DNA of 64,000 nt from Methanolobus sp. (GTDB lineage Archaea; Halobacteriota; Methanosarcinia; Methanosarcinales; Methanosarcinaceae): NCBI RefSeq assembly GCF_016278385.1, contig NZ_JADQBY010000015.1, positions 1-64,000 of the forward strand, written 5' to 3'. Each line of letters begins with the position of its first letter. The first letter of the stretch is position 1. The notes under the pieces were generated by a model. That model saw nothing but the letters and a program-made list of their open reading frames with translations. It searched no databases and was not told the DNA's origin. The position numbers and the translations under genes are program-made. Positions 1 to 64,000 of this stretch are shown here, one piece after another.

Positions 1-2
1 CC

Positions 3-98
3 AGCTCCGGGTATATCAATTGGATTGCAGGTCTGGGATTTATTCTGATGCTTGGGCTCATCGTCACAAGGAGAAAAAGGGATGAAGGAGGGCTTTAA
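3..98 (+). CDS. C-terminal end of a membrane-anchored surface protein (partial)
   Basis: Only the last 31 codons are in the window, and the 5' part lies off the left edge. The visible tail is one hydrophobic segment of about 17 residues (WIAGLGFILMLGLIV) followed by a basic cluster (TRRKR) and a short acidic end. This is the usual layout of a C-terminal membrane anchor or stop-transfer helix of an archaeal exported protein, with the cationic end in the cytoplasm. The function of the main domain cannot be seen. Confidence 0.6.
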   Translation, partial: SSGYINWIAGLGFILMLGLIVTRRKRDEGGL

Positions 99-498
99 GA
101 CTTCCATTCATCTTACAAATTCATGAACTTGCCAAAAAGTTAAATCGGAGACAGAAATAGAACTATTAAAGAGGGTAAGCATTGGACTGCTCGTTGCGCT
201 CTCTTCCTGAGCGTTGAATTTTTTTGTAGTTGTTTTTTTGGTTCTAACTGATATGCTGATGCAAGAATGAGGATAAACTACAAGATGAATCACATGATTA
301 TGTGTGTGCAGTTATAAGGATATTCTGAACACTCTTTTTTGGTAATGCTTTGTGATAATAATAGTAGTTATAGTCGAACGATGATTTCAATAAGTTTACT
401 CCACAGAACCACAAAATAGAAAAATAGAAGCACTTCTCTTTCATAAAGTGCAGTCATTTTCAGTATTGGACAGGTCACTGTCCTCATTTATTATGATC
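99..498. other. Intergenic, no gene seen
   Basis: This is AT-rich spacer between the anchored protein and the convergent cupin gene. A 61-codon minus-strand reading frame exists here, but it has low-complexity composition and no ribosome site, so it is not called. I see no RNA gene or repeat. Confidence 0.4.
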
Positions 499-897
499 TT
501 ATTCCGTAGTCTTTCCGTCGAATTCCTCGTCATTGGCTTCGGCTTCTTCCTTTGTGGCACGCACGATTCCATCCTTGTGATGCGCCGGTGAATAGATTGT
601 ATAGAGCTTCAGTTCCTCAGTTTCCGAAGTGTTGATTATGTTGTGCTGCGCACCTGCTGGCACTACTACTGCAACTCCATCACTGAGTTCATACTCATTG
701 CCGTCAATTATGCACTTTCCATGCCCATTCTCAAAACGGAAAAACTGGTCATTTTCTTCATGTACTTCCATCCCGATCTCTTCCATGGGCTTGAGGCTCA
801 TAAGTACCAGTTGGCTGTGCTTTGAAGTGTAGAGAACTTTACGGAAATTGTCATTTTCCAAAGTAGCATCTTCGATATTGATTGAAAATCCTTTCAT
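499..897 (-). CDS. Cupin-domain protein
   Basis: Small single-domain cupin of 132 residues. Motif 1 is visible around EVHEENDQFFRFENGHG, with metal-ligand type His and Glu, and motif 2 around PAGAQHNIIN. The fold therefore looks intact. Family members bind a metal and often act as small isomerases, oxygenases or sensors; no substrate can be assigned here. The frame is open 14 codons further upstream, to 939. The start at MKGF is chosen because the cupin family homology begins there, but neither start has a clear ribosome site. The acidic C-terminus (EEAEANDEEFDG) is probably disordered. It is a single gene that converges with the left-edge gene. Confidence 0.8.
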   Translation of the reverse strand: MKGFSINIEDATLENDNFRKVLYTSKHSQLVLMSLKPMEEIGMEVHEENDQFFRFENGHGKCIIDGNEYELSDGVAVVVPAGAQHNIINTSETEELKLYTIYSPAHHKDGIVRATKEEAEANDEEFDGKTTE

Positions 898-1213
898 ACT
901 AATTAAATTGGAATTGATTGCATATAAAGTCATTCTCATTAATACTTGCTTAATATTAAATAATTAAACTATATATTAATACTAAAATAAGCAATGTATA
1001 GTTAATTTATTTTTATATTTTATCATGATCATAGGAACTATTTTGGTTTAATAGGCTGAGTTTGGAAACTCTGTAAATATTGATTTAAATATGTATTTTA
1101 TATAACTAAGAAGATACCATAGTAAAAAATGCATATAAGTTTCAAGTCCGTTCTAAGTTTTAGAAGAGGCTAAATAATGCTAAATGCTAGTAGAATATGA
1201 GGAGCAAAAATAC

Positions 1214-1705
1214 ATGATGAGCCCAAGGAAAATACTGACTGTTCTTTTAATATGCGTTTTAGCCGCAGCCTCTCTTTTTGTATCCGGCTGTGCTGAAAAC
1301 GGGACTGATGGTGGGGATGCTAATGATAGTGAAATAGAATCTGAAATCATCTCTATAGACGATATAGCTGAAGTAAATTGGGAGTGGTCAGGACTTTTTG
1401 AAAATGAAACTGCGAACCAATCAAACATCATTTATTCGGAAAGATACACTATTTCCTTTGCCAAGGATGGGGTATATTCCATAAAAGCCGATTGCAACAG
1501 TGGTAGCGGAAGTTACATTTTGGAAGGAAATGATCTCACTATAGAACCAGGAGTAATTACACTTATGTACTGTGGTTCCGATTCACTGGATAGCCAGTAT
1601 CTTTCGCTATTAGCCAGCGTGACAACAGTCTCAATGGACAATGATCAACTTGTTTTTGGAATAGGGGAGAATGGCGAGAGAATGGTTTTTGTTAAGGAAA
1701 AGTAG
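1214..1705 (+). CDS. META/HslJ-like domain lipoprotein
   Basis: Predicted exported lipoprotein of 163 residues. The start is placed at MMSPRK because GGAG lies 9 bases upstream. It is followed by a hydrophobic signal peptide and a lipobox-like LFVSGC, with the lipidated Cys at about residue 26. After an acidic linker comes a META (DUF306/HslJ) domain, recognised by the patterns W-W-G (WEWSGLF), CNSGSGSYILEGNDLTI and the second Cys in TLMYCGSDSL. The paired cysteines could form a disulfide outside the cell. META proteins in bacteria are linked to heat or antibiotic resistance, but the role in archaea is unknown. It stands alone with AT-rich flanks. Confidence 0.72.
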   Translation: MMSPRKILTVLLICVLAAASLFVSGCAENGTDGGDANDSEIESEIISIDDIAEVNWEWSGLFENETANQSNIIYSERYTISFAKDGVYSIKADCNSGSGSYILEGNDLTIEPGVITLMYCGSDSLDSQYLSLLASVTTVSMDNDQLVFGIGENGERMVFVKEK

Positions 1706-2013
1706 TCGAGCAGTTAAACATTTGTATTGGCTATCTTTTTTTCTACTATTTTTACTCGAAGCTTTCATCATCCTCTTCATATTCGTTGTTATTAATATCC
1801 AATCCTATTCTTAATGTCCTTAACCAAATTTTAGGTATTGTCTGCCTGTTCTATATACGTTAACTCCATATAGGTGGTGTGGGAAATAGCTCTCAAAGGT
1901 GCTGCTTTAGACCTATATATTAGGAAATTTAGGGATATTTGTCATGGATGCAGCATTAATGGGATGTAAAATTTTCGGATCATAATTTGGAAGTCACCGA
2001 AATGAGGATATAA
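1706..2013. other. Intergenic leader before the APC transporter
   Basis: About 300 bases without a gene. It holds pyrimidine-rich sequence just after the lipoprotein stop (a possible U-rich transcript end) and the ribosome site GAGG at about 2003, which fixes the start of the next gene. I see no riboswitch-like or tRNA-like structure. Confidence 0.35.
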
Positions 2014-4212
2014 ATGGCAGCAATTGAAACTCAGGAAAGATTAGGACGAAGTCTGGGCTTTTTCTCGACTTTTGCAATTGGTACTGGTACAATGATAGGG
2101 GCGGGAATATTCATCCTGCCGGGTGTAGCTATGGCAAATGCCGGTCCAGGAGCAATAATTTCATTCATGCTAGGCGGGATTATTGCAATTGCTACCGCTA
2201 TTAGCATGTCAGAGCTTGCAACAGGAATGCCTTCTGCAGGTGGAAGCTATTATTACATTAGCCGGACAATGGGTGCAGTTTTTGGTGCAATTATCGGGCT
2301 TGGTTCATGGCTTGCATTGATTTTCAAAGGCTCATTTGCTCTTGTCGGGCTGGCGGCGTATTTTCAGATATATTATCAGTCCCCTCCATATCTAATTGCA
2401 GTTGCTGCAGGATTAATTCTACTTGTGATCAATTATCGTGGTGCAAAGGTCAGTGGCTCACTTCAAAATATTATTGTCGCGATGTTATTAGTGGTCCTTG
2501 TAGTATTCATATTTGAAGTAATGTTCAGCGCAAAACCAGGCAATTTCGTGCCTGTAGTACCTTATGGCCCGGTCTCTGTCCTGACAACAACCGGAATAAT
2601 ATTTATTTCATATCTTGGACTTGCAGAGATTTCCACCGTTGCAGAGGAAGTAAAGAATCCATCCCGAAACCTGCCACTTGCTTTTATTGCTTCAGCAGTG
2701 ACAGTTACTCTGTTCTACGTCGGCATAATGGCAGCAGTTGTGGGAGGCTCAATCCCTGGCCAGGCTACATCTATGTTTACTCCACTTGCAGATATAGCCG
2801 GTCTGATAGCAGGAGACGTTGGCAGGATTGTTATTGTAGTAGGTGCACTGTTTGCCACGCTTTCCACAGCCAATGGAGCAATACTGTCATCTTCAAGATT
2901 TCCTTTTGCCATGAGCAGGGATGCATTAATGCCAAAATGGTTTATAACAATCCACAAGAGTTTCAAAACACCATCCAATGCAATACTGGCGACATCTATC
3001 GTTATGATTTTGCTCTTGTTCCTGTTCGACATTGAACAGCTTGCAAGGCTTGGAGGTGCTTTCAATGTCATTATCTTTGTTTTGCTTAATCTTGCTGTTA
3101 TAATCCTCAGAAAGCGGACTTTACCTGGCTATGCGCCTACTTTCCGTGATCCGTTCTTTCCATTTACCCAGATCGTGGGTATTGTTGGAAGTCTGATGTT
3201 GCTACCATTTCTCGGTATTATGCCATTGTTTTTTGTATTAGTGATGGCTTTTGTTGGTGTTGGATGGTTCAGATACTATGGAAGGGGTAAAGCCATTCCA
3301 GAGTATAATTTATTCGATCTGCTGGAAGACACGGTTGAACAAAAGAAGGTAAAGCCAGAATCAATTGTTAAGGTTTTAGTGCCCATCTCCAATCCCTGGC
3401 ATGAACAGGATCTTCTCAAACTTGCGGATTGTCTTGGGAGTGAGATAATTGGCCTTCATGTGATAAAGGTACCAGACCAGACAAGTTTGCAGGTGGCCCA
3501 AACCTCATATCATGATAAATGTATGGAGATAGATCACCATTTCAAAAAGGAGTTTGACAGATATCCTGCGATCGTTGGCCAGAAAAGAAATTATATTGTT
3601 GCATTTGACCATGACATTGCAAACTCAATAATAGAACAGGCAGAAATGGAGAACGTAGATACTATTATTATGGGATGGCATGAATCAGGCAAATTTCAGT
3701 ATTCACTTGGGGAAGTTGCAAGCTCTGTCTTTGCTTCATCTAAAAAACAGATATTGCTCTTAAAAGACCATCTTCCGGATAAAATCAACCGGATACTTGT
3801 TGCCTATAATGGAAAAGAGAACTCAATATATGGATTTTATATTGCAAGAAAACTTGCTGCCAATACCGGGGCTAAAATAGTGGTACTAACAGTGATCAGC
3901 CCTGATGAGGAAGAGGAAAAGAAAAAGGAAATAGCTGCAGATGTTACCGAGTTGGTTGTGAAAGATGACATAATAAAGGTTGAATTCCGGATATTGGAAA
4001 AATATTCCGTAGAGGATGCCATATTGGATGCAGCTGTTGATAGTGATGTGACGATAATTGGAGATTCCAGCCGGAGATTCAAGATAGCCATGCTGGGGAC
4101 CATGTCGCAAAGAATCGCCAAGCATTCCAAAAAACCGGTCCTTATCATTAAAAAACCTAGGCCGATATCAAAGGAAAGCCTGAATAATCTGATGAAAAAA
4201 ATGGGCCGGTAG
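2014..4212 (+). CDS. APC-family amino acid permease with two C-terminal UspA domains
   Basis: A 732-residue fusion. Residues 1 to about 430 form a 12-helix amino acid/polyamine/organocation permease. The helix-1 motif GTMIGAGIF, which contacts substrate and ion in the family, is intact. Residues about 450 to 590 and 595 to 720 are two universal stress protein (UspA) folds; the second has the nucleotide-loop-like pattern GTMSQRIAKHSKKPVLIIK. Such APC-Usp fusions are common in methanogens, and the Usp part is thought to sense ATP/ADP and gate transport. The substrate (amino acid or a cation such as in KUP-like use) cannot be told from the sequence. GAGG lies 7 bases before ATG. It is monocistronic. 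Confidence 0.88.
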   Translation: MAAIETQERLGRSLGFFSTFAIGTGTMIGAGIFILPGVAMANAGPGAIISFMLGGIIAIATAISMSELATGMPSAGGSYYYISRTMGAVFGAIIGLGSWLALIFKGSFALVGLAAYFQIYYQSPPYLIAVAAGLILLVINYRGAKVSGSLQNIIVAMLLVVLVVFIFEVMFSAKPGNFVPVVPYGPVSVLTTTGIIFISYLGLAEISTVAEEVKNPSRNLPLAFIASAVTVTLFYVGIMAAVVGGSIPGQATSMFTPLADIAGLIAGDVGRIVIVVGALFATLSTANGAILSSSRFPFAMSRDALMPKWFITIHKSFKTPSNAILATSIVMILLLFLFDIEQLARLGGAFNVIIFVLLNLAVIILRKRTLPGYAPTFRDPFFPFTQIVGIVGSLMLLPFLGIMPLFFVLVMAFVGVGWFRYYGRGKAIPEYNLFDLLEDTVEQKKVKPESIVKVLVPISNPWHEQDLLKLADCLGSEIIGLHVIKVPDQTSLQVAQTSYHDKCMEIDHHFKKEFDRYPAIVGQKRNYIVAFDHDIANSIIEQAEMENVDTIIMGWHESGKFQYSLGEVASSVFASSKKQILLLKDHLPDKINRILVAYNGKENSIYGFYIARKLAANTGAKIVVLTVISPDEEEEKKKEIAADVTELVVKDDIIKVEFRILEKYSVEDAILDAAVDSDVTIIGDSSRRFKIAMLGTMSQRIAKHSKKPVLIIKKPRPISKESLNNLMKKMGR

Positions 4213-4413
4213 AATACCTACCTCCTATTTTATCTTAGTATGTTAATATATTGATAGTCCCTATACCTAACTTTCCCTTAACATAAATTTAAAGCAAATG
4301 ACTTATCAGCTTCAGTGTTCCCTTATACTAATCTTCATGTTCTTAAATATACTAGATTTATCATGGTATCTAGAATATGACAAAGATGCTCATGAGGGAG
4401 TACTTCTGAAGAT

Positions 4414-4788
4414 ACCGATAGCTGCTTACAGGAAATAGAGGGAGGGGGACATTTGTAAGATTATCCAGATTGTCGTAAAGAGTTAATAAGCGTCCTTAAA
4501 ATGCAGAGTTATTATGGGAAGTTTGAATATGAGGCCTTGCGCTCAGATGGTAGGCACATATGGCTATTAATCAATGCGAGAATAAGCAATGAATTAGAGG
4601 GAGATACATTTACAATCGATGATTTCGCCCCTGATCTCATCGTGTGCAAAAACGCAGAAAAGCAGATGTTGTTTGCAAGGACTGTTATTGAGAATGCAAA
4701 TTACTTTAAGAATAAGTTTTTGTTTATCTGCCTCATCACTATTTTCGTCATCTCTTTATACTCAAACGTCGCAACTATTCATGTATAA
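4414..4788 (+). pseudogene. Histidine kinase remnant (PAS segment only)
   Basis: The open part from 4501 reads as a PAS fold end (FEYEALRSDGRHIWLLINAR), then the linker NAEKQMLFAR and a kinase-entry motif KNKFL. In Methanosarcinaceae kinases that motif is followed by an HxLRTP dimerisation domain. Here it is followed by an unrelated hydrophobic tail and a stop, so the catalytic half has been deleted. Upstream, the same frame continues as coding-like sequence (DYPDCRKELISVLKM) but contains a TAA at 4456-4458. I read this as a decayed fragment. A short functional PAS protein starting at 4501 is the less likely alternative. Confidence 0.6.
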
Positions 4789-4799
4789 GGGGGATTAGT

Positions 4800-5684
4800 T
4801 TGCAAAGAATCGTTCCACACTTGTGGTTTGACAAAGAAGCCAGCGAAGCTGCAAAGCTCTACACATCTCTTTTCAGTAACTCAAATATCAAGGACACAAC
4901 AGTCATTCACAACACTCCGTCTGGAGATGCAGAAATAGTCACCATTGAGCTTGCAGGTCAGGAGTTCATGCTTCTTTCAGGAGGTCCTTTTTTCAAATTC
5001 AATCCAACCATATCGTTCCTCATTGCCTGTGACACAAAGAAAGAGGTAGATATGCTGTGGGAAAAACTATCCGAAGGTGGCACAGCACTTACACCTCTGG
5101 ATGCATATCCTTTCAGCGAAAAGTATGGATGGGTGCAGGACAGGTACGGTCTTTCGTGGCAGATAATGTACCTTGAAAGCAATGATATGGTGCAAAAATT
5201 CACTCCTACGCTTATGTTCACAGGTGAGCAGTCCGGGAACGCAGAAATAGCAATTAATTTTTACTCATCTGTGTTCCATAATGCAAAAGTTGGGGACATC
5301 CTACGTTACAGTGCAGGTGAGGGACCCGATAGGAAAGGAACGATAAAGCATGTTGCTTTTACGCTTGAAAGCATGGAATTTGCGGCTATGGATAGTGCAC
5401 GTGTGCATAATTTTGTTTTCAATGAAGCCATCTCATTTATAGTGTACTGCAATAATCAGGAAGAGATTGATTACTACTGGGGGAAGCTGTCGTCTGTTCC
5501 TGAGGCAGAACAATGCGGCTGGCTCAAGGACCAGTTTGGGGTTTCGTGGCAGATAGTTCCCACAGTTATGAACGAGATTATGCAGACTGAAGATTCAGAT
5601 AAACTGGCACGGGTGACAGAAGCGTTCCTTAAGATGAAGAAGTTTGATATTGAAGACTTGAAAAAAGCATACAACGGACGATGA
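4800..5684 (+). CDS. Tandem PhnB-like VOC (glyoxalase superfamily) protein
   Basis: A 294-residue protein with two successive PhnB/3-demethylubiquinone-methyltransferase-like VOC domains (about residues 1-130 and 135-280). Each has the typical signatures: PHLWFDKEASEAAKLYTSLF at the first start, and GWVQDRYGLSWQIM and GWLKDQFGVSWQIV at the domain ends. VOC proteins use paired beta-alpha-beta-beta-beta units to bind a metal and small ligands. The PhnB group has no settled reaction. The start is TTG with AAGGGGG just upstream, and no in-frame ATG fits the domain edge. It begins 12 bases after the kinase remnant. Confidence 0.82.
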   Translation: MQRIVPHLWFDKEASEAAKLYTSLFSNSNIKDTTVIHNTPSGDAEIVTIELAGQEFMLLSGGPFFKFNPTISFLIACDTKKEVDMLWEKLSEGGTALTPLDAYPFSEKYGWVQDRYGLSWQIMYLESNDMVQKFTPTLMFTGEQSGNAEIAINFYSSVFHNAKVGDILRYSAGEGPDRKGTIKHVAFTLESMEFAAMDSARVHNFVFNEAISFIVYCNNQEEIDYYWGKLSSVPEAEQCGWLKDQFGVSWQIVPTVMNEIMQTEDSDKLARVTEAFLKMKKFDIEDLKKAYNGR

Positions 5685-5770
5685 AGATTAATTAATCCAA
5701 ACATAGTGACCTAGCTATCTGAGTATTTAAGAGTCGAATCACCATCGATCCATTGAATTCTTTCATTATC

Positions 5771-6525
5771 TTACCGATTATTTTTTGTTAGAATTCGGGA
5801 TGCTATGTAGCCATAGACTATGGAGTCCGCGAGGGGTTCAATTGAGTGGTAGGGAGCGACTTCTGTAAGGACGCTTGTCTGTGTAAGACTTGAAAGAAGT
5901 GGTATGAATGCACCGGGGATGAAAAGGAGGGCTGCAGCCACTTTGATGTTTAATTTCTTTTGTTTTTTCAGGCTTGCAAAGACGGCTGTCAGAATAATTG
6001 CATATATTGCGCCTCTCAGAATCTCAACCGGTATCATGACTGAGAATGAGGGGATTTAAAGGCTATTTTTTGGGTCTGTGTATATCGGAACCACGACGAG
6101 GGATACCATAAGGCCAAATGTAAGTATACAGGGAAATAGACAAGAGCTGCAGTTGTAATTCGCAGCGGGTAGTTTTTCATTGTTTTTACGTGGCTGTTTA
6201 TAGCAGTTTTCAGATCCATGCTGCCATTGGGTTTCAGAAGAATGATTGCCAGGGCACTCTGGATAAGGGTAGTTATTAACGAGATTACAATGGCTGCGAC
6301 CAGAGTAAAGGTTTCGTTGAATATGTCCATATAAAAGTATGCTTCAATTAGATTATTAAGGTCCCTGACAATGAACAACATGATGCCTGTCAGGATATAT
6401 GCATCTATTTTTCGCAGGTCAAGGACAGAAATGAACCATACCAAGTAGAATGCGAGTAGAATTGAACTTGCTATCGTTAGCAGATACGTCTCTTTGGCAA
6501 TGTGGCTTCTGATTAGGACACACAA
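5771..6525 (-). pseudogene. Multi-pass membrane protein, interrupted by a frameshift and a stop
   Basis: Two open pieces (6034-6525 and 5771-6037) look like one gene of about 250 codons. In the first, hydrophobic segments run to YFPVY. The next frame then continues smoothly as TFGLMVSLVVVPIYTDPK and reaches a TAA at 6056-6058, after which the second piece (MIPVEILRGAIYAIILTAVF) follows in that same frame. Adding one T near 6115 restores the first join. The C-terminal patterns E-LRG and HSIEPLADSIVYGY resemble an uncharacterised integral membrane family. Two separate genes with a small overlap is possible but explains the frame continuity less well. Confidence 0.6.
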
Positions 6526-6808
6526 TATGTTGAGATTACAAAAAAAGGAAAATCAAATAATTTCATAAAAAGCATTATATATTGTAGCATCAATATAACT
6601 AAAAGATATCTAGAAATGTACTATGTCAGCTGTATAGTTTCGCTAAGTGGTTAGTTGCCATTAATTCATCTTACATTGCCACAGTAAGATGCTGGTAAAG
6701 TGATAAAATCCTGGCACAATAGTCAGTTACTGATCATGTATCTAATTTCTGTACCAGGAAGGATTGAAACTCACAAAAATAGTATTATTGATAACTCAGG
6801 AAGTAGAG

Positions 6809-8587
6809 ATGTATTTTAATATTTATTCCCTCCCTTTGTTCACATCGTGCTTCATCATTTGTGTTCTTCTGTATTATCTTAAAGACTACAGGACAACTCC
6901 CGGTTCAAAATACATTAATTTGCTTCTTTGTTTCATAGCATTTTACTCTTTCTTTTACGCACTTGAAATATCTTCCACCAGTATTGAAATGTTTCTGCTC
7001 TTTTACAAGATGGAATATATAGGAGTTTCCTTTATCCCTTTATTCTTCCTGCTGTTTGCAATGGGCTATAGTGGGAAAAAAAACTGGTTGCCTATTCCTT
7101 TGCTAGCTCTTTTTACAGGCATTTCCATCACGACAATTCTATTTGTCTTCACAACAGAATATCACGTATTGTATCACAGATCCTATTACATAAATTATGA
7201 TGGCATCTTCCCGGTATTCGGCTACGATCCTGGTATGTGGTACTGGATACATTTTTCATATGCTAATCTCTGTATCATTCTTGGCCTCAGTTTATTGCTC
7301 GGCATGTTGCAGGGAACTCTGCCGGTTTTCCGAAAACAGATCAGCATTGTAATAATTGGTTCTTTGATGCCATTTCTGACCCTTCTTATTCATCTGAGTG
7401 GAATGGATCCGTGGGGTATTGATCCAGCTCCTTTTTCCCTCACGTTGAGTGCAATCATCATCTTTATAGGATTTACACGATACAAATTATTCAATCTAAC
7501 TCCTCTGGCCCGAGGTCTGCTTTTTGAGAATCATCCTGACAGCGTTATAGTTTTTGATAAGGAACAGAGGATAGTGGATTATAATAATTCTGCTATGAAA
7601 AGCAGGTACATCGGAGCCAGGAATATAGGAATGCATGTATCGGAATTACCTGAGCCCTGGTGTACAGTTTTAAAAAGAAAACCAGATAAAAGCACCAGAA
7701 GCAGTATTGATGTTAGGGAAACAATCGAAAGGTTGGATTTCTGGTTCAATATTACATTCCTGCCATTGCACGACAAGCGCGGGAACACAATGGGACAGAT
7801 GGTGATTATAAGTAATATAACTGAACGCAAGAATGCAGAGGCAGATCTCCGTGAAACAACTGTAAAAGCCAATTATCTGGCAGCTAAGGCAGAAACGGCA
7901 AATATTGCCGAAAGTTCTTTTCTTGCTAACATGAGTCATGAATTGCGTACACCACTTAATTCGATAATTGGTTTTTCAGACATCCTTCTTGAAAAGAATA
8001 TAGGAGCACTTAATGAAAAGCAAACCCGGTATTTGAGTAATGTGTCTAACAGTGGGAAGCATCTTCTCTGTGTTATAAATGACATACTTGACATCTCCAA
8101 AATAGAAGCAGGAAAAATGGAACTTGTACATGAGAACATCCATCTTCAGAAGACTGTTGATGATGTTTTAACTGCTTGTTTTTCTCTTGCAGCAAGAAAA
8201 GATATCGAGCTTATATTGAATATGGATTGTAATATAGAAGTTATCAAAGCTGACAAGCTTCGATTGGAGCAGATATTATACAATCTTCTCAGTAACGCTG
8301 TCAAGTTTTCTCCGAACAACAGTAAAGTAACCTTGAATATAACATCAGATGACAAAAAAGTAATATTTGAGATCAACGATGCAGGCGAAGGCATCTCCAT
8401 AGATGATCAGGAAAAGCTGTTCACAGTCTTTGGTCAGCTTGATGATGCAAATAATAAGAGATATGCAGGAACAGGACTTGGTCTGGCTATTGTAAAAAAA
8501 CTAGTGGAAATGCACACTGGCACGATTTGGGTTGAGAGCAAAGTTGGAAAAGGATCGACCTTCTCTTTTGAAATACCAACTGAATGA
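6809..8587 (+). CDS. 7TM-sensor histidine kinase
   Basis: A 592-residue membrane kinase. Residues 1 to about 225 form a seven-helix N-terminal sensor of the HisKA_7TM type. A PAS domain follows (about 235-350, ending ITERKNAEADL), then HisKA with the phospho-acceptor His377 in SHELRTP, then a HATPase domain with N-box NLLSNAVKFS, DAGEGIS and GTGLGLAIV. All catalytic boxes are intact. The start is ATG at 6809 with AGGAAG in front. An in-frame TTG at 6764 would add 15 residues but sits too close to its purine run. No response regulator lies beside it, as is usual for methanogen kinases. Confidence 0.88.
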   Translation: MYFNIYSLPLFTSCFIICVLLYYLKDYRTTPGSKYINLLLCFIAFYSFFYALEISSTSIEMFLLFYKMEYIGVSFIPLFFLLFAMGYSGKKNWLPIPLLALFTGISITTILFVFTTEYHVLYHRSYYINYDGIFPVFGYDPGMWYWIHFSYANLCIILGLSLLLGMLQGTLPVFRKQISIVIIGSLMPFLTLLIHLSGMDPWGIDPAPFSLTLSAIIIFIGFTRYKLFNLTPLARGLLFENHPDSVIVFDKEQRIVDYNNSAMKSRYIGARNIGMHVSELPEPWCTVLKRKPDKSTRSSIDVRETIERLDFWFNITFLPLHDKRGNTMGQMVIISNITERKNAEADLRETTVKANYLAAKAETANIAESSFLANMSHELRTPLNSIIGFSDILLEKNIGALNEKQTRYLSNVSNSGKHLLCVINDILDISKIEAGKMELVHENIHLQKTVDDVLTACFSLAARKDIELILNMDCNIEVIKADKLRLEQILYNLLSNAVKFSPNNSKVTLNITSDDKKVIFEINDAGEGISIDDQEKLFTVFGQLDDANNKRYAGTGLGLAIVKKLVEMHTGTIWVESKVGKGSTFSFEIPTE

Positions 8588-8744
8588 CAAGTATTTTTTG
8601 AGATTTTCGACAATTTAGATCCAAACACTTTATCATATGATGTACGATACCATATAGCAAAATAAACCTCTGGCCAAATCTGAGATCCGTTTTCCTTTTT
8701 GCTTACTCGATTGCGTTCTTTTCAGACAATATTAGCCTGATAAA

Positions 8745-8879
8745 TCAGGCAAATATGGCGATACAATCGAATCTTACAGTACCTATATTGGTCCAGTAAC
8801 CACATACTTTACAAAACTGTACATTTTCGTTTTCATGCAACTTTGAATTACATTCAGGACAATTCTCTAATTTTTTCAT
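8745..8879 (-). CDS. Short zinc-ribbon protein, 44 residues
   Basis: A very small gene below the usual length cut-off. It opens MKKLENCPEC and carries a second knuckle QFCKVCGYW, so there are two CxxC pairs 13 residues apart, the layout of a rubredoxin-like zinc ribbon. AAGGGG lies 7 bases before the ATG, which supports translation. The tail after the ribbon is short (NIGTVRFDCIAIFA). Its function is unknown; stand-alone ribbons often bind nucleic acid or a partner protein. It is convergent with the 7TM kinase. Confidence 0.62.
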   Translation of the reverse strand: MKKLENCPECNSKLHENENVQFCKVCGYWTNIGTVRFDCIAIFA

Positions 8880-9667
8880 TATTTGTACCCCTTTAAAGCA
8901 GAAGGATTCCCTAATCCTGTTGCTATAATTTCAGCATTCATGCCGTATTTTTTACACTCTGGTTAATATGCCAGTCATGTAGCAGACATTTTGTTGACTT
9001 TATTGCATTCGATATTTGAATTACCCCCATAGTAATTCCTATATCTTTATTATTTAGAAGGCCAACGTTCTCCACTAACCAACTACAATTTGTCCATAAT
9101 ACTATTTATATCCACCATATGTACTACCATCTGTTAGTACAACAGATACTATAATGTCTATATAATGGTGCATAATTGTTTATTTTTATTTTGATTAAGT
9201 AGTCTAATTGTATTACACATCTCACAATTCAGAATAATTTATAAAAACTTAAATACATCTTTGATAATCCTCAAGATTGAGGCACGGTGATATGTGATGA
9301 AAACATGTCTTTAGCAAGAACTCGCATACCAACCAAATTTTATTGTGGGGCACGTGTCTTCTTAATCTCTTTATTATATTGTTTTTCCGCAAATTAGATC
9401 ATTTATCTGTGGTATTATTTTTGATCTATTTGTATCGCAAAAAGTAGAAAGATGAAGAAGGACATTAAGTTCTTCTTTGTTATATTTTATAAAAAATATT
9501 TTCTATTATTCATTAGTACAGTTTAAATATTTGGTATGTTCATAATTTAAAGTATAAATGAAAATTATGGACATGCTTCTTTTATATGTCAACATAAATA
9601 CCCATTATATTGCCAAAGGATTATTCCTGAAATCTTCAGTATAACTAAACCGGGATGAAATTGTAAT
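8880..9667. other. Long AT-rich intergenic region with a small hairpin
   Basis: Nearly 800 bases without a convincing gene. A short inverted repeat (ATCTGTT / AACAGAT, 9129-9147) could fold as a hairpin. Several TATA-like stretches lie near 9540 upstream of the coiled-coil gene. I see no RNA gene, transposon end or longer repeat. Confidence 0.35.
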
Positions 9668-10513
9668 ATGAGTGAGGAACTTTTTTACCAGAATCAGCTC
9701 CAGAATCTTGAAGACATCAAAGCCACATACTTCAGTCAGCTTGATGAAATTGAGGTAAAGCGTGCTGAAATTGCTTTAAAGAAAGAACAAATAAAAGCAG
9801 ATGAATCCTTGGTCATGGAAGAGTATCATAAGATTCGTGATGCAAAAAAACTGATTGCTGTGGAATATGAAAAACTGGTTGTTAAAAACGGTGAGCTTAA
9901 ACTGGCAAAGAAGGAATATGAGAAAAAAAGAGTTGATTTTTTAAAGCAGGAAACCGAATTAGCAGTTTGGTTGGACAGGTATGAAATAAATCATGATGCA
10001 CTTCAAAAAAGAAAGTCCGAGCATTACAAAGTTATGCACTCCCAATTAGAAGAAGAATTAGCTCTCAATAAAAGACAAAAAAGGCTTGTAAGGACTAAAT
10101 CAAGGCTTGATGCAAAAACCAGGGATATTGCTGCTCAGTTGAAAGAAATAGATTCCTGTGGACTGGATATTGAAGTCCAGACTGAAAAGATAGAGCGCAG
10201 ACGTGAGTACGTTAAGCATCTGCAGCAAACTCACTCTACAAAAGAGGAGGAATTTAAGTCCCGGGAAAAAGAGCTTTCAGAGCTGCAGCTTAAAACCGAA
10301 GAAGAGATTGGCAAGCAGGTAACAATCCACAAACAACAGATCAATGTCATTAAAAAGGATGCCAGAATAGAACAGCAACTTGCTTATATCAAAATACTTG
10401 AAGATGAGGTTTTTGAACTAAAAGACAAACTGGATAGCAGAAATAAGGAACTAATCCATCTTAAAATATGTTCTAAAATATTTGAACATAATCTCGAACT
10501 TTTAGTCAGTTAA
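9668..10513 (+). CDS. Coiled-coil protein of unknown function
   Basis: 281 residues, almost entirely charged and helical. Heptad-like runs of Lys, Glu, Leu and Ile extend from about residue 10 to 270 (for example EVKRAEIALKKEQIKADES). There is no signal peptide, membrane segment or catalytic motif, so a long cytoplasmic coiled coil is the best description. Only two Cys are present, near residues 163 and 273. It has its own long 5' spacer and is convergent with the large kinase gene, whose stop lies 53 bases away. A scaffold or chromosome-associated role is possible, but nothing in the sequence proves it. Confidence 0.7.
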   Translation: MSEELFYQNQLQNLEDIKATYFSQLDEIEVKRAEIALKKEQIKADESLVMEEYHKIRDAKKLIAVEYEKLVVKNGELKLAKKEYEKKRVDFLKQETELAVWLDRYEINHDALQKRKSEHYKVMHSQLEEELALNKRQKRLVRTKSRLDAKTRDIAAQLKEIDSCGLDIEVQTEKIERRREYVKHLQQTHSTKEEEFKSREKELSELQLKTEEEIGKQVTIHKQQINVIKKDARIEQQLAYIKILEDEVFELKDKLDSRNKELIHLKICSKIFEHNLELLVS

Positions 10514-10566
10514 ATATCTGCCAGATGGGTTTGAGAAATCCATTTATCAGTTTCAAATTTTGAAAG

Positions 10567-13500
10567 TCAGTTCGAATTCTGATTATTTATAGTAAATGTA
10601 AAGGTGCTACCTTTACCCTCTTCACTTTTAAGCCATATTTTCCCGTGGTGCATATCCACAAATTGCTTGACAAGAGCAAGTCCCAGACCGGTTCCACCAT
10701 ATTTTCTTTTATTCGATGCATCAACCTGTGTAAAGGGGCTGAATATGTCTTCCTGCATATCCTCGGGAATTCCAATGCCTGTATCTGAAACAGAAACCTG
10801 TATATGATCATCGATCTTTTTAGCAATGATAGAAACTTTTCCTTCATCAGCAGTGAACTTAATGGCATTACTGAGCAAATTTAGCATTATCTGTCGGAAT
10901 TTCATTTTGTCAGCATAAATATTATCATTTTCAATTTCATTGATAAATTTTAGTTGAATACTTTTCTTTCTTGCGAGTGGGCACATAGATGCTTTAACTT
11001 CATCCAACACATCAGAAACCGGAAAATCTTCACATTCAAGTTCCATTTTTCCTGATTCTATTTTAAAGAGGTCAAGAATATCATTTATTATTTCAAGCAG
11101 ATGTCTCCCACTTTTGTTGATATGATTTACATATCCAAGCTGTTTTTCACTAAGATTACCGGCTAATCCTTCACCCAATATATCTGAGAATCCAATAACA
11201 GTAGTAAGTGGAGTTCGTAGTTCATGACTCATATTTGCAAGGAATTCCGATTTAATACGGCTATTCTCTTCTGCCAATATTTTTCCCTTTATCAAAGAGT
11301 GCTCTGCTTTTTTCTTTTCAGTTATATCACTTGCAAACACAATGTACCGATTATCCGAAAGTTTTGTAGCATCTCTTCTTACCCAGTTTAGTGTCCCGTC
11401 TTTATGCTTAAAAAGTAGTTCCGTCGATGTAAATCCAATATTTTTAAGTTCATCGAAACTCTGCCCTGCTTTAATCAGGGATTCAGGAGAGATGAGATCA
11501 ATGACGTTCATTCCTGTCAGTTCCTTTTCATCATAACCAGTAAGTTTGCATGCAGTCCTATTAACTTCCAGATAATCTCCATGTTGATCTACAATAAAAA
11601 CACCATACGGAGCATTTTCGATATAATTTCTGAATTTTCTTTCACTTTCACGCAGGGAATTTTCAGTTTTTTTGCGTTCAGTAATGTCATGGTAATTCAA
11701 CATTACTCCATTGATAACAGGTTCGTATAAGAGGTTAGAGATTGTATATTCAATCCATTTATAACTACCATCTTTGCAACGATATCTGCTTTCTGAAGTC
11801 TGCATTGCTCCTGGTATAGTGAGGAACATGGGGAAAAGTTCCTTTGTATATTCAAGATCATCCGGATGAATGTTATCCCATACTGAATTACCGACAAGTT
11901 CCTCCGGCTTCCATCCAAACCATCTTTCTACATTTGGACTTTTGTATCTGTTCATTCCTTTCTCATCGATGATGGCAATAACATCGGTGCTGTTGGTAAT
12001 CATTGCTCTCTGTTTTGCTTCACTTTCACGCAGAGCATTTTCAGCTTGTTTACGTTCAGTGATATCATGGTAATTCAACAAGAATCCTTTGATTGCAGTT
12101 TCTTCCAGTAGGTTAATAACTGTAAATTCAATCCATTTATAGCTGCCATCTTTGCAACGATACCTTGACTCTGCAGTCACTGTGGCACCAGGTCTCTCCA
12201 TAATTGAGAAAAATACCTTTTGAATATGGTCCAAATCATCAGGATGGATGTTTTCCCATGTGGAAAAACCAACAATCTCTTCAGCTTTCCATCCAAACCA
12301 TTTCTCGATATTGGGACTTTTGTATCTGTTTATTCCATTCTTATCGATAATAGCAATCACATCTGCAATATTTGCTATCATTGCACTTAGTTTTGCTTCA
12401 CTTTCCTTAATGGCCTGTTCTGATTTTTTCTGCTCTGTTATATCCCTGAATTCCACAGATCTTATCTGTTTTCCTTTGTATGGAATCTTTTTTCCATGAA
12501 TTCTTACTGGATATTCTGTTCCATCCTTTCGAAGCCCTACAGATTCAAATGATTCTTCGTAACCTTTCTGCATATTGCTTATTATTTCATCTCTGCATCT
12601 TTTGGTCACGAGGAGAAGTCCATTCATCCCTAGTAGTTCCTCAACTGAGTACCCGGATATTTCTGAAAGACCCAAATTGCAGTCAATAATGATACTATCC
12701 TTGTGTATGAAAATACCGCCAAAAGATGCTTTGTGAAGTGTTTTGAACCTTTCCTCACTCTCTATTAGAGCTTTCTCGGAGTCTTTCTGTTCTGTTATAT
12801 CTCTTATTTCAGTTACTCTTAACTGTCGTCCTTTATGAGGTAGGTTTTTTGCTTGTACTCTGATGGGATACTCTGTTCCGTCTTTACGGCGACCAATTGC
12901 TTCATATGGTTCTTCGTATTTGGAAGCTAATTTATCCATGATTATGGCTTTTGACTCTTCAGCAACAAGTATGAAGCCGTCTTTTCCGATTAGTTCTTCC
13001 TTTGAATAACCACTCATGTTTATCAATCCCTGATTACAGTCAAGGATTATGCTTTTATCATGAATGAGGATTCCACCAAAGGTTGCATTGTGTAATATTT
13101 TGAATCTCTCTTCACTTTCTCTGAGTTCATCTTCTGCATTCCTGCGGTTAATCGATTCGCCGATAACGTAAGCAACTATTTCGAGAAGATTCATGTCATC
13201 GTCGTGCCATTTGCGAACTTCGCCACAATCATCAAATCCAATAAAACCCCATAAGTCCTTCCCTTTGAAAATTGGAATTATCAGTATCGAAAGAATACCC
13301 TGTTCAGCAAGAATAGTTTTTTCCGGACCGTCGAGCTCTTCTATAATATGAGCAAAGTGTTGTTTTGATTTTAAAATAGGCAGTATGGTTGGTGCACCTT
13401 CGCTGTATGATAGGTGCTGAAGGTTAGGGTTATCTATCTGTGGTTCAATACCTTCTGAAACAACTTCATATATCTGTGACATGCAAAGACCCAATTCTGG

Positions 13501-13704
13501 ATCATCTTCGTTTTTGAAAATGTAGGACCTGCTATTTTTCACAGTTTCATGTATTATGCTAAGAATCCTGGGCATAATCTCATCCATACTTCCAGGCTCA
13601 AGTAATAAACGCATGCACTTTACTGTTGCCAGCTCATAAGCCAATCTTCTTTTGAGTGACTTTTCAATCTCTACCAGATCTTGAGTTTTATCAGAGATAG
13701 TCAT
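10567..13704 (-). CDS. GAF/multi-PAS sensor histidine kinase
   Basis: 1045 residues, soluble (no membrane segment). In order: a GAF domain (about 25-190, with GKDLWGFIGFDDCGE), five PAS/PAC units (about 195-315, 320-440, 445-565, 570-690, 695-815), HisKA with His827 in SHELRTP, and HATPase with NLLSNAIKF, DTGIGIP and GTGLGLALV. PAS 1 and 2 are close copies (DCNQGL/DCNLGL, RRKDGTEYP/LRKDGTEYP). PAS 3 and 4 are another close pair (NRYKSPN, KWFGWK/RWFGWK, RCKDGSYKWIE). Two internal duplications therefore built the sensor. No regulator gene is adjacent. Signal unknown. Confidence 0.9.
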   Translation of the reverse strand: MTISDKTQDLVEIEKSLKRRLAYELATVKCMRLLLEPGSMDEIMPRILSIIHETVKNSRSYIFKNEDDPELGLCMSQIYEVVSEGIEPQIDNPNLQHLSYSEGAPTILPILKSKQHFAHIIEELDGPEKTILAEQGILSILIIPIFKGKDLWGFIGFDDCGEVRKWHDDDMNLLEIVAYVIGESINRRNAEDELRESEERFKILHNATFGGILIHDKSIILDCNQGLINMSGYSKEELIGKDGFILVAEESKAIIMDKLASKYEEPYEAIGRRKDGTEYPIRVQAKNLPHKGRQLRVTEIRDITEQKDSEKALIESEERFKTLHKASFGGIFIHKDSIIIDCNLGLSEISGYSVEELLGMNGLLLVTKRCRDEIISNMQKGYEESFESVGLRKDGTEYPVRIHGKKIPYKGKQIRSVEFRDITEQKKSEQAIKESEAKLSAMIANIADVIAIIDKNGINRYKSPNIEKWFGWKAEEIVGFSTWENIHPDDLDHIQKVFFSIMERPGATVTAESRYRCKDGSYKWIEFTVINLLEETAIKGFLLNYHDITERKQAENALRESEAKQRAMITNSTDVIAIIDEKGMNRYKSPNVERWFGWKPEELVGNSVWDNIHPDDLEYTKELFPMFLTIPGAMQTSESRYRCKDGSYKWIEYTISNLLYEPVINGVMLNYHDITERKKTENSLRESERKFRNYIENAPYGVFIVDQHGDYLEVNRTACKLTGYDEKELTGMNVIDLISPESLIKAGQSFDELKNIGFTSTELLFKHKDGTLNWVRRDATKLSDNRYIVFASDITEKKKAEHSLIKGKILAEENSRIKSEFLANMSHELRTPLTTVIGFSDILGEGLAGNLSEKQLGYVNHINKSGRHLLEIINDILDLFKIESGKMELECEDFPVSDVLDEVKASMCPLARKKSIQLKFINEIENDNIYADKMKFRQIMLNLLSNAIKFTADEGKVSIIAKKIDDHIQVSVSDTGIGIPEDMQEDIFSPFTQVDASNKRKYGGTGLGLALVKQFVDMHHGKIWLKSEEGKGSTFTFTINNQNSN

Positions 13705-13942
13705 TTCATCAAGTTTCCTTATTAATACCGGATGCTGGTGTTGTGCAAGTTAATATTTTATTAGAATGTAGTGATTTAAAATTGGGTATTTATGGAAATT
13801 TTGTTAATCTTCATATATAATGCATGTATTCCCTATTTATATAATTTTATGTATCTATTTTAACATTCTATCTGATTTTTTTGATATTCATCATATATTG
13901 AAACAAAACCTTTAAGCCTGTTTAGTAATATGGCACTAAAAG

Positions 13943-14572
13943 ATGCTGTTTCTCAATGAGTTTCTGGTACTTGGAATAATTCTTGGTTTCACCGCAGGCA
14001 TATCTCCGGGGCCATTGATGGCAATGACAATATCTGAAACTCTTCAGCATGGATCACGAGCAGGGGTAAAAGTTGCAATATCCCCATTGATAACAGATAG
14101 TCTGATAGTTTCATGTATTCTGTTTTTTCTGTTGAGTATTGAAAACCATGGTCCAGTGCTTGCTTGGATAAGTTTTGCCGGTGCATTTTACCTGATTTAT
14201 CTTGGTGTATCGTCACTTAAGACCAGTGTCATTGACATTGTTATTACAAAAGAACGTGAAAATTCATTTAAAAGGGGTATTTTAGCCAATTTCCTGAGTC
14301 CTCATCCTTACCTGTTCTGGATCACCATTGGGGGTCCTATTCTATTTCAGGCTCTTGATGTTGATATATGGGCAACTGTTTTTTTCGTTGCCGGATTCTA
14401 TTCTATTCTTGTAGGATCGAAGATTATGATTGCAATGGTTGTAGGAAAATCAAGATATTTCCTGAAAAGTAACTATTATCTTTATATAATTCGCTCTCTG
14501 GGGCTTGTTTATTTTATATTTGCCTTATTCTTCATTGAACAGGGTACGAATCTGCTGGGTTTGAAGATGTGA
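13943..14572 (+). CDS. LysE/RhtB-family exporter
   Basis: 209 residues with about six hydrophobic helices. The family signature is visible at the N-terminus: GFTAGISPGPLMAMTIS, where the GPxxxxxxS pattern is diagnostic of LysE-type exporters. A mid-protein GAFYLIYLGVSSLK segment and the LANFLSPHPYLFWITIGGP segment also match the superfamily. Proteins of this group export amino acids or related small molecules by cation antiport; the substrate is not predictable. The start ATG has only a weak purine run in front. It is divergent from the large kinase. Confidence 0.82.
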   Translation: MLFLNEFLVLGIILGFTAGISPGPLMAMTISETLQHGSRAGVKVAISPLITDSLIVSCILFFLLSIENHGPVLAWISFAGAFYLIYLGVSSLKTSVIDIVITKERENSFKRGILANFLSPHPYLFWITIGGPILFQALDVDIWATVFFVAGFYSILVGSKIMIAMVVGKSRYFLKSNYYLYIIRSLGLVYFIFALFFIEQGTNLLGLKM

Positions 14573-14637
14573 TGTAACTAGATATATTATATATGACTAA
14601 GAATATAAAATAATACGTTTTTTACTGAGACTTTTCA

Positions 14638-14846
14638 TTATTTTGTTAGAATTAAATTAAGCTTTGAATCTGCTTTGATATATGCTGTATTTGCCTCTGC
14701 CATTATCTGCGCAAACTCAGCTTCATTTACAGTGGCAGGAATTGTGCTTGTATTATCTTCACTTTTAATCTGTTCATCAACGCAACCTGCTATGAGGCAG
14801 GTTTGAGCATAATAGTAAGGCACAAGGGAAGTAACTTTAGTTTCAT
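14638..14846 (-). pseudogene. Small lipoprotein with a frameshift in the signal peptide
   Basis: From ATG at 14846 (GGAG 9 bases upstream) one frame encodes a clean signal-peptide start, MKLKLLPLCLTIML, then stops. The overlapping frame continues directly as CLIAGCVDEQIKSEDNTST, a lipobox (LIAGC) plus mature chain, to the stop at 14638. Adding one A to an AAA run near 14805 joins them into one lipoprotein of about 69 residues. The mature part ends in an Asn/Ala/Lys-rich helix-like stretch of unknown function. It is either a sequencing indel or a recent inactivation. Confidence 0.6.
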
Positions 14847-14923
14847 CGATTTGCTCCACTAAAAGCTAAGCTCTGCCACAATATAAATTGATATAATTCC
14901 ATCACTTCTAACTCTTAATTTGA

Positions 14924-14992
14924 TTCTGAGGTGTGTGTAGTAATTGACGTGAACAGCTAGGAGGATTCAGAGAAAGAAGCCACACCTCAGAA
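14924..14992. repeat. 12-bp perfect inverted repeat around a 45-base loop
   Basis: The left arm TTCTGAGGTGTG (14924-14935) is the exact reverse complement of the right arm CACACCTCAGAA (14981-14992). The loop contains a purine-rich GCTAGGAGGATTC stretch. It lies between the lipoprotein remnant and the broken HxlR gene and is outside any reading frame. It could be an RNA hairpin, a regulatory palindrome or the ends of a tiny mobile element. Confidence 0.55.
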
Positions 14993-15071
14993 CAAATGCT
15001 TACTATACCATGCCCTCATTATATTTCATGGTTTTAATAATTTATGGTATATATTTTAATAAATAATCCTT

Positions 15072-15428
15072 TTATTTAGAGGTACATTTTTGGTCCATAT
15101 ACTTAATACCCCGTTGAGCCAATGCTTACAGTACAGGAATAACCGTTCTTCTGAAATCAGTAAGTGAATATTCGACTCTAGGAGGATTTTCAAGATACAT
15201 CTCACGACGGACAAGGCCATCATTCTCCAATTCCCTGAGTTGCTTTGTAAGCATTTTAAGGGATATTCCCGGTAGTGTCTGCTAAAGAGAATTAAAGCGC
15301 ATTATATCTTCTTTCAGCTGCCAAAGGCTGAGTGGTTTCCATTTGCCTCCAATCACTTCAAGGGTGGCTTCAACAGGACAACTGTACTCTTGACCGTTTG
15401 CATTATTTGTGTTATCCTCAGTAACCAT
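15072..15428 (-). pseudogene. HxlR-family transcriptional regulator with two in-frame stops
   Basis: From MVTEDN the frame gives an HxlR winged helix: CPVEATLEVIGGKWKPLSLW, then (after TAG at 15282-15284) QTLPGISLKMLTKQLRELE, then REMYLENPPRVEYSLT. A second stop, TAA at 15126-15128, precedes ALAQRGIKYMD, which matches the usual C-terminal helix of the family. Both stops lie in a single unbroken frame that otherwise preserves the whole domain. The first is a Lys/Arg-type position. One TAG alone could be read as pyrrolysine in such organisms, but the TAA cannot. HxlR proteins sense reactive electrophiles or redox stress through the N-terminal Cys, here kept. Confidence 0.75.
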
Positions 15429-15560
15429 AATATATATACTATACTTTTTGTTAGCGAATAACAAAAATAAGTGTATGCATATAAATATAGCATAAGCTCA
15501 TTTAATCTTCGAATACTTTGCATAAAAGTAATCATTCAAGCTTAAGAGGAAATGATCGAA

Positions 15561-16115
15561 ATGAAAGTAGTAGGTTTTGTTGGAAGTCCTAGAAAGAATG
15601 GAAATACAGATGTACTTGTTCAGCAGGTTCTTGACGGGGCAATAGAAGCAGGCGCTGATGTAGAGAAATTCTATATCAATGATATGGACCTTAAAGGATG
15701 CCAGGGGTGCAATTACTGCAGAGCTGTGGAAGGATGTAAACTCAATGATGACATGACAAAAGCCTATGAAGCTCTCAAAAGTGCAGATGGTTTTGTTTTT
15801 GGCTCACCCATATACTTCTTCCAGTTAACCGGACAGATGAGACAGTTCATTGACCGCTGGTTTGCACTTATTAATCCCGATTTCACATCACGTCTGGATG
15901 CCGGTAAAAAAGCTGTCATAGTAGGTGCACAGGGTGCTCCGGATGCAGAAGCTTTTAAGCCAGTCTATGAGGAATTCTCAAGAGTTCTGCAAATGCTCGG
16001 TATGGATGTAAAAGGCACTTTTGTGGATATAGGACACCATGCACCGGGTGAGGTTAAGGAAAATGTTGAGCTCATGGAACAGGCAAAGATAGCTGGAACT
16101 CAAATTTTTGAGTGA
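15561..16115 (+). CDS. Flavodoxin-fold NADPH-dependent FMN reductase / iron-sulfur flavoprotein-like
   Basis: 184 residues. MKVVGFVGSPRKNGNTDVL is the FMN-phosphate loop of the flavodoxin-like reductases. CQGCNYCRAVEGC is a compact cysteine motif (CxxCxxC plus C) as in archaeal iron-sulfur flavoproteins, and GSPIYFFQLTGQMRQFIDR contacts the flavin. It probably moves electrons from NAD(P)H or ferredoxin to a quinone-like or oxidised substrate. The start at 15561 gives a GAGG site 10 bases upstream; ATG at 15552 is too close to it. The gene is divergent from the broken HxlR regulator, the usual partner in such pairs. Confidence 0.82.
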   Translation: MKVVGFVGSPRKNGNTDVLVQQVLDGAIEAGADVEKFYINDMDLKGCQGCNYCRAVEGCKLNDDMTKAYEALKSADGFVFGSPIYFFQLTGQMRQFIDRWFALINPDFTSRLDAGKKAVIVGAQGAPDAEAFKPVYEEFSRVLQMLGMDVKGTFVDIGHHAPGEVKENVELMEQAKIAGTQIFE

Positions 16116-16329
16116 TTACCTGAAGAATGAACATGTATGTAAATGCGTGTTCTTATCATTTTTTAGTAAATTTATACTTATTCTTCAGCGTTTTTTCATT
16201 GCATAAAACTTGTCTTATAATCCCTGGTAAACGGATTGCTGACAAAAATAAAATTAGAATTGGTAAATCTGCACGGGCGTATCAAGACAGCAATTCTGTT
16301 CTCCTTTTCAAGAACAAAAATGATCTTTA

Positions 16330-16557
16330 TTATCCGGTGACTTCTGTATATTGCATATTTTCCGATGTATTCAGACTGGTGTTTGAAACTGGACAGTCCA
16401 AATGTATACTTTCGTTAGCGGGAATAACTGGCACAGGATTAATCATTTCCGGATGTCCACAATAATAAGCGGTTCCGACTCTTGTCCTTCCTGGTATTCC
16501 TGCACATTTGGAATATAAAGGAATATGTTTTCTATAGTTGCATTTTGAGCATTCCAT
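16330..16557 (-). CDS. Small cysteine-rich protein
   Basis: 75 residues. The first half is ordered by cysteines: MECSKCNYRKHIPLYSKC, then GRTRVGTAYYCGHPE, then a late HLDCPV. CxxC plus downstream Cys/His suggest one zinc site. The last 18 residues are Asn/Ser/Thr-rich and likely flexible. AAGGAAG lies 6 bases before the ATG, strong support for this strand over the 112-codon plus-strand frame that covers it. It is convergent with the flavodoxin gene. I do not recognise the family. Confidence 0.62.
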   Translation of the reverse strand: MECSKCNYRKHIPLYSKCAGIPGRTRVGTAYYCGHPEMINPVPVIPANESIHLDCPVSNTSLNTSENMQYTEVTG

Positions 16558-16966
16558 TTTTCTACTTCCTTGTTTTTTACAACCATAATATTGGTCGTTT
16601 TTATATTCTCTCTTTATATTAGTCAGAAAATCTGAATTATATGCATAGAAAATATATTTATGTTTATATTGTATTATGTTTTATAATATTTAGGTTAATC
16701 CCTTGGAGAACTATCAAAATATATTAATATGTATCTTTTATAGTGATGCTTATGTATGATTTACATATTATACATGCATGTAATATATTAACAAACCGAG
16801 AGTATTGTATAATCACCATCATCTCTCATTATTGTACCATACTAACCAGTTTTTCGTATTTTGAGAATACGGTCCTCCCTAATTGTCATTTGTTTTTGTT
16901 CCTGAACGCAGAGATAATAATAAGAAATATGGATGGATATATTGTCTTTATTGAGGGAAATTTCAG
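16558..16966. other. AT-rich intergenic region
   Basis: About 400 bases. A plus-strand 82-codon frame inside it lacks a ribosome site and has Ile/His/Cys-rich noise composition, so it is not called. Divergent promoters for the flanking genes must lie here. GAGGG just before 16967 sets the next start. Confidence 0.35.
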
Positions 16967-17410
16967 ATGGAAAGAGTTTTGTATGGATTAGTGATTCTGT
17001 TCGTGGGAATTTTAATTGGTTCGAGTGGAGATACTTTATCGTGTGGCCCCGTACCTGTGGAAGGGTTACTTATTGTTGATGGAAGTGCATGGGGAGGTTC
17101 TTCAGATGAGAATCAGTCTATTCATCGTTATAACTATGAATTTACTCTCTACAATAATGGTCAGGATGATATCTATATAACAAAGGTTGAGCCTTTACTA
17201 GCCGAAAGTCGATTTATCATTTCATCACAGGATTCAGTTTCTCGACTGATTAACAGCAATGTCGCAGCAGGGTACAATATATCAGTTAATGGTAGCATTG
17301 AATTGTTTACTGAAAACTTATCAAAAGAGGAAATATTGGATATTCAGCCTATAGTGTACGTGAACATTTCTTCTACACAGACAATACCATATTTAATCCA
17401 TGAAACATAA
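16967..17410 (+). CDS. Exported protein of unknown function
   Basis: 147 residues. An N-terminal hydrophobic segment (VLYGLVILFVGILIGSSG) acts as a signal peptide or anchor. The rest is beta-rich with many Asn, Ser and Thr and several possible N-glycosylation sites (NQS, NIS, NGS, NLS, NISS). The pattern FTLYNNGQDDIYITKVEPLL resembles an immunoglobulin-like or FxLYNxG domain of archaeal surface proteins. GAGGG sits 9 bases before the ATG. No catalytic motif is visible. Confidence 0.68.
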   Translation: MERVLYGLVILFVGILIGSSGDTLSCGPVPVEGLLIVDGSAWGGSSDENQSIHRYNYEFTLYNNGQDDIYITKVEPLLAESRFIISSQDSVSRLINSNVAAGYNISVNGSIELFTENLSKEEILDIQPIVYVNISSTQTIPYLIHET

Positions 17411-17739
17411 AATAAATGCATTTTAAATTTTTGCCGAGCGATTTCAAAATGAATATATGTACACTTATTTTCAATAAAGGAAATTAAGTGCGTGATACAT
17501 AATATTTGTGTTTAAGGAAAGTTAGTTGTGTATACCTTACTTTTTATGATGTACCTCATACAATATAGATTCAGGGTTTAATTATAACCAATGTGTCAGG
17601 TTTATAATTGATAAAACTAATTTCCTCCAGATTATAAGTAATAATTTAATAATCAGATTGATATTTTTCTTTATTTTAACAGATGATTACAGATATATAA
17701 TTAAATGCCATAAGCCTCATTATAAGCGCAGGTGTAAAA
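17411..17739. other. AT-rich intergenic region
   Basis: About 330 bases of low-GC sequence with TATA-like stretches near 17690 ahead of the next gene. I see no gene, repeat or structured RNA. Confidence 0.35.
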
Positions 17740-18195
17740 ATGAAACTCAATCACAAAGATAGGGATCGAATGGTATCAATAGTAGCGTCCCGCTATTTCT
17801 CTGAACAGGGATGGAAATGGATTGATCTTAATTCAGATATCTCAAAGATATACAAGGCACGTGAAGATCTTCGGGATCAGTATTCTGAGTACCCATACAT
17901 GTCTAGAGACTGGTATGTGAGCAACTCTGCCACAAAAAGCATTCATATGTGCGAGAACTGGAACGAACTGAGTGAGCTTGTAGAGTTTCTGAACGCTTAC
18001 GGTCAGTATTTTGATTTCCTTGTCAAGGATACGAAGAAATCATTATGTATAGCAAGCACAGATGGATGTCTGACATCAGATGAAAAAAATGCTATATCTA
18101 ATGCACGAAGATCCCGATACAATGTCTTTGTGTTCAGGGTAGATGTACCCGATTCGATTGATTTTGAGCTCATGCAGATAGGCGGCGGGGTATAA
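17740..18195 (+). CDS. Conserved-looking soluble protein of unknown function
   Basis: 151 residues, no signal peptide or membrane helix. The composition is balanced, with aromatic-rich segments (SEQGWKWIDLNSDISKIY, MSRDWYVSNSATK). The C-terminal half (VFVFRVDVPDSIDFELMQIGGGV) looks like an alpha/beta domain edge. Two Cys occur near residues 68 and 103, and a third at 109. I do not recognise a family. It has its own spacer on both sides and precedes the pyrophosphatase gene by about 200 bases, too far for a tight operon. Confidence 0.65.
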   Translation: MKLNHKDRDRMVSIVASRYFSEQGWKWIDLNSDISKIYKAREDLRDQYSEYPYMSRDWYVSNSATKSIHMCENWNELSELVEFLNAYGQYFDFLVKDTKKSLCIASTDGCLTSDEKNAISNARRSRYNVFVFRVDVPDSIDFELMQIGGGV

Positions 18196-18401
18196 TAAGT
18201 ACCTTTTCTATCGATAGATTCATATTATATGCATCCTTTTGCGGCCCTACTTTTATATAGTATATATCTGTATTATACCCGACGTGGTTACAATTATGTA
18301 GTAACTCATTCTGTCAATGATTTACTACTTTATGAATATTATAAAGGTAAAGTTGACTAAAAATCTATCATTAAATAAAGTATATTGAGAGGAGTTTTAA
18401 T

Positions 18402-20432
18402 ATGGTATCTGAATTTTTAATTTATCTTGCCCCTCTTGCTGGTTTAGTTAGTTTGATATTCGCCGGTATTTTCGCGCGCAGTGTCCTCAAAGAAGGAGCT
18501 GGCTCAGAGAAAATGCAGGAAATATCAGGCGCAATCCAGGAAGGTGCAATGGCGTATTTGAATCGTCAGTATAAAACAATCGCAGTAGTAGCTATTATTC
18601 TCGCTGTACTTATCTTTGTTCTCCTTCCAGATGGAGGAAAGGTTGCACTCGGCTTCATTGTCGGTGCTATAAGTTCAGCAGCAGCAGGATATATAGGTAT
18701 GAACGTTTCCGTAAGAGCAAACGTAAGAACAGCACATGCAGCATCCAAAAGCTTGCAGAAAGCAATGTCTGTCGCGTTCCGTGGTGGAGCTGTAACAGGT
18801 CTTGCAGTAGTCGGTCTTGCACTTCTTGGTACAAGTGGTTTCTACATCCTTTACGGTGATGTGGATCTTGTAATAGGATTTGGTTTTGGTGCCAGTCTTA
18901 TCAGTCTATTTGCAAGAGTTGGCGGCGGAATCTTTACAAAGGCAGCAGATGTAGGTGCTGATCTTGTTGGTAAGATCGAAGCTGGAATTCCAGAAGATGA
19001 CCCACGTAATGCAGGTGTAATTGCTGACAACGTAGGTGACAATGTAGGTGACTGTGCTGGTATGGGTGCTGACCTCTTTGAGACATATGTAGTAACAGTT
19101 CTCGCATCAATGCTTCTTGGTTCATTTGTCCTTGAGGCATTTCCAAACGCAATTCTTTACCCGCTCATTCTCGGTTCAGTGGCAATCTTCACATCCATCA
19201 TATCCGTTTTCTTCGTAAAAGTTGGAAATGATGGCAAGATCATGAAGGCATTATACAAAGGTGTGGCAGTTTCTGCAGTCTTAAGTATCATAGCTTTCTA
19301 TTTCGTAACAGATTACCTTATGGGTGATATTAAATTCTTCTATGCAGCTATTGTTGGTATCATCATCATGGTGCTCATGGTTGTATTCACAGAATATTAC
19401 ACTTCAACATCTTTCCGTCCGGTGAAGACAATTGCAAAAGCATCCGAAACAGGTGCTGGTACAAACGTTATATCCGGTCTTGCAATTGGTTTTGAAAGCA
19501 CAGCATTTCCAGTGATGATCATTGTTATGGGTATTCTTGCTTCATACTTCATTGTAGGCGGTGTAGGTCCTGGGGCAAATCCTGCTCTTGGTATCTATGG
19601 TGTTGCAATTGCAGCAGCTGCAATGCTTTCAACCACAGGTATGATAGTCGCACTCGACTCATACGGTCCTATCACTGACAATGCTGGTGGTATTGCTGAA
19701 ATGGCTGGTATGCCTTCAAACGTCCGTAAAATCACCGATGCGCTCGATGCAGTAGGGAACACAACAAAGGCAGTTACAAAGGGATATGCAATAGGTTCAG
19801 CAGCTCTTGGTGCTCTGGCACTTTTCGCAGATTATACCCACAAGGTAGACCTTAGTAATGCAGATCTCAGTCTTAGTGATCCATTAGTTCTTGTGGGTCT
19901 ATTTATTGGTGGACTACTTCCATTCGTATTCAGTGCAATCACAATGCGTGCTGTAGGTAAAGCAGCCTTTGAGATCGTGAACGAAGTTCGTCGCCAGTTC
20001 CGTGAGATACCTGGTATCATGGAAGGAACCGGAAAGCCAGAATACGGCAAATGTGTGGACATCGTAACAGCAGCAGCTATTCGTGAAATGGCAATTCCTG
20101 GTTTCCTTGCTATTGCTACACCACTAGTAGTTGGACTTGTACTTGGTCCTGCAGCTCTTGGTGGCCTTCTCATTGGTATCATTGTATGTGGACTTTTGCT
20201 CGCACTTACAATGGATAATGGTGGTGGAGCATGGGATAATGCAAAGAAGCTTATTGAAGATGGAGAGCACGGTGGAAAAGGTTCAGAGGCTCACAAGGCA
20301 GCAGTCGTTGGTGACACTGTTGGTGACCCATTTAAGGACACATCCGGACCTGCACTCAACGCTTTGATCAAGGTCGTGAATATGGTTGCAATCCTGTTCG
20401 CATCCCTGTTCATCGGTGCAGGAATCTTCTAA
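18402..20432 (+). CDS. hppA: Membrane-bound proton-translocating pyrophosphatase (K+-independent type)
   Basis: 676 residues, about 16 helices. It couples hydrolysis of pyrophosphate to proton export. The catalytic signature [20 protein letters not shown] and the acidic box [19 protein letters not shown] bind Mg-PPi, with a second acidic site near [12 protein letters not shown] and [13 protein letters not shown]. In [10 protein letters not shown], Lys456 and Thr459 occupy the positions that separate K+-independent (Lys, Thr) from K+-dependent (Ala, Gly) enzymes, so this should be a K+-independent H+ pump. A strong GAGAGGAG precedes the ATG. The codons favour GGT and GCA, as in a highly expressed gene. 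Confidence 0.96.
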
Positions 20433-20450
20433 AGCAAATAACAAATTCTA

Positions 20451-20485
20451 TTTCCGGCTTTTGCCGGAAATCCTTTCTATTTTTT
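20451..20485 (+). terminator. Hairpin terminator after hppA
   Basis: An 8-bp stem TTTCCGGC / GCCGGAAA with a TTTT loop starts 18 bases after the stop codon and is followed by a pyrimidine-rich tract ending in TTTTT. It is the clearest intrinsic-type terminator in the window. Confidence 0.75.
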
Positions 20486-20627
20486 GAGTAGCTTCATCTG
20501 CAGTTTTTACTCTGCAGTATCAAGAAATATGTGTTATTCTATTTTGTAAACTAAAAGTACAGTATAGTATGGACTACGGAATCTAGCATCTTATTCTTTC
20601 AGAAAGGTTGCAGGATGAAAGAATCTT

Positions 20628-20661
20628 TAAAAATAAAAGAAAATAGAATCTGCTTGCAGAT
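20628..20661 (-). terminator. Terminator of the PLDc_N-type gene
   Basis: On the minus strand, ATCTGC-AA-GCAGAT forms a 6-bp hairpin just past the stop codon and runs into a U-rich tract. It converges with transcription from hppA. Confidence 0.55.
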
Positions 20662-20663
20662 CC

Positions 20664-20843
20664 TTATTTTCTTCCAAGGAAGTAGTAAGCTACAGCACCC
20701 AGGATACCAAAAATAAATGCAACAACTATCCAGAGCACTTTCTTTATTGGTTCAAGGCCCTTATTGCGGGTCATAATATCGTAGATTACCCAGATAAAAG
20801 ATACCAGGGTGAGCAATCCCCATAAGTTATATAACAACGACAT
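20664..20843 (-). CDS. Small two-helix membrane protein, PLDc_N-like
   Basis: 59 residues, just under common length filters. Two hydrophobic helices (LLTLVSFIWVIYDIM and VLWIVVAFIFGILGAVAYYF) are joined by a short charged loop, and the chain ends GRK. The YDIMTRNKGLEPIKKVLWIV and GAVAYYFLGR patterns match the phospholipase-D-nuclease N-terminal (PLDc_N) domain found as stand-alone membrane proteins in archaea. GAGGTG lies about 6 bases before the ATG and a terminator follows. The role is unknown. Confidence 0.75.
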   Translation of the reverse strand: MSLLYNLWGLLTLVSFIWVIYDIMTRNKGLEPIKKVLWIVVAFIFGILGAVAYYFLGRK

Positions 20844-21063
20844 ATTTTACACCTCTAAAAAATAGAGTTTGTACTACATATATATTTATCTGAGAGTTTA
20901 AACTGCATGTCACATATCATAGTCCACTATGCTAATACACCTGTGTGGTAAGTATAATTAAAAGCATTTCAGTCATCATTCTCTGTTTAACCATGCTTCT
21001 TGGCAATCTTCTGCAAGAACTAATACGAACAGGTTAAAAATCAAGAATATCAGAAAAAACGTT

Positions 21064-21150
21064 TTGCACGGGTGGTTGGGTTTAATGAATTTGGGGAGTG
21101 GGGTTTAGTGTGGGAGTGGGTTTTGTGTATGAAAAGAGCCAACCGTGCAA
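21064..21150. repeat. G-tract cluster enclosed by an 8-bp inverted repeat
   Basis: The arms TTGCACGG (21064-21071) and CCGTGCAA (21143-21150) enclose a plus-strand segment with six runs of three or four G. Four of them (21093-21096, 21100-21103, 21112-21114, 21118-21120) are close enough for an intramolecular G-quadruplex. It lies in the 475-base gap between the PLDc_N-type gene and the next gene, in otherwise AT-rich DNA. Confidence 0.6.
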
Positions 21151-21318
21151 GAACAAAGTGAAAAGTACATTATGGTATTTAAAAGTTATGATTTTGTTCT
21201 GCGTTTGCTGAAGTTGATCAGTTCAAGGTACATTATTATTCTTTCCTTATGTTTATCTTATGGGATGAAAATAAATAAGAGTGCTACATAGAAAGGCAAT
21301 ATACCTGGAGTTATAATA

Positions 21319-22227
21319 ATGGTTGAGGACATCGGAACGGTTATTAGCAAAGGTTTTGATACCTGGATAAAGAATCTTAATATATGTGTTCCCTTTATAC
21401 TAGAAATGATAACAGCAATTGCATTCTTTGTTTTTGCACTGCTCGTTTTTACACTGGTATTCATTGTTCCAATGATTTCAGAGCAAAATATTGATCCTGA
21501 AAGTATATCCCCGGAAGAAATGCTGAACATGTTCTCTAGTGTATTTTCGGAAAGTATGTTATTGTTGATCATTGTAGGGATTGTTCTTCTCATGCTCTAT
21601 ATGCTTGTACAGTCATTCTTTGCGGCCGGAGCCATAGGAATGGCAAAAGTAGCTTTAGAAAAAGGACATACAACTCTCAGTGACATGTTCCGTGCAGGCA
21701 GGGATAATTTTCTTAATCTTTTCCTCGTAAATATACTTGTCTCCATGCTGGCGATTGCAGGACTTATATTCCTTGTTCCTGGTATCATCTCAATAGGTGA
21801 CATCAGTCTTTTCCTGTCAAATCCTGACAGTGAGGCTGCAGGTGTTGCAGCATTGATAATAGGCATGCTGGTATGGGCACTATACATAATAGGCCTGAGT
21901 ATTATCTTTTTCCTTGTGGATTATGCCCTTGTAGTTGATGGTCTTGATCCCATCAGTGCAATAGAAAAAGGTATCTCTGTTTTCAAGCATAACATCTTTT
22001 CAGTTTTTATCATGTGGCTTCTGGTGGTCGTAATTAGTGCATTTCTGACTCTAATAGGGGAAGCGACATCTTATGTGGATGTAGTAGCCCAGACGTGGTC
22101 ATTTGTTGAATTCATCCTGAGTACAATAGTGATACAGCCACTGATTACCGTTTTACTGACACGTTTTTATCTCACCAGAACAGAAAAGAAACTCTATTCT
22201 TTTGATGACTACATTCTTGACTACTGA
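21319..22227 (+). CDS. Multi-pass membrane protein (DUF4013/GPDPase-membrane-domain-like)
   Basis: 302 residues with about six long hydrophobic segments and amphipathic stretches between them. The pattern VEDIGTVISKGFDTWIKNLNI at the start and DYALVVDGLDPISAIEKGISVFK in the middle are typical of the archaeal DUF4013/DUF7847-type proteins, in which such cytoplasmic helices recur between membrane pairs. There is no catalytic residue set, and its role is unknown (membrane organisation or transport of small molecules has been suggested for relatives). The stop overlaps by 7 bases the stop of the convergent thiolase gene. Confidence 0.68.
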   Translation: MVEDIGTVISKGFDTWIKNLNICVPFILEMITAIAFFVFALLVFTLVFIVPMISEQNIDPESISPEEMLNMFSSVFSESMLLLIIVGIVLLMLYMLVQSFFAAGAIGMAKVALEKGHTTLSDMFRAGRDNFLNLFLVNILVSMLAIAGLIFLVPGIISIGDISLFLSNPDSEAAGVAALIIGMLVWALYIIGLSIIFFLVDYALVVDGLDPISAIEKGISVFKHNIFSVFIMWLLVVVISAFLTLIGEATSYVDVVAQTWSFVEFILSTIVIQPLITVLLTRFYLTRTEKKLYSFDDYILDY

Positions 22228-23138
22228 TTTCTTTTGAGAAGTTTGCAGGCCTGGCATACATCTTCTGTACATGCCTGTCCGCATATGCGACACTGTGAAA
22301 GTCCTTCCTGTGGAAATTCACGTCCAAGAATGCCCGATATCTTATCAAAACCACTCAAAAGGGCATATTTTGTGCCAGGATGCCGGACTTCAAAATCGTT
22401 GAGCATGACTCTAATTTCTCTTCTCATTGCTTCATGGGCGTATGGACATCCTCCAAAACCCAATGGAAGGTCGTGCAGGTAAGCATAGAGTGCAACCTCT
22501 TTTTCCGGGATATGCCTGAGTGGTTTCATTCTCAGCACAAGTCCTTCCAGTTCTTTGGGAGGAGCAAGTCTTACCATGCGTGAAACATCACCTTTCAGGT
22601 GATTCAGAAGAAGTGTCTGTGCTTCGTCGTCAAGATTATGTCCGATAGCCAGTTTTGTCGCACCGACTTCCAGTGCAATCTTGTTGAGCAATGATTTGCG
22701 AAGAACACCACAGTAGCTGCAAGCACCCTTCTCTCTCTGTTGCGGTGCTATCTCGTCCATGGTGGTATCATATTCTTCCTTAAATGAACGGACGATGTGC
22801 CTTATACCAAGTTTTTCAGTCAGTTCTTTTGCGGACTCTATAGTATCAGGGCGATATCCTTCGATACCCTCATCAATGGAAATACCCACCAATTCGATAT
22901 CCGGTCTTTTACCGAATATCTGGTGCAATATGTGGAGGGTGGTACTGCTATCCTTACCACCACTCAGGCCCACTGCAATTATCTCATTCCTTTTGACGCT
23001 GTAATGTTTCCTTATTGTAAGCTTAATCTTACGTTCAACGTCTTCGATGAAGTGCTTTCTGCACAGGTGCATGCCGGAGTATTTCTGAAAAATAATGGCG
23101 TTATTGTTACATTTGTTGCATTTAATCGTTTTTGTATC
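22221..23138 (-). CDS. tRNA 2-thiolation protein, Ncs6/TtuA family
   Basis: 305 residues. It activates a uridine of tRNA with ATP and transfers sulfur to make 2-thiouridine. The PP-loop SGGKDSSTTLHIL binds ATP. A zinc ribbon opens the protein (CNKCNNNAIIF and HLCRKHF), another closes it (CRICGQACTEDVCQAC), and CSYCGVLRK with the later Cys in GFGGCPYAHEA supplies the catalytic iron-sulfur cluster ligands. The start at MDTKTIKC begins with the ribbon; the frame is open 16 codons further. Whether the target is U34 (Ncs6) or U54 (TtuA) cannot be decided by eye. It is divergent from the TctA-like gene. Confidence 0.88.
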   Translation of the reverse strand, partial: DTKTIKCNKCNNNAIIFQKYSGMHLCRKHFIEDVERKIKLTIRKHYSVKRNEIIAVGLSGGKDSSTTLHILHQIFGKRPDIELVGISIDEGIEGYRPDTIESAKELTEKLGIRHIVRSFKEEYDTTMDEIAPQQREKGACSYCGVLRKSLLNKIALEVGATKLAIGHNLDDEAQTLLLNHLKGDVSRMVRLAPPKELEGLVLRMKPLRHIPEKEVALYAYLHDLPLGFGGCPYAHEAMRREIRVMLNDFEVRHPGTKYALLSGFDKISGILGREFPQEGLSQCRICGQACTEDVCQACKLLKRNQ

Positions 23139-23288
23139 CATTCCTGTAAGGACATGGAATCTTAATATATAAATTTGTCCTGGCAAATTAAAGTATACGA
23201 ATTATTACGATACATTTATTTTAAAATCAAAAAGCAAAAGTTAAATACTAATCACATATTTTTATGCAAAACGTAAAGGAAAACGATA

Positions 23289-24632
23289 ATGAGTATACTT
23301 ACCGATGTTCCCCTGTGGACATTTCTGGTATCAGTGCTTGCTGGCTATATTTTAGGAGTCGTCTCAGGTCTGGTACCGGGCATCCATACCAACAATTTTG
23401 CATTGATATTACTTGCATTCTCTCCTTTTCTTTCAGAAAAAGGATTACCTGTTGTCTGTGTTGCATCCATGATACTGGCAAATTCCATATCTCATACGTT
23501 CCACGACATAATTCCATCTATTTTTCTTGGAGCACCCGGCGAAGATACGGCACTGGCAGTCCTTCCCGGTCACACTTTGCTACTTGAAGGACATGGTCCA
23601 CAGGCTGTTCGCCTCTCGGCTCTGGGAAGTGCGGGTTCAGTGGTTTTATCAATGCTCACTGTTATCCCACTTTCACTTATATTTGTGAAAAGTTATACTC
23701 TCATCCAGGAAAACATGGCTTATATTCTCATCTTTGTGATACTTTTGATGGTCATGACAGAAAAAGGTGAATATTATCCTGGGGAAGGACGGCAAAAAGT
23801 ATGGAGAAAAAGAGCTTTTGCAATTTTACTAATTGGTATGAGCGGTCTTTTAGGCATATTTGCATTCAGGATGGAGTACATGTCAGTTCCCTTAGTTGAC
23901 TGGGGGCAGGGGTCAATACTATTGCCACTGCTAAGTGGACTCTTTGGTGCATCTCAGCTTATAGTAAGTCTTTTCTCAGATCCTGTTATTCCTGCACAAT
24001 ATGATTCAAAACTGGACCTTGAAAAAAGAAGGATGATCAGAGGAGTATTCACCGGAAGCATCTGTGGTTCTATTGTAGCATGGCTACCGGGTATTTCTTC
24101 ATCAATAGCAACAGTCTTTGCCCGTCTTTTTGTTAAGCAGGAAGAAATGGGCAAAAAAAGTGGATACAAAAACGATGAGGCTTTTCTGAGCTCGTCAAAA
24201 GAGTTCATTGTATCCATTTCAGGTGTTAATACAAGTAATGCAATATTTGGTTTAATGGCACTTGCATTCATCGGAAAAACAAGAAGTGGTGCAATGGTAG
24301 CTATAAATGAACTGATGAACGGTATCTCTCTGGAATTTTCACTTGTATTACTATTTTTGTGTGCAATACTACTGACATCATTGCTATCATACTTCTCTAC
24401 TATATATCTTGGTGATAACATCCATAATGTGCTGGAAAAAATAAATTATCCCAAACTTTGCTACAGTATTATCTTTTTCCTTGCAGTCATGGTATTGCTG
24501 TCAACAGGAATATTTGGTTTGCTGATATTTATCATATCGATTCCCATAGGAATGCTTGCACCGTTTCTGGGTATAAAAAAGAGCCATGCAATGGGCGTGA
24601 TATTGCTACCTGTAATCCTGTATTTTATCTAG
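23289..24632 (+). CDS. TctA-like (DUF112) membrane permease
   Basis: 447 residues with about 11-12 hydrophobic segments. The motif GLVPGIHTNNFALILLAFSP near the N-terminus, and its partial repeat LPGISSSIATVFARLF in the second half, mark the tripartite tricarboxylate transporter permease (TctA/DUF112) family, archaeal branch. No TctB or TctC gene is nearby, so it may work alone or on another substrate. AAAGGA lies 8 bases before the ATG. Confidence 0.8.
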   Translation: MSILTDVPLWTFLVSVLAGYILGVVSGLVPGIHTNNFALILLAFSPFLSEKGLPVVCVASMILANSISHTFHDIIPSIFLGAPGEDTALAVLPGHTLLLEGHGPQAVRLSALGSAGSVVLSMLTVIPLSLIFVKSYTLIQENMAYILIFVILLMVMTEKGEYYPGEGRQKVWRKRAFAILLIGMSGLLGIFAFRMEYMSVPLVDWGQGSILLPLLSGLFGASQLIVSLFSDPVIPAQYDSKLDLEKRRMIRGVFTGSICGSIVAWLPGISSSIATVFARLFVKQEEMGKKSGYKNDEAFLSSSKEFIVSISGVNTSNAIFGLMALAFIGKTRSGAMVAINELMNGISLEFSLVLLFLCAILLTSLLSYFSTIYLGDNIHNVLEKINYPKLCYSIIFFLAVMVLLSTGIFGLLIFIISIPIGMLAPFLGIKKSHAMGVILLPVILYFI

Positions 24633-24750
24633 CTTGTTCAAGGTTGATATCATTATAAAAACAAGCAGTGAGGAGTAGTAACAGAATAAGGATCCCTGAA
24701 GGCATTACAGATTTATCGATAATACATAAAAAGTGATTACAAAATATAGC

Positions 24751-25811
24751 TTAATGATTAGGTGGCTCTAAATATATCCTTAGAATATCTTTCATGTTAT
24801 CAACAGTCATAGGCTTAAATATATATTCTGAAAAACCGGATTTCAAGTAGAATTCCCTGTCGTCATTTCCTCTATAAGAAGCGGTGATTGCTATTACAGG
24901 TATACTTGAATTTAATGGTATTTCAAATATAAAAATACTGCCTTTTCCAAGTTCACTTTCAATCCGGATATGACCACCATGCATCTCGATCCGTTTTTTA
25001 ACCAGAGCCAGACCAAGTCCTGTACCATCAATCTTTCTTGAGATGGATCCGTCCATCTGTACAAACGGTTCAAATATCCTTTCGATATTTTCGTTTTCTA
25101 TACCGATGCCAGTATCATGTACTAAAAACAGGACGACGTTATTATCTCTTTTTACTTCTACATTTATCGAGCCTTCGTCGTGTGTGAACTTGATTGCATT
25201 TTCAACAAGATTATACAATATGTTCTTCAACTTTTCCCTATCTGCAACGATATCTTCAATGCCCTGATCAATTTGAGAAGTAATTTTAACGTCTTTCTTT
25301 GCTGCCTTTGTTAAAAGAACATTCCTTGTTTCGTATATTAGATCCCCTATATTGATTGATTGCAGTTGAAGGGAGCCATAAATCCATTTTCTATATTTGT
25401 AAAATCGAGTATTCGGTTGACTATAGTTAGAAGGTCCTGTCCACTTTGATTTATGCATTTGATATGCTCTTTAAATGTATTTTCATCTTTTTCATTGCCA
25501 TCACAGAGCAGCAAATCAGAAAAGCCGATTGCTGCAGTTAGCGGCGTTCTGAGTTCATGAGTGACGTTCTTTAGCATCTCACTTTTCAAGCGGTTAGACT
25601 CATCTGCAGCAGCCTTTGCGTACAAAAGAACTTCTTCTGCTTTCACCCATGGTGTGATGTCTACTTGTGTTCCTATCAGATGATGTGGCTTACCACTTTC
25701 ATCAATTTCTGTAGCCTTTCCTTTTATTGACACCCACACCCAATCTCATGATATGTGTTTCATTCTTAATTTGATATGTAGTGGTTCCAACAAATTATTA
25801 CACTTTCCGTT
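24751..25811 (-). pseudogene. PAS histidine kinase remnant with half a receiver domain
   Basis: Read on the minus strand: the end of a PAS_3 fold (HIKLRMKHIS, TGA at 25746-25748, then DWVWVSIKGKATEIDESGK), HisKA with VTHELRTPL, a frame change at 25351-25362, HATPase (NLVENAIKF, DTGIGIE, GTGLGLALV), and then straight into the second half of a receiver domain (IPVIAITASYRGND, EYIFKPM). The first half of the receiver, with its phospho-Asp, is missing. The frame change lies exactly on (CAAT)3; a fourth copy would restore NQSINIGDL. Stop, frameshift and internal deletion together point to decay. Confidence 0.75.
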
Positions 25812-25979
25812 TTAGTGATGGAACACCTAATACTGTGATTTCTATAGATGAAGGGGAGACAACTTATCTGGATGACTATATTTGAAAGTTATCCAGTTAA
25901 TTCTTGAAAAAAGGAATCGATTGTTTTCTGAAAATGTATTTGATACTACAATTTCACCTTACATTCAAGTATCTCAGTA

Positions 25980-26324
25980 TTATCGTGTGAATAAACAGGA
26001 GAGCAATCTAAACTCGTCGTCTCCTATATTTTTGATATTGTGGGGAGTTCCGGGGTGAATGCAGATGGATTCTCCTTCTTCGACTAAAATTGATTCTTTC
26101 CCAAGTGTCATCATACCACAGCCCGATAAAATGCGATATATCTCTTCTGTGACTTTGTGTCGATGTAAAAGTGTTGTACTTCCTGCAGGTACCGTGGCAT
26201 CAGCAAGACTCTGAGCCGCGTTACCATGCACAAGAGAATGTATTAGTTTCCTGATGGATGAACCATCTGTTGTGATGTAGGCTTCTACCATCTTGCAGGA
26301 AGTACTGATCATCATGGAGATCAT
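25980..26324 (-). CDS. Cupin-domain protein
   Basis: 114 residues. A single cupin barrel: motif 1 is LLHRHKVTEEIYRILSGCG with the His-x-His-like HRH and Glu, and motif 2 is IHPGTPHNIKN. The ligands look intact, so a metal-bound cupin is likely. ATG overlaps the stop of the upstream CooC-type gene by 4 bases, so the two are probably translated together. An internal Met (MVEAYITT) could also be the start. Substrate unknown. Confidence 0.8.
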   Translation of the reverse strand: MISMMISTSCKMVEAYITTDGSSIRKLIHSLVHGNAAQSLADATVPAGSTTLLHRHKVTEEIYRILSGCGMMTLGKESILVEEGESICIHPGTPHNIKNIGDDEFRLLSCLFTR

Positions 26325-27097
26325 ATTTTTTCTTCTTTCTCAAAACCTGCTATCATTTCAAGCATCTTATCCTTGATATCAGTTACAGAGTCAACCCACT
26401 TGCCTCCGACATCAATTGGTGCGAGTCCATTGAAGTCAGCTTCCATAAGATCAGGATCGTATGGAATTTCTCCCAGTACGAGAATGCCAAGTTCTTCAAG
26501 TTTTGGTTTAATATTTGCGGAAGTTCCTTTATTAATAATTGCAGCAAGATGTTTTACATCAATACCTTCGGAAAGTTGTTTGATCCTCTGGGCAGTTTCA
26601 ATTGAACGCATTCCCGGTTCAACAACCACTATCATAAGATCTATTCCACGGGTAGTTCCTCTTCCAAGATGCTCAATTCCTGCTTCCATATCCAGTATCA
26701 CAGCACTGGAATCTTTTAGCACCACATGGCGCAAAAAAGCTTTCAAGAACGCTGAAGCAGGACACATGCAGCCACTTCCGCCTCTCTCTATAGTTCCCAT
26801 AACGAGCATTTTGACATTGTCAGGGCCAACAACACCGAACTTATCCACAATGTCATCGACCTTCGGGTTGAACTTGAACATGCCTCCCTTTTCTCCTGCT
26901 CTCTCTTCAATGAGATCCTGATAGTCAGTAAGTGGTGCGGGGGCTTTTTCTATACCCAAGGAAGAAGCAAGATTCATATCAGCATCGGCATCAATGGCAA
27001 GCACATCATACCCATCCCTTGCCAGCATTCTTGCAAGAGTTCCGGAAAATGTTGTCTTGCCTACTCCACCTTTCCCTGTGACTGCAATTTTAACCAT
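26321..27097 (-). CDS. cooC: CooC-type nickel-insertion ATPase
   Basis: 258 residues from MVKIAVTGKGG. It is a SIMIBI-class P-loop ATPase that loads nickel into carbon monoxide dehydrogenase. The deviant Walker A GKGGVGKTT, the switch DADADMNLASSLG and the metal-binding pair GSGCMCP (CxC) are the family hallmarks, with DMEAGIEHLGRGT as the Walker-B region. CO dehydrogenase/acetyl-CoA synthase is central in Methanosarcinales, so the role fits, although no cdh gene lies in the window. The frame is open 16 codons upstream and would then overlap the lipoprotein stop by 4 bases. Confidence 0.85.
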   Translation of the reverse strand: MVKIAVTGKGGVGKTTFSGTLARMLARDGYDVLAIDADADMNLASSLGIEKAPAPLTDYQDLIEERAGEKGGMFKFNPKVDDIVDKFGVVGPDNVKMLVMGTIERGGSGCMCPASAFLKAFLRHVVLKDSSAVILDMEAGIEHLGRGTTRGIDLMIVVVEPGMRSIETAQRIKQLSEGIDVKHLAAIINKGTSANIKPKLEELGILVLGEIPYDPDLMEADFNGLAPIDVGGKWVDSVTDIKDKMLEMIAGFEKEEKI

Positions 27098-27141
27098 GCT
27101 CAGAACTGAGAATTTATGTGAATTATATCTTCCGGTTGCAC

Positions 27142-27867
27142 TCATTCTATAGTACGTACAAGTTCCAGCATTTCATCCAGTTCACTTTCTCCGTCTATTG
27201 AGAACAGTGTGTCATTTATCGGCCAGACTTCAATACGGTATTCCCCATCCGGGACAAGTCCCATAACAATGGTGCTGGTATCTTCATTTTCAAATGCAGT
27301 GACAAAACCCAGCATTCTCATTCCCGAATCAGTAGAGTTACCTGATGCTGAGAATATCTTCACCATCGTTTCAGTCCCGTCTGCCAGTATAAGGTTTCTC
27401 GAAGTTTTTTCCTGAAGGTTTTCAATATCACTGCCATCCTCTATTTCATCGATCTTCTTTTCCATTATTTTGGATACAAGTCCTGTTGGAAGTTTAGCTC
27501 CGGAGGGCAAAGACAGGCGGTATGTGATTATCTGTGCGCTCAGGTTTTCTGGTATTGGTATGGAAAGAGGCAGCTTGTTAGATTCCTGGAAATCACTTAC
27601 CTGTTTACTTATATCCTCGCTCAGTCTATCATTATGATATTTTACAGTCGTGGAATTGAGAACTATACTTGTTGAATCAGTAACTGTTTGCTCTAATGAA
27701 TTTTCTTCGATGGATACCTCTGACCATCCATAAGCCAACAGTGCATTATCATCGATAACTGCGGGACTTGCCTGTGGAGTTTCAAGGCATCCAGAACTCA
27801 GGGAAATTATGAATAATAGTGAAATTAATAAATAAATATTCTTTATATTCAAAACCAAAAGTATCAC
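27142..27867 (-). CDS. Archaeal lipoprotein of unknown function
   Basis: 241 residues. The signal peptide NIYLLISLLFIISLSSGC ends in a lipobox, with the lipid Cys at about residue 27. The mature part has a Thr/Ser-rich start, a long beta-rich core (AQIITYRLSLPSGAKLP) and a GEYRIEVWPIND stretch near the end, much like the DUF6517-type lipoproteins of methanogens and haloarchaea. It is the first gene of a three-gene minus-strand run with cooC and the cupin. Its own start is weakly marked, but it includes the whole signal peptide. Confidence 0.72.
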   Translation of the reverse strand: MILLVLNIKNIYLLISLLFIISLSSGCLETPQASPAVIDDNALLAYGWSEVSIEENSLEQTVTDSTSIVLNSTTVKYHNDRLSEDISKQVSDFQESNKLPLSIPIPENLSAQIITYRLSLPSGAKLPTGLVSKIMEKKIDEIEDGSDIENLQEKTSRNLILADGTETMVKIFSASGNSTDSGMRMLGFVTAFENEDTSTIVMGLVPDGEYRIEVWPINDTLFSIDGESELDEMLELVRTIE

Positions 27868-27995
27868 CTGAATCTACTATGATTCTATTTATATATATAT
27901 TAAAGCACTTGTTGTTAACGATTGTTGGTTCCCCTTCTTTTTTTAGATATAAAAATCATATAGTTTATATTGTTGATGTTCAATAACTCCTATTG

Positions 27996-28877
27996 ATGTA
28001 TGACATGGAATCCCGTTTCAGGCAAATACGAAAAGTAATGGTCTATGTGCTTTTCCTGAATCTGGCAGTGGCTTTTGCCAAGATTGCCTACGGTTTTTAC
28101 ACAAACGTACTCAGTATGCAGTCAGATGGTTTCCATTCTCTTTTTGACGGTGTTTCCAATATTGTAGGTCTAATTGGTATTCAGATCGCAGCAAAACCTC
28201 CTGACAGGGAGCATCCTTACGGACATCGTAAGTTTGAGACACTTGCCTCTATTGCGATAGCAGTAATACTGGCTGTTGTTGCTTTTGAAATAGTTCATTC
28301 AGCATTTGAGCGCTTTGGAAATAATAATCATCCGGAGGTTACTGCAATAAGTTTTGTAGTGATGCTTGTAACAATGCTGGTCAATTATTCAGTGACTACC
28401 TATGAAAGCAAAAAAGGCAAAGAACTGAACAGTGAAGTCCTTCTTGCAGATTCTGCCCATACGAGAAGTGATATTTATGTTTCACTTTCTGTTATTATCG
28501 GCCTAATAGCAATCCGCCTTGGTTATCCTATAATCGACCCGGCTGTTTCAATACTAATAGCACTTGTTATATTGCATGCAGGTGCAGAGATTATTTTCTA
28601 TAGTGTATCTATTCTGGCCGACGAATCCCAGATAGACACTGAAGAGATTGCAGAGGTGGTTCGCAATGTTGAGGGTGTGTTAGATTGCCACAAAATACGA
28701 ACTCGTGGACCACCCGGAAATGTTTATGTGGATCTGCATGTGGAAGTTGATCCTGATATGAGTACCTACAAATCCCATACCATTTCCCATATTGTCCAGT
28801 ATCGTATCAAGGAGAGTTTTGAAGGAATAGAGGATGTCCTTGTGCACATTGAGCCAGCTCATACACGGTCCATATAA
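27996..28877 (+). CDS. Cation diffusion facilitator (CDF) metal transporter
   Basis: 293 residues, six helices plus a cytoplasmic C-terminal domain. It exports divalent metal (Zn, Fe, Mn, Co) by proton antiport. The membrane metal site is formed by [10 protein letters not shown] on helix 2 (HxxxD) and [10 protein letters not shown] on helix 5 (HxxxD), both intact. The C-terminal part ([27 protein letters not shown]) is the usual dimerisation fold with extra His. ATG at 27996 follows an in-frame TTG. Its 3' end lies only 25 bases before the aroC start, so co-transcription is likely. Confidence 0.9.
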
Positions 28878-28902
28878 ATATTATCAGGAACTCTATACGA
28901 TT

Positions 28903-30000
28903 ATGCCAGGAAATTCATTCGGACATTCATTCAGGATAACAACCTGGGGCGAATCTCACGGGAAAGCCCTGGGAGTAGTTGTTGACGGAGTACCGGCAGG
29001 ACTTGAACTTTCAGAAGCCGACATTCAGAAAGATCTCGATCGCCGCCGTCCTGGCCAGAGCGAAGTATCAACTCCCCGCTCAGAAGCCGATTCCGTGGAA
29101 ATATTGTCCGGTGTACTTGAGGGTGTTACAACAGGAATGCCCGTATCCATGCTTGTCTGGAACAAGAATGCCAAATCCAGTGCTTATGATTATATCAAGG
29201 ATATTCCGCGCCCAGGCCATGCAGACCTTTTCTATTCTGAGAAATATGGCATCCGTGACCATAGGGGCGGCGGAAGGTCGTCAGGTAGGGAAACCATTGG
29301 CAGGGTTGCCGGTGGTGCTGTTGCTAAAAAGATCCTCGCTCTGGCTGGCATAGAAGTATTCGCCCATGTCATCGAACTTGGCTGTATAAAAGCAAAGCAG
29401 CTTTCTTTTGATGAGATACGCTTGAACGTTGAGAAAAACGTTGTACGTTGTGCAGACCCACAAGCCGCTGAAAAGATGCTTGAGCAGGTGAATACTGCAC
29501 GTCTTGTAGGTGACAGTATTGGCGGTATCGTGGAAATAATAGCCACAGGTGTGCCTGTGGGTCTTGGAGAACCTGTATTTGGCAAGCTGGATGCAGATAT
29601 TGCCTGTGCAATGATGAGCATAGGTGCTGTAAAAGGTGTGGAGTTTGGCGCAGGCTTTGAATGCTCCAGGATGAAGGGAAGCCAGATGAACGACCCGTTC
29701 ACACTTGAGAATGGACAGGTAGTTCCAAAAACGAATAATGCAGGTGGCATGATTGGTGGTATATCCACAGGGATGCCAATAATCTGCAGGATAGCAGTAA
29801 AACCAACGCCTTCTATCTCAAAGACCCAGAAAAGTGTCGATATGGCTGTAATGAAAGAGATAGACCTTGAAGTCCATGGCAGGCATGATCCCACAATTCC
29901 ACCAAGAATGGTGCCTGTAGCACAGTCCATGATGGCAGTGGTGCTTGCTGACCATATGATCAGAAGCGGACGAATAGATCCGGATTCCTTGCTGAGGTGA
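28903..30000 (+). CDS. aroC: Chorismate synthase
   Basis: 365 residues. It converts 5-enolpyruvylshikimate-3-phosphate to chorismate using reduced FMN, the last step to the aromatic branch point. [62 protein letters not shown] and [19 protein letters not shown] (FMN and substrate signatures) are all present in order and the length is standard. The frame is open upstream, but the family start is MPGNSFG, with AGGAA a little way in front. The upstream CDF gene ends 25 bases earlier. Downstream is an IS element. Confidence 0.96.
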
Positions 30001-30022
30001 ATGCTCCAGCACTCATCTAACC

Positions 30023-30709
30023 TTTTTCGGCTTTGTTAATCAAACATAGTTATATGCTAGTATGATTGTTCGTCGACAACGCTACAAATACCATGATTGT
30101 GGGTACAATTATTCAGTAGAGATAAAATAAACTGCTATCCTATGTCTGTTAAACGGCAGGCTTTACAACTATATCTTGAAGGATTAGGATTTCGTTCAGT
30201 TGGAAGGTTTTTAGGTGTTAGCCATGTTTCGGTTCAAAAATGGATTCGAAAGTTTGGCAGTGAATTAGATGATCTAAATAGTGAAAATGAGATATCTGTT
30301 GTAGAATTGGATGAGATGCACATATATCGGGAACAAAAAAACTACTGTTGAATCTGGATTGCTGTTGATAGAGATGGAAAGAAATTCATCGACTGCTCTT
30401 TTGGCAGCAGATGAACAAAAACAGAACAAAAACTCTGGAAAAAGCTAAAAACAAAAGTGGTTGGAGAAGTAATGACTGATTACTGGAGGACATATGTAGA
30501 GTTTCTTCCCAGGAATATTCATACTCAGTCTAAAACAGAAACATATATATTTGAAGGATACAACAGCATATTTAGACACTTTCTGGCGTGATTAAGAAGA
30601 AAGTCAAAGTGTTATACAAAGAGTCTTGAAATGCTGAAATATTCTGTTTTGCTTTTGATAAAATACAGAAATAAGGAATTAACCATGTTTGGTTAACAAT
30701 GCCAAAAAA
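30023..30709. mobile_element. Degenerate IS1-family insertion sequence with both ends
   Basis: Imperfect terminal inverted repeats are visible: GGCTTTGTTAATCAAACATAGT at the left (30029-30050) and its partner at the right (30682-30703), matching at 19 of 22 positions. A further T5/A5 run extends the match outward. Between them lies a broken transposase, giving an element of about 0.68 kb, the usual IS1 size. No exact target duplication is seen. It lies just past aroC and directly against a truncated membrane gene. Confidence 0.75.
30063..30696 (+). pseudogene. IS1-family transposase, inactivated
   Basis: A zinc-ribbon remnant (RRQRYKYHDCGYNYS) starts in one frame. The rest lies in the next: LYLEGLGFRSVGRFLGVSHVS as helix-turn-helix, VELDEMHIYRE as the first catalytic Asp region, VMTDYWRTYVEFLP with the second Asp, and FEGYNSIFRHFLA with the third acidic position. 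The join needs one extra A near 30095. Three in-frame TGA codons interrupt it (after NYC, after GSR and after HFLA); they fit TGG or CGA codons changed by single transitions. It cannot move itself without an active copy elsewhere. Confidence 0.82.
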
Positions 30710-30711
30710 TC

Positions 30712-30978
30712 AACCCCTTATCGCTGGGAAAGGTCGTTGCAATTATCTTCGGACTTATAGGTTTCTTCTTAGGGATATTTGGGATACTAGTAATGATTGC
30801 ACCTTTTAAAATCCTGTCAATGATATCTATAGTCTTGCTGCCGCCTGTGTTCTTTACTATATGTGGTTTAATCACAGGTTTAATTATCGCAGTCATGTTC
30901 AATATTATGAGCGGTTACATAGGTGGTTTGGAACTGGAAATTGAAGAGACAGAGGAAGAGAAACAGCATGACCTTTGA
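30712..30978 (+). pseudogene. Small membrane protein truncated at its 5' end by the IS element
   Basis: The frame PLSLGKVVAIIFGLIGFFLGI continues through a second hydrophobic stretch to an acidic tail (IEETEEEKQHDL). It matches the next gene at its N-terminus (LSLGK, VAI), so the two are tandem paralogues. In this copy the frame runs back into the IS end without a usable start codon, so the first few codons were probably lost on insertion. An internal ATG at 30793 would give only 61 residues. Confidence 0.6.
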
Positions 30979-31009
30979 TTAATGTCACATGAAAAAATGA
31001 GTGTTAAAT

Positions 31010-31273
31010 ATGGCAACTGTGCATGTTAAAAAACTCAATGTTCTGTCACTGGGAAAGACAGTGGCAATTGTCTCTGGAATTCTAAGTTTCTTACTTTACA
31101 CACTATTTCCACTGGTCATAATACCACTATTAATAGAAAACGCCAGTCGGATGAGATTGTTCATTGGTGTTGCACAAACCGAAATTATGGTGACGATAGC
31201 CATGTTCATACTGGTCCCACTTATTTACGGATTCTTTGGAGGATTTCGATATCCCTCATTTTTGATTATTTAA
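31010..31273 (+). CDS. Small two-to-three-helix membrane protein
   Basis: 87 residues from MATVHVKKLNVLSLGK; an upstream in-frame Met at 31001 is possible. Hydrophobic segments cover TVAIVSGILSFLLYTLFPLVIIPLL and IMVTIAMFILVPLIYGFFGGF. The N-terminal KKLNVLSLGKTVAI is shared with the preceding broken copy, suggesting a small family (DUF3566-like in layout) that occurs in tandem in methanogens. Its function is unknown. Confidence 0.65.
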   Translation: MATVHVKKLNVLSLGKTVAIVSGILSFLLYTLFPLVIIPLLIENASRMRLFIGVAQTEIMVTIAMFILVPLIYGFFGGFRYPSFLII

Positions 31274-31744
31274 TTATTCAAACTTAACTATACCTTTTTT
31301 TTTTCATTCTGTGTATTTCTCTTCCTAAATGACCAGACAGTTGTACTGTCTGATATATATTCAGGAAATCCCAGGAATTTGCTAAAGGATATTCTCAAAA
31401 AAAACGTAAAAGATGGATAGCCAGGAAATAGTGGATTATGACAAACATAAATTATCGGCTGCTTAAAGAAAGAGGATCGATTCGATTGCTCTATGAAGAT
31501 TCATTTGTTCGAAAATTACAGAATTTATCGTATATGAAAATTTCATCCTGGTGGAAGTGAGCTAGGCTGAATAGTTACTTATAAATATGTATAAATCGAT
31601 TCATATGTAGTATTATTATATAAACATACAAACATTCCTGCTAAATAACAAAACCGTTAGTTATATAGAAAACATGAAACATTTTTCATATAATTTTCCA
31701 ATAATGTTAGATCCATGAAATTTAATAAAAACGAGTGAACTTGA
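31274..31744. other. Intergenic region with a hairpin and a coding-like fragment
   Basis: It holds a perfect 8-bp hairpin (CAGACAGT-TGT-ACTGTCTG, 31334-31352). A 40-codon frame at 31438-31560 reads like a gene fragment (MTNINYRLLKERGSIRLLY) but has no recognised family. Given the IS element nearby, it may be the remnant of another element. The rest is AT-rich promoter-type sequence for the glycosyltransferase. Confidence 0.4.
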
Positions 31745-32683
31745 ATGTCGCAAATATCAGTAGTCATCCCACTATATAATAAAGAAAATAGTATAGGGAG
31801 AACTATAAAGTCTGTTTTAAGTCAAACATATCAGGATTTTGAACTAATTATTGTAGACGATGGGTCCAGAGATAAAAGTGCTGAGATCGTACGAAGTTTC
31901 ACAGACAAAAGGATCAGATTGATCCAACAGGAAAATGCAGGAGTTTCGGTAGCACGCAATACAGGAATTGAAGCTTCAAAAGCTGAAATTATTGCTTTCC
32001 TGGATGCAGATGATGAATGGCTGCCTGTATTTTTGGAAACGATTATTCGACTACGGAAAAAATATCCTGATGCCGGGCTTTATGGCACAGCATATGAGGT
32101 ACATTATCCAGGATCGATTGTACAGAAAACATATATTGCAAACGAAGGAGAAAGGATTTTACCTTCTAATTTTGGTGCATTTGTAGAGTTTGGAGGACCT
32201 ATTTTTAACTCTTCATCTTTTGCTGCTCCTAAAGAGGTTTTGGAGGAGATAGGAGGTTACCCTTTAAGAGTTAAATGGAGCGAAGATACAATGGTATGGG
32301 GTAAAATCGCACTTCAATTTCCAATTGCCTACAGCCCTTGTGTTTGTTCTATTTACCACCAATATTCAGAGAATAACTCAACAGGCATCCCGGAATATTT
32401 GGAAAATCCATTTCTTAAATATATATCTACAATCGAAAAAGATGAACTTTTAAAACTTAATAATGAACAAGATTTTGTGATGTACTGTGATTTATGCCGT
32501 ATAGCAACCATAAGACGCAATATATATTCAGGCTACTGTGTAAAAGCAAGACAGGAACTATCAAAGGTGACATCAACTCCATATATACAGAAAAAGCGTC
32601 AACTCCTTTTAATGTCATATCTTCCCCGTTATATAGTAAATAATGTACATAAACATGCAAAAGTCCTATCATATTTAAAATGA
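31745..32683 (+). CDS. Family 2 glycosyltransferase
   Basis: 312 residues. GT-A fold: ISVVIPLYNKENSIGRTIKSV starts the nucleotide-binding half, IIVDDGSRDKS binds the sugar nucleotide, and FLDADDEW carries the DxD metal site. The acceptor half (residues about 105-230) includes GGYPLRVKWSEDTMVW, an ED motif as in other inverting family-2 enzymes. The C-terminal 80 residues are helical and basic and may bind membrane. It probably adds a sugar to a lipid-linked glycan. It opens the surface-sugar region but is about 5-6 kb from the other sugar genes. Confidence 0.88.
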   Translation: MSQISVVIPLYNKENSIGRTIKSVLSQTYQDFELIIVDDGSRDKSAEIVRSFTDKRIRLIQQENAGVSVARNTGIEASKAEIIAFLDADDEWLPVFLETIIRLRKKYPDAGLYGTAYEVHYPGSIVQKTYIANEGERILPSNFGAFVEFGGPIFNSSSFAAPKEVLEEIGGYPLRVKWSEDTMVWGKIALQFPIAYSPCVCSIYHQYSENNSTGIPEYLENPFLKYISTIEKDELLKLNNEQDFVMYCDLCRIATIRRNIYSGYCVKARQELSKVTSTPYIQKKRQLLLMSYLPRYIVNNVHKHAKVLSYLK

Positions 32684-32883
32684 AAATTAAAAAGGAATAA
32701 AAGCTAATTTTGTATTTTTTCAATTAAAACCTTATCAAACTCACCTTGAACTCTCTTTTTTGTTAATTAAGATTATTTTCTGTAACCGAATGTATTGAAT
32801 ATGCTGCATACCGGTGAAGCTGCTGCTTTTGTACAAAGAACTACAAGTATTTTCTGAATTGGGAATTTGGAGAAGAACATTGG

Positions 32884-33113
32884 ATGGTTCATTGCGGCAA
32901 AACCATCATCAACACTTCCGTCTATACACTTTATTATGCGTGTGTTATGAACTGCTCTGTGGATACTAATGAGAATGTGGGCAAAGTACATGTTATGTTA
33001 CCAATGATGAGAAGTCCATCCATTGTTTCTGTTACTGTGAGCTGGGTCCATATGATGCAATTGGTACTAAGAAAACACCACTTATGCAGCCGAAGGGCAA
33101 AATAAAAAAATGA
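32884..33113 (+). pseudogene. Putative cysteine-rich small protein, frameshifted
   Basis: Two overlapping plus-strand frames join at about 33000. MVHCGKTIINTSVYTLYYAC with MNCSVDTNENVGK is followed, after one added A in an AAA run, by STCYVTNDEKS, IHCFCYCELGPYDAIGTKK and a basic end to TGA at 33111. The joined chain has about 76 residues and seven Cys, including a CxCxC cluster. The second half looks convincingly coding; the first half is less sure because a minus-strand frame (32773-32991) covers it. Confidence 0.38.
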
Positions 33114-33188
33114 TAGAAGCTTACAGCCGTTTAAGTAAATTCTAAAACAAGCCATTTTTATATTCGAAATCAAAAGTAATTAGTTAGA

Positions 33189-33446
33189 TCATAAATTGGA
33201 GATCTTAAAAATTACCATTGCTACAAATGTCATCAATAATGGCATAGTTACCATCTTCAAAGAAGAATCCAAAGATTCATTCCATCTTTTAGAACGAGAC
33301 AAAATCTCTTTTGCCGAAAGCAACCAAATTAATGTGGCAACCACCAGTATCCCATATTCCGGTAACCCTGTTGGCGTCACCATTGTCACTATCCCTGCAT
33401 CGGCAGTAGATAATATACTGATTGCTAGTGCGTTTAATAACATCAT
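33189..33446 (-). CDS. Small membrane protein of unknown function
   Basis: 85 residues with three hydrophobic stretches (LNALAISILS, YGILVVATLIWLLSA and VTMPLLMTFVAMVIF) and a basic cytoplasmic-type loop between (KEILSRSKRWNES). GGAG lies 5 bases before the ATG, which favours this strand over the antisense 87-codon frame. It directly precedes, on the same strand, the opposite end of the microprotein gene (29 bases between), so both may share a transcript. I do not recognise the family. Confidence 0.6.
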   Translation of the reverse strand: MMLLNALAISILSTADAGIVTMVTPTGLPEYGILVVATLIWLLSAKEILSRSKRWNESLDSSLKMVTMPLLMTFVAMVIFKISNL

Positions 33447-33474
33447 TATACTCCATTAAAAAGTCCAAAACTAC

Positions 33475-33642
33475 TTATGCGTTTTGAACTATATAAAACT
33501 GGTCTGAAGTTGTCCTTGGGCTTTCTTCAAACGCTGCGCACTCCATACAGTGAAGTGTGCAGAACATTTCTTCACGAACGCAATTCTCATACACATATAT
33601 TGGACTACCACACATTGAGCATTTTTTTTCTATAACTTTCAT
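33475..33642 (-). CDS. Cys-rich microprotein, copy 1 (55 residues)
   Basis: A short gene with a clear ribosome site (GGTGG, 5 bases before ATG). The protein starts MKVIEKKCSMCGSPIYVYE and continues CVREEMFCTLHCMECAAFEE, so it has C8xxC11 followed by C28xxxC32xxC35 with a His beside the second group, probably one treble-clef-like zinc site. A close paralogue lies at 42939-43097, on the other side of the glycan genes; the two share the CGSPIY and REEMFCTLHCME blocks. The AT-rich leader carries a long hairpin. Function is unknown; a zinc-binding adaptor or regulator is the simplest guess. Confidence 0.75.
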   Translation of the reverse strand: MKVIEKKCSMCGSPIYVYENCVREEMFCTLHCMECAAFEESPRTTSDQFYIVQNA

Positions 33643-33662
33643 AGATACCACCGTAATTTTCT

Positions 33663-33714
33663 ATATCACAATCTTAAATTGAATCCAATCCAGGATGGAT
33701 TGAGATTGTGATAT
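33663..33714 (-). promoter_or_regulatory. Leader hairpin of microprotein copy 1
   Basis: Perfect 12-bp arms ATATCACAATCT (33663-33674) and AGATTGTGATAT (33703-33714) enclose an inner AATCCA/TGGATT pair. On the minus strand, a GGTGGTAA copy of the ribosome site precedes the hairpin and the true GGTGGTAT follows it, 5 bases before the ATG. A TATA-like ATTTATATAG lies upstream near 33745. It could be an operator palindrome or a leader RNA structure. Confidence 0.55.
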
Positions 33715-34207
33715 TACCACCATTTGAAAGTAGTAAGATTCTACTATATAAATATATGTATAGTCGAATAAATGATGCTCATCATTATGATGATATAACC
33801 GAAGATACATAAAGAGAAAGTACATACTGAACAACACATAAAGAAAGAATTTTAAAATTCATGAGTATGTGCAAAGAAAAACTCATATACCATTTTTAAA
33901 AGAAAAAAGACATGAGCAAAATAAACAATGGTAGCTGAATAAACTTTATGAGTTGAGGTTTGTAAGCCTTGTTATACTGATGCAGTTCAAAACATATATA
34001 TATAAATCCCTATATGTAGCACGTATCATCTTTCTTTGTGAAAGAAATACCTGTATCAAAAAATACATATCCATTCTGGTATATAGTGTGCATACTTCAA
34101 GAACTCATCAAAAAACTCCTATGACCATCATATGGCAAATATACAAGATTCACTTTTAGATTAATCAATACCAATGCACAACATATAGTCAATTGAGAGG
34201 GAAACCA
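33715..34207. other. Divergent promoter region
   Basis: About 490 bases. Apart from the leader hairpin beside it, it holds TATA-like boxes in both directions and the GAGGG site that sets the GTG start at 34208. A 68-codon frame at 33953 lacks support. I see no RNA gene. Confidence 0.35.
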
Positions 34208-35104
34208 GTGGTAAGTAAAAAAGAAATTAACTTGGATTTTTTGGTAGTTATTTTATATGTAATCATCACTGCTGCATTTATACTAATTCCTCCCCTAAAT
34301 GAAACATCAACACGCACAATACTTGGTTTACCCATGATTCTTATCCTACCAGGATATGTTATGGTTGTACTCCTGTTTCCACGTAAGGAAGATCTTGATG
34401 GAGTCGAAAGGGTAGCTCTCAGTTTTGGACTGAGTATATTAATAGTTCCACTAATAGGGTATACATTAAACTTCACACAATGGGGTATAAGATTAGTACC
34501 TGTTGTAATGGCACTTTCATTTTTCATCCTGTTTATATGCATATTAGCCATAATACGAAGGTCTTTGCTACCTGAAGATGAAAAATATTATGTGGATACA
34601 AAGTCAGTTGCCAGTTCTTTGAAGAAAATCGTTTATACAAATTCTTCCCCGAGAATTAATCAGTTACTCAGTGTATTCCTGGTGGTTTTAATAGTAGCAT
34701 CCGTGATGAGTATAATCTATATAGTAGTAACCCCTAACGAGGATGAAACATTTACAGAATTTTATATTAAAAATAAAGATGGTTTATTGAGTGGATTTCC
34801 TTCATCCATGAAAACAGGAGACAATGTTGTAGTTATAGTAGGAATTAAAAATCATGAATATGCAACGACTACCTACAATCTGGACATCCAGCTTGAAAAC
34901 CAATCCATGGTTTTACCTTATGACTTGAATCATGTGCAAATTGCCCATAATCAAACTTGGGAGCAAATGATCATAATTGAACCTACATATACTGGCAAAG
35001 TATCAGAACTCAAATTCTTACTCTACAAAGATAACAACTTTAGAGAACCATACCGAGACTTGCATCTATGGATTAATGTATCAGAGGTTGAAAATGTCAA
35101 TTGA
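34208..35104 (+). CDS. DUF1616 membrane protein
   Basis: 298 residues. Four N-terminal helices (about 10-105), with the family motif LILPGYVMVVLLFPRKEDLDGVER between helices 2 and 3, then a fifth helix (about 160-185), then an extracellular beta-rich domain of about 110 residues (FYIKNKDGLLSGFPSSMKTG ... NHEYATTTYNLDI). This is the DUF1616 architecture, often found beside surface-glycan genes. The start is GTG at 34208 with GAGGG 7 bases upstream; TTG at 34193 is not preceded by a site. Its stop overlaps the next gene by 11 bases, so the two are coupled. Confidence 0.85.
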   Translation: MVSKKEINLDFLVVILYVIITAAFILIPPLNETSTRTILGLPMILILPGYVMVVLLFPRKEDLDGVERVALSFGLSILIVPLIGYTLNFTQWGIRLVPVVMALSFFILFICILAIIRRSLLPEDEKYYVDTKSVASSLKKIVYTNSSPRINQLLSVFLVVLIVASVMSIIYIVVTPNEDETFTEFYIKNKDGLLSGFPSSMKTGDNVVVIVGIKNHEYATTTYNLDIQLENQSMVLPYDLNHVQIAHNQTWEQMIIIEPTYTGKVSELKFLLYKDNNFREPYRDLHLWINVSEVENVN

Positions 35105-35933
35105 TTCAGATAATCTCGGAAACACTGAAGTTTTGCAGCAGCAAATGCCTCGCACAACTAATCCTCAAAATAACCGAATAATACTGATTCCAGTCTGCAT
35201 CATAATAATAGCAGAAATCCTGTTGTATTTAAAGCAGCCTTATTATTCAATATTGTTGCATGTAATGACAGTTATCGGGCTGGCACTATCAACCAGTAGC
35301 CTTAAAAGCAACACTGTCAAGAAAGCTTTCCAGGCACTGATGTTATTACCAATTCTAAGACTATTAAATATGTCTATGCCCGTATTTTATGATATAATGC
35401 TATATTCCCTTGTGTTTATATATGCTCCAATGTTTATCTCTTTGTACTTAATCATCAAACATCAGATGTTCACAAAGAAGCAGCTTGGAATACGCTTTAA
35501 AATGTTTGGATTATACGCAATATTGGGACTTGTTTTGGGCATAGCTCTGGCAGAGGGAGAATATAGAATAATCACCACAGAATATATGATACCAGACCTG
35601 TCGATTGTTAATATTATTGGGCTTTCAATTGTGATGATTTTTTTTGTAGCATTGATTGAAGAACTTATTTTCAGATCGATTCTGCAGACGAGATTAGAAG
35701 AATCTTTTGGAATGCTTCCAGGCCTTATAGTAACCAGTATTTTATTTGGAATTATGCATTCAGGATATGGTAATCCCTATGAAATTCTGCTGACTGCAGG
35801 TGTAGGCCTTTTACTTGGTTATCTTTTCCAGAGAACCAGAAACTTGCCATTTATAGTCATGACCCATGGTTTCACCAATATTTTCCTTTTCGGCATAATA
35901 CCTCACCTTGGCCCAGGATTAGGATTTTTTTAA
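35094..35933 (+). CDS. CPBP-family intramembrane protease (CAAX-like)
   Basis: 279 residues with about eight helices. The metalloprotease motifs are all there: EELIFRSILQTRLEE (E189, E190 and Arg), SILFGIMHSGYGNPY (FxxxH) and MTHGFTNIFLFG (HxxxN). Such proteases cut membrane-embedded substrates; eukaryotic relatives process prenylated proteins, while in prokaryotes roles include bacteriocin immunity and surface-protein processing. GAGG stands 6 bases before the ATG, inside the end of the DUF1616 gene. The tight overlap suggests the DUF1616 protein is its partner or substrate. Confidence 0.87.
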   Translation: MSIDSDNLGNTEVLQQQMPRTTNPQNNRIILIPVCIIIIAEILLYLKQPYYSILLHVMTVIGLALSTSSLKSNTVKKAFQALMLLPILRLLNMSMPVFYDIMLYSLVFIYAPMFISLYLIIKHQMFTKKQLGIRFKMFGLYAILGLVLGIALAEGEYRIITTEYMIPDLSIVNIIGLSIVMIFFVALIEELIFRSILQTRLEESFGMLPGLIVTSILFGIMHSGYGNPYEILLTAGVGLLLGYLFQRTRNLPFIVMTHGFTNIFLFGIIPHLGPGLGFF

Positions 35934-36333
35934 AAATAAACGATTTGAATATAACTAAACCTATAACGGAGAAGATGGGGTTAATAGTCATATTGAATGC
36001 CCATACTTCCGCCCCATCCCAAAAACAAGTTGCAGACAATATTTCTTTTACTGACATGAAAAATTGATTATTGTGACTGTGATATATAGTTATGTTCAAA
36101 GAGAACTACATTTATCATTCTGAGTGCGGCCTTTTTCATTGCAAAAGTAATAAAATGATATACTCTAAAAACCTTTACTATCCGGACAATTCCAGCAGTT
36201 TAATCTTATCCCTATAGTAGAAAGTAACCGCAAGGATAGCACACAAATAAATCAAAACCGAAAAACAGAACTAATTAAATATAACCCTGACAGATATGCC
36301 AGGATTATAACATGTTTAACTACAGGTTTGTAC
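35934..36333. other. Convergent intergenic region
   Basis: 400 bases between the protease and the tandem glycosyltransferase gene, which converge. Neither strand has a supported gene. No strong terminator hairpin is seen. Confidence 0.35.
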
Positions 36334-37893
36334 CTAGTTTATGTTGCAGCTGCTGCCCATCACACGATTGCATTCCTGCATATCAAACAACATTGCAAAC
36401 AATGTGAACTGTATACCAGTTATCAAAAACACTGCATCCAATAATGGCAGATTTGGAGACACATGCCAACCTACTAACAGTGCCAGCAGGATATATCCAC
36501 CTAGCAATGCACCTAGAGGCACCAGTATCATTCCAAATATATAGAATAATACCAATGGATGGAAACTCAGTACCATATACTTCGTCTTGAGCCTCCATAG
36601 GAACTTGCGGAAGAGCATTATTGAAACCTTCCCCATGTAGTTACTATACTTGATAGAAGATTTTTCCTGACCATAACGGGCAGGCATTGAAACATCTACC
36701 GTACGGAAACCGAAAGTGTTTAGCTTAACCAACATATCATTACAATAACCATAGTAGGTGTAAAGGTTATGAAGGTCCATATTTGAAAGAGCTTTTTTGG
36801 AGATGGCCGTATATCCGTTCTGAGGATCCATTATATGCCAGTAGCCACTGGATATTTTAGTAATCAACGTCAGCAGGCCGTTTCCAAATGACCTCCATTT
36901 ACTCATCCCCACACGATATTCCTCATGGAGAAGACGATTACCTTTGGTGTAGTCAGCCTTGCCTTCGATGATGGGCATAAGCAAGTTAGGGAGCTGCAAA
37001 GGATTCATTTGATTGTCACCACCCATCACAGCAATTATATCCATGTTCTCTTTCAATGCTCTCTGGTACCCATGCAAGATAGCTGCACCAACACCCTGAT
37101 TAACTTCGTGATCGATTATATAAAGACGTGGATCATCAATGGCCTCAAGGACTTCTTTGGTACTGTCAGTACTACAGTCATTTATAACATATATCCTATC
37201 AACATATCCAGGAATGCCATCTACAGTAAGTTTAATCAGTTTCTGTTCATTATACGCAGGAATAACGACCCCTATACGGCGATCCATGAATTGTTCATAA
37301 TTCAAATTACAGAAGCAAGATGCAGGAAGCATTTTTATGTCATGGCCTTCTTTTTTGGCATCTTTGAGAAGAGAAAGCTCGACTGCAACACCATTTTCCC
37401 TGAATTTAAGACAGCTAAAAGTGTTTGATGAAAATGCATTGAATCCCATGTACTGATCAATCATATCTGCATTTACTGCCACATCACAAATTAAAGAGCC
37501 TTCTGGACGTTTATCATCATCTATTAACGACAAAACATCCTGATTATTAAAGAGCGCATTGCCACAAACAACATCAGCTTCAAGCCAGAATATAGGTTCA
37601 AGTAGTTTGGGTATATCGTCAGGATTGTGATAACCATTTGCATAAAGAGTGACGATTATCCGGGGGTCGTAAGCCATTGCGGCATTAAATCCCGACCTTA
37701 AGGCTTCGGCTTTTCCCATGTTGCGTTCATGCTTCACAACTCTTGCTCCAAGACCCTTGGCAATAAAAGCAGTAGCATCAGTACTGCAATCGTCTACGAC
37801 AACTATCTCGTCTACGTAATGCTTGGTTCTCTTGATCACATCATGTATATAAACTTCCTCATTGAAAGCAGGAATTAAAGCAACTATTGTCAT
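36334..37893 (-). CDS. Tandem family 2 glycosyltransferase with a C-terminal membrane part
   Basis: 519 residues. Domain 1 (1 to about 185) starts MTIVALIPAFNEEVYIHDVI. Domain 2 (about 200-430) starts RRIGVVIPAYNEQKLIKLTV. Two or three helices follow (LVLFYIFGMILVPLGALLGGYI and later). In domain 2 the usual VxxxDGDxQxxP is seen as AVMGGDNQMNP, and the SSIKYSNY motif is typical of dolichol-phosphate sugar synthases. In domain 1 the metal-binding DADG is replaced by LYANGYHNP, so it is probably not catalytic. The start has GGTGG in front; the frame is open 27 codons further. A polyprenyl-phosphate hexose synthase is the most likely role. Confidence 0.87.
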   Translation of the reverse strand: MTIVALIPAFNEEVYIHDVIKRTKHYVDEIVVVDDCSTDATAFIAKGLGARVVKHERNMGKAEALRSGFNAAMAYDPRIIVTLYANGYHNPDDIPKLLEPIFWLEADVVCGNALFNNQDVLSLIDDDKRPEGSLICDVAVNADMIDQYMGFNAFSSNTFSCLKFRENGVAVELSLLKDAKKEGHDIKMLPASCFCNLNYEQFMDRRIGVVIPAYNEQKLIKLTVDGIPGYVDRIYVINDCSTDSTKEVLEAIDDPRLYIIDHEVNQGVGAAILHGYQRALKENMDIIAVMGGDNQMNPLQLPNLLMPIIEGKADYTKGNRLLHEEYRVGMSKWRSFGNGLLTLITKISSGYWHIMDPQNGYTAISKKALSNMDLHNLYTYYGYCNDMLVKLNTFGFRTVDVSMPARYGQEKSSIKYSNYMGKVSIMLFRKFLWRLKTKYMVLSFHPLVLFYIFGMILVPLGALLGGYILLALLVGWHVSPNLPLLDAVFLITGIQFTLFAMLFDMQECNRVMGSSCNIN

Positions 37894-38422
37894 AATACCA
37901 CCATTTTTCTTCAATCGCACATCAACTGCGTCTCCCAAAAAGCATAGATATGCGAGTGTACTTATCATGTACATTACATGAGTACTTCGCTTTGTGTATG
38001 CATACTTACTAGATAAATATATGTTTTAAAATAATTTGACTACGTCAAATATCTGTACAATTGATGTTAGTTTTATTAATAGAGCAAAATCAATGATAAA
38101 GTATGCAACACTTTCATCTCCAACACCTGTCGTATTTTTTAACACTGTCAATCTGTGCACACCATTACATGTACTATTAATATACTTAGATACCTATATA
38201 AATATAATACTATATATTACTGTTGGTTTTGGCTGATAAAACAATCATCAAATGGATACCCATTAAAGAGAATTAATGAATTAATCACCCAAAATTGAAT
38301 GCTTTAAATATAATATACTGCAGCACACTGAAATATTGTATTTACGTTTAAAACATGCAATCGACATCATAAACAGGTTTATATAAACTTAAGTTATTAA
38401 AAGTCTAAAGGTTGATGGGAGT
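37894..38422. other. Divergent promoter region of the sugar cluster
   Basis: About 530 bases of AT-rich DNA between the tandem glycosyltransferase (minus) and the acetyltransferase (plus). TATA-like boxes occur near 38385 (TTTATATAAAC) for the plus-strand operon and near 38020 for the minus gene. Short frames here have no ribosome site. Confidence 0.4.
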
Positions 38423-39088
38423 ATGGTAAAAACTACATATATTCATAAATCTGCAAAACTTTATGGTTCCAGTAGTGTGGGAGAAAACACAGTAATCATG
38501 GAAAATGCTATCATAGGATATCCACAACATAATATTTTGATGGAGATTACAAAAGCTGGCATTGAAATTGAAGACCATGATTTTACAGGTGCTAATCTGG
38601 GAATGAATTCTTTTATCAGAGCCGGTACTACACTTTTTAGCAATGTTCGCGCCGGTAACAACTTCAAAACAGGACACAATGCTATGATTAGAGAGAACAC
38701 CTTGATTGGCGATAATGTACTAATTGGCACTAACGTCATCATTGACGGGAACGTCAGGATAGGAAACAATGTCAGCATCCAGGGCAATGTGTATATCCCA
38801 ACACATGTAACAATTGAAGACAATGTATTTATTGGACCATGTGCTGTGTTGGCTAATGATAAATATCCCATCAGGGGGGAATATCACCCAGAAGGACCAA
38901 TTATCCGGAAAGGAGTATCTATCGGAGCAAATGCTACTCTAGTCCCCGGAGTAGAGATTGGAGAGGGCGCGATGGTGGCTGCCGGTGCATTGGTTACAAA
39001 AGATGTACCTGCATGGAAACTGGCAATTGGCTGTCCTGCAAAAATAGTTGATCTTCCGGAAAAACTGAAACTTATAAATACCATATAA
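38423..39088 (+). CDS. Left-handed beta-helix N-acetyltransferase (WbpD-like)
   Basis: 221 residues dominated by hexapeptide repeats (for example TLIGDNVLIGTNVIIDGNVRI), folding as a left-handed beta helix that works as a trimer with acetyl-CoA bound between subunits. The C-terminal VSIGANATLVPGVEIGEGAMVAAG and PAWKLAIGCPAKIV are characteristic of sugar O/N-acetyltransferases of the WbpD group. By context it would acetylate the 3-amino group made by the next gene product. It is the first gene of a four-gene plus-strand operon (acetyltransferase, aminotransferase, oxidoreductase, dehydrogenase). Confidence 0.88.
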   Translation: MVKTTYIHKSAKLYGSSSVGENTVIMENAIIGYPQHNILMEITKAGIEIEDHDFTGANLGMNSFIRAGTTLFSNVRAGNNFKTGHNAMIRENTLIGDNVLIGTNVIIDGNVRIGNNVSIQGNVYIPTHVTIEDNVFIGPCAVLANDKYPIRGEYHPEGPIIRKGVSIGANATLVPGVEIGEGAMVAAGALVTKDVPAWKLAIGCPAKIVDLPEKLKLINTI

Positions 39089-39171
39089 CAGATAAATATA
39101 TAAGTCAACCTATATTATATAGCTGCATTTGATAATTAATATTTGATTCTAATTTATAGTACGTGATATGT

Positions 39172-40257
39172 ATGATACCTATTGCAAAACCACAGCTCGA
39201 TGATGCTGAGATAAAAGCTGTCACTGATGTGCTGCGTTCCGGGATTATAGCCGAAGGACAGCATGTGGCAGAATTTGAGCAGGCTTTCGCCGAATATACT
39301 GGCACAGAACATGCTGTTGCTGTAAACTCAGGTACTGCAGCGCTACATGCCGCATTGCTTGCACATGGAATTGGAAAAAACGATGAAGTTATAACAAGTT
39401 CATTCAGTTTTGTTGCCACTGCAAATTCAATTCTTTTCACAGGTGCAAAACCGATATTTGCAGACATCAAGGCCGACACTTTTAATTTAGACCCTCGGTT
39501 TATTGAGGATAAAATAACTTCTGCAACAAAGGCCATTATGCCTGTGCATCTCTATGGACATCCTGCGGACATGGAAACTATAACTGATATCGCAGAAGAC
39601 CATGGATTAATACTGATTGAGGACGCATGCCAGGCACATGGAGCTACTTTCAAAGGAAAGAGAGTTGGTTCTTTTGGTACAGGTGCCTTTAGTTTTTACC
39701 CTACCAAAAATATGACCACAAGTGAAGGTGGCATTATAACTACAAATGATGAAAAAATTGCAGAAAAAGCACGTATGATACGTGCTCATGGTTCAAAGCA
39801 GCGCTATCTGCATGAAATGTTAGGATATAACCTGCGTATGACAAACATATCAGCAGCCATTGGACTGGTACAGCTCAAAAAACTTCCCAATTACACATCA
39901 AAAAGGCAGCATAATGCGAAATTACTTACTGAGAAACTTAGTAATATTGCAGGCATACAATGCCCCATAGTTAAAGAGAACTGCAGGCACTCCTTCCATC
40001 AATATACTATACGTACTCAAAATCGCGATGAACTCTCTGAATACCTGAAAAACAAGGAAATTGGAACCGGTATTTACTATCCGATACCAATTCACAGGCA
40101 GCCATATTACAAGGAACTTGGATACAATGACTCATTGCTTATAACAGAAAAAGCTTCCAGGGAAGTACTCTCCCTTCCTGTGCATCCCGGTGTGACGGAT
40201 GAGGATATAACCACCATAAGCAATGCCATTGCAGACTGGGGTGGCCCTAAATGCTAA
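39172..40257 (+). CDS. DegT/DnrJ/EryC1/StrS-family sugar aminotransferase (WbpE-like)
   Basis: 361 residues. PLP-dependent; it moves an amino group from glutamate to a keto-sugar nucleotide. SSFSFVATANSILFTGAKP and LIEDACQAHGATFKGKRVG bind PLP, and the Schiff-base Lys179 is in SFYPTKNMTTSEGG. The first residues MIPIAKPQLDDAEI match the family start; GTG at 39163 would add three residues. By context the substrate is the 3-keto form of UDP-GlcNAc uronate produced by the neighbouring oxidoreductase. Its stop overlaps the next start by 7 bases. Confidence 0.92.
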   Translation: MIPIAKPQLDDAEIKAVTDVLRSGIIAEGQHVAEFEQAFAEYTGTEHAVAVNSGTAALHAALLAHGIGKNDEVITSSFSFVATANSILFTGAKPIFADIKADTFNLDPRFIEDKITSATKAIMPVHLYGHPADMETITDIAEDHGLILIEDACQAHGATFKGKRVGSFGTGAFSFYPTKNMTTSEGGIITTNDEKIAEKARMIRAHGSKQRYLHEMLGYNLRMTNISAAIGLVQLKKLPNYTSKRQHNAKLLTEKLSNIAGIQCPIVKENCRHSFHQYTIRTQNRDELSEYLKNKEIGTGIYYPIPIHRQPYYKELGYNDSLLITEKASREVLSLPVHPGVTDEDITTISNAIADWGGPKC

Positions 40258-41192
40258 GAATTGGAGTTATCGGCGCAGGAGCCATGGGAAAGAACCATAT
40301 CCGCATCTACAGTGAAATGCCTGATGTGGAGCTTGTTGGGATTGCAGACATTGATAAGGAACTTGTGGAAGGACTTGCACAGCAATACCATACAAACGCT
40401 TTCACAGACTATAATGAATTGCTTGCAAGAGGCCTTGATGCTGTGAGTATTGTTGTCCCTACAAAAATGCACAGACAGGTGGCCATCACAGCCATTGAAG
40501 CTGGTGCACACGTACTTGTAGAAAAACCAATTGCAGACACTGTAGTGAATGCAGAGGCCATAATAAAGGCTGCTAATGATAATAATCGCTTTGTGATGGT
40601 TGGCCATATAGAGAGATTTAATCCTGCGGTCATTAAGTTAAAAGAAATCATTAATAAAGGACTGCTGGGAAAAATAGTATCACTATCTACAACAAGAGTA
40701 GGATCTTACAACCCAAGGATAAGAGACGTCGGAGTAATTCTTGACATTGGTGTACATGACATCGACATTATTTCCTACCTTTATGGCAGACCCGTAAATC
40801 AGGTTTATGCTGTTGCAGGTGCAGATATACATTCTTTTGAAGATCATGCTACCATCCACATGCGATTAGGCCATGAATTCTCAGGACTCGTAGAAGTTAA
40901 CTGGCTGACCCCACATAAAATAAGAAAACTAACTGCTGTAGGTATTGATGGTGTTGCATATCTGGATTACATCGACCAGACGGTGGAGTTGCATGACAGC
41001 GGATGGGTAAGACAGGCAAAGATAGAACCTAAAGAGCCTCTTAAGAACGAACTTGAATATTTCATTGATTGCATTAGAAATGGAAAACAACCTGAACCAT
41101 CTGGAATAGACGGTCTGCATGTCCTTGAAGTCAGCTTAGCTGCCATCCGTTCCTATAAGGAAGCAAAATTAATAGAGATTAAAGAGTTGTGA
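40251..41192 (+). CDS. Gfo/Idh/MocA-family sugar-nucleotide 3-dehydrogenase (WbpB-like)
   Basis: 313 residues. The Rossmann NAD site opens the protein (RIGVIGAGAMGKNHIRIYSE, with Asp in GIADID). VEKPIADTVVNAEAI holds the conserved EKP, and DIGVHDIDIISYLYGRPVN is the catalytic-domain signature (Asp/His). In the Wbp pathway this enzyme oxidises carbon 3 of UDP-GlcNAc uronate so that the aminotransferase can act. The ATG lies within the end of the aminotransferase gene, which indicates translational coupling. Confidence 0.91.
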   Translation: MLRIGVIGAGAMGKNHIRIYSEMPDVELVGIADIDKELVEGLAQQYHTNAFTDYNELLARGLDAVSIVVPTKMHRQVAITAIEAGAHVLVEKPIADTVVNAEAIIKAANDNNRFVMVGHIERFNPAVIKLKEIINKGLLGKIVSLSTTRVGSYNPRIRDVGVILDIGVHDIDIISYLYGRPVNQVYAVAGADIHSFEDHATIHMRLGHEFSGLVEVNWLTPHKIRKLTAVGIDGVAYLDYIDQTVELHDSGWVRQAKIEPKEPLKNELEYFIDCIRNGKQPEPSGIDGLHVLEVSLAAIRSYKEAKLIEIKEL

Positions 41193-41194
41193 AC

Positions 41195-42628
41195 ATGAGC
41201 CAGAAACTTGAGAATATACTTAAAGAAAAAGGTCCCATAAAAAAAATAGGTGTTATTGGTATGGGATATGTAGGCATCCCTGCAGCAGCATTGTTTGCGG
41301 ATTCAGATAAATTTGATATTGTACTTGGATTCCAGAGAGATTCAGAATCATCTGGCTATAAGATTGAAATGATCAATCGTGGAGAAAGTCCCCTTAAGGG
41401 AGAAGAACCAGGTCTTGAAGAGCTGCTGAAAAAGGTTGTTGATGCCGGTAAATTTGTATGTACGCCTGATTTTTCAAGGATATCCGAACTGGATGCCATA
41501 ACACTGGCCATACAGACTCCATTTGCCGATCCAAAAGCGCTTGAACCCGATTTTGGTGCACTTAAGGAAGGTATCCGCAATGTAGGAAAATATCTCAAGC
41601 CAGGTATGCTCGTAGTGCTTGAATCTACAATTACACCCCGGACAACAGAAGGTATGGCCCGGGATATACTTGAAGAGGAATCCGGCCTTAAAGCAGGAGA
41701 GGATTTTGCACTTGCACATGCTCCAGAAAGAGTAATGGTAGGAAGATTACTGCGTAATATACAGGAACATGACCGTATAGTCGGAGGTATTGACCAGCCA
41801 AGTACTGACAGGGCAGTGGAGCTCTATAGCCCCGTACTTACAAAAGGTAAGGTTATACCTATGAGCGCTACAGCTGCGGAGGTAACAAAAACAGCAGAGA
41901 ATACGTTCAGAGACCTGCAGATCGCAGCTGCAAACCAGCTTGCACTCTACTGTGAAGCCATGGGTATCAATGTATATGATGTTAGAACCGGAATTGATAG
42001 TCTCAAGGGAGAAGGCATAACAAGAGCTATTCTCTGGCCAGGTGCAGGTGTTGGAGGACATTGCCTTACAAAAGACACTTACCATCTTGAACGTGGTGTT
42101 AAACTTGGAACAGAAGCTCTTGATTACCCACAGGATGCAGAGTCAATCTATGTACTTGCACGCAGGGTCAATGATTTCATGCCTGTGCATATGTATAATC
42201 TTACGGTTGCTGCACTTAAGAGAGTCGGCAAGGAGATTAAAGGCTCAAAGATTGCTATGCTGGGATGGGCATTCATAAATGACTCGGATGATGCGCGGAA
42301 TCCACCTTCAGAACCTTACAAGGATATGATCATTGCAGCAGGTGCAGAACTTATGGTTCACGACCCTCATGTATTGAACTATCCTAATATCGAAATACAC
42401 AAGGATATGAACGAAGTTATTTCAGGTTCCGATGCTGTTGTGATCTTCACTGGACACAAGGATTACTTCAGCCTGAACCCAGATGATGTGAAAAAGCTTA
42501 CCACAAAGAAGTGCTCTGTGATAATCGACGGCAGAAACGTAATTGACCCTGATACTTTTATTAACGCAGGCTTTGTGTATAAGGGAATAGGCCGTGGCGA
42601 TCAGAATAGTCACGAGATCATAAATTAA
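41195..42628 (+). CDS. UDP-GlcNAc/ManNAc 6-dehydrogenase (nucleotide-sugar dehydrogenase, WbpA/WecC-like)
   Basis: 477 residues. It oxidises carbon 6 of a UDP-HexNAc to the uronate in two NAD-dependent steps. It has the NAD loop IGVIGMGYVGIPAAALF, the central TAAEVTKTAENTFRDLQIA helix, the catalytic Cys290 in GAGVGGHCLTKDTYHL and the C-terminal domain starting AMLGWAFINDSDDARNPPSE. The length is slightly above the usual 420-440 because of a longer N-terminal part. The ATG at 41195 follows the previous stop by 2 bases; an in-frame GTG at 41189 overlaps it. It is the fourth gene of the sugar operon. Confidence 0.92.
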   Translation: MSQKLENILKEKGPIKKIGVIGMGYVGIPAAALFADSDKFDIVLGFQRDSESSGYKIEMINRGESPLKGEEPGLEELLKKVVDAGKFVCTPDFSRISELDAITLAIQTPFADPKALEPDFGALKEGIRNVGKYLKPGMLVVLESTITPRTTEGMARDILEEESGLKAGEDFALAHAPERVMVGRLLRNIQEHDRIVGGIDQPSTDRAVELYSPVLTKGKVIPMSATAAEVTKTAENTFRDLQIAAANQLALYCEAMGINVYDVRTGIDSLKGEGITRAILWPGAGVGGHCLTKDTYHLERGVKLGTEALDYPQDAESIYVLARRVNDFMPVHMYNLTVAALKRVGKEIKGSKIAMLGWAFINDSDDARNPPSEPYKDMIIAAGAELMVHDPHVLNYPNIEIHKDMNEVISGSDAVVIFTGHKDYFSLNPDDVKKLTTKKCSVIIDGRNVIDPDTFINAGFVYKGIGRGDQNSHEIIN

Positions 42629-42938
42629 AAGGCACATAATTCAATGGAAGAATGACCAGGATTAACTCCTGATCTTCATTCTTACTCTTTTCTGCCAAAA
42701 GTATTATCCAGATGTTTGCCGGATGATATCTTCAAGACCTTTGTAAAGGTCTACCTCAGGCTGAATCCAATCATTTTTGCCTTTGAAATGTTCAGAGTAA
42801 CTCTCTTTTATACAGGCTGTGAATTTAGTAATCACGTAGAAATAAGGAAGAAAATGTTCTGGACCGTATGCGGTAAATTGTCCAGTACACAAAAATAAAA
42901 AACAAACAAATTTAAAATGCTAACTCTAAAAATGGAAC

Positions 42939-43097
42939 TTAACAAGTCGTTTTGACCTGATTTAAGCCCCTTACAACACTCCCGAATGTGGCACGTTCCA
43001 TACAATGGAGAGTACAGAACATCTCTTCACGAGCACTTTCCTCATAAATGTATATAGGACTACCACACAATGCACACTTTTTTTCTATTATTTTCAT
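42939..43097 (-). CDS. Cys-rich microprotein, copy 2 (52 residues)
   Basis: Paralogue of the gene at 33475-33642. It starts MKIIEKKCALCGSPIYIYE and continues REEMFCTLHCMERATF, so C8, C11, C28 and C32 are kept while C35 is Arg. The C-terminal ends differ. The ribosome site is again GGTGG, 8 bases before ATG, within GGTGGTATTAATA. The high identity of the first 36 residues with free tails suggests selection on one folded zinc module. Function unknown. Confidence 0.74.
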   Translation of the reverse strand: MKIIEKKCALCGSPIYIYEESAREEMFCTLHCMERATFGSVVRGLNQVKTTC

Positions 43098-43148
43098 TAT
43101 TAATACCACCTAAAGAATGCTACATCATTGCATAAATTAATAATATAG

Positions 43149-43166
43149 CGACAATAACCCGATTGT
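43149..43166. repeat. Short inverted repeat upstream of microprotein copy 2
   Basis: GACAAT and ATTGTC flank a 6-base spacer 52 bases upstream of the ATG. It is a short palindrome in the same relative place as the longer hairpin of copy 1, though the sequence differs. A TATA-like TATATAAATTTATG lies just beyond it. Confidence 0.4.
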
Positions 43167-43574
43167 CATTCATCCTAAAACAACAATACTATATAAATTT
43201 ATGCACACTACAAATAAATTATACTCATAATGATGGTGCGGATTTGAAATGTTAAAAATATACCTACTGCTAGCAAATATCCTTCTTACACACCTACACT
43301 TAAAATTTATACAAGTATCACGCTTTTATATTTACGTGGCCATAGTCCTTGGATACAAACCTCATGTGATCAAAACGCCCCGTGAGTAGGCATATAATAT
43401 GCATTGAGTATCAATTTTGGTATGTCCTCGATGATAATCAATTCAAGGAGAATTCTATCACCCAAACAATGGAAATGCCCCCTCTGTCTCCTAATTAAGG
43501 TATTTAGCCATCAGGCCATGCTTCCCCTTATATTGATAGTAAATACATATAGTAATATGAGCTTATGATACGAC
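43167..43574. other. Divergent intergenic region
   Basis: About 400 bases between copy 2 of the microprotein and the YdjM-like gene. It holds promoter-like AT-rich DNA and nothing else that I can support. Confidence 0.35.
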
Positions 43575-44029
43575 ATGCTATTACTTGCTCACATAGGAAT
43601 TACCATAGGGATCTTTTTTGTAATTGGCTTCCTTATGCCTGCAATTAAACCCCACATAAAGTATCGATATGTAGCATTTGGATCCCTGCTACCAGATATT
43701 ATCGATAAACCAATTGGAAGATTTCTCTTTGCAGATTCTATTGCAAACGGAAGAATCTTTGCACACACCCTTGTTTTTTTATTCTTTTATCGTTGGTAAG
43801 TTGGTACATTTACAAAAGCAGAAAAGACAACCGAATGCTAATCATATCTGGAGCATCACTCTGCCATTTGCTTGAAGATAAAATGTGGACATACCCAGTT
43901 TCATTGTTATGGCCGCGATATGAATGGAATTTTCCTTCCAGTCCATCTTATGGAGAGGGACTTGATTATTTGATTAGGATGCTGATCAGATCATTTTCAC
44001 TAGATTCTTCCAGTATTTTTAACTTTTAA
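43575..44029 (+). pseudogene. YdjM/DUF457-like membrane metal-dependent hydrolase, frameshifted at a T7 run
   Basis: The first frame (MLLLAHIGITIGIFFVIGF ... GSLLPDIIDKPIGRFLF ... GRIFAHTLVFLF) and the second (SWYIYKSRKDNRMLIISGA ... CHLLEDKMW) read as one protein of about 150 residues. They part at seven Ts, 43774-43780; an eighth T would give VFFILLSLVSWYIY without a break. The metal-ligand patterns AHIG, PDIIDK, HTL and HLLED of this hydrolase-like family are all kept, which argues for a recent change, a sequencing error or length variation of the run. Confidence 0.7.
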
Positions 44030-44367
44030 TTTGTAGGCCTTGTTATCATATTAATTGTAATAATAAGCAACTTCATGAAAAAGTAAATTCATGTTGATGA
44101 ATCACCTATCATATATACCAGCAGAGGACTCAGACAACTTAAACTGTAACAGAGTATCATCATCTATTATTCAAAAATTCTACCATTTTAGTTAAAATGA
44201 ATAACTATTTACCATGGATACTGTCTAAAGGGATTATATGATAATAATTATTATTATGATGTAATCAATAACAGTAAGCTTTATATTCGTAACCTATATA
44301 GTAAAGAATATCAAGTTACAAATATATTTCAAATATCGCACATAAGTAATCAGGAGTGTATTAATTA
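44030..44367. other. AT-rich intergenic region
   Basis: About 340 bases with a palindromic ATAATAATTATTAT run near 44243 and TATA-like boxes before the secreted-protein gene. No gene or RNA is seen. AGGAGTG before 44368 sets the next start. Confidence 0.35.
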
Positions 44368-45309
44368 ATGATTCAGAAAAATAGAAAATTTCAGCTTTCT
44401 GAAAATCATATCAGAACAGTTATGATGTTATTTGCTGCAATTGGCATAGCTTTAATCACGATGTCATCTGCAACCCTTGCACAGGTGTCAGATTACACAG
44501 TCTCTCCAGAAGATCCATCTCCTGGAGATAAAGTAATTATTACAGGAGAAGCAAGCCCGGGGGAAAAGATAACTATAACTGTTACATTTGAAGACACAAC
44601 ATCTGTTTCCGGCGGAATGTACAGTTACCCCCTATATGGCATTACTATCCCAGGAAAATCAGAATCTTTCAGTGTTGCTTCAAAAACAGTGAATGATCTT
44701 GATGTCGAAATTAAAATGCCCATAATAGGCTTTGTATCAATTCCACAAAGCTTAATTAGTGTCAACAATGGCGTCGCAACATTTGGAACAAGCAAGATTA
44801 ATAGTGGTACATATGATATCATTCTCAGTGGAAGCACCCCCAATGAAGCAGTTACCGTTTCATTCTCAGCTAAGACAACTACTAATGCTGATTCAAATGG
44901 ATACTTTGAATATACTTATGATGACACTATGAATATGCCAGAAGGTAACTATACTATCACCATTGACGGCGTCACAAAGGAGATTGCATTCGACAGTACA
45001 ACATCCTCAGGCAGAATAAATGGAGGAAGTAACACAGGAACTGAATTTAAGATTGTTCCTGCGGACTCACTTGGCTCAAATGGTGAAGGGACAGGAGAAG
45101 AAGGTATAAGCAGATCTACAACTGATGGGGCAGATACAAGCACTGAAGACACATTGGAAAGTACACCGGAAGATGATGTGGAAGGTACCATACTTGAGCA
45201 GCAAACTCCCATATACTCTAATCTGAAAGTCATAAGCATTATTGGTGTTGTCGGTGTAGCCATTGGACTTATTGGACTTGGCGCCATTCGTAACAGGAAG
45301 AAGATTTAG
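44368..45309 (+). CDS. Secreted, membrane-anchored beta-sandwich surface protein
   Basis: 313 residues. N-terminal signal (MMLFAAIGIALITMSSATLA), then Ig-like modules of about 80 residues each (SPEDPSPGDKVIITGEASPG and a second near KINSGTYDIILSGSTPNEAV), then a Ser/Thr/Glu/Asp-rich stalk (about 215-275, likely O- or N-glycosylated), then a C-terminal helix IIGVVGVAIGLIGLGAI and a basic NRKK end. The layout is that of an archaeal cell-surface protein anchored in the membrane. Good AGGAG before the ATG. A possible substrate for the nearby CPBP protease or glycan, by position only. Confidence 0.78.
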   Translation: MIQKNRKFQLSENHIRTVMMLFAAIGIALITMSSATLAQVSDYTVSPEDPSPGDKVIITGEASPGEKITITVTFEDTTSVSGGMYSYPLYGITIPGKSESFSVASKTVNDLDVEIKMPIIGFVSIPQSLISVNNGVATFGTSKINSGTYDIILSGSTPNEAVTVSFSAKTTTNADSNGYFEYTYDDTMNMPEGNYTITIDGVTKEIAFDSTTSSGRINGGSNTGTEFKIVPADSLGSNGEGTGEEGISRSTTDGADTSTEDTLESTPEDDVEGTILEQQTPIYSNLKVISIIGVVGVAIGLIGLGAIRNRKKI

Positions 45310-45330
45310 TAACTCCCTCAACTTTAAATC

Positions 45331-45349
45331 GGATTCTTTTTTAGAATCC
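45331..45349 (+). terminator. Hairpin terminator after the surface-protein gene
   Basis: GGATTCT and AGAATCC form a 7-bp stem around a T5 loop, followed by a T-rich tract. It lies 21 bases after the stop codon. Confidence 0.6.
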
Positions 45350-45479
45350 TTTTCTTCATTTTTACCAGGAAATTATTATGACAGAGCGGAAGCTATGAGA
45401 ATACCAGAAGTAAAAATCATAATTATTTATAGTGAGTCAATTACCAGAGAGAATCATTAATTCTATAGAGTGAGTACAT

Positions 45480-46640
45480 ATGAAAACGTTAAATGTGGGG
45501 GCAGGAGTCATATTAGAGAACACTGCCAATAATACATCTTTCTGCAACATAAACTATTGCAGAATAATTGGTTTAGCAGCTATTTTGTTGATTGCCAGTG
45601 CTTGCCTGGGTAATGCTGCAACGATAACCGTAGATGATGGCATCAGTAGTGCAGATTATAGCTCAATACAGGATGCTATCAATGATTCCAGACCAGGAGA
45701 TACAATTCTAGTATCCCCAGGTATATACAATGAAAATGTAAACGTTGACAGGCAACTAAACATTAGCTCTACAGATGGCGCTGTAGTAACAAAAGTTATT
45801 TCTGCCTCAGTATATGATCATGTTTTTGAAGTGACAGCAGATCGTGTGACAATCAGCGGTTTCACTGTGAGCAGTGACACCATAGGCAATAATGAAAACG
45901 AAATTGCAGGTATTTACCTCAGATCCAACGACAATAAACTGACTAACAACATATTATATGAGAATTACTGCGGTATCGCCCTTAACGACTCTAATAATAA
46001 TGAACTTACTGGAAATACAGCGTTAAGCGATGGTGGTGAATATGGTATTCATGTATATTCCTCCAGTAATAACACAGTGAGTAATAACGTAGTATACTTT
46101 ACCGGAACATACATCACCTATGGAATTTCCCAGGAAGATTCTAATAACAACAGACTTTTCAACAACTCAGTATGCGGAAGTCGGTACAGTGGAATCGAAC
46201 TACGTAATTCCAACTACAATATACTAACCGGCAACTCAGTCACTAACACTGATGAAGGCCCAGGCATACACATATCGTCTTCCAATTACAACCTATTGAC
46301 AAACAATGTTGCGAATGGATATTCCGGTATACTGGTAAGTGGCAGCAACAATTTACTGGACAGCAATTCAATACGTTATTGCGTTGACTACATCATTTCA
46401 GTAGATGGTAGCAATAACACACTGACAAACAACACAGCAACTGATAATACAACATACAGCAATTATGACGATTTTAACATCGATCAATCTTCTTCAGACA
46501 ACACTATAATGGAAGCAATATTACAACTGCCGTTTACAGTATCGACCTGGTAGATAACAATTACTTGAAAATTGACAACAAATATGTGTATTATTGTCCT
46601 GTAGAGTTTCTGTATTTAAGATCATAAATGCAGAAACATG
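45480..46640 (+). pseudogene. NosD-type right-handed beta-helix surface protein, 3' frameshifted
   Basis: Signal peptide (IIGLAAILLIASACLGNAA) after an unusual 40-residue lead, then ADYSSIQDAINDSRPGDTILVSPG, then about nine parallel beta-helix coils with the NxLxxNxxxxN pattern (SNDNKLTNNILYENYCGIAL and others). The main frame stops at 46553. The next frame runs on sensibly as NITTAVYSIDLVDNNYLKI, so one added base near 46520 would extend it to at least 46640. Family members are large S-layer-like or periplasmic proteins, so the gene is probably cut short. The call as pseudogene depends on the frameshift being real. Confidence 0.7.
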
Positions 46641-46731
46641 GTTTCTGTTTTTATTCTTTGACTTTTTCCTGACTCTAACATTTATATTCTTTCAACCCCC
46701 TTTTTCTGAATATTATTGGAAGATGATTAAC

Positions 46732-47778
46732 ATGGAAGAACTAATAACAAAGTTATCAAATGCTCATGGCATATCCGGCAGTGAAAATAATATCAGAGCA
46801 ATTCTTGAAGAAGAACTCAAACCATATGTGGATGAAATGAGAGTTGACAAGATGGGAAACCTCATCGCCACAAAAAAGGGAGAAGGTCCATCAATAATGC
46901 TTGCTGCACACATGGATGAAATCGGCCTGATGGTCAAATACATTGATGACAACGGATTCCTTAAATTTGTGAAGATAGGAGGATGGTATGATCCTACACT
47001 GCACAGCCAGAGGGTTGTCGTCCATACCACAAAGGGACAAATTCCAGGAGTAATTGGATCAAAACCACCACATGTCATGAAGGAAGAGGACAGGAAAAAG
47101 CCTCCAAAGGCAGAGGACATGTTCATTGATGTTGGTGCAAAGGACAAGGAAGACGCCACCAATATGGGAATCATCATCGGAACTCCGGTTTCCATGGACC
47201 GCGAGGTCAAGAAACTTGCAAACGGCAAGATAACCGGAAAGGCATTTGACAACCGTGCAGGATGTGCCATAGTTATCGATGCCATGAAGCAGATAGCAAA
47301 GCTGGATATAAAAGCAACCGTTTATGCAGTAGGCACTGTGCAGGAAGAGGTTGGCCTAAAAGGAGCACGTACATCTGCATTCGGACTTAACCCCGATATT
47401 GCTATAGCAATTGACACAACCATACCAGGAGACCACCCCGGAATCAGTAAGAATGAATCCGCACTTGACATCGGCAAAGGTGGGGCCATCACCATAGCTG
47501 ATGCAGCAGGCAGGGGCATAATATCTGCACCACAGGTTGTCAAATGGCTTGTAGAGACAGCAGAAAAGAACGATATCCCATACCAGACAGATGTAGGGGA
47601 TGGAGGTACGACTGATGCAACGGCTATTCACCTCACAAGAGAGGGCATACCATCCACAGTCCTCAGTGTCGCAACAAGATACATACACTCACCTGTAGAA
47701 GTTCTGGACCTTGCAGACCTGCAGCACTGTTCTGACCTTGTAGCAAAGGCAGTCCTCAGTGTTAACGACTATTTCTAA
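46732..47778 (+). CDS. M42-family aminopeptidase (TET-like)
   Basis: 348 residues. Co-catalytic zinc or cobalt peptidase that trims N-terminal residues from peptides, usually as a 12-subunit tetrahedron. The ligands and base are in place: AAHMDEIGLMVKYI, GKAFDNRAGCAIV, VGTVQEEVGLKGARTS, AIDTTIPGDHPG and STVLSVATRYIHSPVEVLD. The frame is open 46 codons upstream, but that stretch is hydrophobic noise. ATG at 46732 is preferred because GGAAG lies 9 bases before it. Confidence 0.93.
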   Translation: MEELITKLSNAHGISGSENNIRAILEEELKPYVDEMRVDKMGNLIATKKGEGPSIMLAAHMDEIGLMVKYIDDNGFLKFVKIGGWYDPTLHSQRVVVHTTKGQIPGVIGSKPPHVMKEEDRKKPPKAEDMFIDVGAKDKEDATNMGIIIGTPVSMDREVKKLANGKITGKAFDNRAGCAIVIDAMKQIAKLDIKATVYAVGTVQEEVGLKGARTSAFGLNPDIAIAIDTTIPGDHPGISKNESALDIGKGGAITIADAAGRGIISAPQVVKWLVETAEKNDIPYQTDVGDGGTTDATAIHLTREGIPSTVLSVATRYIHSPVEVLDLADLQHCSDLVAKAVLSVNDYF

Positions 47779-47781
47779 ATC

Positions 47782-47806
47782 GGGAGATAATCTCCCCTTA
47801 CTTTTT
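47782..47806 (+). terminator. Hairpin terminator after the M42 peptidase
   Basis: GGGAG-ATAAT-CTCCC begins 4 bases after the stop codon and is followed by CTTACTTTTTT. Confidence 0.65.
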
Positions 47807-48129
47807 TCCGTGATGGGCTATCAAAACAGTACAAATACTACGCAAAAGGCTGCACAATCCATCAATGCTGTTGAGGAATAATTCATTTTGTAGCATTAAA
47901 CTGAACTCATTAACAGCATATTTAAGTTCATATTACACCCTTTATATATGTACATATATATTTATCTCTAACCATTCAAAAAAGATATGGCACTATGGGC
48001 TGGATTTCAGGAAAATAATATGGCATCCTCATGACGAATCATGATAAATTAATCGTTATACATATATAGCACCTCAGTGTATCCCTCTAAGCTGTTGCTT
48101 TACTAAGTAGCAGACAAATATTGTGAGGG
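47807..48129. other. Leader region before the branched-chain operon
   Basis: About 320 bases. I find no leader peptide rich in Leu, Ile or Val and no T-box-like element. A TATA-like TTTATATATG lies near 47940. GAGGG at 48125-48129 is a ribosome site, but no ATG, GTG or TTG in the gene's frame follows it at a fitting distance. Confidence 0.4.
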
Positions 48130-49608
48130 ATTGTATTATTCGAAAATGTCCGGTTTTTAGACACAACTCTTAGAGATGGCGAACAGACACCCGGTGTAGC
48201 ACTTACCAGCATGGATAAGGTAGCCATTGCTACAAAACTTGATGAACTTGGTGTAAATGTGATCGAGGCAGGCTCAGCCATAACCTCAGAAGGTGAGCGC
48301 GAGTCCATAAGAGCCGTGGTTGCTGAAGGACTTAACGCAGAGATATGCAGCTACTGCAGGATTATGAAGCCAGATGTAGACTACGCACTGGCATGTGATG
48401 TAGATTCCATCCACCTTGTAGCACCCGTATCAGACTTACATATTAATGTAAAGCTCAAGAAGGACAGGGAAACCGTCAGGCAAATGGCTTTGGACGTAAC
48501 AGAATACGCAAAGGAACATGGCCTTATTGTTGAACTTAGCGGAGAAGATGCTTCAAGAGCAGACATTGATTTCCTGAAATCATTATACATTGATGGTGTT
48601 GAAGCAGGAGCGGACAGGTTATGCTTCTGTGATACCGTAGGATTGCTTGTTCCTGAAAAGACAGAAGTCATTTTCAGCGACATCTGCTCCGCAGTAAAGG
48701 CACCAGTCAGCATTCATTGTCACAATGACTTTGGTCTCGGAACCGCCAACACCTTAGCAGCCTTAAAGGCAGGTGCACAACAGGCCCATGTGACGATAAA
48801 CGGCATTGGCGAAAGAGCTGGTAACACGGCTCTGGAAGAAGTTGTAATGGCAATTGAATGGTTATACAAATGTAAGACCGGAATTAATACAAAAGAGATT
48901 TTCAAAACTTCAAGACTTGTAAGCAGGCTCACAGGATTGCCCGTAGCACCTAACAAATCACTTACCGGCGGAAATGCATTTACCCATGAAGCAGGCATTC
49001 ACGTACATGGACTGCTGGCAGATACAAGCACATATGAACCCATAAAACCTGAAGTACTTGGCAGGGAAAGAAAGATCGTGCTTGGAAAGCATGCAGGCAA
49101 AAGTTCAGTCACATTGGCAGTCAAAGAAATGGGATTTGAGGTGGATGATCCACAGCTGCATGAGATCCTCAATCGTGTTAAGGAACTTGGAGACCACGGC
49201 AAGAAGGTCACCGATGCAGACCTGCAGTCAATTACCGAAACTGTGCTTAATATCCAGAGCGAGGCAAGAGTCACCCTTGAAGAGTTCACAGTCGTGTCAG
49301 GTAACAAGGTAACACCAACAGCTTCTGTCAAACTCATAGTAGACGGAAAACAAGTGGTGGAGGCAGCTACCGGAGATGGACCTGTGGATGCAACACTTGC
49401 AAGTATCAAAAAGGGCATATCAGGCATTGCAGATGTGCAGCTTGAAGAATATCATGTAGATGCCATCAGCGGAGGAACCGATGCTCTTGTAGAGGTATTG
49501 GTGAAACTCTCAAAGAATGGAAAGATGGTTACATCAAGAGGATCACGCACAGATATAGTCATGGCTTCTGTGGAAGCAGTACTTAATGGGATTAACCGCC
49601 TTATCTGA
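48130..49608 (+). CDS. 2-Isopropylmalate / (R)-citramalate synthase (LeuA/CimA family)
   Basis: About 492 residues. It condenses acetyl-CoA with a 2-oxo acid, giving leucine or, as citramalate synthase, isoleucine precursor. The catalytic start FLDTTLRDGEQTPG, the metal and substrate sites (SIHCHNDFGLGTANTL, GERAGNTALEE, HEAGIHVHGLL) and the C-terminal regulatory LeuA dimer domain (about 385-490) are all present. The first canonical start codon, ATG at 48211, would remove the active-site motif. The true frame runs back through ENVRFLD to ATT at 48130 just after GAGGG, with no ATG, GTG or TTG. It precedes ilvBNC on the same strand. Confidence 0.88.
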   Translation: MVLFENVRFLDTTLRDGEQTPGVALTSMDKVAIATKLDELGVNVIEAGSAITSEGERESIRAVVAEGLNAEICSYCRIMKPDVDYALACDVDSIHLVAPVSDLHINVKLKKDRETVRQMALDVTEYAKEHGLIVELSGEDASRADIDFLKSLYIDGVEAGADRLCFCDTVGLLVPEKTEVIFSDICSAVKAPVSIHCHNDFGLGTANTLAALKAGAQQAHVTINGIGERAGNTALEEVVMAIEWLYKCKTGINTKEIFKTSRLVSRLTGLPVAPNKSLTGGNAFTHEAGIHVHGLLADTSTYEPIKPEVLGRERKIVLGKHAGKSSVTLAVKEMGFEVDDPQLHEILNRVKELGDHGKKVTDADLQSITETVLNIQSEARVTLEEFTVVSGNKVTPTASVKLIVDGKQVVEAATGDGPVDATLASIKKGISGIADVQLEEYHVDAISGGTDALVEVLVKLSKNGKMVTSRGSRTDIVMASVEAVLNGINRLI

Positions 49609-49714
49609 AAGTAGCAGATTATTTCAGAAACTTTTAAGATAGATACTGGCAATTTACAGGCAGATTTGATTTGAAATTTGATTTACCATTAATATTAATA
49701 TTTCGAGGTTTTAT

Positions 49715-51412
49715 ATGACTGAATCGACGGAAAAAATGACAGGTGCAAGAGCCTTTATCGAGTGCCTGTACAGAGAAGGTGTTGATACCATCTTCGGGTA
49801 TCCGGGAGGCGTACTGCTCCCCATATACGATGAACTTTATGATGCGGATATCCGTCATATACTAGTCCGCCACGAGCAGGCAGCGGTCCACGGGGCGGAA
49901 GGATATGCAAGGGCAACCGGAAAGACAGGAGTCTGCCTGGCAACTTCAGGACCCGGTGCAACAAACCTTGTAACAGGCATTGCAAATGCGTACATGGACT
50001 CCATACCAATGGTAGTCTTTACCGGACAGGTTCCAAGTAACTTACTCGGAAATGATGCTTTTCAGGAAGCAAACATCACAGGCATCACAATGCCAATTAC
50101 TAAGCATAATTACCTTGTACAGGATGCAAATGACCTTCCTAGAATAATCAAAGAAGCATTCCACATAGCATCCACTGGCAGACAAGGACCTGTACTCATA
50201 GACCTTCCCAAGGACATCACTGTTCAGGAAATTGATTTCTATTATCCTGACAAAGTAAACCTTCGAGGATACAAACCCACATATCAGGGCAATCTCCAGC
50301 AGATAAAAAAAGCAGCTTCAGAGATAGGGAAATCAAAGAATCCTGTTATCTATGCAGGTGGCGGGATCATTAGTTCAGAAGCAAGTAAAGAGCTTCGCGA
50401 ATTTGCAGAGAAGATCAATGCACCTGTAACAACAACCCTCACAGGGATGGGCGGATTCCCTGTAGAGCACCCACTGTTTTTGGGAATGCCTGGAATGCAT
50501 GGGACCAAGTATGCCAACTATGCCATCCAGGAATCTGATCTTTTGATTGCAGTAGGAGTCAGGTTTGATGACAGGGTAACAGGTAAGCTCAAGGCATTTG
50601 CATCCAATGCAAAGATAATCCATATAGACATCGACCCTGCAGAGATATCAAAGAACGTAAAGGTCGACATACCAATTGTAGGAGATGCAAAGTGGATACT
50701 GCAAAAGCTTTTGAAATACGCATCCCCGTCACAATCCGAAGCATGGATAAAGAGGATAGACAACTGGAAAAAAGATCATCCCCTCTACTACGTGGAACCT
50801 GCAACCGGCAATGGAATTAAACCCCAGTACATCATCGAGCAGATAAGCGAAGCATGCAAGGATGCCATTATAGTCACCGAGGTAGGACAGCACCAGATGT
50901 GGGCTGCCCAGTATTTCAGATTCAGTAAACCTAGGACCTTTATCACATCCGGAGGACTTGGAACTATGGGTTACGGATTCCCCGCAGCCATCGGTGCCAA
51001 GATAGCAAGACCGGACAAAACAGTCTTTGACATTGCAGGCGACGGTTCATTCCAGATGAACTCACAGGAACTTGCAACAGCAGTCCAGGAAAACGTGCCG
51101 GTCATTGTAGCAATTTTCAATAACGGTTACCTTGGAATGGTCAGGCAGTGGCAGGAATTGTTCCACAACAAGAGATATTCCTCAACTTGTATACAAAATA
51201 GCGTTGATTTCGTAAAACTTGCAGAAGCCTACGGCGCGCTGGGACTTCGAGCCACCAAACGTGAAGAAGTACGCCCCGCGATCGAGGAAGCCATTGCATC
51301 AGGAAGACCGACGGTCATTGACTTTATTATCGAATGCGAGGAGAACGTATCACCGATGGTACCAGCAGGTGCTGCAATTAATGAAATTATGGACCTGGAG
51401 AGGAAAGAATGA
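49715..51412 (+). CDS. ilvB: Acetolactate synthase, large (catalytic) subunit
   Basis: 565 residues. TPP- and FAD-dependent condensation of two pyruvates, or pyruvate with 2-oxobutyrate. Domains: pyrimidine-binding (1 to about 170, with [17 protein letters not shown] and the Glu in [12 protein letters not shown]), FAD-binding (about 190-330), and pyrophosphate-binding (about 365-545, with [16 protein letters not shown] ending in FNN). All key residues are visible. GAGG lies 7 bases before the ATG. Its stop overlaps the ilvN start by 4 bases (ATGA). Confidence 0.96.
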
Positions 51413-51894
51413 GACATACACTTGCAGTTCTGGTTGAGAACAAATACGGAGTACTCTCAAGAGTCGCAGGCATGTTCTCAAGAAGAGGCTACAATATTGA
51501 CAGCCTTACGGTAGGAGTTACTGAAGACCCAACCATTTCCCGCATGACTATTGTAGTGATGGGAGATGATGATGTTCTGGAACAGGTCATGAAACAACTC
51601 AACAAACTCATTGACGTCATCAGAGTCACAGACCTAAAATCCGAAGAGTCTGTTGATAGGGAACTGGCACTCATAAAGGTTAACTCTGAAGTCACCAACC
51701 GTCCCGAGATAATGCAGATAGCAAATATATTCCGTGCCCGTATCATTGATGTTGGTTCAAAATCCATGATCATTGAAGTTACAGGTGACGAAGGAAAAAT
51801 AACTGCTATCGAGCAGTTACTCAAGCCATTTGGAATAAAAGAAATGGTAAGGACAGGAAAAGTTGCCCTGCGAAGAGGACAGAAGAATTCTTAA
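51409..51894 (+). CDS. ilvN: Acetolactate synthase, small regulatory subunit
   Basis: 161 residues. It carries an N-terminal ACT domain ([33 protein letters not shown]) and the C-terminal ACT-like half of the long-form subunit ([19 protein letters not shown]). It gives valine feedback control and raises activity of the catalytic subunit. The 4-base overlap with ilvB couples their translation in a fixed ratio. Confidence 0.95.
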
Positions 51895-51938
51895 TTATTC
51901 AAGAACTTATAGATATTTCAATTAAAGAGGTACATACA

Positions 51939-52946
51939 ATGGCAGAAATGTATTATGATAACGATGCAGACCTTAACTTACTGAAAGGTAAAAAGATCGC
52001 AGTGATGGGTTACGGAAGCCAGGGACATGCACAGGCACAGAACCTGCATGATTCAGGACTTGATGTGACCGTAGGCTTAAGAGAAGGCAGCAGACGCTGG
52101 AAACAGGCAGAAGAAGACGGACTCAAGGTCATGACAGTTGCAGAAGCAGCAAAGATGGCAGACGTCATCCAGATTCTCCTTCCTGATGAGACACAGTCAC
52201 AGGTATATTACAATGATATCGAGCCAGGACTTGAAGCAGGCAACGCAATCGTATTCTCACACGGATTCAACATCCACTACAACCAGATCATCCCACAAAA
52301 GGACATCGATGTCTACATGGTAGCTCCAAAGAGCCCAGGCCATCTTGTCAGAAGGACATACGTAGATGGCGCAGGAGTTCCTGGTCTTGTAGCAGTCTAT
52401 CAGGACGCAACCGGCAAGGCAATGGAAATGGCACTTGCACATGCAAAGGGTGTCGGATGTACCCGTGCAGGAGTATACAAGACAAGCTTCCGTGAGGAAA
52501 CCGAGACCGATCTTTTCGGTGAACAGGTAGACCTCTGTGGTGGAGTCGCTTCCCTTATCAAGACTTCATTCGAAGTACTTGTTGAAGCAGGCTACCAGCC
52601 GGAAATGGCATATTTCGAGACATGCCACGAACTTAAGCTCATCGTTGACCTCATCCACGAGGGAGGCCTTGATAAGATGTGGTACTCAGTATCCAACACT
52701 GCAGAATACGGTGGAATGACAGTTGGTCCTAAGGTCATCAACGAGCTTTCCAGAGAAGCTATGTACGAGGCACTTGAGAGAATACAGAACGGAGAGTTCG
52801 CCCGTGAGTTCGTACTTGAAGGCAAGGCAAACAGACCAGTTCTCACAGCAATGGAAAGACAGGACAGGGAACATCCACTGGAAGTCATAGGTAAACAGAT
52901 CAGAGCTAAGATGCCCTGGCTGAACAGTGAACTAAACGAAAAGTAG
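51939..52946 (+). CDS. ilvC: Ketol-acid reductoisomerase
   Basis: 335 residues, class I (short) type. It isomerises and reduces acetolactate or acetohydroxybutyrate with NAD(P)H and Mg. NADP loop: [17 protein letters not shown]; the nearby [16 protein letters not shown] has Arg and Ser at the cofactor-choice positions, so NADPH is likely. Mg ligands are in [12 protein letters not shown] and the C-terminal knotted domain [20 protein letters not shown] stands about 9 bases before the ATG. It is the last gene of the operon and a terminator follows. Confidence 0.96.
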
Positions 52947-52975
52947 GCCTTTTGGTCTACACTATATTTTTTTGT
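52943..52975 (+). terminator. Terminator of the ilv operon
   Basis: GTAGGCC and GGTCTAC (one G-U pair) form a 7-bp stem around TTTT, beginning in the ilvC stop codon and followed by a T-rich tract with seven Ts. Confidence 0.65.
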
Positions 52976-53016
52976 TATTTCCTGAATTTGAATCTGATTT
53001 TATATTGATTTTGAAA

Positions 53017-53241
53017 TTAGAATGAATTGAGCAATCTTTTATTAAGCTCGTACCTTTCATCTTTAATATCTGCGATCTCACACTTGATCGTCTCTTTTTG
53101 ACTTATAAGTTCCGCTTTTTCGTCTTCATTGAGAGCATTTCCTATGCCCTCGATAACAATATCTAATTCGTCTTCGAGATCCATTAGTTCATAACCCAAT
53201 CTAGTTGCCTTTTTATTAAGTTCAGCAATATCTTCATTCAT
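53017..53241 (-). CDS. Small coiled-coil protein
   Basis: 74 residues, strongly acidic and helical, with heptad spacing (MNEDIAELNKKATRLGYELM; ELISQKETIKCEIADIKDER). A helical hairpin or dimer is likely. It has a single Cys at about position 54. GTGGGA is 7 bases before the ATG, and it starts 17 bases after the stop of the 418-residue gene, so both belong to one transcript. It may be the binding partner of that protein. Confidence 0.68.
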   Translation of the reverse strand: MNEDIAELNKKATRLGYELMDLEDELDIVIEGIGNALNEDEKAELISQKETIKCEIADIKDERYELNKRLLNSF

Positions 53242-53258
53242 CTTATCCCACGTCCCAA

Positions 53259-54515
53259 TTACAGTTTAAATGATAGTATTTTAATAAAATCGAGTCTTGG
53301 AGAATATATTGCACCTGCATTCCTTAATGCAGCAATAGCATTTGATAACTCAAAAGGACTGAGCAAGGATATTGTTTCAACATCCTTCATAGAGATTATC
53401 ACGTCAATACCAAAAGTATCTTCAAGTTGAAGATATAATTGAGCTGCTTCTTTGGGTAAACGGAATATTTCCCCGGAAGAGAGATTTGATTTCTTAAACT
53501 TTGAAGCATGTACGAACATGTCCATCCATATATCAAAGCCTTCGCGTACATTGGCAACGGAAACTTCATTGCTAAAGTTCATTCGGGCAATACTTGAACC
53601 TAATTTGGGAGCAGCATCACCAAGGTCCTGTTTGTAAACAAAATTATGCGAGCTTGTGAAGGTTTCTGTCATTTCATAGATACGATCGGTCAAACATTTT
53701 TCTGCCTTCTGTGTAATCTCTGGCTGAAACATTAAAGTATCCAGAAGATGAGCCCTTACAAATGGAATCTCAAAAGAGACATCTGCGGAATAATCAGACT
53801 TTGGGCGCATCTCAGCATCAAAAACAATAGGCAAATGAACAAATGTTTCTTTTGGCATTAATATTGAAAGGTTTACCTCCATACTGCCTAATGGATTAAT
53901 TTTCTTTTCAACTGCAGAAGAACTGTAAAAATAAGGAGATTTTACACTTTTAAATTCCCGTGGAATTACTTTCTGTAAAGAAAGAAAAGAATTCCATCCA
54001 CTCTTCTTTGCAATTATGCCAGAATCTATACCGCCTTTTTCATTGATACCAATTGCATTTGATGAAACGGAACATATTGCAAGACACTGAGAAATACTAT
54101 CAATGTTTTCGTCTGCCCTATTAAATGGGTGTTTGAAAAAATTAATATACTCTTCCTGATCCATTACCTTTCTGTGAAGAAGCTTGTTTGGATCTATTTT
54201 GATCCATGCTTTGACATACCGGACATCGATGTTAACAAGATTATCAAATGTACCTTTGACAACTCGCTCTGTTTCAAATGATGTAACCTTGATCAGATCA
54301 TTCATTTTTGGTATCGGAACAGATTCATCAGCTATTATGTATATATCCCTTTTTGGCGTGGAGAGAAAAGGAGAAGGATCAAGATAAAAAAGTCGTCTGC
54401 TTCGGCCATCAAATCTAACAAAGCCCATCTCATCACTTTCAAATATGAGTTTGTGTTCTACACCAGAAAGCTCATAACCAAACTCACGATTTTTCAGGGT
54501 TTGTCTTTTGACCAT
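53259..54515 (-). CDS. Unknown protein with MCM-like C-terminal features
   Basis: 418 residues, soluble. Four regions can be seen: a beta-rich start (1 to about 75), a region ending VRYVKAWIKIDP that looks like an OB-fold edge, a middle part with no Walker motifs, and a C-terminal part in which APKLGSSIARMNFSNEVSVA resembles the lid helix of MCM helicases, followed by a winged-helix-like end (NAIAALRNAGAIYSPRLDFIKI). A nucleotide site is absent, so it would not be a helicase. The MCM link is inference from the pattern only. A coiled-coil partner is encoded downstream. Confidence 0.5.
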   Translation of the reverse strand: MVKRQTLKNREFGYELSGVEHKLIFESDEMGFVRFDGRSRRLFYLDPSPFLSTPKRDIYIIADESVPIPKMNDLIKVTSFETERVVKGTFDNLVNIDVRYVKAWIKIDPNKLLHRKVMDQEEYINFFKHPFNRADENIDSISQCLAICSVSSNAIGINEKGGIDSGIIAKKSGWNSFLSLQKVIPREFKSVKSPYFYSSSAVEKKINPLGSMEVNLSILMPKETFVHLPIVFDAEMRPKSDYSADVSFEIPFVRAHLLDTLMFQPEITQKAEKCLTDRIYEMTETFTSSHNFVYKQDLGDAAPKLGSSIARMNFSNEVSVANVREGFDIWMDMFVHASKFKKSNLSSGEIFRLPKEAAQLYLQLEDTFGIDVIISMKDVETISLLSPFELSNAIAALRNAGAIYSPRLDFIKILSFKL

Positions 54516-54672
54516 AACACGACCTTCTCATTATTGATTGATAAGGTTTATTCAACTTGAACTAAAAAGAGCAGTGATTTTAACTATTAACTGTAATTCT
54601 ATAGTCTTTAACTATAAGTGATCAGGAATTATTCTTTTGATAAGTGGCACAAAATACAACAGAGGGCAAAAT

Positions 54673-55194
54673 ATGAAAGAAACAATAGATACGATTCTAT
54701 CAAGACGCAGTGTTCGGAAATTCACATCAGACGAGGTAACAGATGAAGATATCAAAACCATACTGGAAGCAGGTAGATGGGCACCATCCGGCCTGAATAA
54801 CCAGCCATGGAAATTCATTGTCATTAAAAATAGAGAAAACATGAATGAACTGGCAGAATGCACGCATTACTTCAAAATCATCCAGAATGCACCATTACTG
54901 ATAGCTATTTATCTTGATACTGAAACCATGTACAACAAGACAAAGGATATCCAGGCAATAGGAGCATCCATACAGAATATGCTTCTGGCATGTTGTGATC
55001 TTGATCTTGGTGCGGTCTGGCTGGGTGAAATATTAAATCAATCAAATAAAGTAAACTTGATTCTTAATTGTCCTGATACTATGGAACTTATGGCAGTGCT
55101 TGCACTAGGTAAACCTGCAGATATTGGAAAGAATAGTACCAGAAAAGATCTGAGCGAGATAACATACAGTGAAAAGTATGGAGGCAAATTTTAA
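54673..55194 (+). CDS. Nitroreductase-family flavoprotein
   Basis: 173 residues. FMN-dependent NAD(P)H oxidoreductase fold. SRRSVRKFTSDEVTDEDIK binds the FMN phosphate, EAGRWAPSGLNNQPWKFIVI is the next flavin contact, and LDLGAVWLGE with LALGKPAD completes the family pattern. The physiological substrate is unknown. The start at MKETIDT is favoured by AGAGGG 6 bases before it; the frame is open 12 codons further upstream. Confidence 0.9.
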   Translation: MKETIDTILSRRSVRKFTSDEVTDEDIKTILEAGRWAPSGLNNQPWKFIVIKNRENMNELAECTHYFKIIQNAPLLIAIYLDTETMYNKTKDIQAIGASIQNMLLACCDLDLGAVWLGEILNQSNKVNLILNCPDTMELMAVLALGKPADIGKNSTRKDLSEITYSEKYGGKF

Positions 55195-55417
55195 CTAAAA
55201 GATGGAGGCAGAGACGAATTGAAAATGGTCATTGGTTTTGTGTAAATTGATTGGAGGTAGTAGATTTGCATGACCCATTTATAATAGATTGTAATCAGGA
55301 AATAGGCCTACAATCCGTCTCTAAGTCATAAAATGGATTTTATCATATATAAGTTTATGTCAAATATAGCAGTAAATCAAGGAAAACTGATTTACCACCA
55401 AATCAATTTTGATTGAT

Positions 55418-57745
55418 TCAGTGAGACGTTCTTTTCTTCCCGGCACATTGGCGATTGGCACAGAACTCCACAGCATCTTGTTTTTGCTCTTTAACACGCA
55501 ACATGTGCCATCCGCAGTGTTCACACATTTTATCCAGAACTGTAAGTCTACCGGATTTAGGAACTGACTGTGTGTGTCCACACCTCTTAGTACAACCAAG
55601 GAAACGGGAGTCTTTTACAGATATAACGAACATTGAGCCATCACAGACAGAACAGGGACCAACTACTTCAGGAGGGAAACATTTTTTTTCCAGCTCACAT
55701 GTGAAGCAGGGACCAATACCTACGGCCCAGTTGTATTTATTGCCAACCTTGAGAACAGCAACTCCACCTTTGCTGCACTCCTGAGAACGCATGACTGTAA
55801 GTGCACCGGCCTTAGGCAAAGGATATGTTTTTTTGCAAACGGGATAACCAGTACAACCCACAAACCTACCCTTATCGGTTTTTATCATATGAAGCATCCG
55901 CCCACACTCAGGACATGTCCCCACTAAATTCTTCTTGTCTGTAGCAACCTGTTCATCAGTGATAGTACCTGCCATCCTGGAAGCAATGGCATCCTTGCTG
56001 GATGTTAACTCAGAATACATCTTTTTGATGAGCAAAGTCCCTTCACCAAGGGCAATTTCAAGTGACTTTTTCCCGTCTTCCACTTCCTGTATGAGAAATT
56101 CTATGCGGGCCCTTATTTCGGGCTGTACGAGTATTGGAACCGTTGAATCCAGCGTATCCATAAGAGTGAAACCGGTGTCAAGAATGGAAATCGTTTTTCC
56201 CTTTGTTTCAAAATAACCTCTTTTCTTATTGGTCTCAATGTGACTCGGAGCTGTTGCCTTGGTACCAATACCATGCTTGTCCATCAGAGTAAGCAATTCT
56301 GCCTCTGTAAGACGTTTAGGAGGAGTGGTTTCAGATTTGATGTTCTTTATCTCCTTTACGCCAACCTCTTCCTTTTGTTCAATAGCAGGGAGAAGTTTAT
56401 CAGTTTTTGTTTCAAAAGGATAGACATAAAGCCACCCTGCATCCCTGAGCACAGAGCCAGTGACATCGAAGATTTCCCCACCTACAAGGATCTCAAACCG
56501 TGTTTTCTCAAATATTGCAGGCCCCATGAGATTTGCAAGAAAATGTCTTACAATAAGGTCATAAATTTTCCACGCATCGGGCATTCTGATACTTTTTTCA
56601 ATATCATCCTTTGAAGCTGCCTTTATAGGATGGATAGGAGGGTGATCATGTCCGTCCTTAATGCCATTCCTGCAACTAATCTCCCCGGCAGAGATTATTG
56701 AAAGCGCATACTTCTGATATGTACCTGATGAGAATGCCACAAGTTTGGATTTGAAATCAAAATCATCAGCATATTTATTGGTTTCAGTCCTCGGATAGCT
56801 GGTAAAACCTGAAAGATAGAGCTGCTCTGCGGTTTCAAGTGCCGTTTCAGGACTTACACCTAGAAATTTGGATGCTCGTTTCAGGAATTCTGTGGTATTC
56901 AACGGATAAGGAGGACTTGTTCGAGCCTCTTTCACACTTTTCTTGTCCACAAGACCAGTCCGACAATCCCTAATCCGGGCAAATATTTCATCTGCTTTTG
57001 CCTTATCCGGAATGTGCCCTCCCCTGTGAATACCTGTGAAATCAGTGCTATCTGCCACGAAAATAGCTTCGATTTTCCAGAAATCCTTTGACTGGAAGTT
57101 CTTTATCAGTTTCTCCCGCTCATAAACAAAACCACATGTAGGAGTCTGGCACGGGCCAATTGAAATAACGCCCTTGGTACGGGCCTTTTCCCTGACTGCC
57201 AGTGTCATGAAACGGGTAAAAGCAGCACCCATTTTAAGATCCAATATCTGACGGGCTTCCGCAGACATTGCCATATTATAGTCAGGTTCAACAAGATTCG
57301 AGAATGCATTCTTTATCTCACTGTCCGAAAGTGAAGAAAAACGTGCTCTTTTAACTGGAAAGGAAGCTACCTTTTCAGCAATTGTCTTCGCCTCAAATCC
57401 AATATTCTCTCCTTCCCTGTCAAAGTCACAGGCAAGAACAACTTCTTCCGCACCACTTGCAAGAAGTGAGATTGCAGTTGCATATGGTTTTTTCGTTACA
57501 TTTTTAACAGGATCAGTGTCCAGAAGAATTGCAGGATCACATTCACGCCAGTTGTTGAACTGTTCCGGGTAATCGTATCCCATGATATGCCCGGCAAGAC
57601 CCATTATCCTCCATTCCTTGCCGTTCAGCTTAAAGTCGTATACAGGAAGACCTGCCACCGAAGCACGGTTGTAATGTCCGCCACTAAGAATACCTGCTAT
57701 CTGAGAAGCTGCTTTGTTCTTTTCCGTGAATACGACTATAGACAT
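55418..57745 (-). CDS. topA: DNA topoisomerase I (type IA)
   Basis: 775 residues. It relaxes negative supercoils by cutting one strand. The Toprim domain (1 to about 155) has Glu8 (FTEKNKAA) and the acidic D107FDREGE. The active-site Tyr317 is in SGFTSYPRTETNKY. Residues about 610-775 hold four Cys-rich zinc motifs (CPECGRM/CTGYPVC, CSKGG/CFTCELEKKC, CSVCDGS/CTKRC, CEHCGWH/CANRQC), a rather full set. Type and order fit archaeal topoisomerase I, without a helicase part (not reverse gyrase). It stands alone, as is usual. Confidence 0.95.
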   Translation of the reverse strand: MSIVVFTEKNKAASQIAGILSGGHYNRASVAGLPVYDFKLNGKEWRIMGLAGHIMGYDYPEQFNNWRECDPAILLDTDPVKNVTKKPYATAISLLASGAEEVVLACDFDREGENIGFEAKTIAEKVASFPVKRARFSSLSDSEIKNAFSNLVEPDYNMAMSAEARQILDLKMGAAFTRFMTLAVREKARTKGVISIGPCQTPTCGFVYEREKLIKNFQSKDFWKIEAIFVADSTDFTGIHRGGHIPDKAKADEIFARIRDCRTGLVDKKSVKEARTSPPYPLNTTEFLKRASKFLGVSPETALETAEQLYLSGFTSYPRTETNKYADDFDFKSKLVAFSSGTYQKYALSIISAGEISCRNGIKDGHDHPPIHPIKAASKDDIEKSIRMPDAWKIYDLIVRHFLANLMGPAIFEKTRFEILVGGEIFDVTGSVLRDAGWLYVYPFETKTDKLLPAIEQKEEVGVKEIKNIKSETTPPKRLTEAELLTLMDKHGIGTKATAPSHIETNKKRGYFETKGKTISILDTGFTLMDTLDSTVPILVQPEIRARIEFLIQEVEDGKKSLEIALGEGTLLIKKMYSELTSSKDAIASRMAGTITDEQVATDKKNLVGTCPECGRMLHMIKTDKGRFVGCTGYPVCKKTYPLPKAGALTVMRSQECSKGGVAVLKVGNKYNWAVGIGPCFTCELEKKCFPPEVVGPCSVCDGSMFVISVKDSRFLGCTKRCGHTQSVPKSGRLTVLDKMCEHCGWHMLRVKEQKQDAVEFCANRQCAGKKRTSH

Positions 57746-57815
57746 GCTGCAACCCTATGTTCTGATATTAGATAAGAATTGAGCTTGCGGGGTGAAAGTG
57801 ATACAACAGATATTT

Positions 57816-58384
57816 TCATTTGATCGGAATCCAGACTTCCTCTTCAGCTTCCGAGTCGTTCCTGCCATAATCCTCAGGTAAAACTTCAAAATGCTCCCTG
57901 TCATCAATCTCGAAACCTGATTTTGGAAGCCATTCAACAAAGATATGCTGCATGGTCTTTGGAAAGGCACTTGCAGGACCTTTGTGAATAAATACGGCAT
58001 ATTTGCCACCCTGCAAAGTATATGATTCCATACCATCAGGAATTGCCTCTAGAGATGAGACCGCCACAGCAGCCCACTTATCAAAAACATTCGTTAGAGA
58101 CATCATTACCTTTTGACCATCAGAATAAATATTCATGGAAATGTATGTGGAATCTGTCCAGTTTGGATTTTCCATTCCGGTCTGTCTGACATCCAGCGTA
58201 TGTTCAAAGTGAGCAGCAATAGCCTGAAATGCTTTTCTGATCTGCTTTTTACCAACTGCATTCATTCCCGGCTGAATAACCAGAAAGCATCACCTGCGTA
58301 GATATCTATCAAAGTATCGAGATCTTCCTGATTTATAGCGATATCGGCTTTGGTGATCAGTAATTCAATAGGATGCTGTTCCAT
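57816..58384 (-). pseudogene. SnoaL-like front half joined to GyrI-like effector-binding domain, frameshifted
   Basis: From ATG at 58384 the first frame (MEQHPIELLITKADIAINQ to YAGDA) is the start of a SnoaL-like (DUF4440) fold. One added T near 58285 leads into VIQPGMNAVGKKQIRKAFQA, the same fold. After HTLDVRQTGM the chain changes to NPNWTDSTYISMNIYSDGQK, FDKWAAVAVSS and EAIPDGMESYTLQGGKYAVF, the second two-thirds of a GyrI-like domain. The GyrI start and the SnoaL end are both missing, as expected from a deletion fusing two neighbouring genes. The open part from 58265 could still make a 149-residue protein. Confidence 0.68.
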
Positions 58385-58581
58385 CGTTGTTCATTTCTCC
58401 ACTGCACATGCCAGATAGTGAATAATGATTATCACTTTTTTGCCAGTACCACCAGTCATTGATCGTTATAAACACAACGAAATAAATGGAAAATAATTCC
58501 AAATATTCAATAAGTGCTGTGAAACATATATATGTGGCAAGAATGTATCTGCACTAAAAGACACTGCATACCGGAGTTACA

Positions 58582-59865
58582 ATGACATTAATGGAAGATG
58601 CTAAAAAGGGCAAGATCACACCCCAGATGGAAGCCGTTGCAAGGGACGAAGGCATTGATGCTAAGACCATCTGTTCATGTGTTGCCAATGGGACCATAAG
58701 TATCCCAAACAACCCTGTAAGGGACTGCAGGGTCGTAGGTATAGGAAAATATCTCAGTACAAAAATAAATGCCAATATAGGAACCTCCCGTGATTACATA
58801 AATATCGATGAGGAAATCGAGAAGGCAAAAACAGCAGAAGCCTTTGGTGCCGATGCACTCATGGACCTGTCAACCGGTGGAGACCTGGACCTCATCAGAA
58901 AAAAAATAATGGATGCTGTGAACATCCCAATAGGTTCTGTCCCAATATACCAGGCCGCAGCTTCACAGAAGACTGTTGTGGACATGACGTCCGATGATAT
59001 GTTCAATGCAGTACGTAAGCATGCAAAAGACGGTATTGATTTTGTCACCATACATGCGGGCGTGAACAAGGATGCCATGAACAGGATCAAACAGAGCAAC
59101 AGGATAACAGATATGGTCAGTCGTGGTGGGTCATTCACCCTTGCATGGATGCTGCACAATGGAGAAGACAACCCATTCTATTCAGAGTATGATTACCTGA
59201 TGGAGATTGCCCACGAATACGACATGGCCATCAGTCTCGGAGACGGCATGAGACCAGGATGTATCCATGATGCTTCAGACGGGCCTTCGTTTATGGAATT
59301 CATAACACTGGGAGAACTTGTGAAACGAACCAGAGAAGCAAATATCCAATGTTTTGTAGAAGGTCCGGGACATGTGCCTATCGATGAGATAGAGCTGAGC
59401 GTGAAAGCAATGAAGAGCCTTTGTGACAATGCTCCCCTCTACTTGTTGGGTCCGCTGGTAACAGACATTGCCCCTGGCTACGATCACATTACCGGAGCCA
59501 TAGGTGGCACTTTTGCTGGCATGTGTGGAGCTGATTTCCTGTGCATGACCACACCGGCAGAGCACCTGGCACTGCCTACTAATGATGATATCCGCGAAGG
59601 AACCATTGTCACCAGAATAGCTGCCCACGCAGCAGACCTTGCAAAAGAAGGACAGAAAGAGCGTGCAAGAGCAGTTGATAACAAAATGGCACATGCACGT
59701 AAGAACCTTGACTGGGACACTCAGTTTGAACTTGCAATTGATGGAGAGAAGGCTAAGAAGATACGTGACAGCAGGAATACAGGAAGCGATGCTTGCTCCA
59801 TGTGTGGCGACCTCTGTGCCATGAAAATAGTCAGCAAGGCATTAGAAGAAGAAAAGAAAAAATAA
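58582..59865 (+). CDS. thiC: Phosphomethylpyrimidine synthase
   Basis: 427 residues. Radical SAM enzyme that converts aminoimidazole ribotide to HMP-P for thiamine. It carries [59 protein letters not shown] and the C-terminal cluster motif CSMCGDLC. The cluster spacing is CxxCxxxC, one residue shorter than the bacterial CxxCxxxxC. GGAG lies 8 bases before the ATG. I see no TPP riboswitch in the 200-base leader. The gene stands alone. Confidence 0.94.
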
Positions 59866-59895
59866 TTATTCTGTTTTGCTTAAAAAACAATAAAA

Positions 59896-59917
59896 AAAAG
59901 GACCACAGAGTCCTTTT
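59896..59917. terminator. Shared terminator between thiC and the peroxiredoxin gene
   Basis: AAAAGGAC and GTCCTTTT form an 8-bp stem around CACAGA. The A- and T-runs on both sides make it usable from both convergent genes. Confidence 0.68.
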
Positions 59918-59949
59918 CTATCATTTATTATTCCATTCTTTGCTTGCAA

Positions 59950-60804
59950 TTATGACTGCTTCTTGAAGCACATGAACCAGTCAAGACAATATGTATTTTC
60001 ATCTTTTGATTCTACTCTTTCTTTGGCAGTGCCACATGAACCCGGTGGTGGAATAATCACATCATCGCCCGGTTGCCAGTTGGCAGGGGTTGCTACATTT
60101 TCTGCATCAGATTTCTGCATTGCAAGCAACAATCTCTTGATCTCATCCATGTTGCGCCCGTTGGAAAGAGGATAATAGATAATAGCCCTTATCTTTGCCT
60201 TGGGGTCAATCATGAATACTGCCCTGACGGCCTGATTGTCAGAAGCATTTGGCTGGACCATACCAAATTTCTTTGCTACATCCATTTTAAGGTCAGCAAT
60301 GACAGGGAAAGTTATTTCCACGTCTTTCATGCCTTTGTATTCTATCTTCTCCTTGATAGTACGAAGCCATGCGATATGAGCATAAACACTGTCTATTGAA
60401 AGGCCCAGCAGCTCAGCATCCAGTTTTTTGAAATCATCCTGCATGCTGGCAAAAGTCATGAACTCCGTAGTACATACCGGGGTGAAGTCGGCCGGGTGAC
60501 TGAAAAAAATTACCCACTTGCCCTTGTAGTCTTTTGGGAAATTAATATCACCTGCTGTGGTCACTGCCGTAAAAGAAGGAGCATTGTCACCTATTAAAGG
60601 CATATATACAGGCATAGAAACTGCTTTTTCCCCCATACCGGACTTTAATTTCTTCATACTGCTATCAAAATATTCATTTATGTCCTTTACTTGCTTGTCG
60701 AATTCCTTTTCCAGTTCAAGGTCCTTTATGTTTCGGGAAATGTAATTTTTCATATCTTTGAACTGTTCTTCAAGATACTTTTTTGTGTCTTTTTTCTCAT
60801 CCAT
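59950..60804 (-). CDS. Peroxiredoxin (Prx6-like, archaeal) with an N-terminal helical extension
   Basis: 284 residues. Residues about 69-260 form the peroxiredoxin fold with peroxidatic Cys111 in FSHPADFTPVCTTEF and the substrate-side SIDSVYAHIAWLRTI. The C-terminal tail has PPPGSCGTAKER and YCLDWFMCFKK, the three Cys seen in archaeal Prx. Ahead of the fold stand 65 extra residues rich in Lys, Glu and Asp (KKYLEEQFKDMKNYISRN), a likely coiled coil not found in ordinary members. It is divergent from the multi-PAS kinase at 61054. Confidence 0.9.
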   Translation of the reverse strand: MDEKKDTKKYLEEQFKDMKNYISRNIKDLELEKEFDKQVKDINEYFDSSMKKLKSGMGEKAVSMPVYMPLIGDNAPSFTAVTTAGDINFPKDYKGKWVIFFSHPADFTPVCTTEFMTFASMQDDFKKLDAELLGLSIDSVYAHIAWLRTIKEKIEYKGMKDVEITFPVIADLKMDVAKKFGMVQPNASDNQAVRAVFMIDPKAKIRAIIYYPLSNGRNMDEIKRLLLAMQKSDAENVATPANWQPGDDVIIPPPGSCGTAKERVESKDENTYCLDWFMCFKKQS

Positions 60805-61053
60805 AATTTATCGCCATTCCAAGAAGTGTAAACTAAAGGAACAAATCAAAAATTAGTGAATATCTGCCCACACTCCGCTGGACATTATGGTTTTAAAAGA
60901 TAAGAACTTGATCATAGGATAAGGTATATTAATACTTTAAAAAAAGAAACATAAAATAATACAGAAAATTATAAATATATGCATATACAAACGATATGAG
61001 TACACTATCTAAAAGGTACCACTTTTGGATTACGGCTACTTAACTAAAAAAAC

Positions 61054-64000
61054 ATGATAAAAAAGTATCAAAGGCATGAAGATGGCCCTTCAGGCCTGCC
61101 TGAAAACAGTCACGATGGTTTTGAGAAACTCGTTGACGAACTGCCCCTTGGCATACTTTCATGTGATAGGGAAGGAAACATAACCGCAGTAAATGATTTT
61201 CTCTTGAATATATTAGGTTCTCCTTCAGCGGAAGCCACTCAAAAAATCAATATGCTGACTTTTCCAGCCCTGGTTGAATCCGGTATTTCTGCAGTTATTG
61301 AAGAAGCCTTTATAACAGGCAGGAATTCGTCGATAGAAACGTTTTATCAATCCAAGTGGCAAAAGAAACTCTTCCTGAGTTTCAAGGTATTTCCCAGAAA
61401 GGACGATAATGGATTCGTTTATGGATGTCACACTATTATCGAAGACCTTACAACCAGAAAGAGAGCAAACATCGAACTTGAAGAAAGCAAAAGCAAGGAT
61501 AATCTGATATCACAAATATCAAGCCGTTTTATCAACAGTAATTTTAAAGATATTAACAAAGACATCAATAGTGCGCTTAAGGATCTGGCAGGTTTCATTG
61601 GTGCTGATCGTGTAGTTCTGTTCAGTGTTGCTGACAACCCAGATTATATCATTAAAACCCATGAATGGCATGCTGAAGGAGTAATCTCTAAAATACAACT
61701 CAATGAGAAATGGGATGCTAAAAAGCTTGTATTTGAACAGCTTAGGAATTTGCAAATAATAAACATACCTGATGTTGACAAAATATCAAAAGAAAGAGAG
61801 TATGTACAAAAGACGCTGCAGAACCTTGGTATAAAATCCATTGCAATGGTCCCTCTTTCACGTTACGGTGTTTTCAAAGGCTTCCTGGGAGTAGATTCAA
61901 AAAGCAAGATACATGACTGGGGGGAAGAAAAAGAACTCTATGTCCTGAAAATTGCAGGAGATATGATCGTAAATCTCCTTGAACGCAAACAAACAGAATC
62001 TATTCTGCTCAAAAAAGAAAAAGAGTATGAAGAGGTCATCAATTCCCTGGACGCAGGAATCTGGAAAGCTATATTCGACAATGAAGGAAATGAAGTGGAA
62101 ACCTATGTTTCCAAAAACATGGATAAATTACTGGGATTCCCAGATGGGACCACAGGAAATGATTGGAACAATTATTTTGCACATATACATCCCGAAGACA
62201 CCATAAAAGTGAGGGATGTAATGAAACAGTCTTTTAAGCAACCTGATACCCCCTTGGATATAGATTACAGAGTGGTATCTGAGGAAGGGAAGATCGTCTG
62301 GGTGAATTCCTTAGGTTCTTCCCATATTAAGGACAATGGAACTTTCCTGACATTCGGAACCACGACAAACATCACAGAACGCAAAATGGTTGAAGAAAAA
62401 CTGCGTGAACGTGAGGAACTACTAAGGCTGTTCATAGATTATGCACCGGCTTCATTAGCTATGTTTGATCGCGATATGCGATATGTCGCCGTCAGCCATC
62501 GATGGCTCAATGATTATTTGCTTAGTGACCGGGATCTGCGTGGACTATGCCATTACGATGTATTTCCAGAGATCAGTGATGAATTGAAAGAGATACATCA
62601 ACGGGCTCTTAAAGGGGAAATAATCCATGGTGATGAGGATCGTTTCAAGAGAGGGGACGGAAGTATACAGTGGTTACATTGGGAGGTTCGCCCCTGGCAT
62701 GCCGTTGATGGTACGATTGGTGGAATTGTGATTTTTTCAGAAGATATCACCAATCGCAAGGAAGCTGAAGAAAAAATGCGTGAAAGTGAGGCTCTTCTCA
62801 ACGAAGTCGGAACAATTGCCAAAATAGGCGGATGGGATTGGGATGCAGCATCCAATGTGCTTACGTGGACACCTGAAGTTAAAAATATCCATGAAACAGC
62901 GGATATCGATACTCTTGAGAAAGCATTGAACTGTTATTCTCCGGATTCAAGGAAGATAATTGAAAAAGCAACATATGATGCTATCGAAAAAGGTGAATCA
63001 TTTGATCTTGAACTGGAAGCGATCACAGGAAAAGGATATCATAAATGGGTGAGGGCAATCGCCCATCCAAAAATAGAACATGGTAAAGTCGTAAAACTAA
63101 CCGGAGCATTGCAGGACATAACTGAGAAAAAGGAAGCTGAAGATGAACTGAAGCGCAATGATGAAAGATACAGGTCACTTTTTGAGCAGTCAAATGATGC
63201 CATATTCCTGAATCACATTGATGGACAGATAGTAGATGTGAACGAAAGGGCCTGCGAGATGTTCGGATATACAAAAGAGCAGTTCCAGAAAATGAATGTT
63301 GTTGATCTCCTGGCACCGTATCATAAAGCAGCTGGTGTTGTCGGGATGCAGCAATTCAGGGAAGACGGAGATGTCTATGTCCACACATTGTATGCAAAGG
63401 CAAACGATGAAACCTTTGATGCAGAGGTCAATGCCAAGGTACTTGAGGGATATCCGGACCTTGCACAGGCCATAGTAAGGGACATTAGTAAGCAAAAGAA
63501 AGCAGAAGAAGATATCATCAGAAGTGAGACTAAATACAGGAGTCTTTTTGAACAATCAAATGATGCCATAATGATCCACGACCTCAACGGACGAATACTT
63601 GAAGCAAATAAGAGGGCCTGTGAAATGTTTGGTTATAGTGAGACGGAACTAAAGAAAATATCGATGACTGATTTGACATTGGCAGAAGACAGAGATACAA
63701 TAAAAGAGAGAATGAAGAAAATAGAAACAGAAGGCTACTGTCGTAGGGATAACAAAATGATCAGCTCAGATGGAAGTATAATATATGTAGATATTAGTGC
63801 TTCATTCCTCAAAGCACAAAAAGGTATGATCCAGACTGTGGGAAGGGATATGACAGACAGAGTCCGGACTGAAGCAGCTATGCTCAGTGCGAAGATAAAA
63901 GCTGAGACTGCAAATCGTACAAAGAGCGAGTTCCTTGCCAATATGAGCCATGAACTGCGCACACCACTTAATTCCATAATAGGTTTTTCAGATGTAATGA
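61054..64000 (+). CDS. Multi-PAS/GAF sensor histidine kinase (3' end beyond window)
   Basis: At least 982 codons, running off the right edge. In order: a PAS domain (about 18-135), GAF (about 150-310), PAS (about 320-445), PAS (about 450-565), PAS (about 570-690), then two near-copies of one PAS (about 695-820 and 825-945: [15 protein letters not shown] / [23 protein letters not shown] in both), and HisKA beginning with His966 in [10 protein letters not shown]. The HATPase lies outside. No membrane segment is seen. The start is ATG at 61054 with a poor ribosome site. Confidence 0.9.

Follow-up and report, generated by a model that had tools for sequence, protein, structure and literature searches.

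What is the function of a two-gene unit that stands between ilvC and a nitroreductase gene in Methanolobus sp., and is its larger product a relative of the replicative helicase MCM that has lost its motor? An earlier note, made from the sequence of the window (the whole stretch of 64,000 nucleotides analysed here), had proposed a paralogue of the replicative helicase acting as an accessory factor in replication or repair. Relatives of ring helicases that have no catalytic activity are obvious candidates to regulate how the ring is assembled and loaded, and the loading and control of MCM in Archaea are far less understood than in yeast. We call the 418-aa motor-less MCM homologue dMCM and its 74-aa neighbour the partner. 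The sizes and coordinates of the two genes, and the 17 bases between them, are as the earlier note had given (Table 1).

Table 1. The two-gene unit, its site and the predicted domains of dMCM, in coordinates of the window.
Feature	Position	Strand	Basis
dMCM gene (418 aa)	53259-54515	minus	ORF
Partner gene (74 aa)	53017-53241	minus	ORF; predicted helical hairpin
Interval with the two-gene insertion	52947-54636		flanks are ilvC and nitroreductase gene
OB-like N-terminal domain (~residues 24-106)	54198-54446	minus	model strands and MCM OB alignment
Degenerate, shortened AAA+ core (~residues 111-262)	53730-54185	minus	VIA-align
MCM-type AAA lid (~residues 263-342)	53490-53729	minus	PF17855, PDB MCM4/MCM7
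C-terminal winged helix (~residues 347-418)	53262-53477	minus	hhalign, 2ma3 match, model helices and strand

The site of the unit in the genus

Of the 23 congeneric genomes that lack the unit at the window site, we sampled 15. In all 15, ilvC and the nitroreductase gene are directly adjacent, and in 14 thiC is next in synteny. The most plausible reading of the dMCM/partner pair is thus that it was inserted in the clade of the window. No terminal repeats or target-site signs were found at the window insertion. Topoisomerase I, a candidate functional partner given its position, was discarded because the synteny of ilvC, the nitroreductase gene and the topoisomerase gene persists without the unit in all 15 congeners. 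The genome of the window has a single copy of the 418-aa gene, and it also encodes a separate intact MCM (with the GDPGVAKS and SRFD motifs). Just upstream of the dMCM gene, positions 54520-54565 (TTATTGATTGATAAGG and around) are conserved in four genomes (G000, G004, G002 and G007); this stretch may be a promoter or operator.

Homology to MCM

Scores obtained with the window protein alone are weak: Pfam MCM_lid (PF17855) matches it with an E-value of 0.016, below the gathering cut-off, the best PDB match is at 0.035, and an NCBIfam search returned no match. The assignment to MCM rests on the family profile and on the structure model. PF17855 matches 5 of 20 family members at E<=10, the best of them at 5.1e-5. 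A profile of 20 family rows searched against the PDB (hmmsearch) retrieved an MCM4 chain and an MCM7 chain at 2.3e-4 and 2.6e-4; 13 of the 15 matches up to E 10 were MCM proteins (the rest being a transcriptional regulator and a pyruvate kinase), and the search gave a weak match to the MCM winged helix 2ma3. When 44 dMCM members were compared with 43 archaeal MCMs by hhalign, the E-value was 1.7e-5 (probability 78.5) on a path covering the lid and the winged helix through to the C-terminal end. Earlier, smaller sets had given E-values of 8.5e-4 and 23.8, the full-length path is of low confidence outside the lid and winged helix, and a global hhalign of the family with MCMs gave nothing useful. 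The family profile also picks up a real MCM in a scan of the phylum, again at the lid and winged helix (in G365; this protein has 702 aa and shares 51% identity with other MCMs).

The AlphaFold2 model of the 418-aa protein (8 sequences, pLDDT 74.8, pTM 0.73, residues 202-225 below 50) extends this relation. Foldseek returned 348 matches at E<=1e-3 (best 6.9e-10), and the best 50 of the 348 are all MCM-containing entries; the TM-scores are ~0.3, which would be expected if the domains are differently placed. VIA-align superposed the model on human Mcm5 (Z 16.4, rmsd 2.8, 193 residues, model 111-338) and on 3f8t of Methanopyrus kandleri (Z 15.4, rmsd 7.5, 256 residues). These two methods place model residues 24/28-342 on the OB, AAA+ and lid of MCM, e.g., model 24-339 on 3f8t 103-492, with OB strands at 30-35, 42-46, 57-60, 74-88 and 93-106. 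Few VIA-align rows include the winged helix, which is assigned mainly from hhalign. Against the BFVD structure library there were 7 matches at E<=1e-3, none of them named. The predicted order of the domains, as obtained computationally, is that of replicative MCM, archaeal or eukaryotic (Mcm2-7): OB, AAA+ core, lid and winged helix.

We conclude that the 418-aa protein is almost certainly a motor-less, distant homologue of MCM. The earlier note had recognised by pattern an OB-like edge, a lid helix and a winged-helix end, and these correspond to domains in the comparisons by Foldseek and VIA-align (by hhalign for the lid and winged helix). The relation is wider than it had supposed, as the AAA+ core of the model can be superposed on MCM as well. 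In the profile and structure searches that could have contradicted the link, MCM came out top. The claim of a paralogue of the replicative helicase that lost its motor thus holds as regards the motor-less MCM homologue, but paralogy with the host helicase is not established: the sequences are too far apart for dMCM to be placed inside or outside the MCMs of Methanosarcinales.

Loss of the motor

The earlier note had seen no Walker A, Walker B or arginine finger in the 418-aa protein, and this extends to all 44 members. Unlike replicative MCMs, none of the 44 shows, by pattern counts, Walker A (43/43 in the MCM controls), Walker B (35/43), the arginine finger (43/43), sensor 2 (42/43, using what we take to be its pattern) or the N-terminal zinc motif (39/43). 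The window protein is short, 418 aa versus ~700 for replicative MCM. A motif GG-[IVM]-[NDH], present in 38 of the 44 members (residues 161-164 in the window protein), seems to stand at the position of the GD-[IV]-[NH] that precedes the P-loop in MCM, judging from the low-confidence full-length hhalign path. From this motif to the lid there are ~100 residues (counted by hand on the alignments), roughly half the distance in MCM, which suggests that much of the motor was deleted. We infer that dMCM is unable to hydrolyse ATP as MCM does, and that it thus works as a binding protein.

Inactive MCM homologues are already known, and the closest precedent is MkaMCM2 of Methanopyrus kandleri (PDB 3f8t), described in excerpts of its report as an inactive homologue with natural internal deletions and no conserved Walker A (PMC2933578). 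Both proteins have an MCM fold without Walker A (in dMCM, according to the predicted model and the motif count), but they share ~14% identity and dMCM lacks ~100 residues ahead of the OB (model residue 24 corresponds to residue 103 of 3f8t). MkaMCM2, as far as these excerpts go, is a single protein of another lineage, whereas dMCM is a patchy family with a partner gene in one clade. The C-terminally truncated MCMs of haloarchaea, in the part of the source that treats them, are likewise MCM-derived, cannot be helicases and coexist with a normal MCM (PMC3972481). They are said there to keep the N-terminal domain only, in contrast to the OB, degenerate AAA+, lid and winged helix of dMCM; on that description, an OB-only protein encoded next to dMCM in Methanolobus profundi resembles them more than dMCM does. 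Lastly, MCM-like proteins of archaeal plasmids, e.g., those of the pT26-2 family, are presented in the relevant section of another paper as replication proteins (PMC6972569). Like them, dMCM is an MCM relative that travels on mobile elements; unlike the proteins portrayed there, its members are motor-less and mostly chromosomal.

Distribution, selection and transfer

Protein searches found dMCM in 13 of 60 relatives, and profile searches in 31 of the 237 genomes of the class. In a profile scan of a sample of the phylum, 42 of 392 genomes were positive and 35 were counted as carrying family members. We left out weak matches in G028 and G134, together with one from G128; they cover profile positions ~331-412 in frames with an inner TGA, and we treated them as chance or as a shared winged helix. 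Also left out were the ~500-720-aa frames of G336, G359, G367 and G484 that resemble the MCM of G365. Among GTDB species genomes, a scan located 8 dMCM loci, two of them in Methanomicrobiales MAGs. The family has a scattered occurrence, in Methanosarcinaceae, in Methanomicrobiales and in further lineages of the phylum. We assembled 44 distinct full-length sequences; broken or partial copies occur in G009, G032, G155, G166, G176, G178 and G364.

Across 30 pairs from four groups, the dN/dS of the large gene is 0.054-0.171 (in the clade of the window, 0.075-0.165), showing that the gene is under purifying selection, and 12 columns are invariant across 20 diverse rows. These data bear on the possibility that dMCM is a decaying pseudogene or resembles MCM by chance. 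Weak single-sequence scores and the existence of truly broken copies (G009) would fit such a view, but the dN/dS range, the 44 full-length members, the invariant columns and a fold search that gives MCM (Foldseek, VIA-align) make it highly improbable.

In the phylogenetic tree, six Methanolobus copies group with sequences of the Methanomicrobiales type (support 94/88), one copy of a Methanolobus genome (G026b) pairs with one of another genus (G128b; 97/95), and elsewhere members of different families are joined. These groupings across lineages make horizontal transfer of dMCM genes likely, and the family is patchy and apparently mobile between methanogens.

The small partner gene

The gene that the earlier note had placed behind dMCM is there, but its 74-aa product, described as a coiled coil, is predicted instead as a two-helix hairpin (helices 2-34 and 39-72; pLDDT 87.9, from a single sequence). 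A survey of co-occurrence showed that the small gene trails dMCM in one clade: the nine copies with a partner, counting those where a small ORF of putative kinship takes its place, are nine of the ten rows of a tree clade (support 95/95), the tenth being that of M. profundi, which has an MCM-OB neighbour instead. No similar small gene was found within 160 bases downstream of the remaining dMCM copies.

A profile of four small-protein sequences, run on the 8,631 ORFs of all context loci, matched one ORF beyond its own members (79 aa, E 0.0019). It lies 8 bp downstream of a dMCM gene in G126, which belongs to another genus. At the corresponding place in G128 and G133 (L093:12234-12480 and L095:11029-11276), the small frame has an in-frame TAG where G126 has CAG, and it stays conserved beyond this codon. 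As TAG is a pyrrolysine codon in Methanosarcinaceae, read-through by pyrrolysine insertion is likely here. Small charged ORFs also follow dMCM in G026 (71 aa, at a distance of 6 bp) and the second dMCM copy in G128 (69 aa, at 11 bp, with TTG as its start codon), with a putative kinship to the partner that is one of position and composition only.

The association is sometimes disrupted. A TnpB-like gene separates dMCM from the small gene in G002. In G007, the small gene is still beside ilvC and the large gene is elsewhere (L023, L024); both separated halves adjoin copies of one ORF of ~455-485 aa, as if the unit had been split by recombination between insertion elements.

Genomic neighbours of dMCM

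Most dMCM copies, including that of the window, have no replication gene next door. Among the 111 near neighbours in 30 representative loci, MCM_OB occurs in 2 and no domain occurs in more than 4 proteins. Three cases are of another kind. In G026, an Orc1/Cdc6-like gene lies upstream and overlaps the dMCM start by one base (Cdc6_C 1.1e-13, Cdc6_lid 2.9e-11). In M. profundi (G016), the gene of an MCM OB-only protein (3.6e-24) ends 34 bp upstream of dMCM. In G166, a protein with MCM OB and winged helix adjoins a split dMCM, and a Cdc6-like gene is found ~10 kb away on the same contig (C12), the three lying within ~12 kb. In 44 genomes there are 50 MCM_OB matches; just 3 of them fall in short proteins, 2 of which are encoded next to dMCM. 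By chance, 0.12 replication-gene adjacencies would be expected rather than three (P ~3e-4), in a rough post hoc estimate from ~107 rows counted by hand and 48 copies, each genome being assumed to have 2,800 genes.

Other features of these genomes were observed along the way. Contig C12 of G166 (40.8 kb; L206, L102), which is probably an integrated element judging from its gene content, also has a 793-aa primase-like ORF and a possible integrase, both recognised by eye. G004 encodes a 255-aa MCM OB-only protein (PF17207; L205:8982-9749) far from its dMCM gene. In L036, L141, L142 and L143, a gene for a small HTH-like protein (cluster c25) stands ahead of dMCM. Near one copy there are two radical SAM genes of viperin type, together with a TPR gene (L025:2364-7836), and similar radical SAM genes lie near the broken copy of G009 (L033). 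A TIR-domain gene (L029:11962-12522 and relatives, cluster c3) follows dMCM in a second Methanolobus clade.

Possible functions of the unit

We lean modestly towards reading the unit as a small accessory cassette. Its main product, a motor-dead MCM homologue, would bind the MCM ring or its loader. More tentatively, the function of dMCM may be to bind and control this ring or loader. It would bind the MCM ring of the host (or of an invader), or the Orc1/Cdc6 loader, as an extra subunit or a cap, through the MCM-like face of its core and lid and through its winged helix. Binding would alter where or whether the helicase is loaded or opened, and the helical hairpin could stabilise or regulate the contact. 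The outcome might be either recruitment, serving replication of an element, or blocking, i.e., the control or exclusion of competing replicons. Between the two accessory roles named by the earlier note, the Orc1/Cdc6-like and MCM-OB neighbours favour replication, and the uvrB neighbour in a few genomes leaves room for repair.

A bolder form of this explanation, which we regard as doubtful, is that of a mobile family of MCM pseudo-helicases acting in trans on the MCM ring, with missing parts supplied by neighbours, so that together they would imitate the helicase-loading complex in modular form and without a motor. dMCM would give the OB, core, lid and winged helix, and neighbours would add an OB-zinc part (G016), an OB-winged-helix part (G166), a Cdc6-like loader (G026) or the hairpin (window clade). 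Such a mimic would capture or block MCM and so favour or exclude a replicon.

A rival view is that dMCM is a replicon's own replication protein, which from plasmids or integrated elements would recruit the host MCM to the element's origin, the chromosomal copies being domesticated or selfish remnants. The plasmid pMETHO01 of Methanomethylovorans hollandica (G144:C1) carries a dMCM copy, annotated merely as a hypothetical protein, alongside a 690-aa MCM and Cdc6-like genes, and the genes grouped on contig C12 point the same way. Archaeal elements, in the portions of two papers that deal with them, recruit MCM genes and may form heterocomplexes with the cellular MCM (PMC6972569, PMC3984812). Yet the window unit consists of two genes only and is accompanied by neither an integrase nor an origin or Cdc6. 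A search of 50,697 phage records and two scans of viral contigs found no dMCM relative, and the chromosomal copies are under strong purifying selection. We consider this view unlikely. A DNA-repair accessory factor working with excision repair is less probable still: uvrB adjoins dMCM or is one gene away in L141 (G279), L036 and L041 (the latter two being Methanomicrobiales records), but L036 and L141 are close sisters, leaving at most two independent cases, and the window site has no uvr gene, its topoisomerase I being a mere syntenic neighbour.

We give a similarly small chance to an anti-element defence protein that would poison invading replicons by entering their MCM rings. Copies of dMCM do lie in variable islands, with neighbours such as viperins (L025) and TIR (L029), PD-Lambda-3_B-like (L096), Cap4-like STAND (L103) and Schlafen-AlbA (L149) proteins. 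Defence models, which are redundant, matched 89 times among 111 near proteins versus 49 among 95 far ones (after dropping one near protein that contained a stretch of N, from 112, and the far protein at 61054-63997 of the window, from 96). The farther genes of the same loci thus also include defence genes, and an enrichment of defence islands around dMCM is unsupported. Neither the 418-aa nor the 74-aa protein matches a PADLOC defence family at E<=0.01. The uvrB, TIR, viperin and PD-Lambda-3-like neighbours suggest other roles in some genomes.

Significance

A description of the dMCM family was not found in the titles and abstract openings of open-licence PMC articles, and an earlier mention is possible. 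What appears new here is the family, with its wide and patchy spread, its architecture free of the N-terminal zinc region, the predicted helical partner that one clade has, and its links to Cdc6-like and OB-only genes. The family would show that dead MCMs reach beyond one Methanopyrus protein. With a conserved but motor-dead MCM, which at times is in tandem with a Cdc6-like gene, the control of the helicase would become testable in methanogens, as the lineages bearing dMCM probably include the genetically tractable Methanosarcina (which we infer for genus g7).
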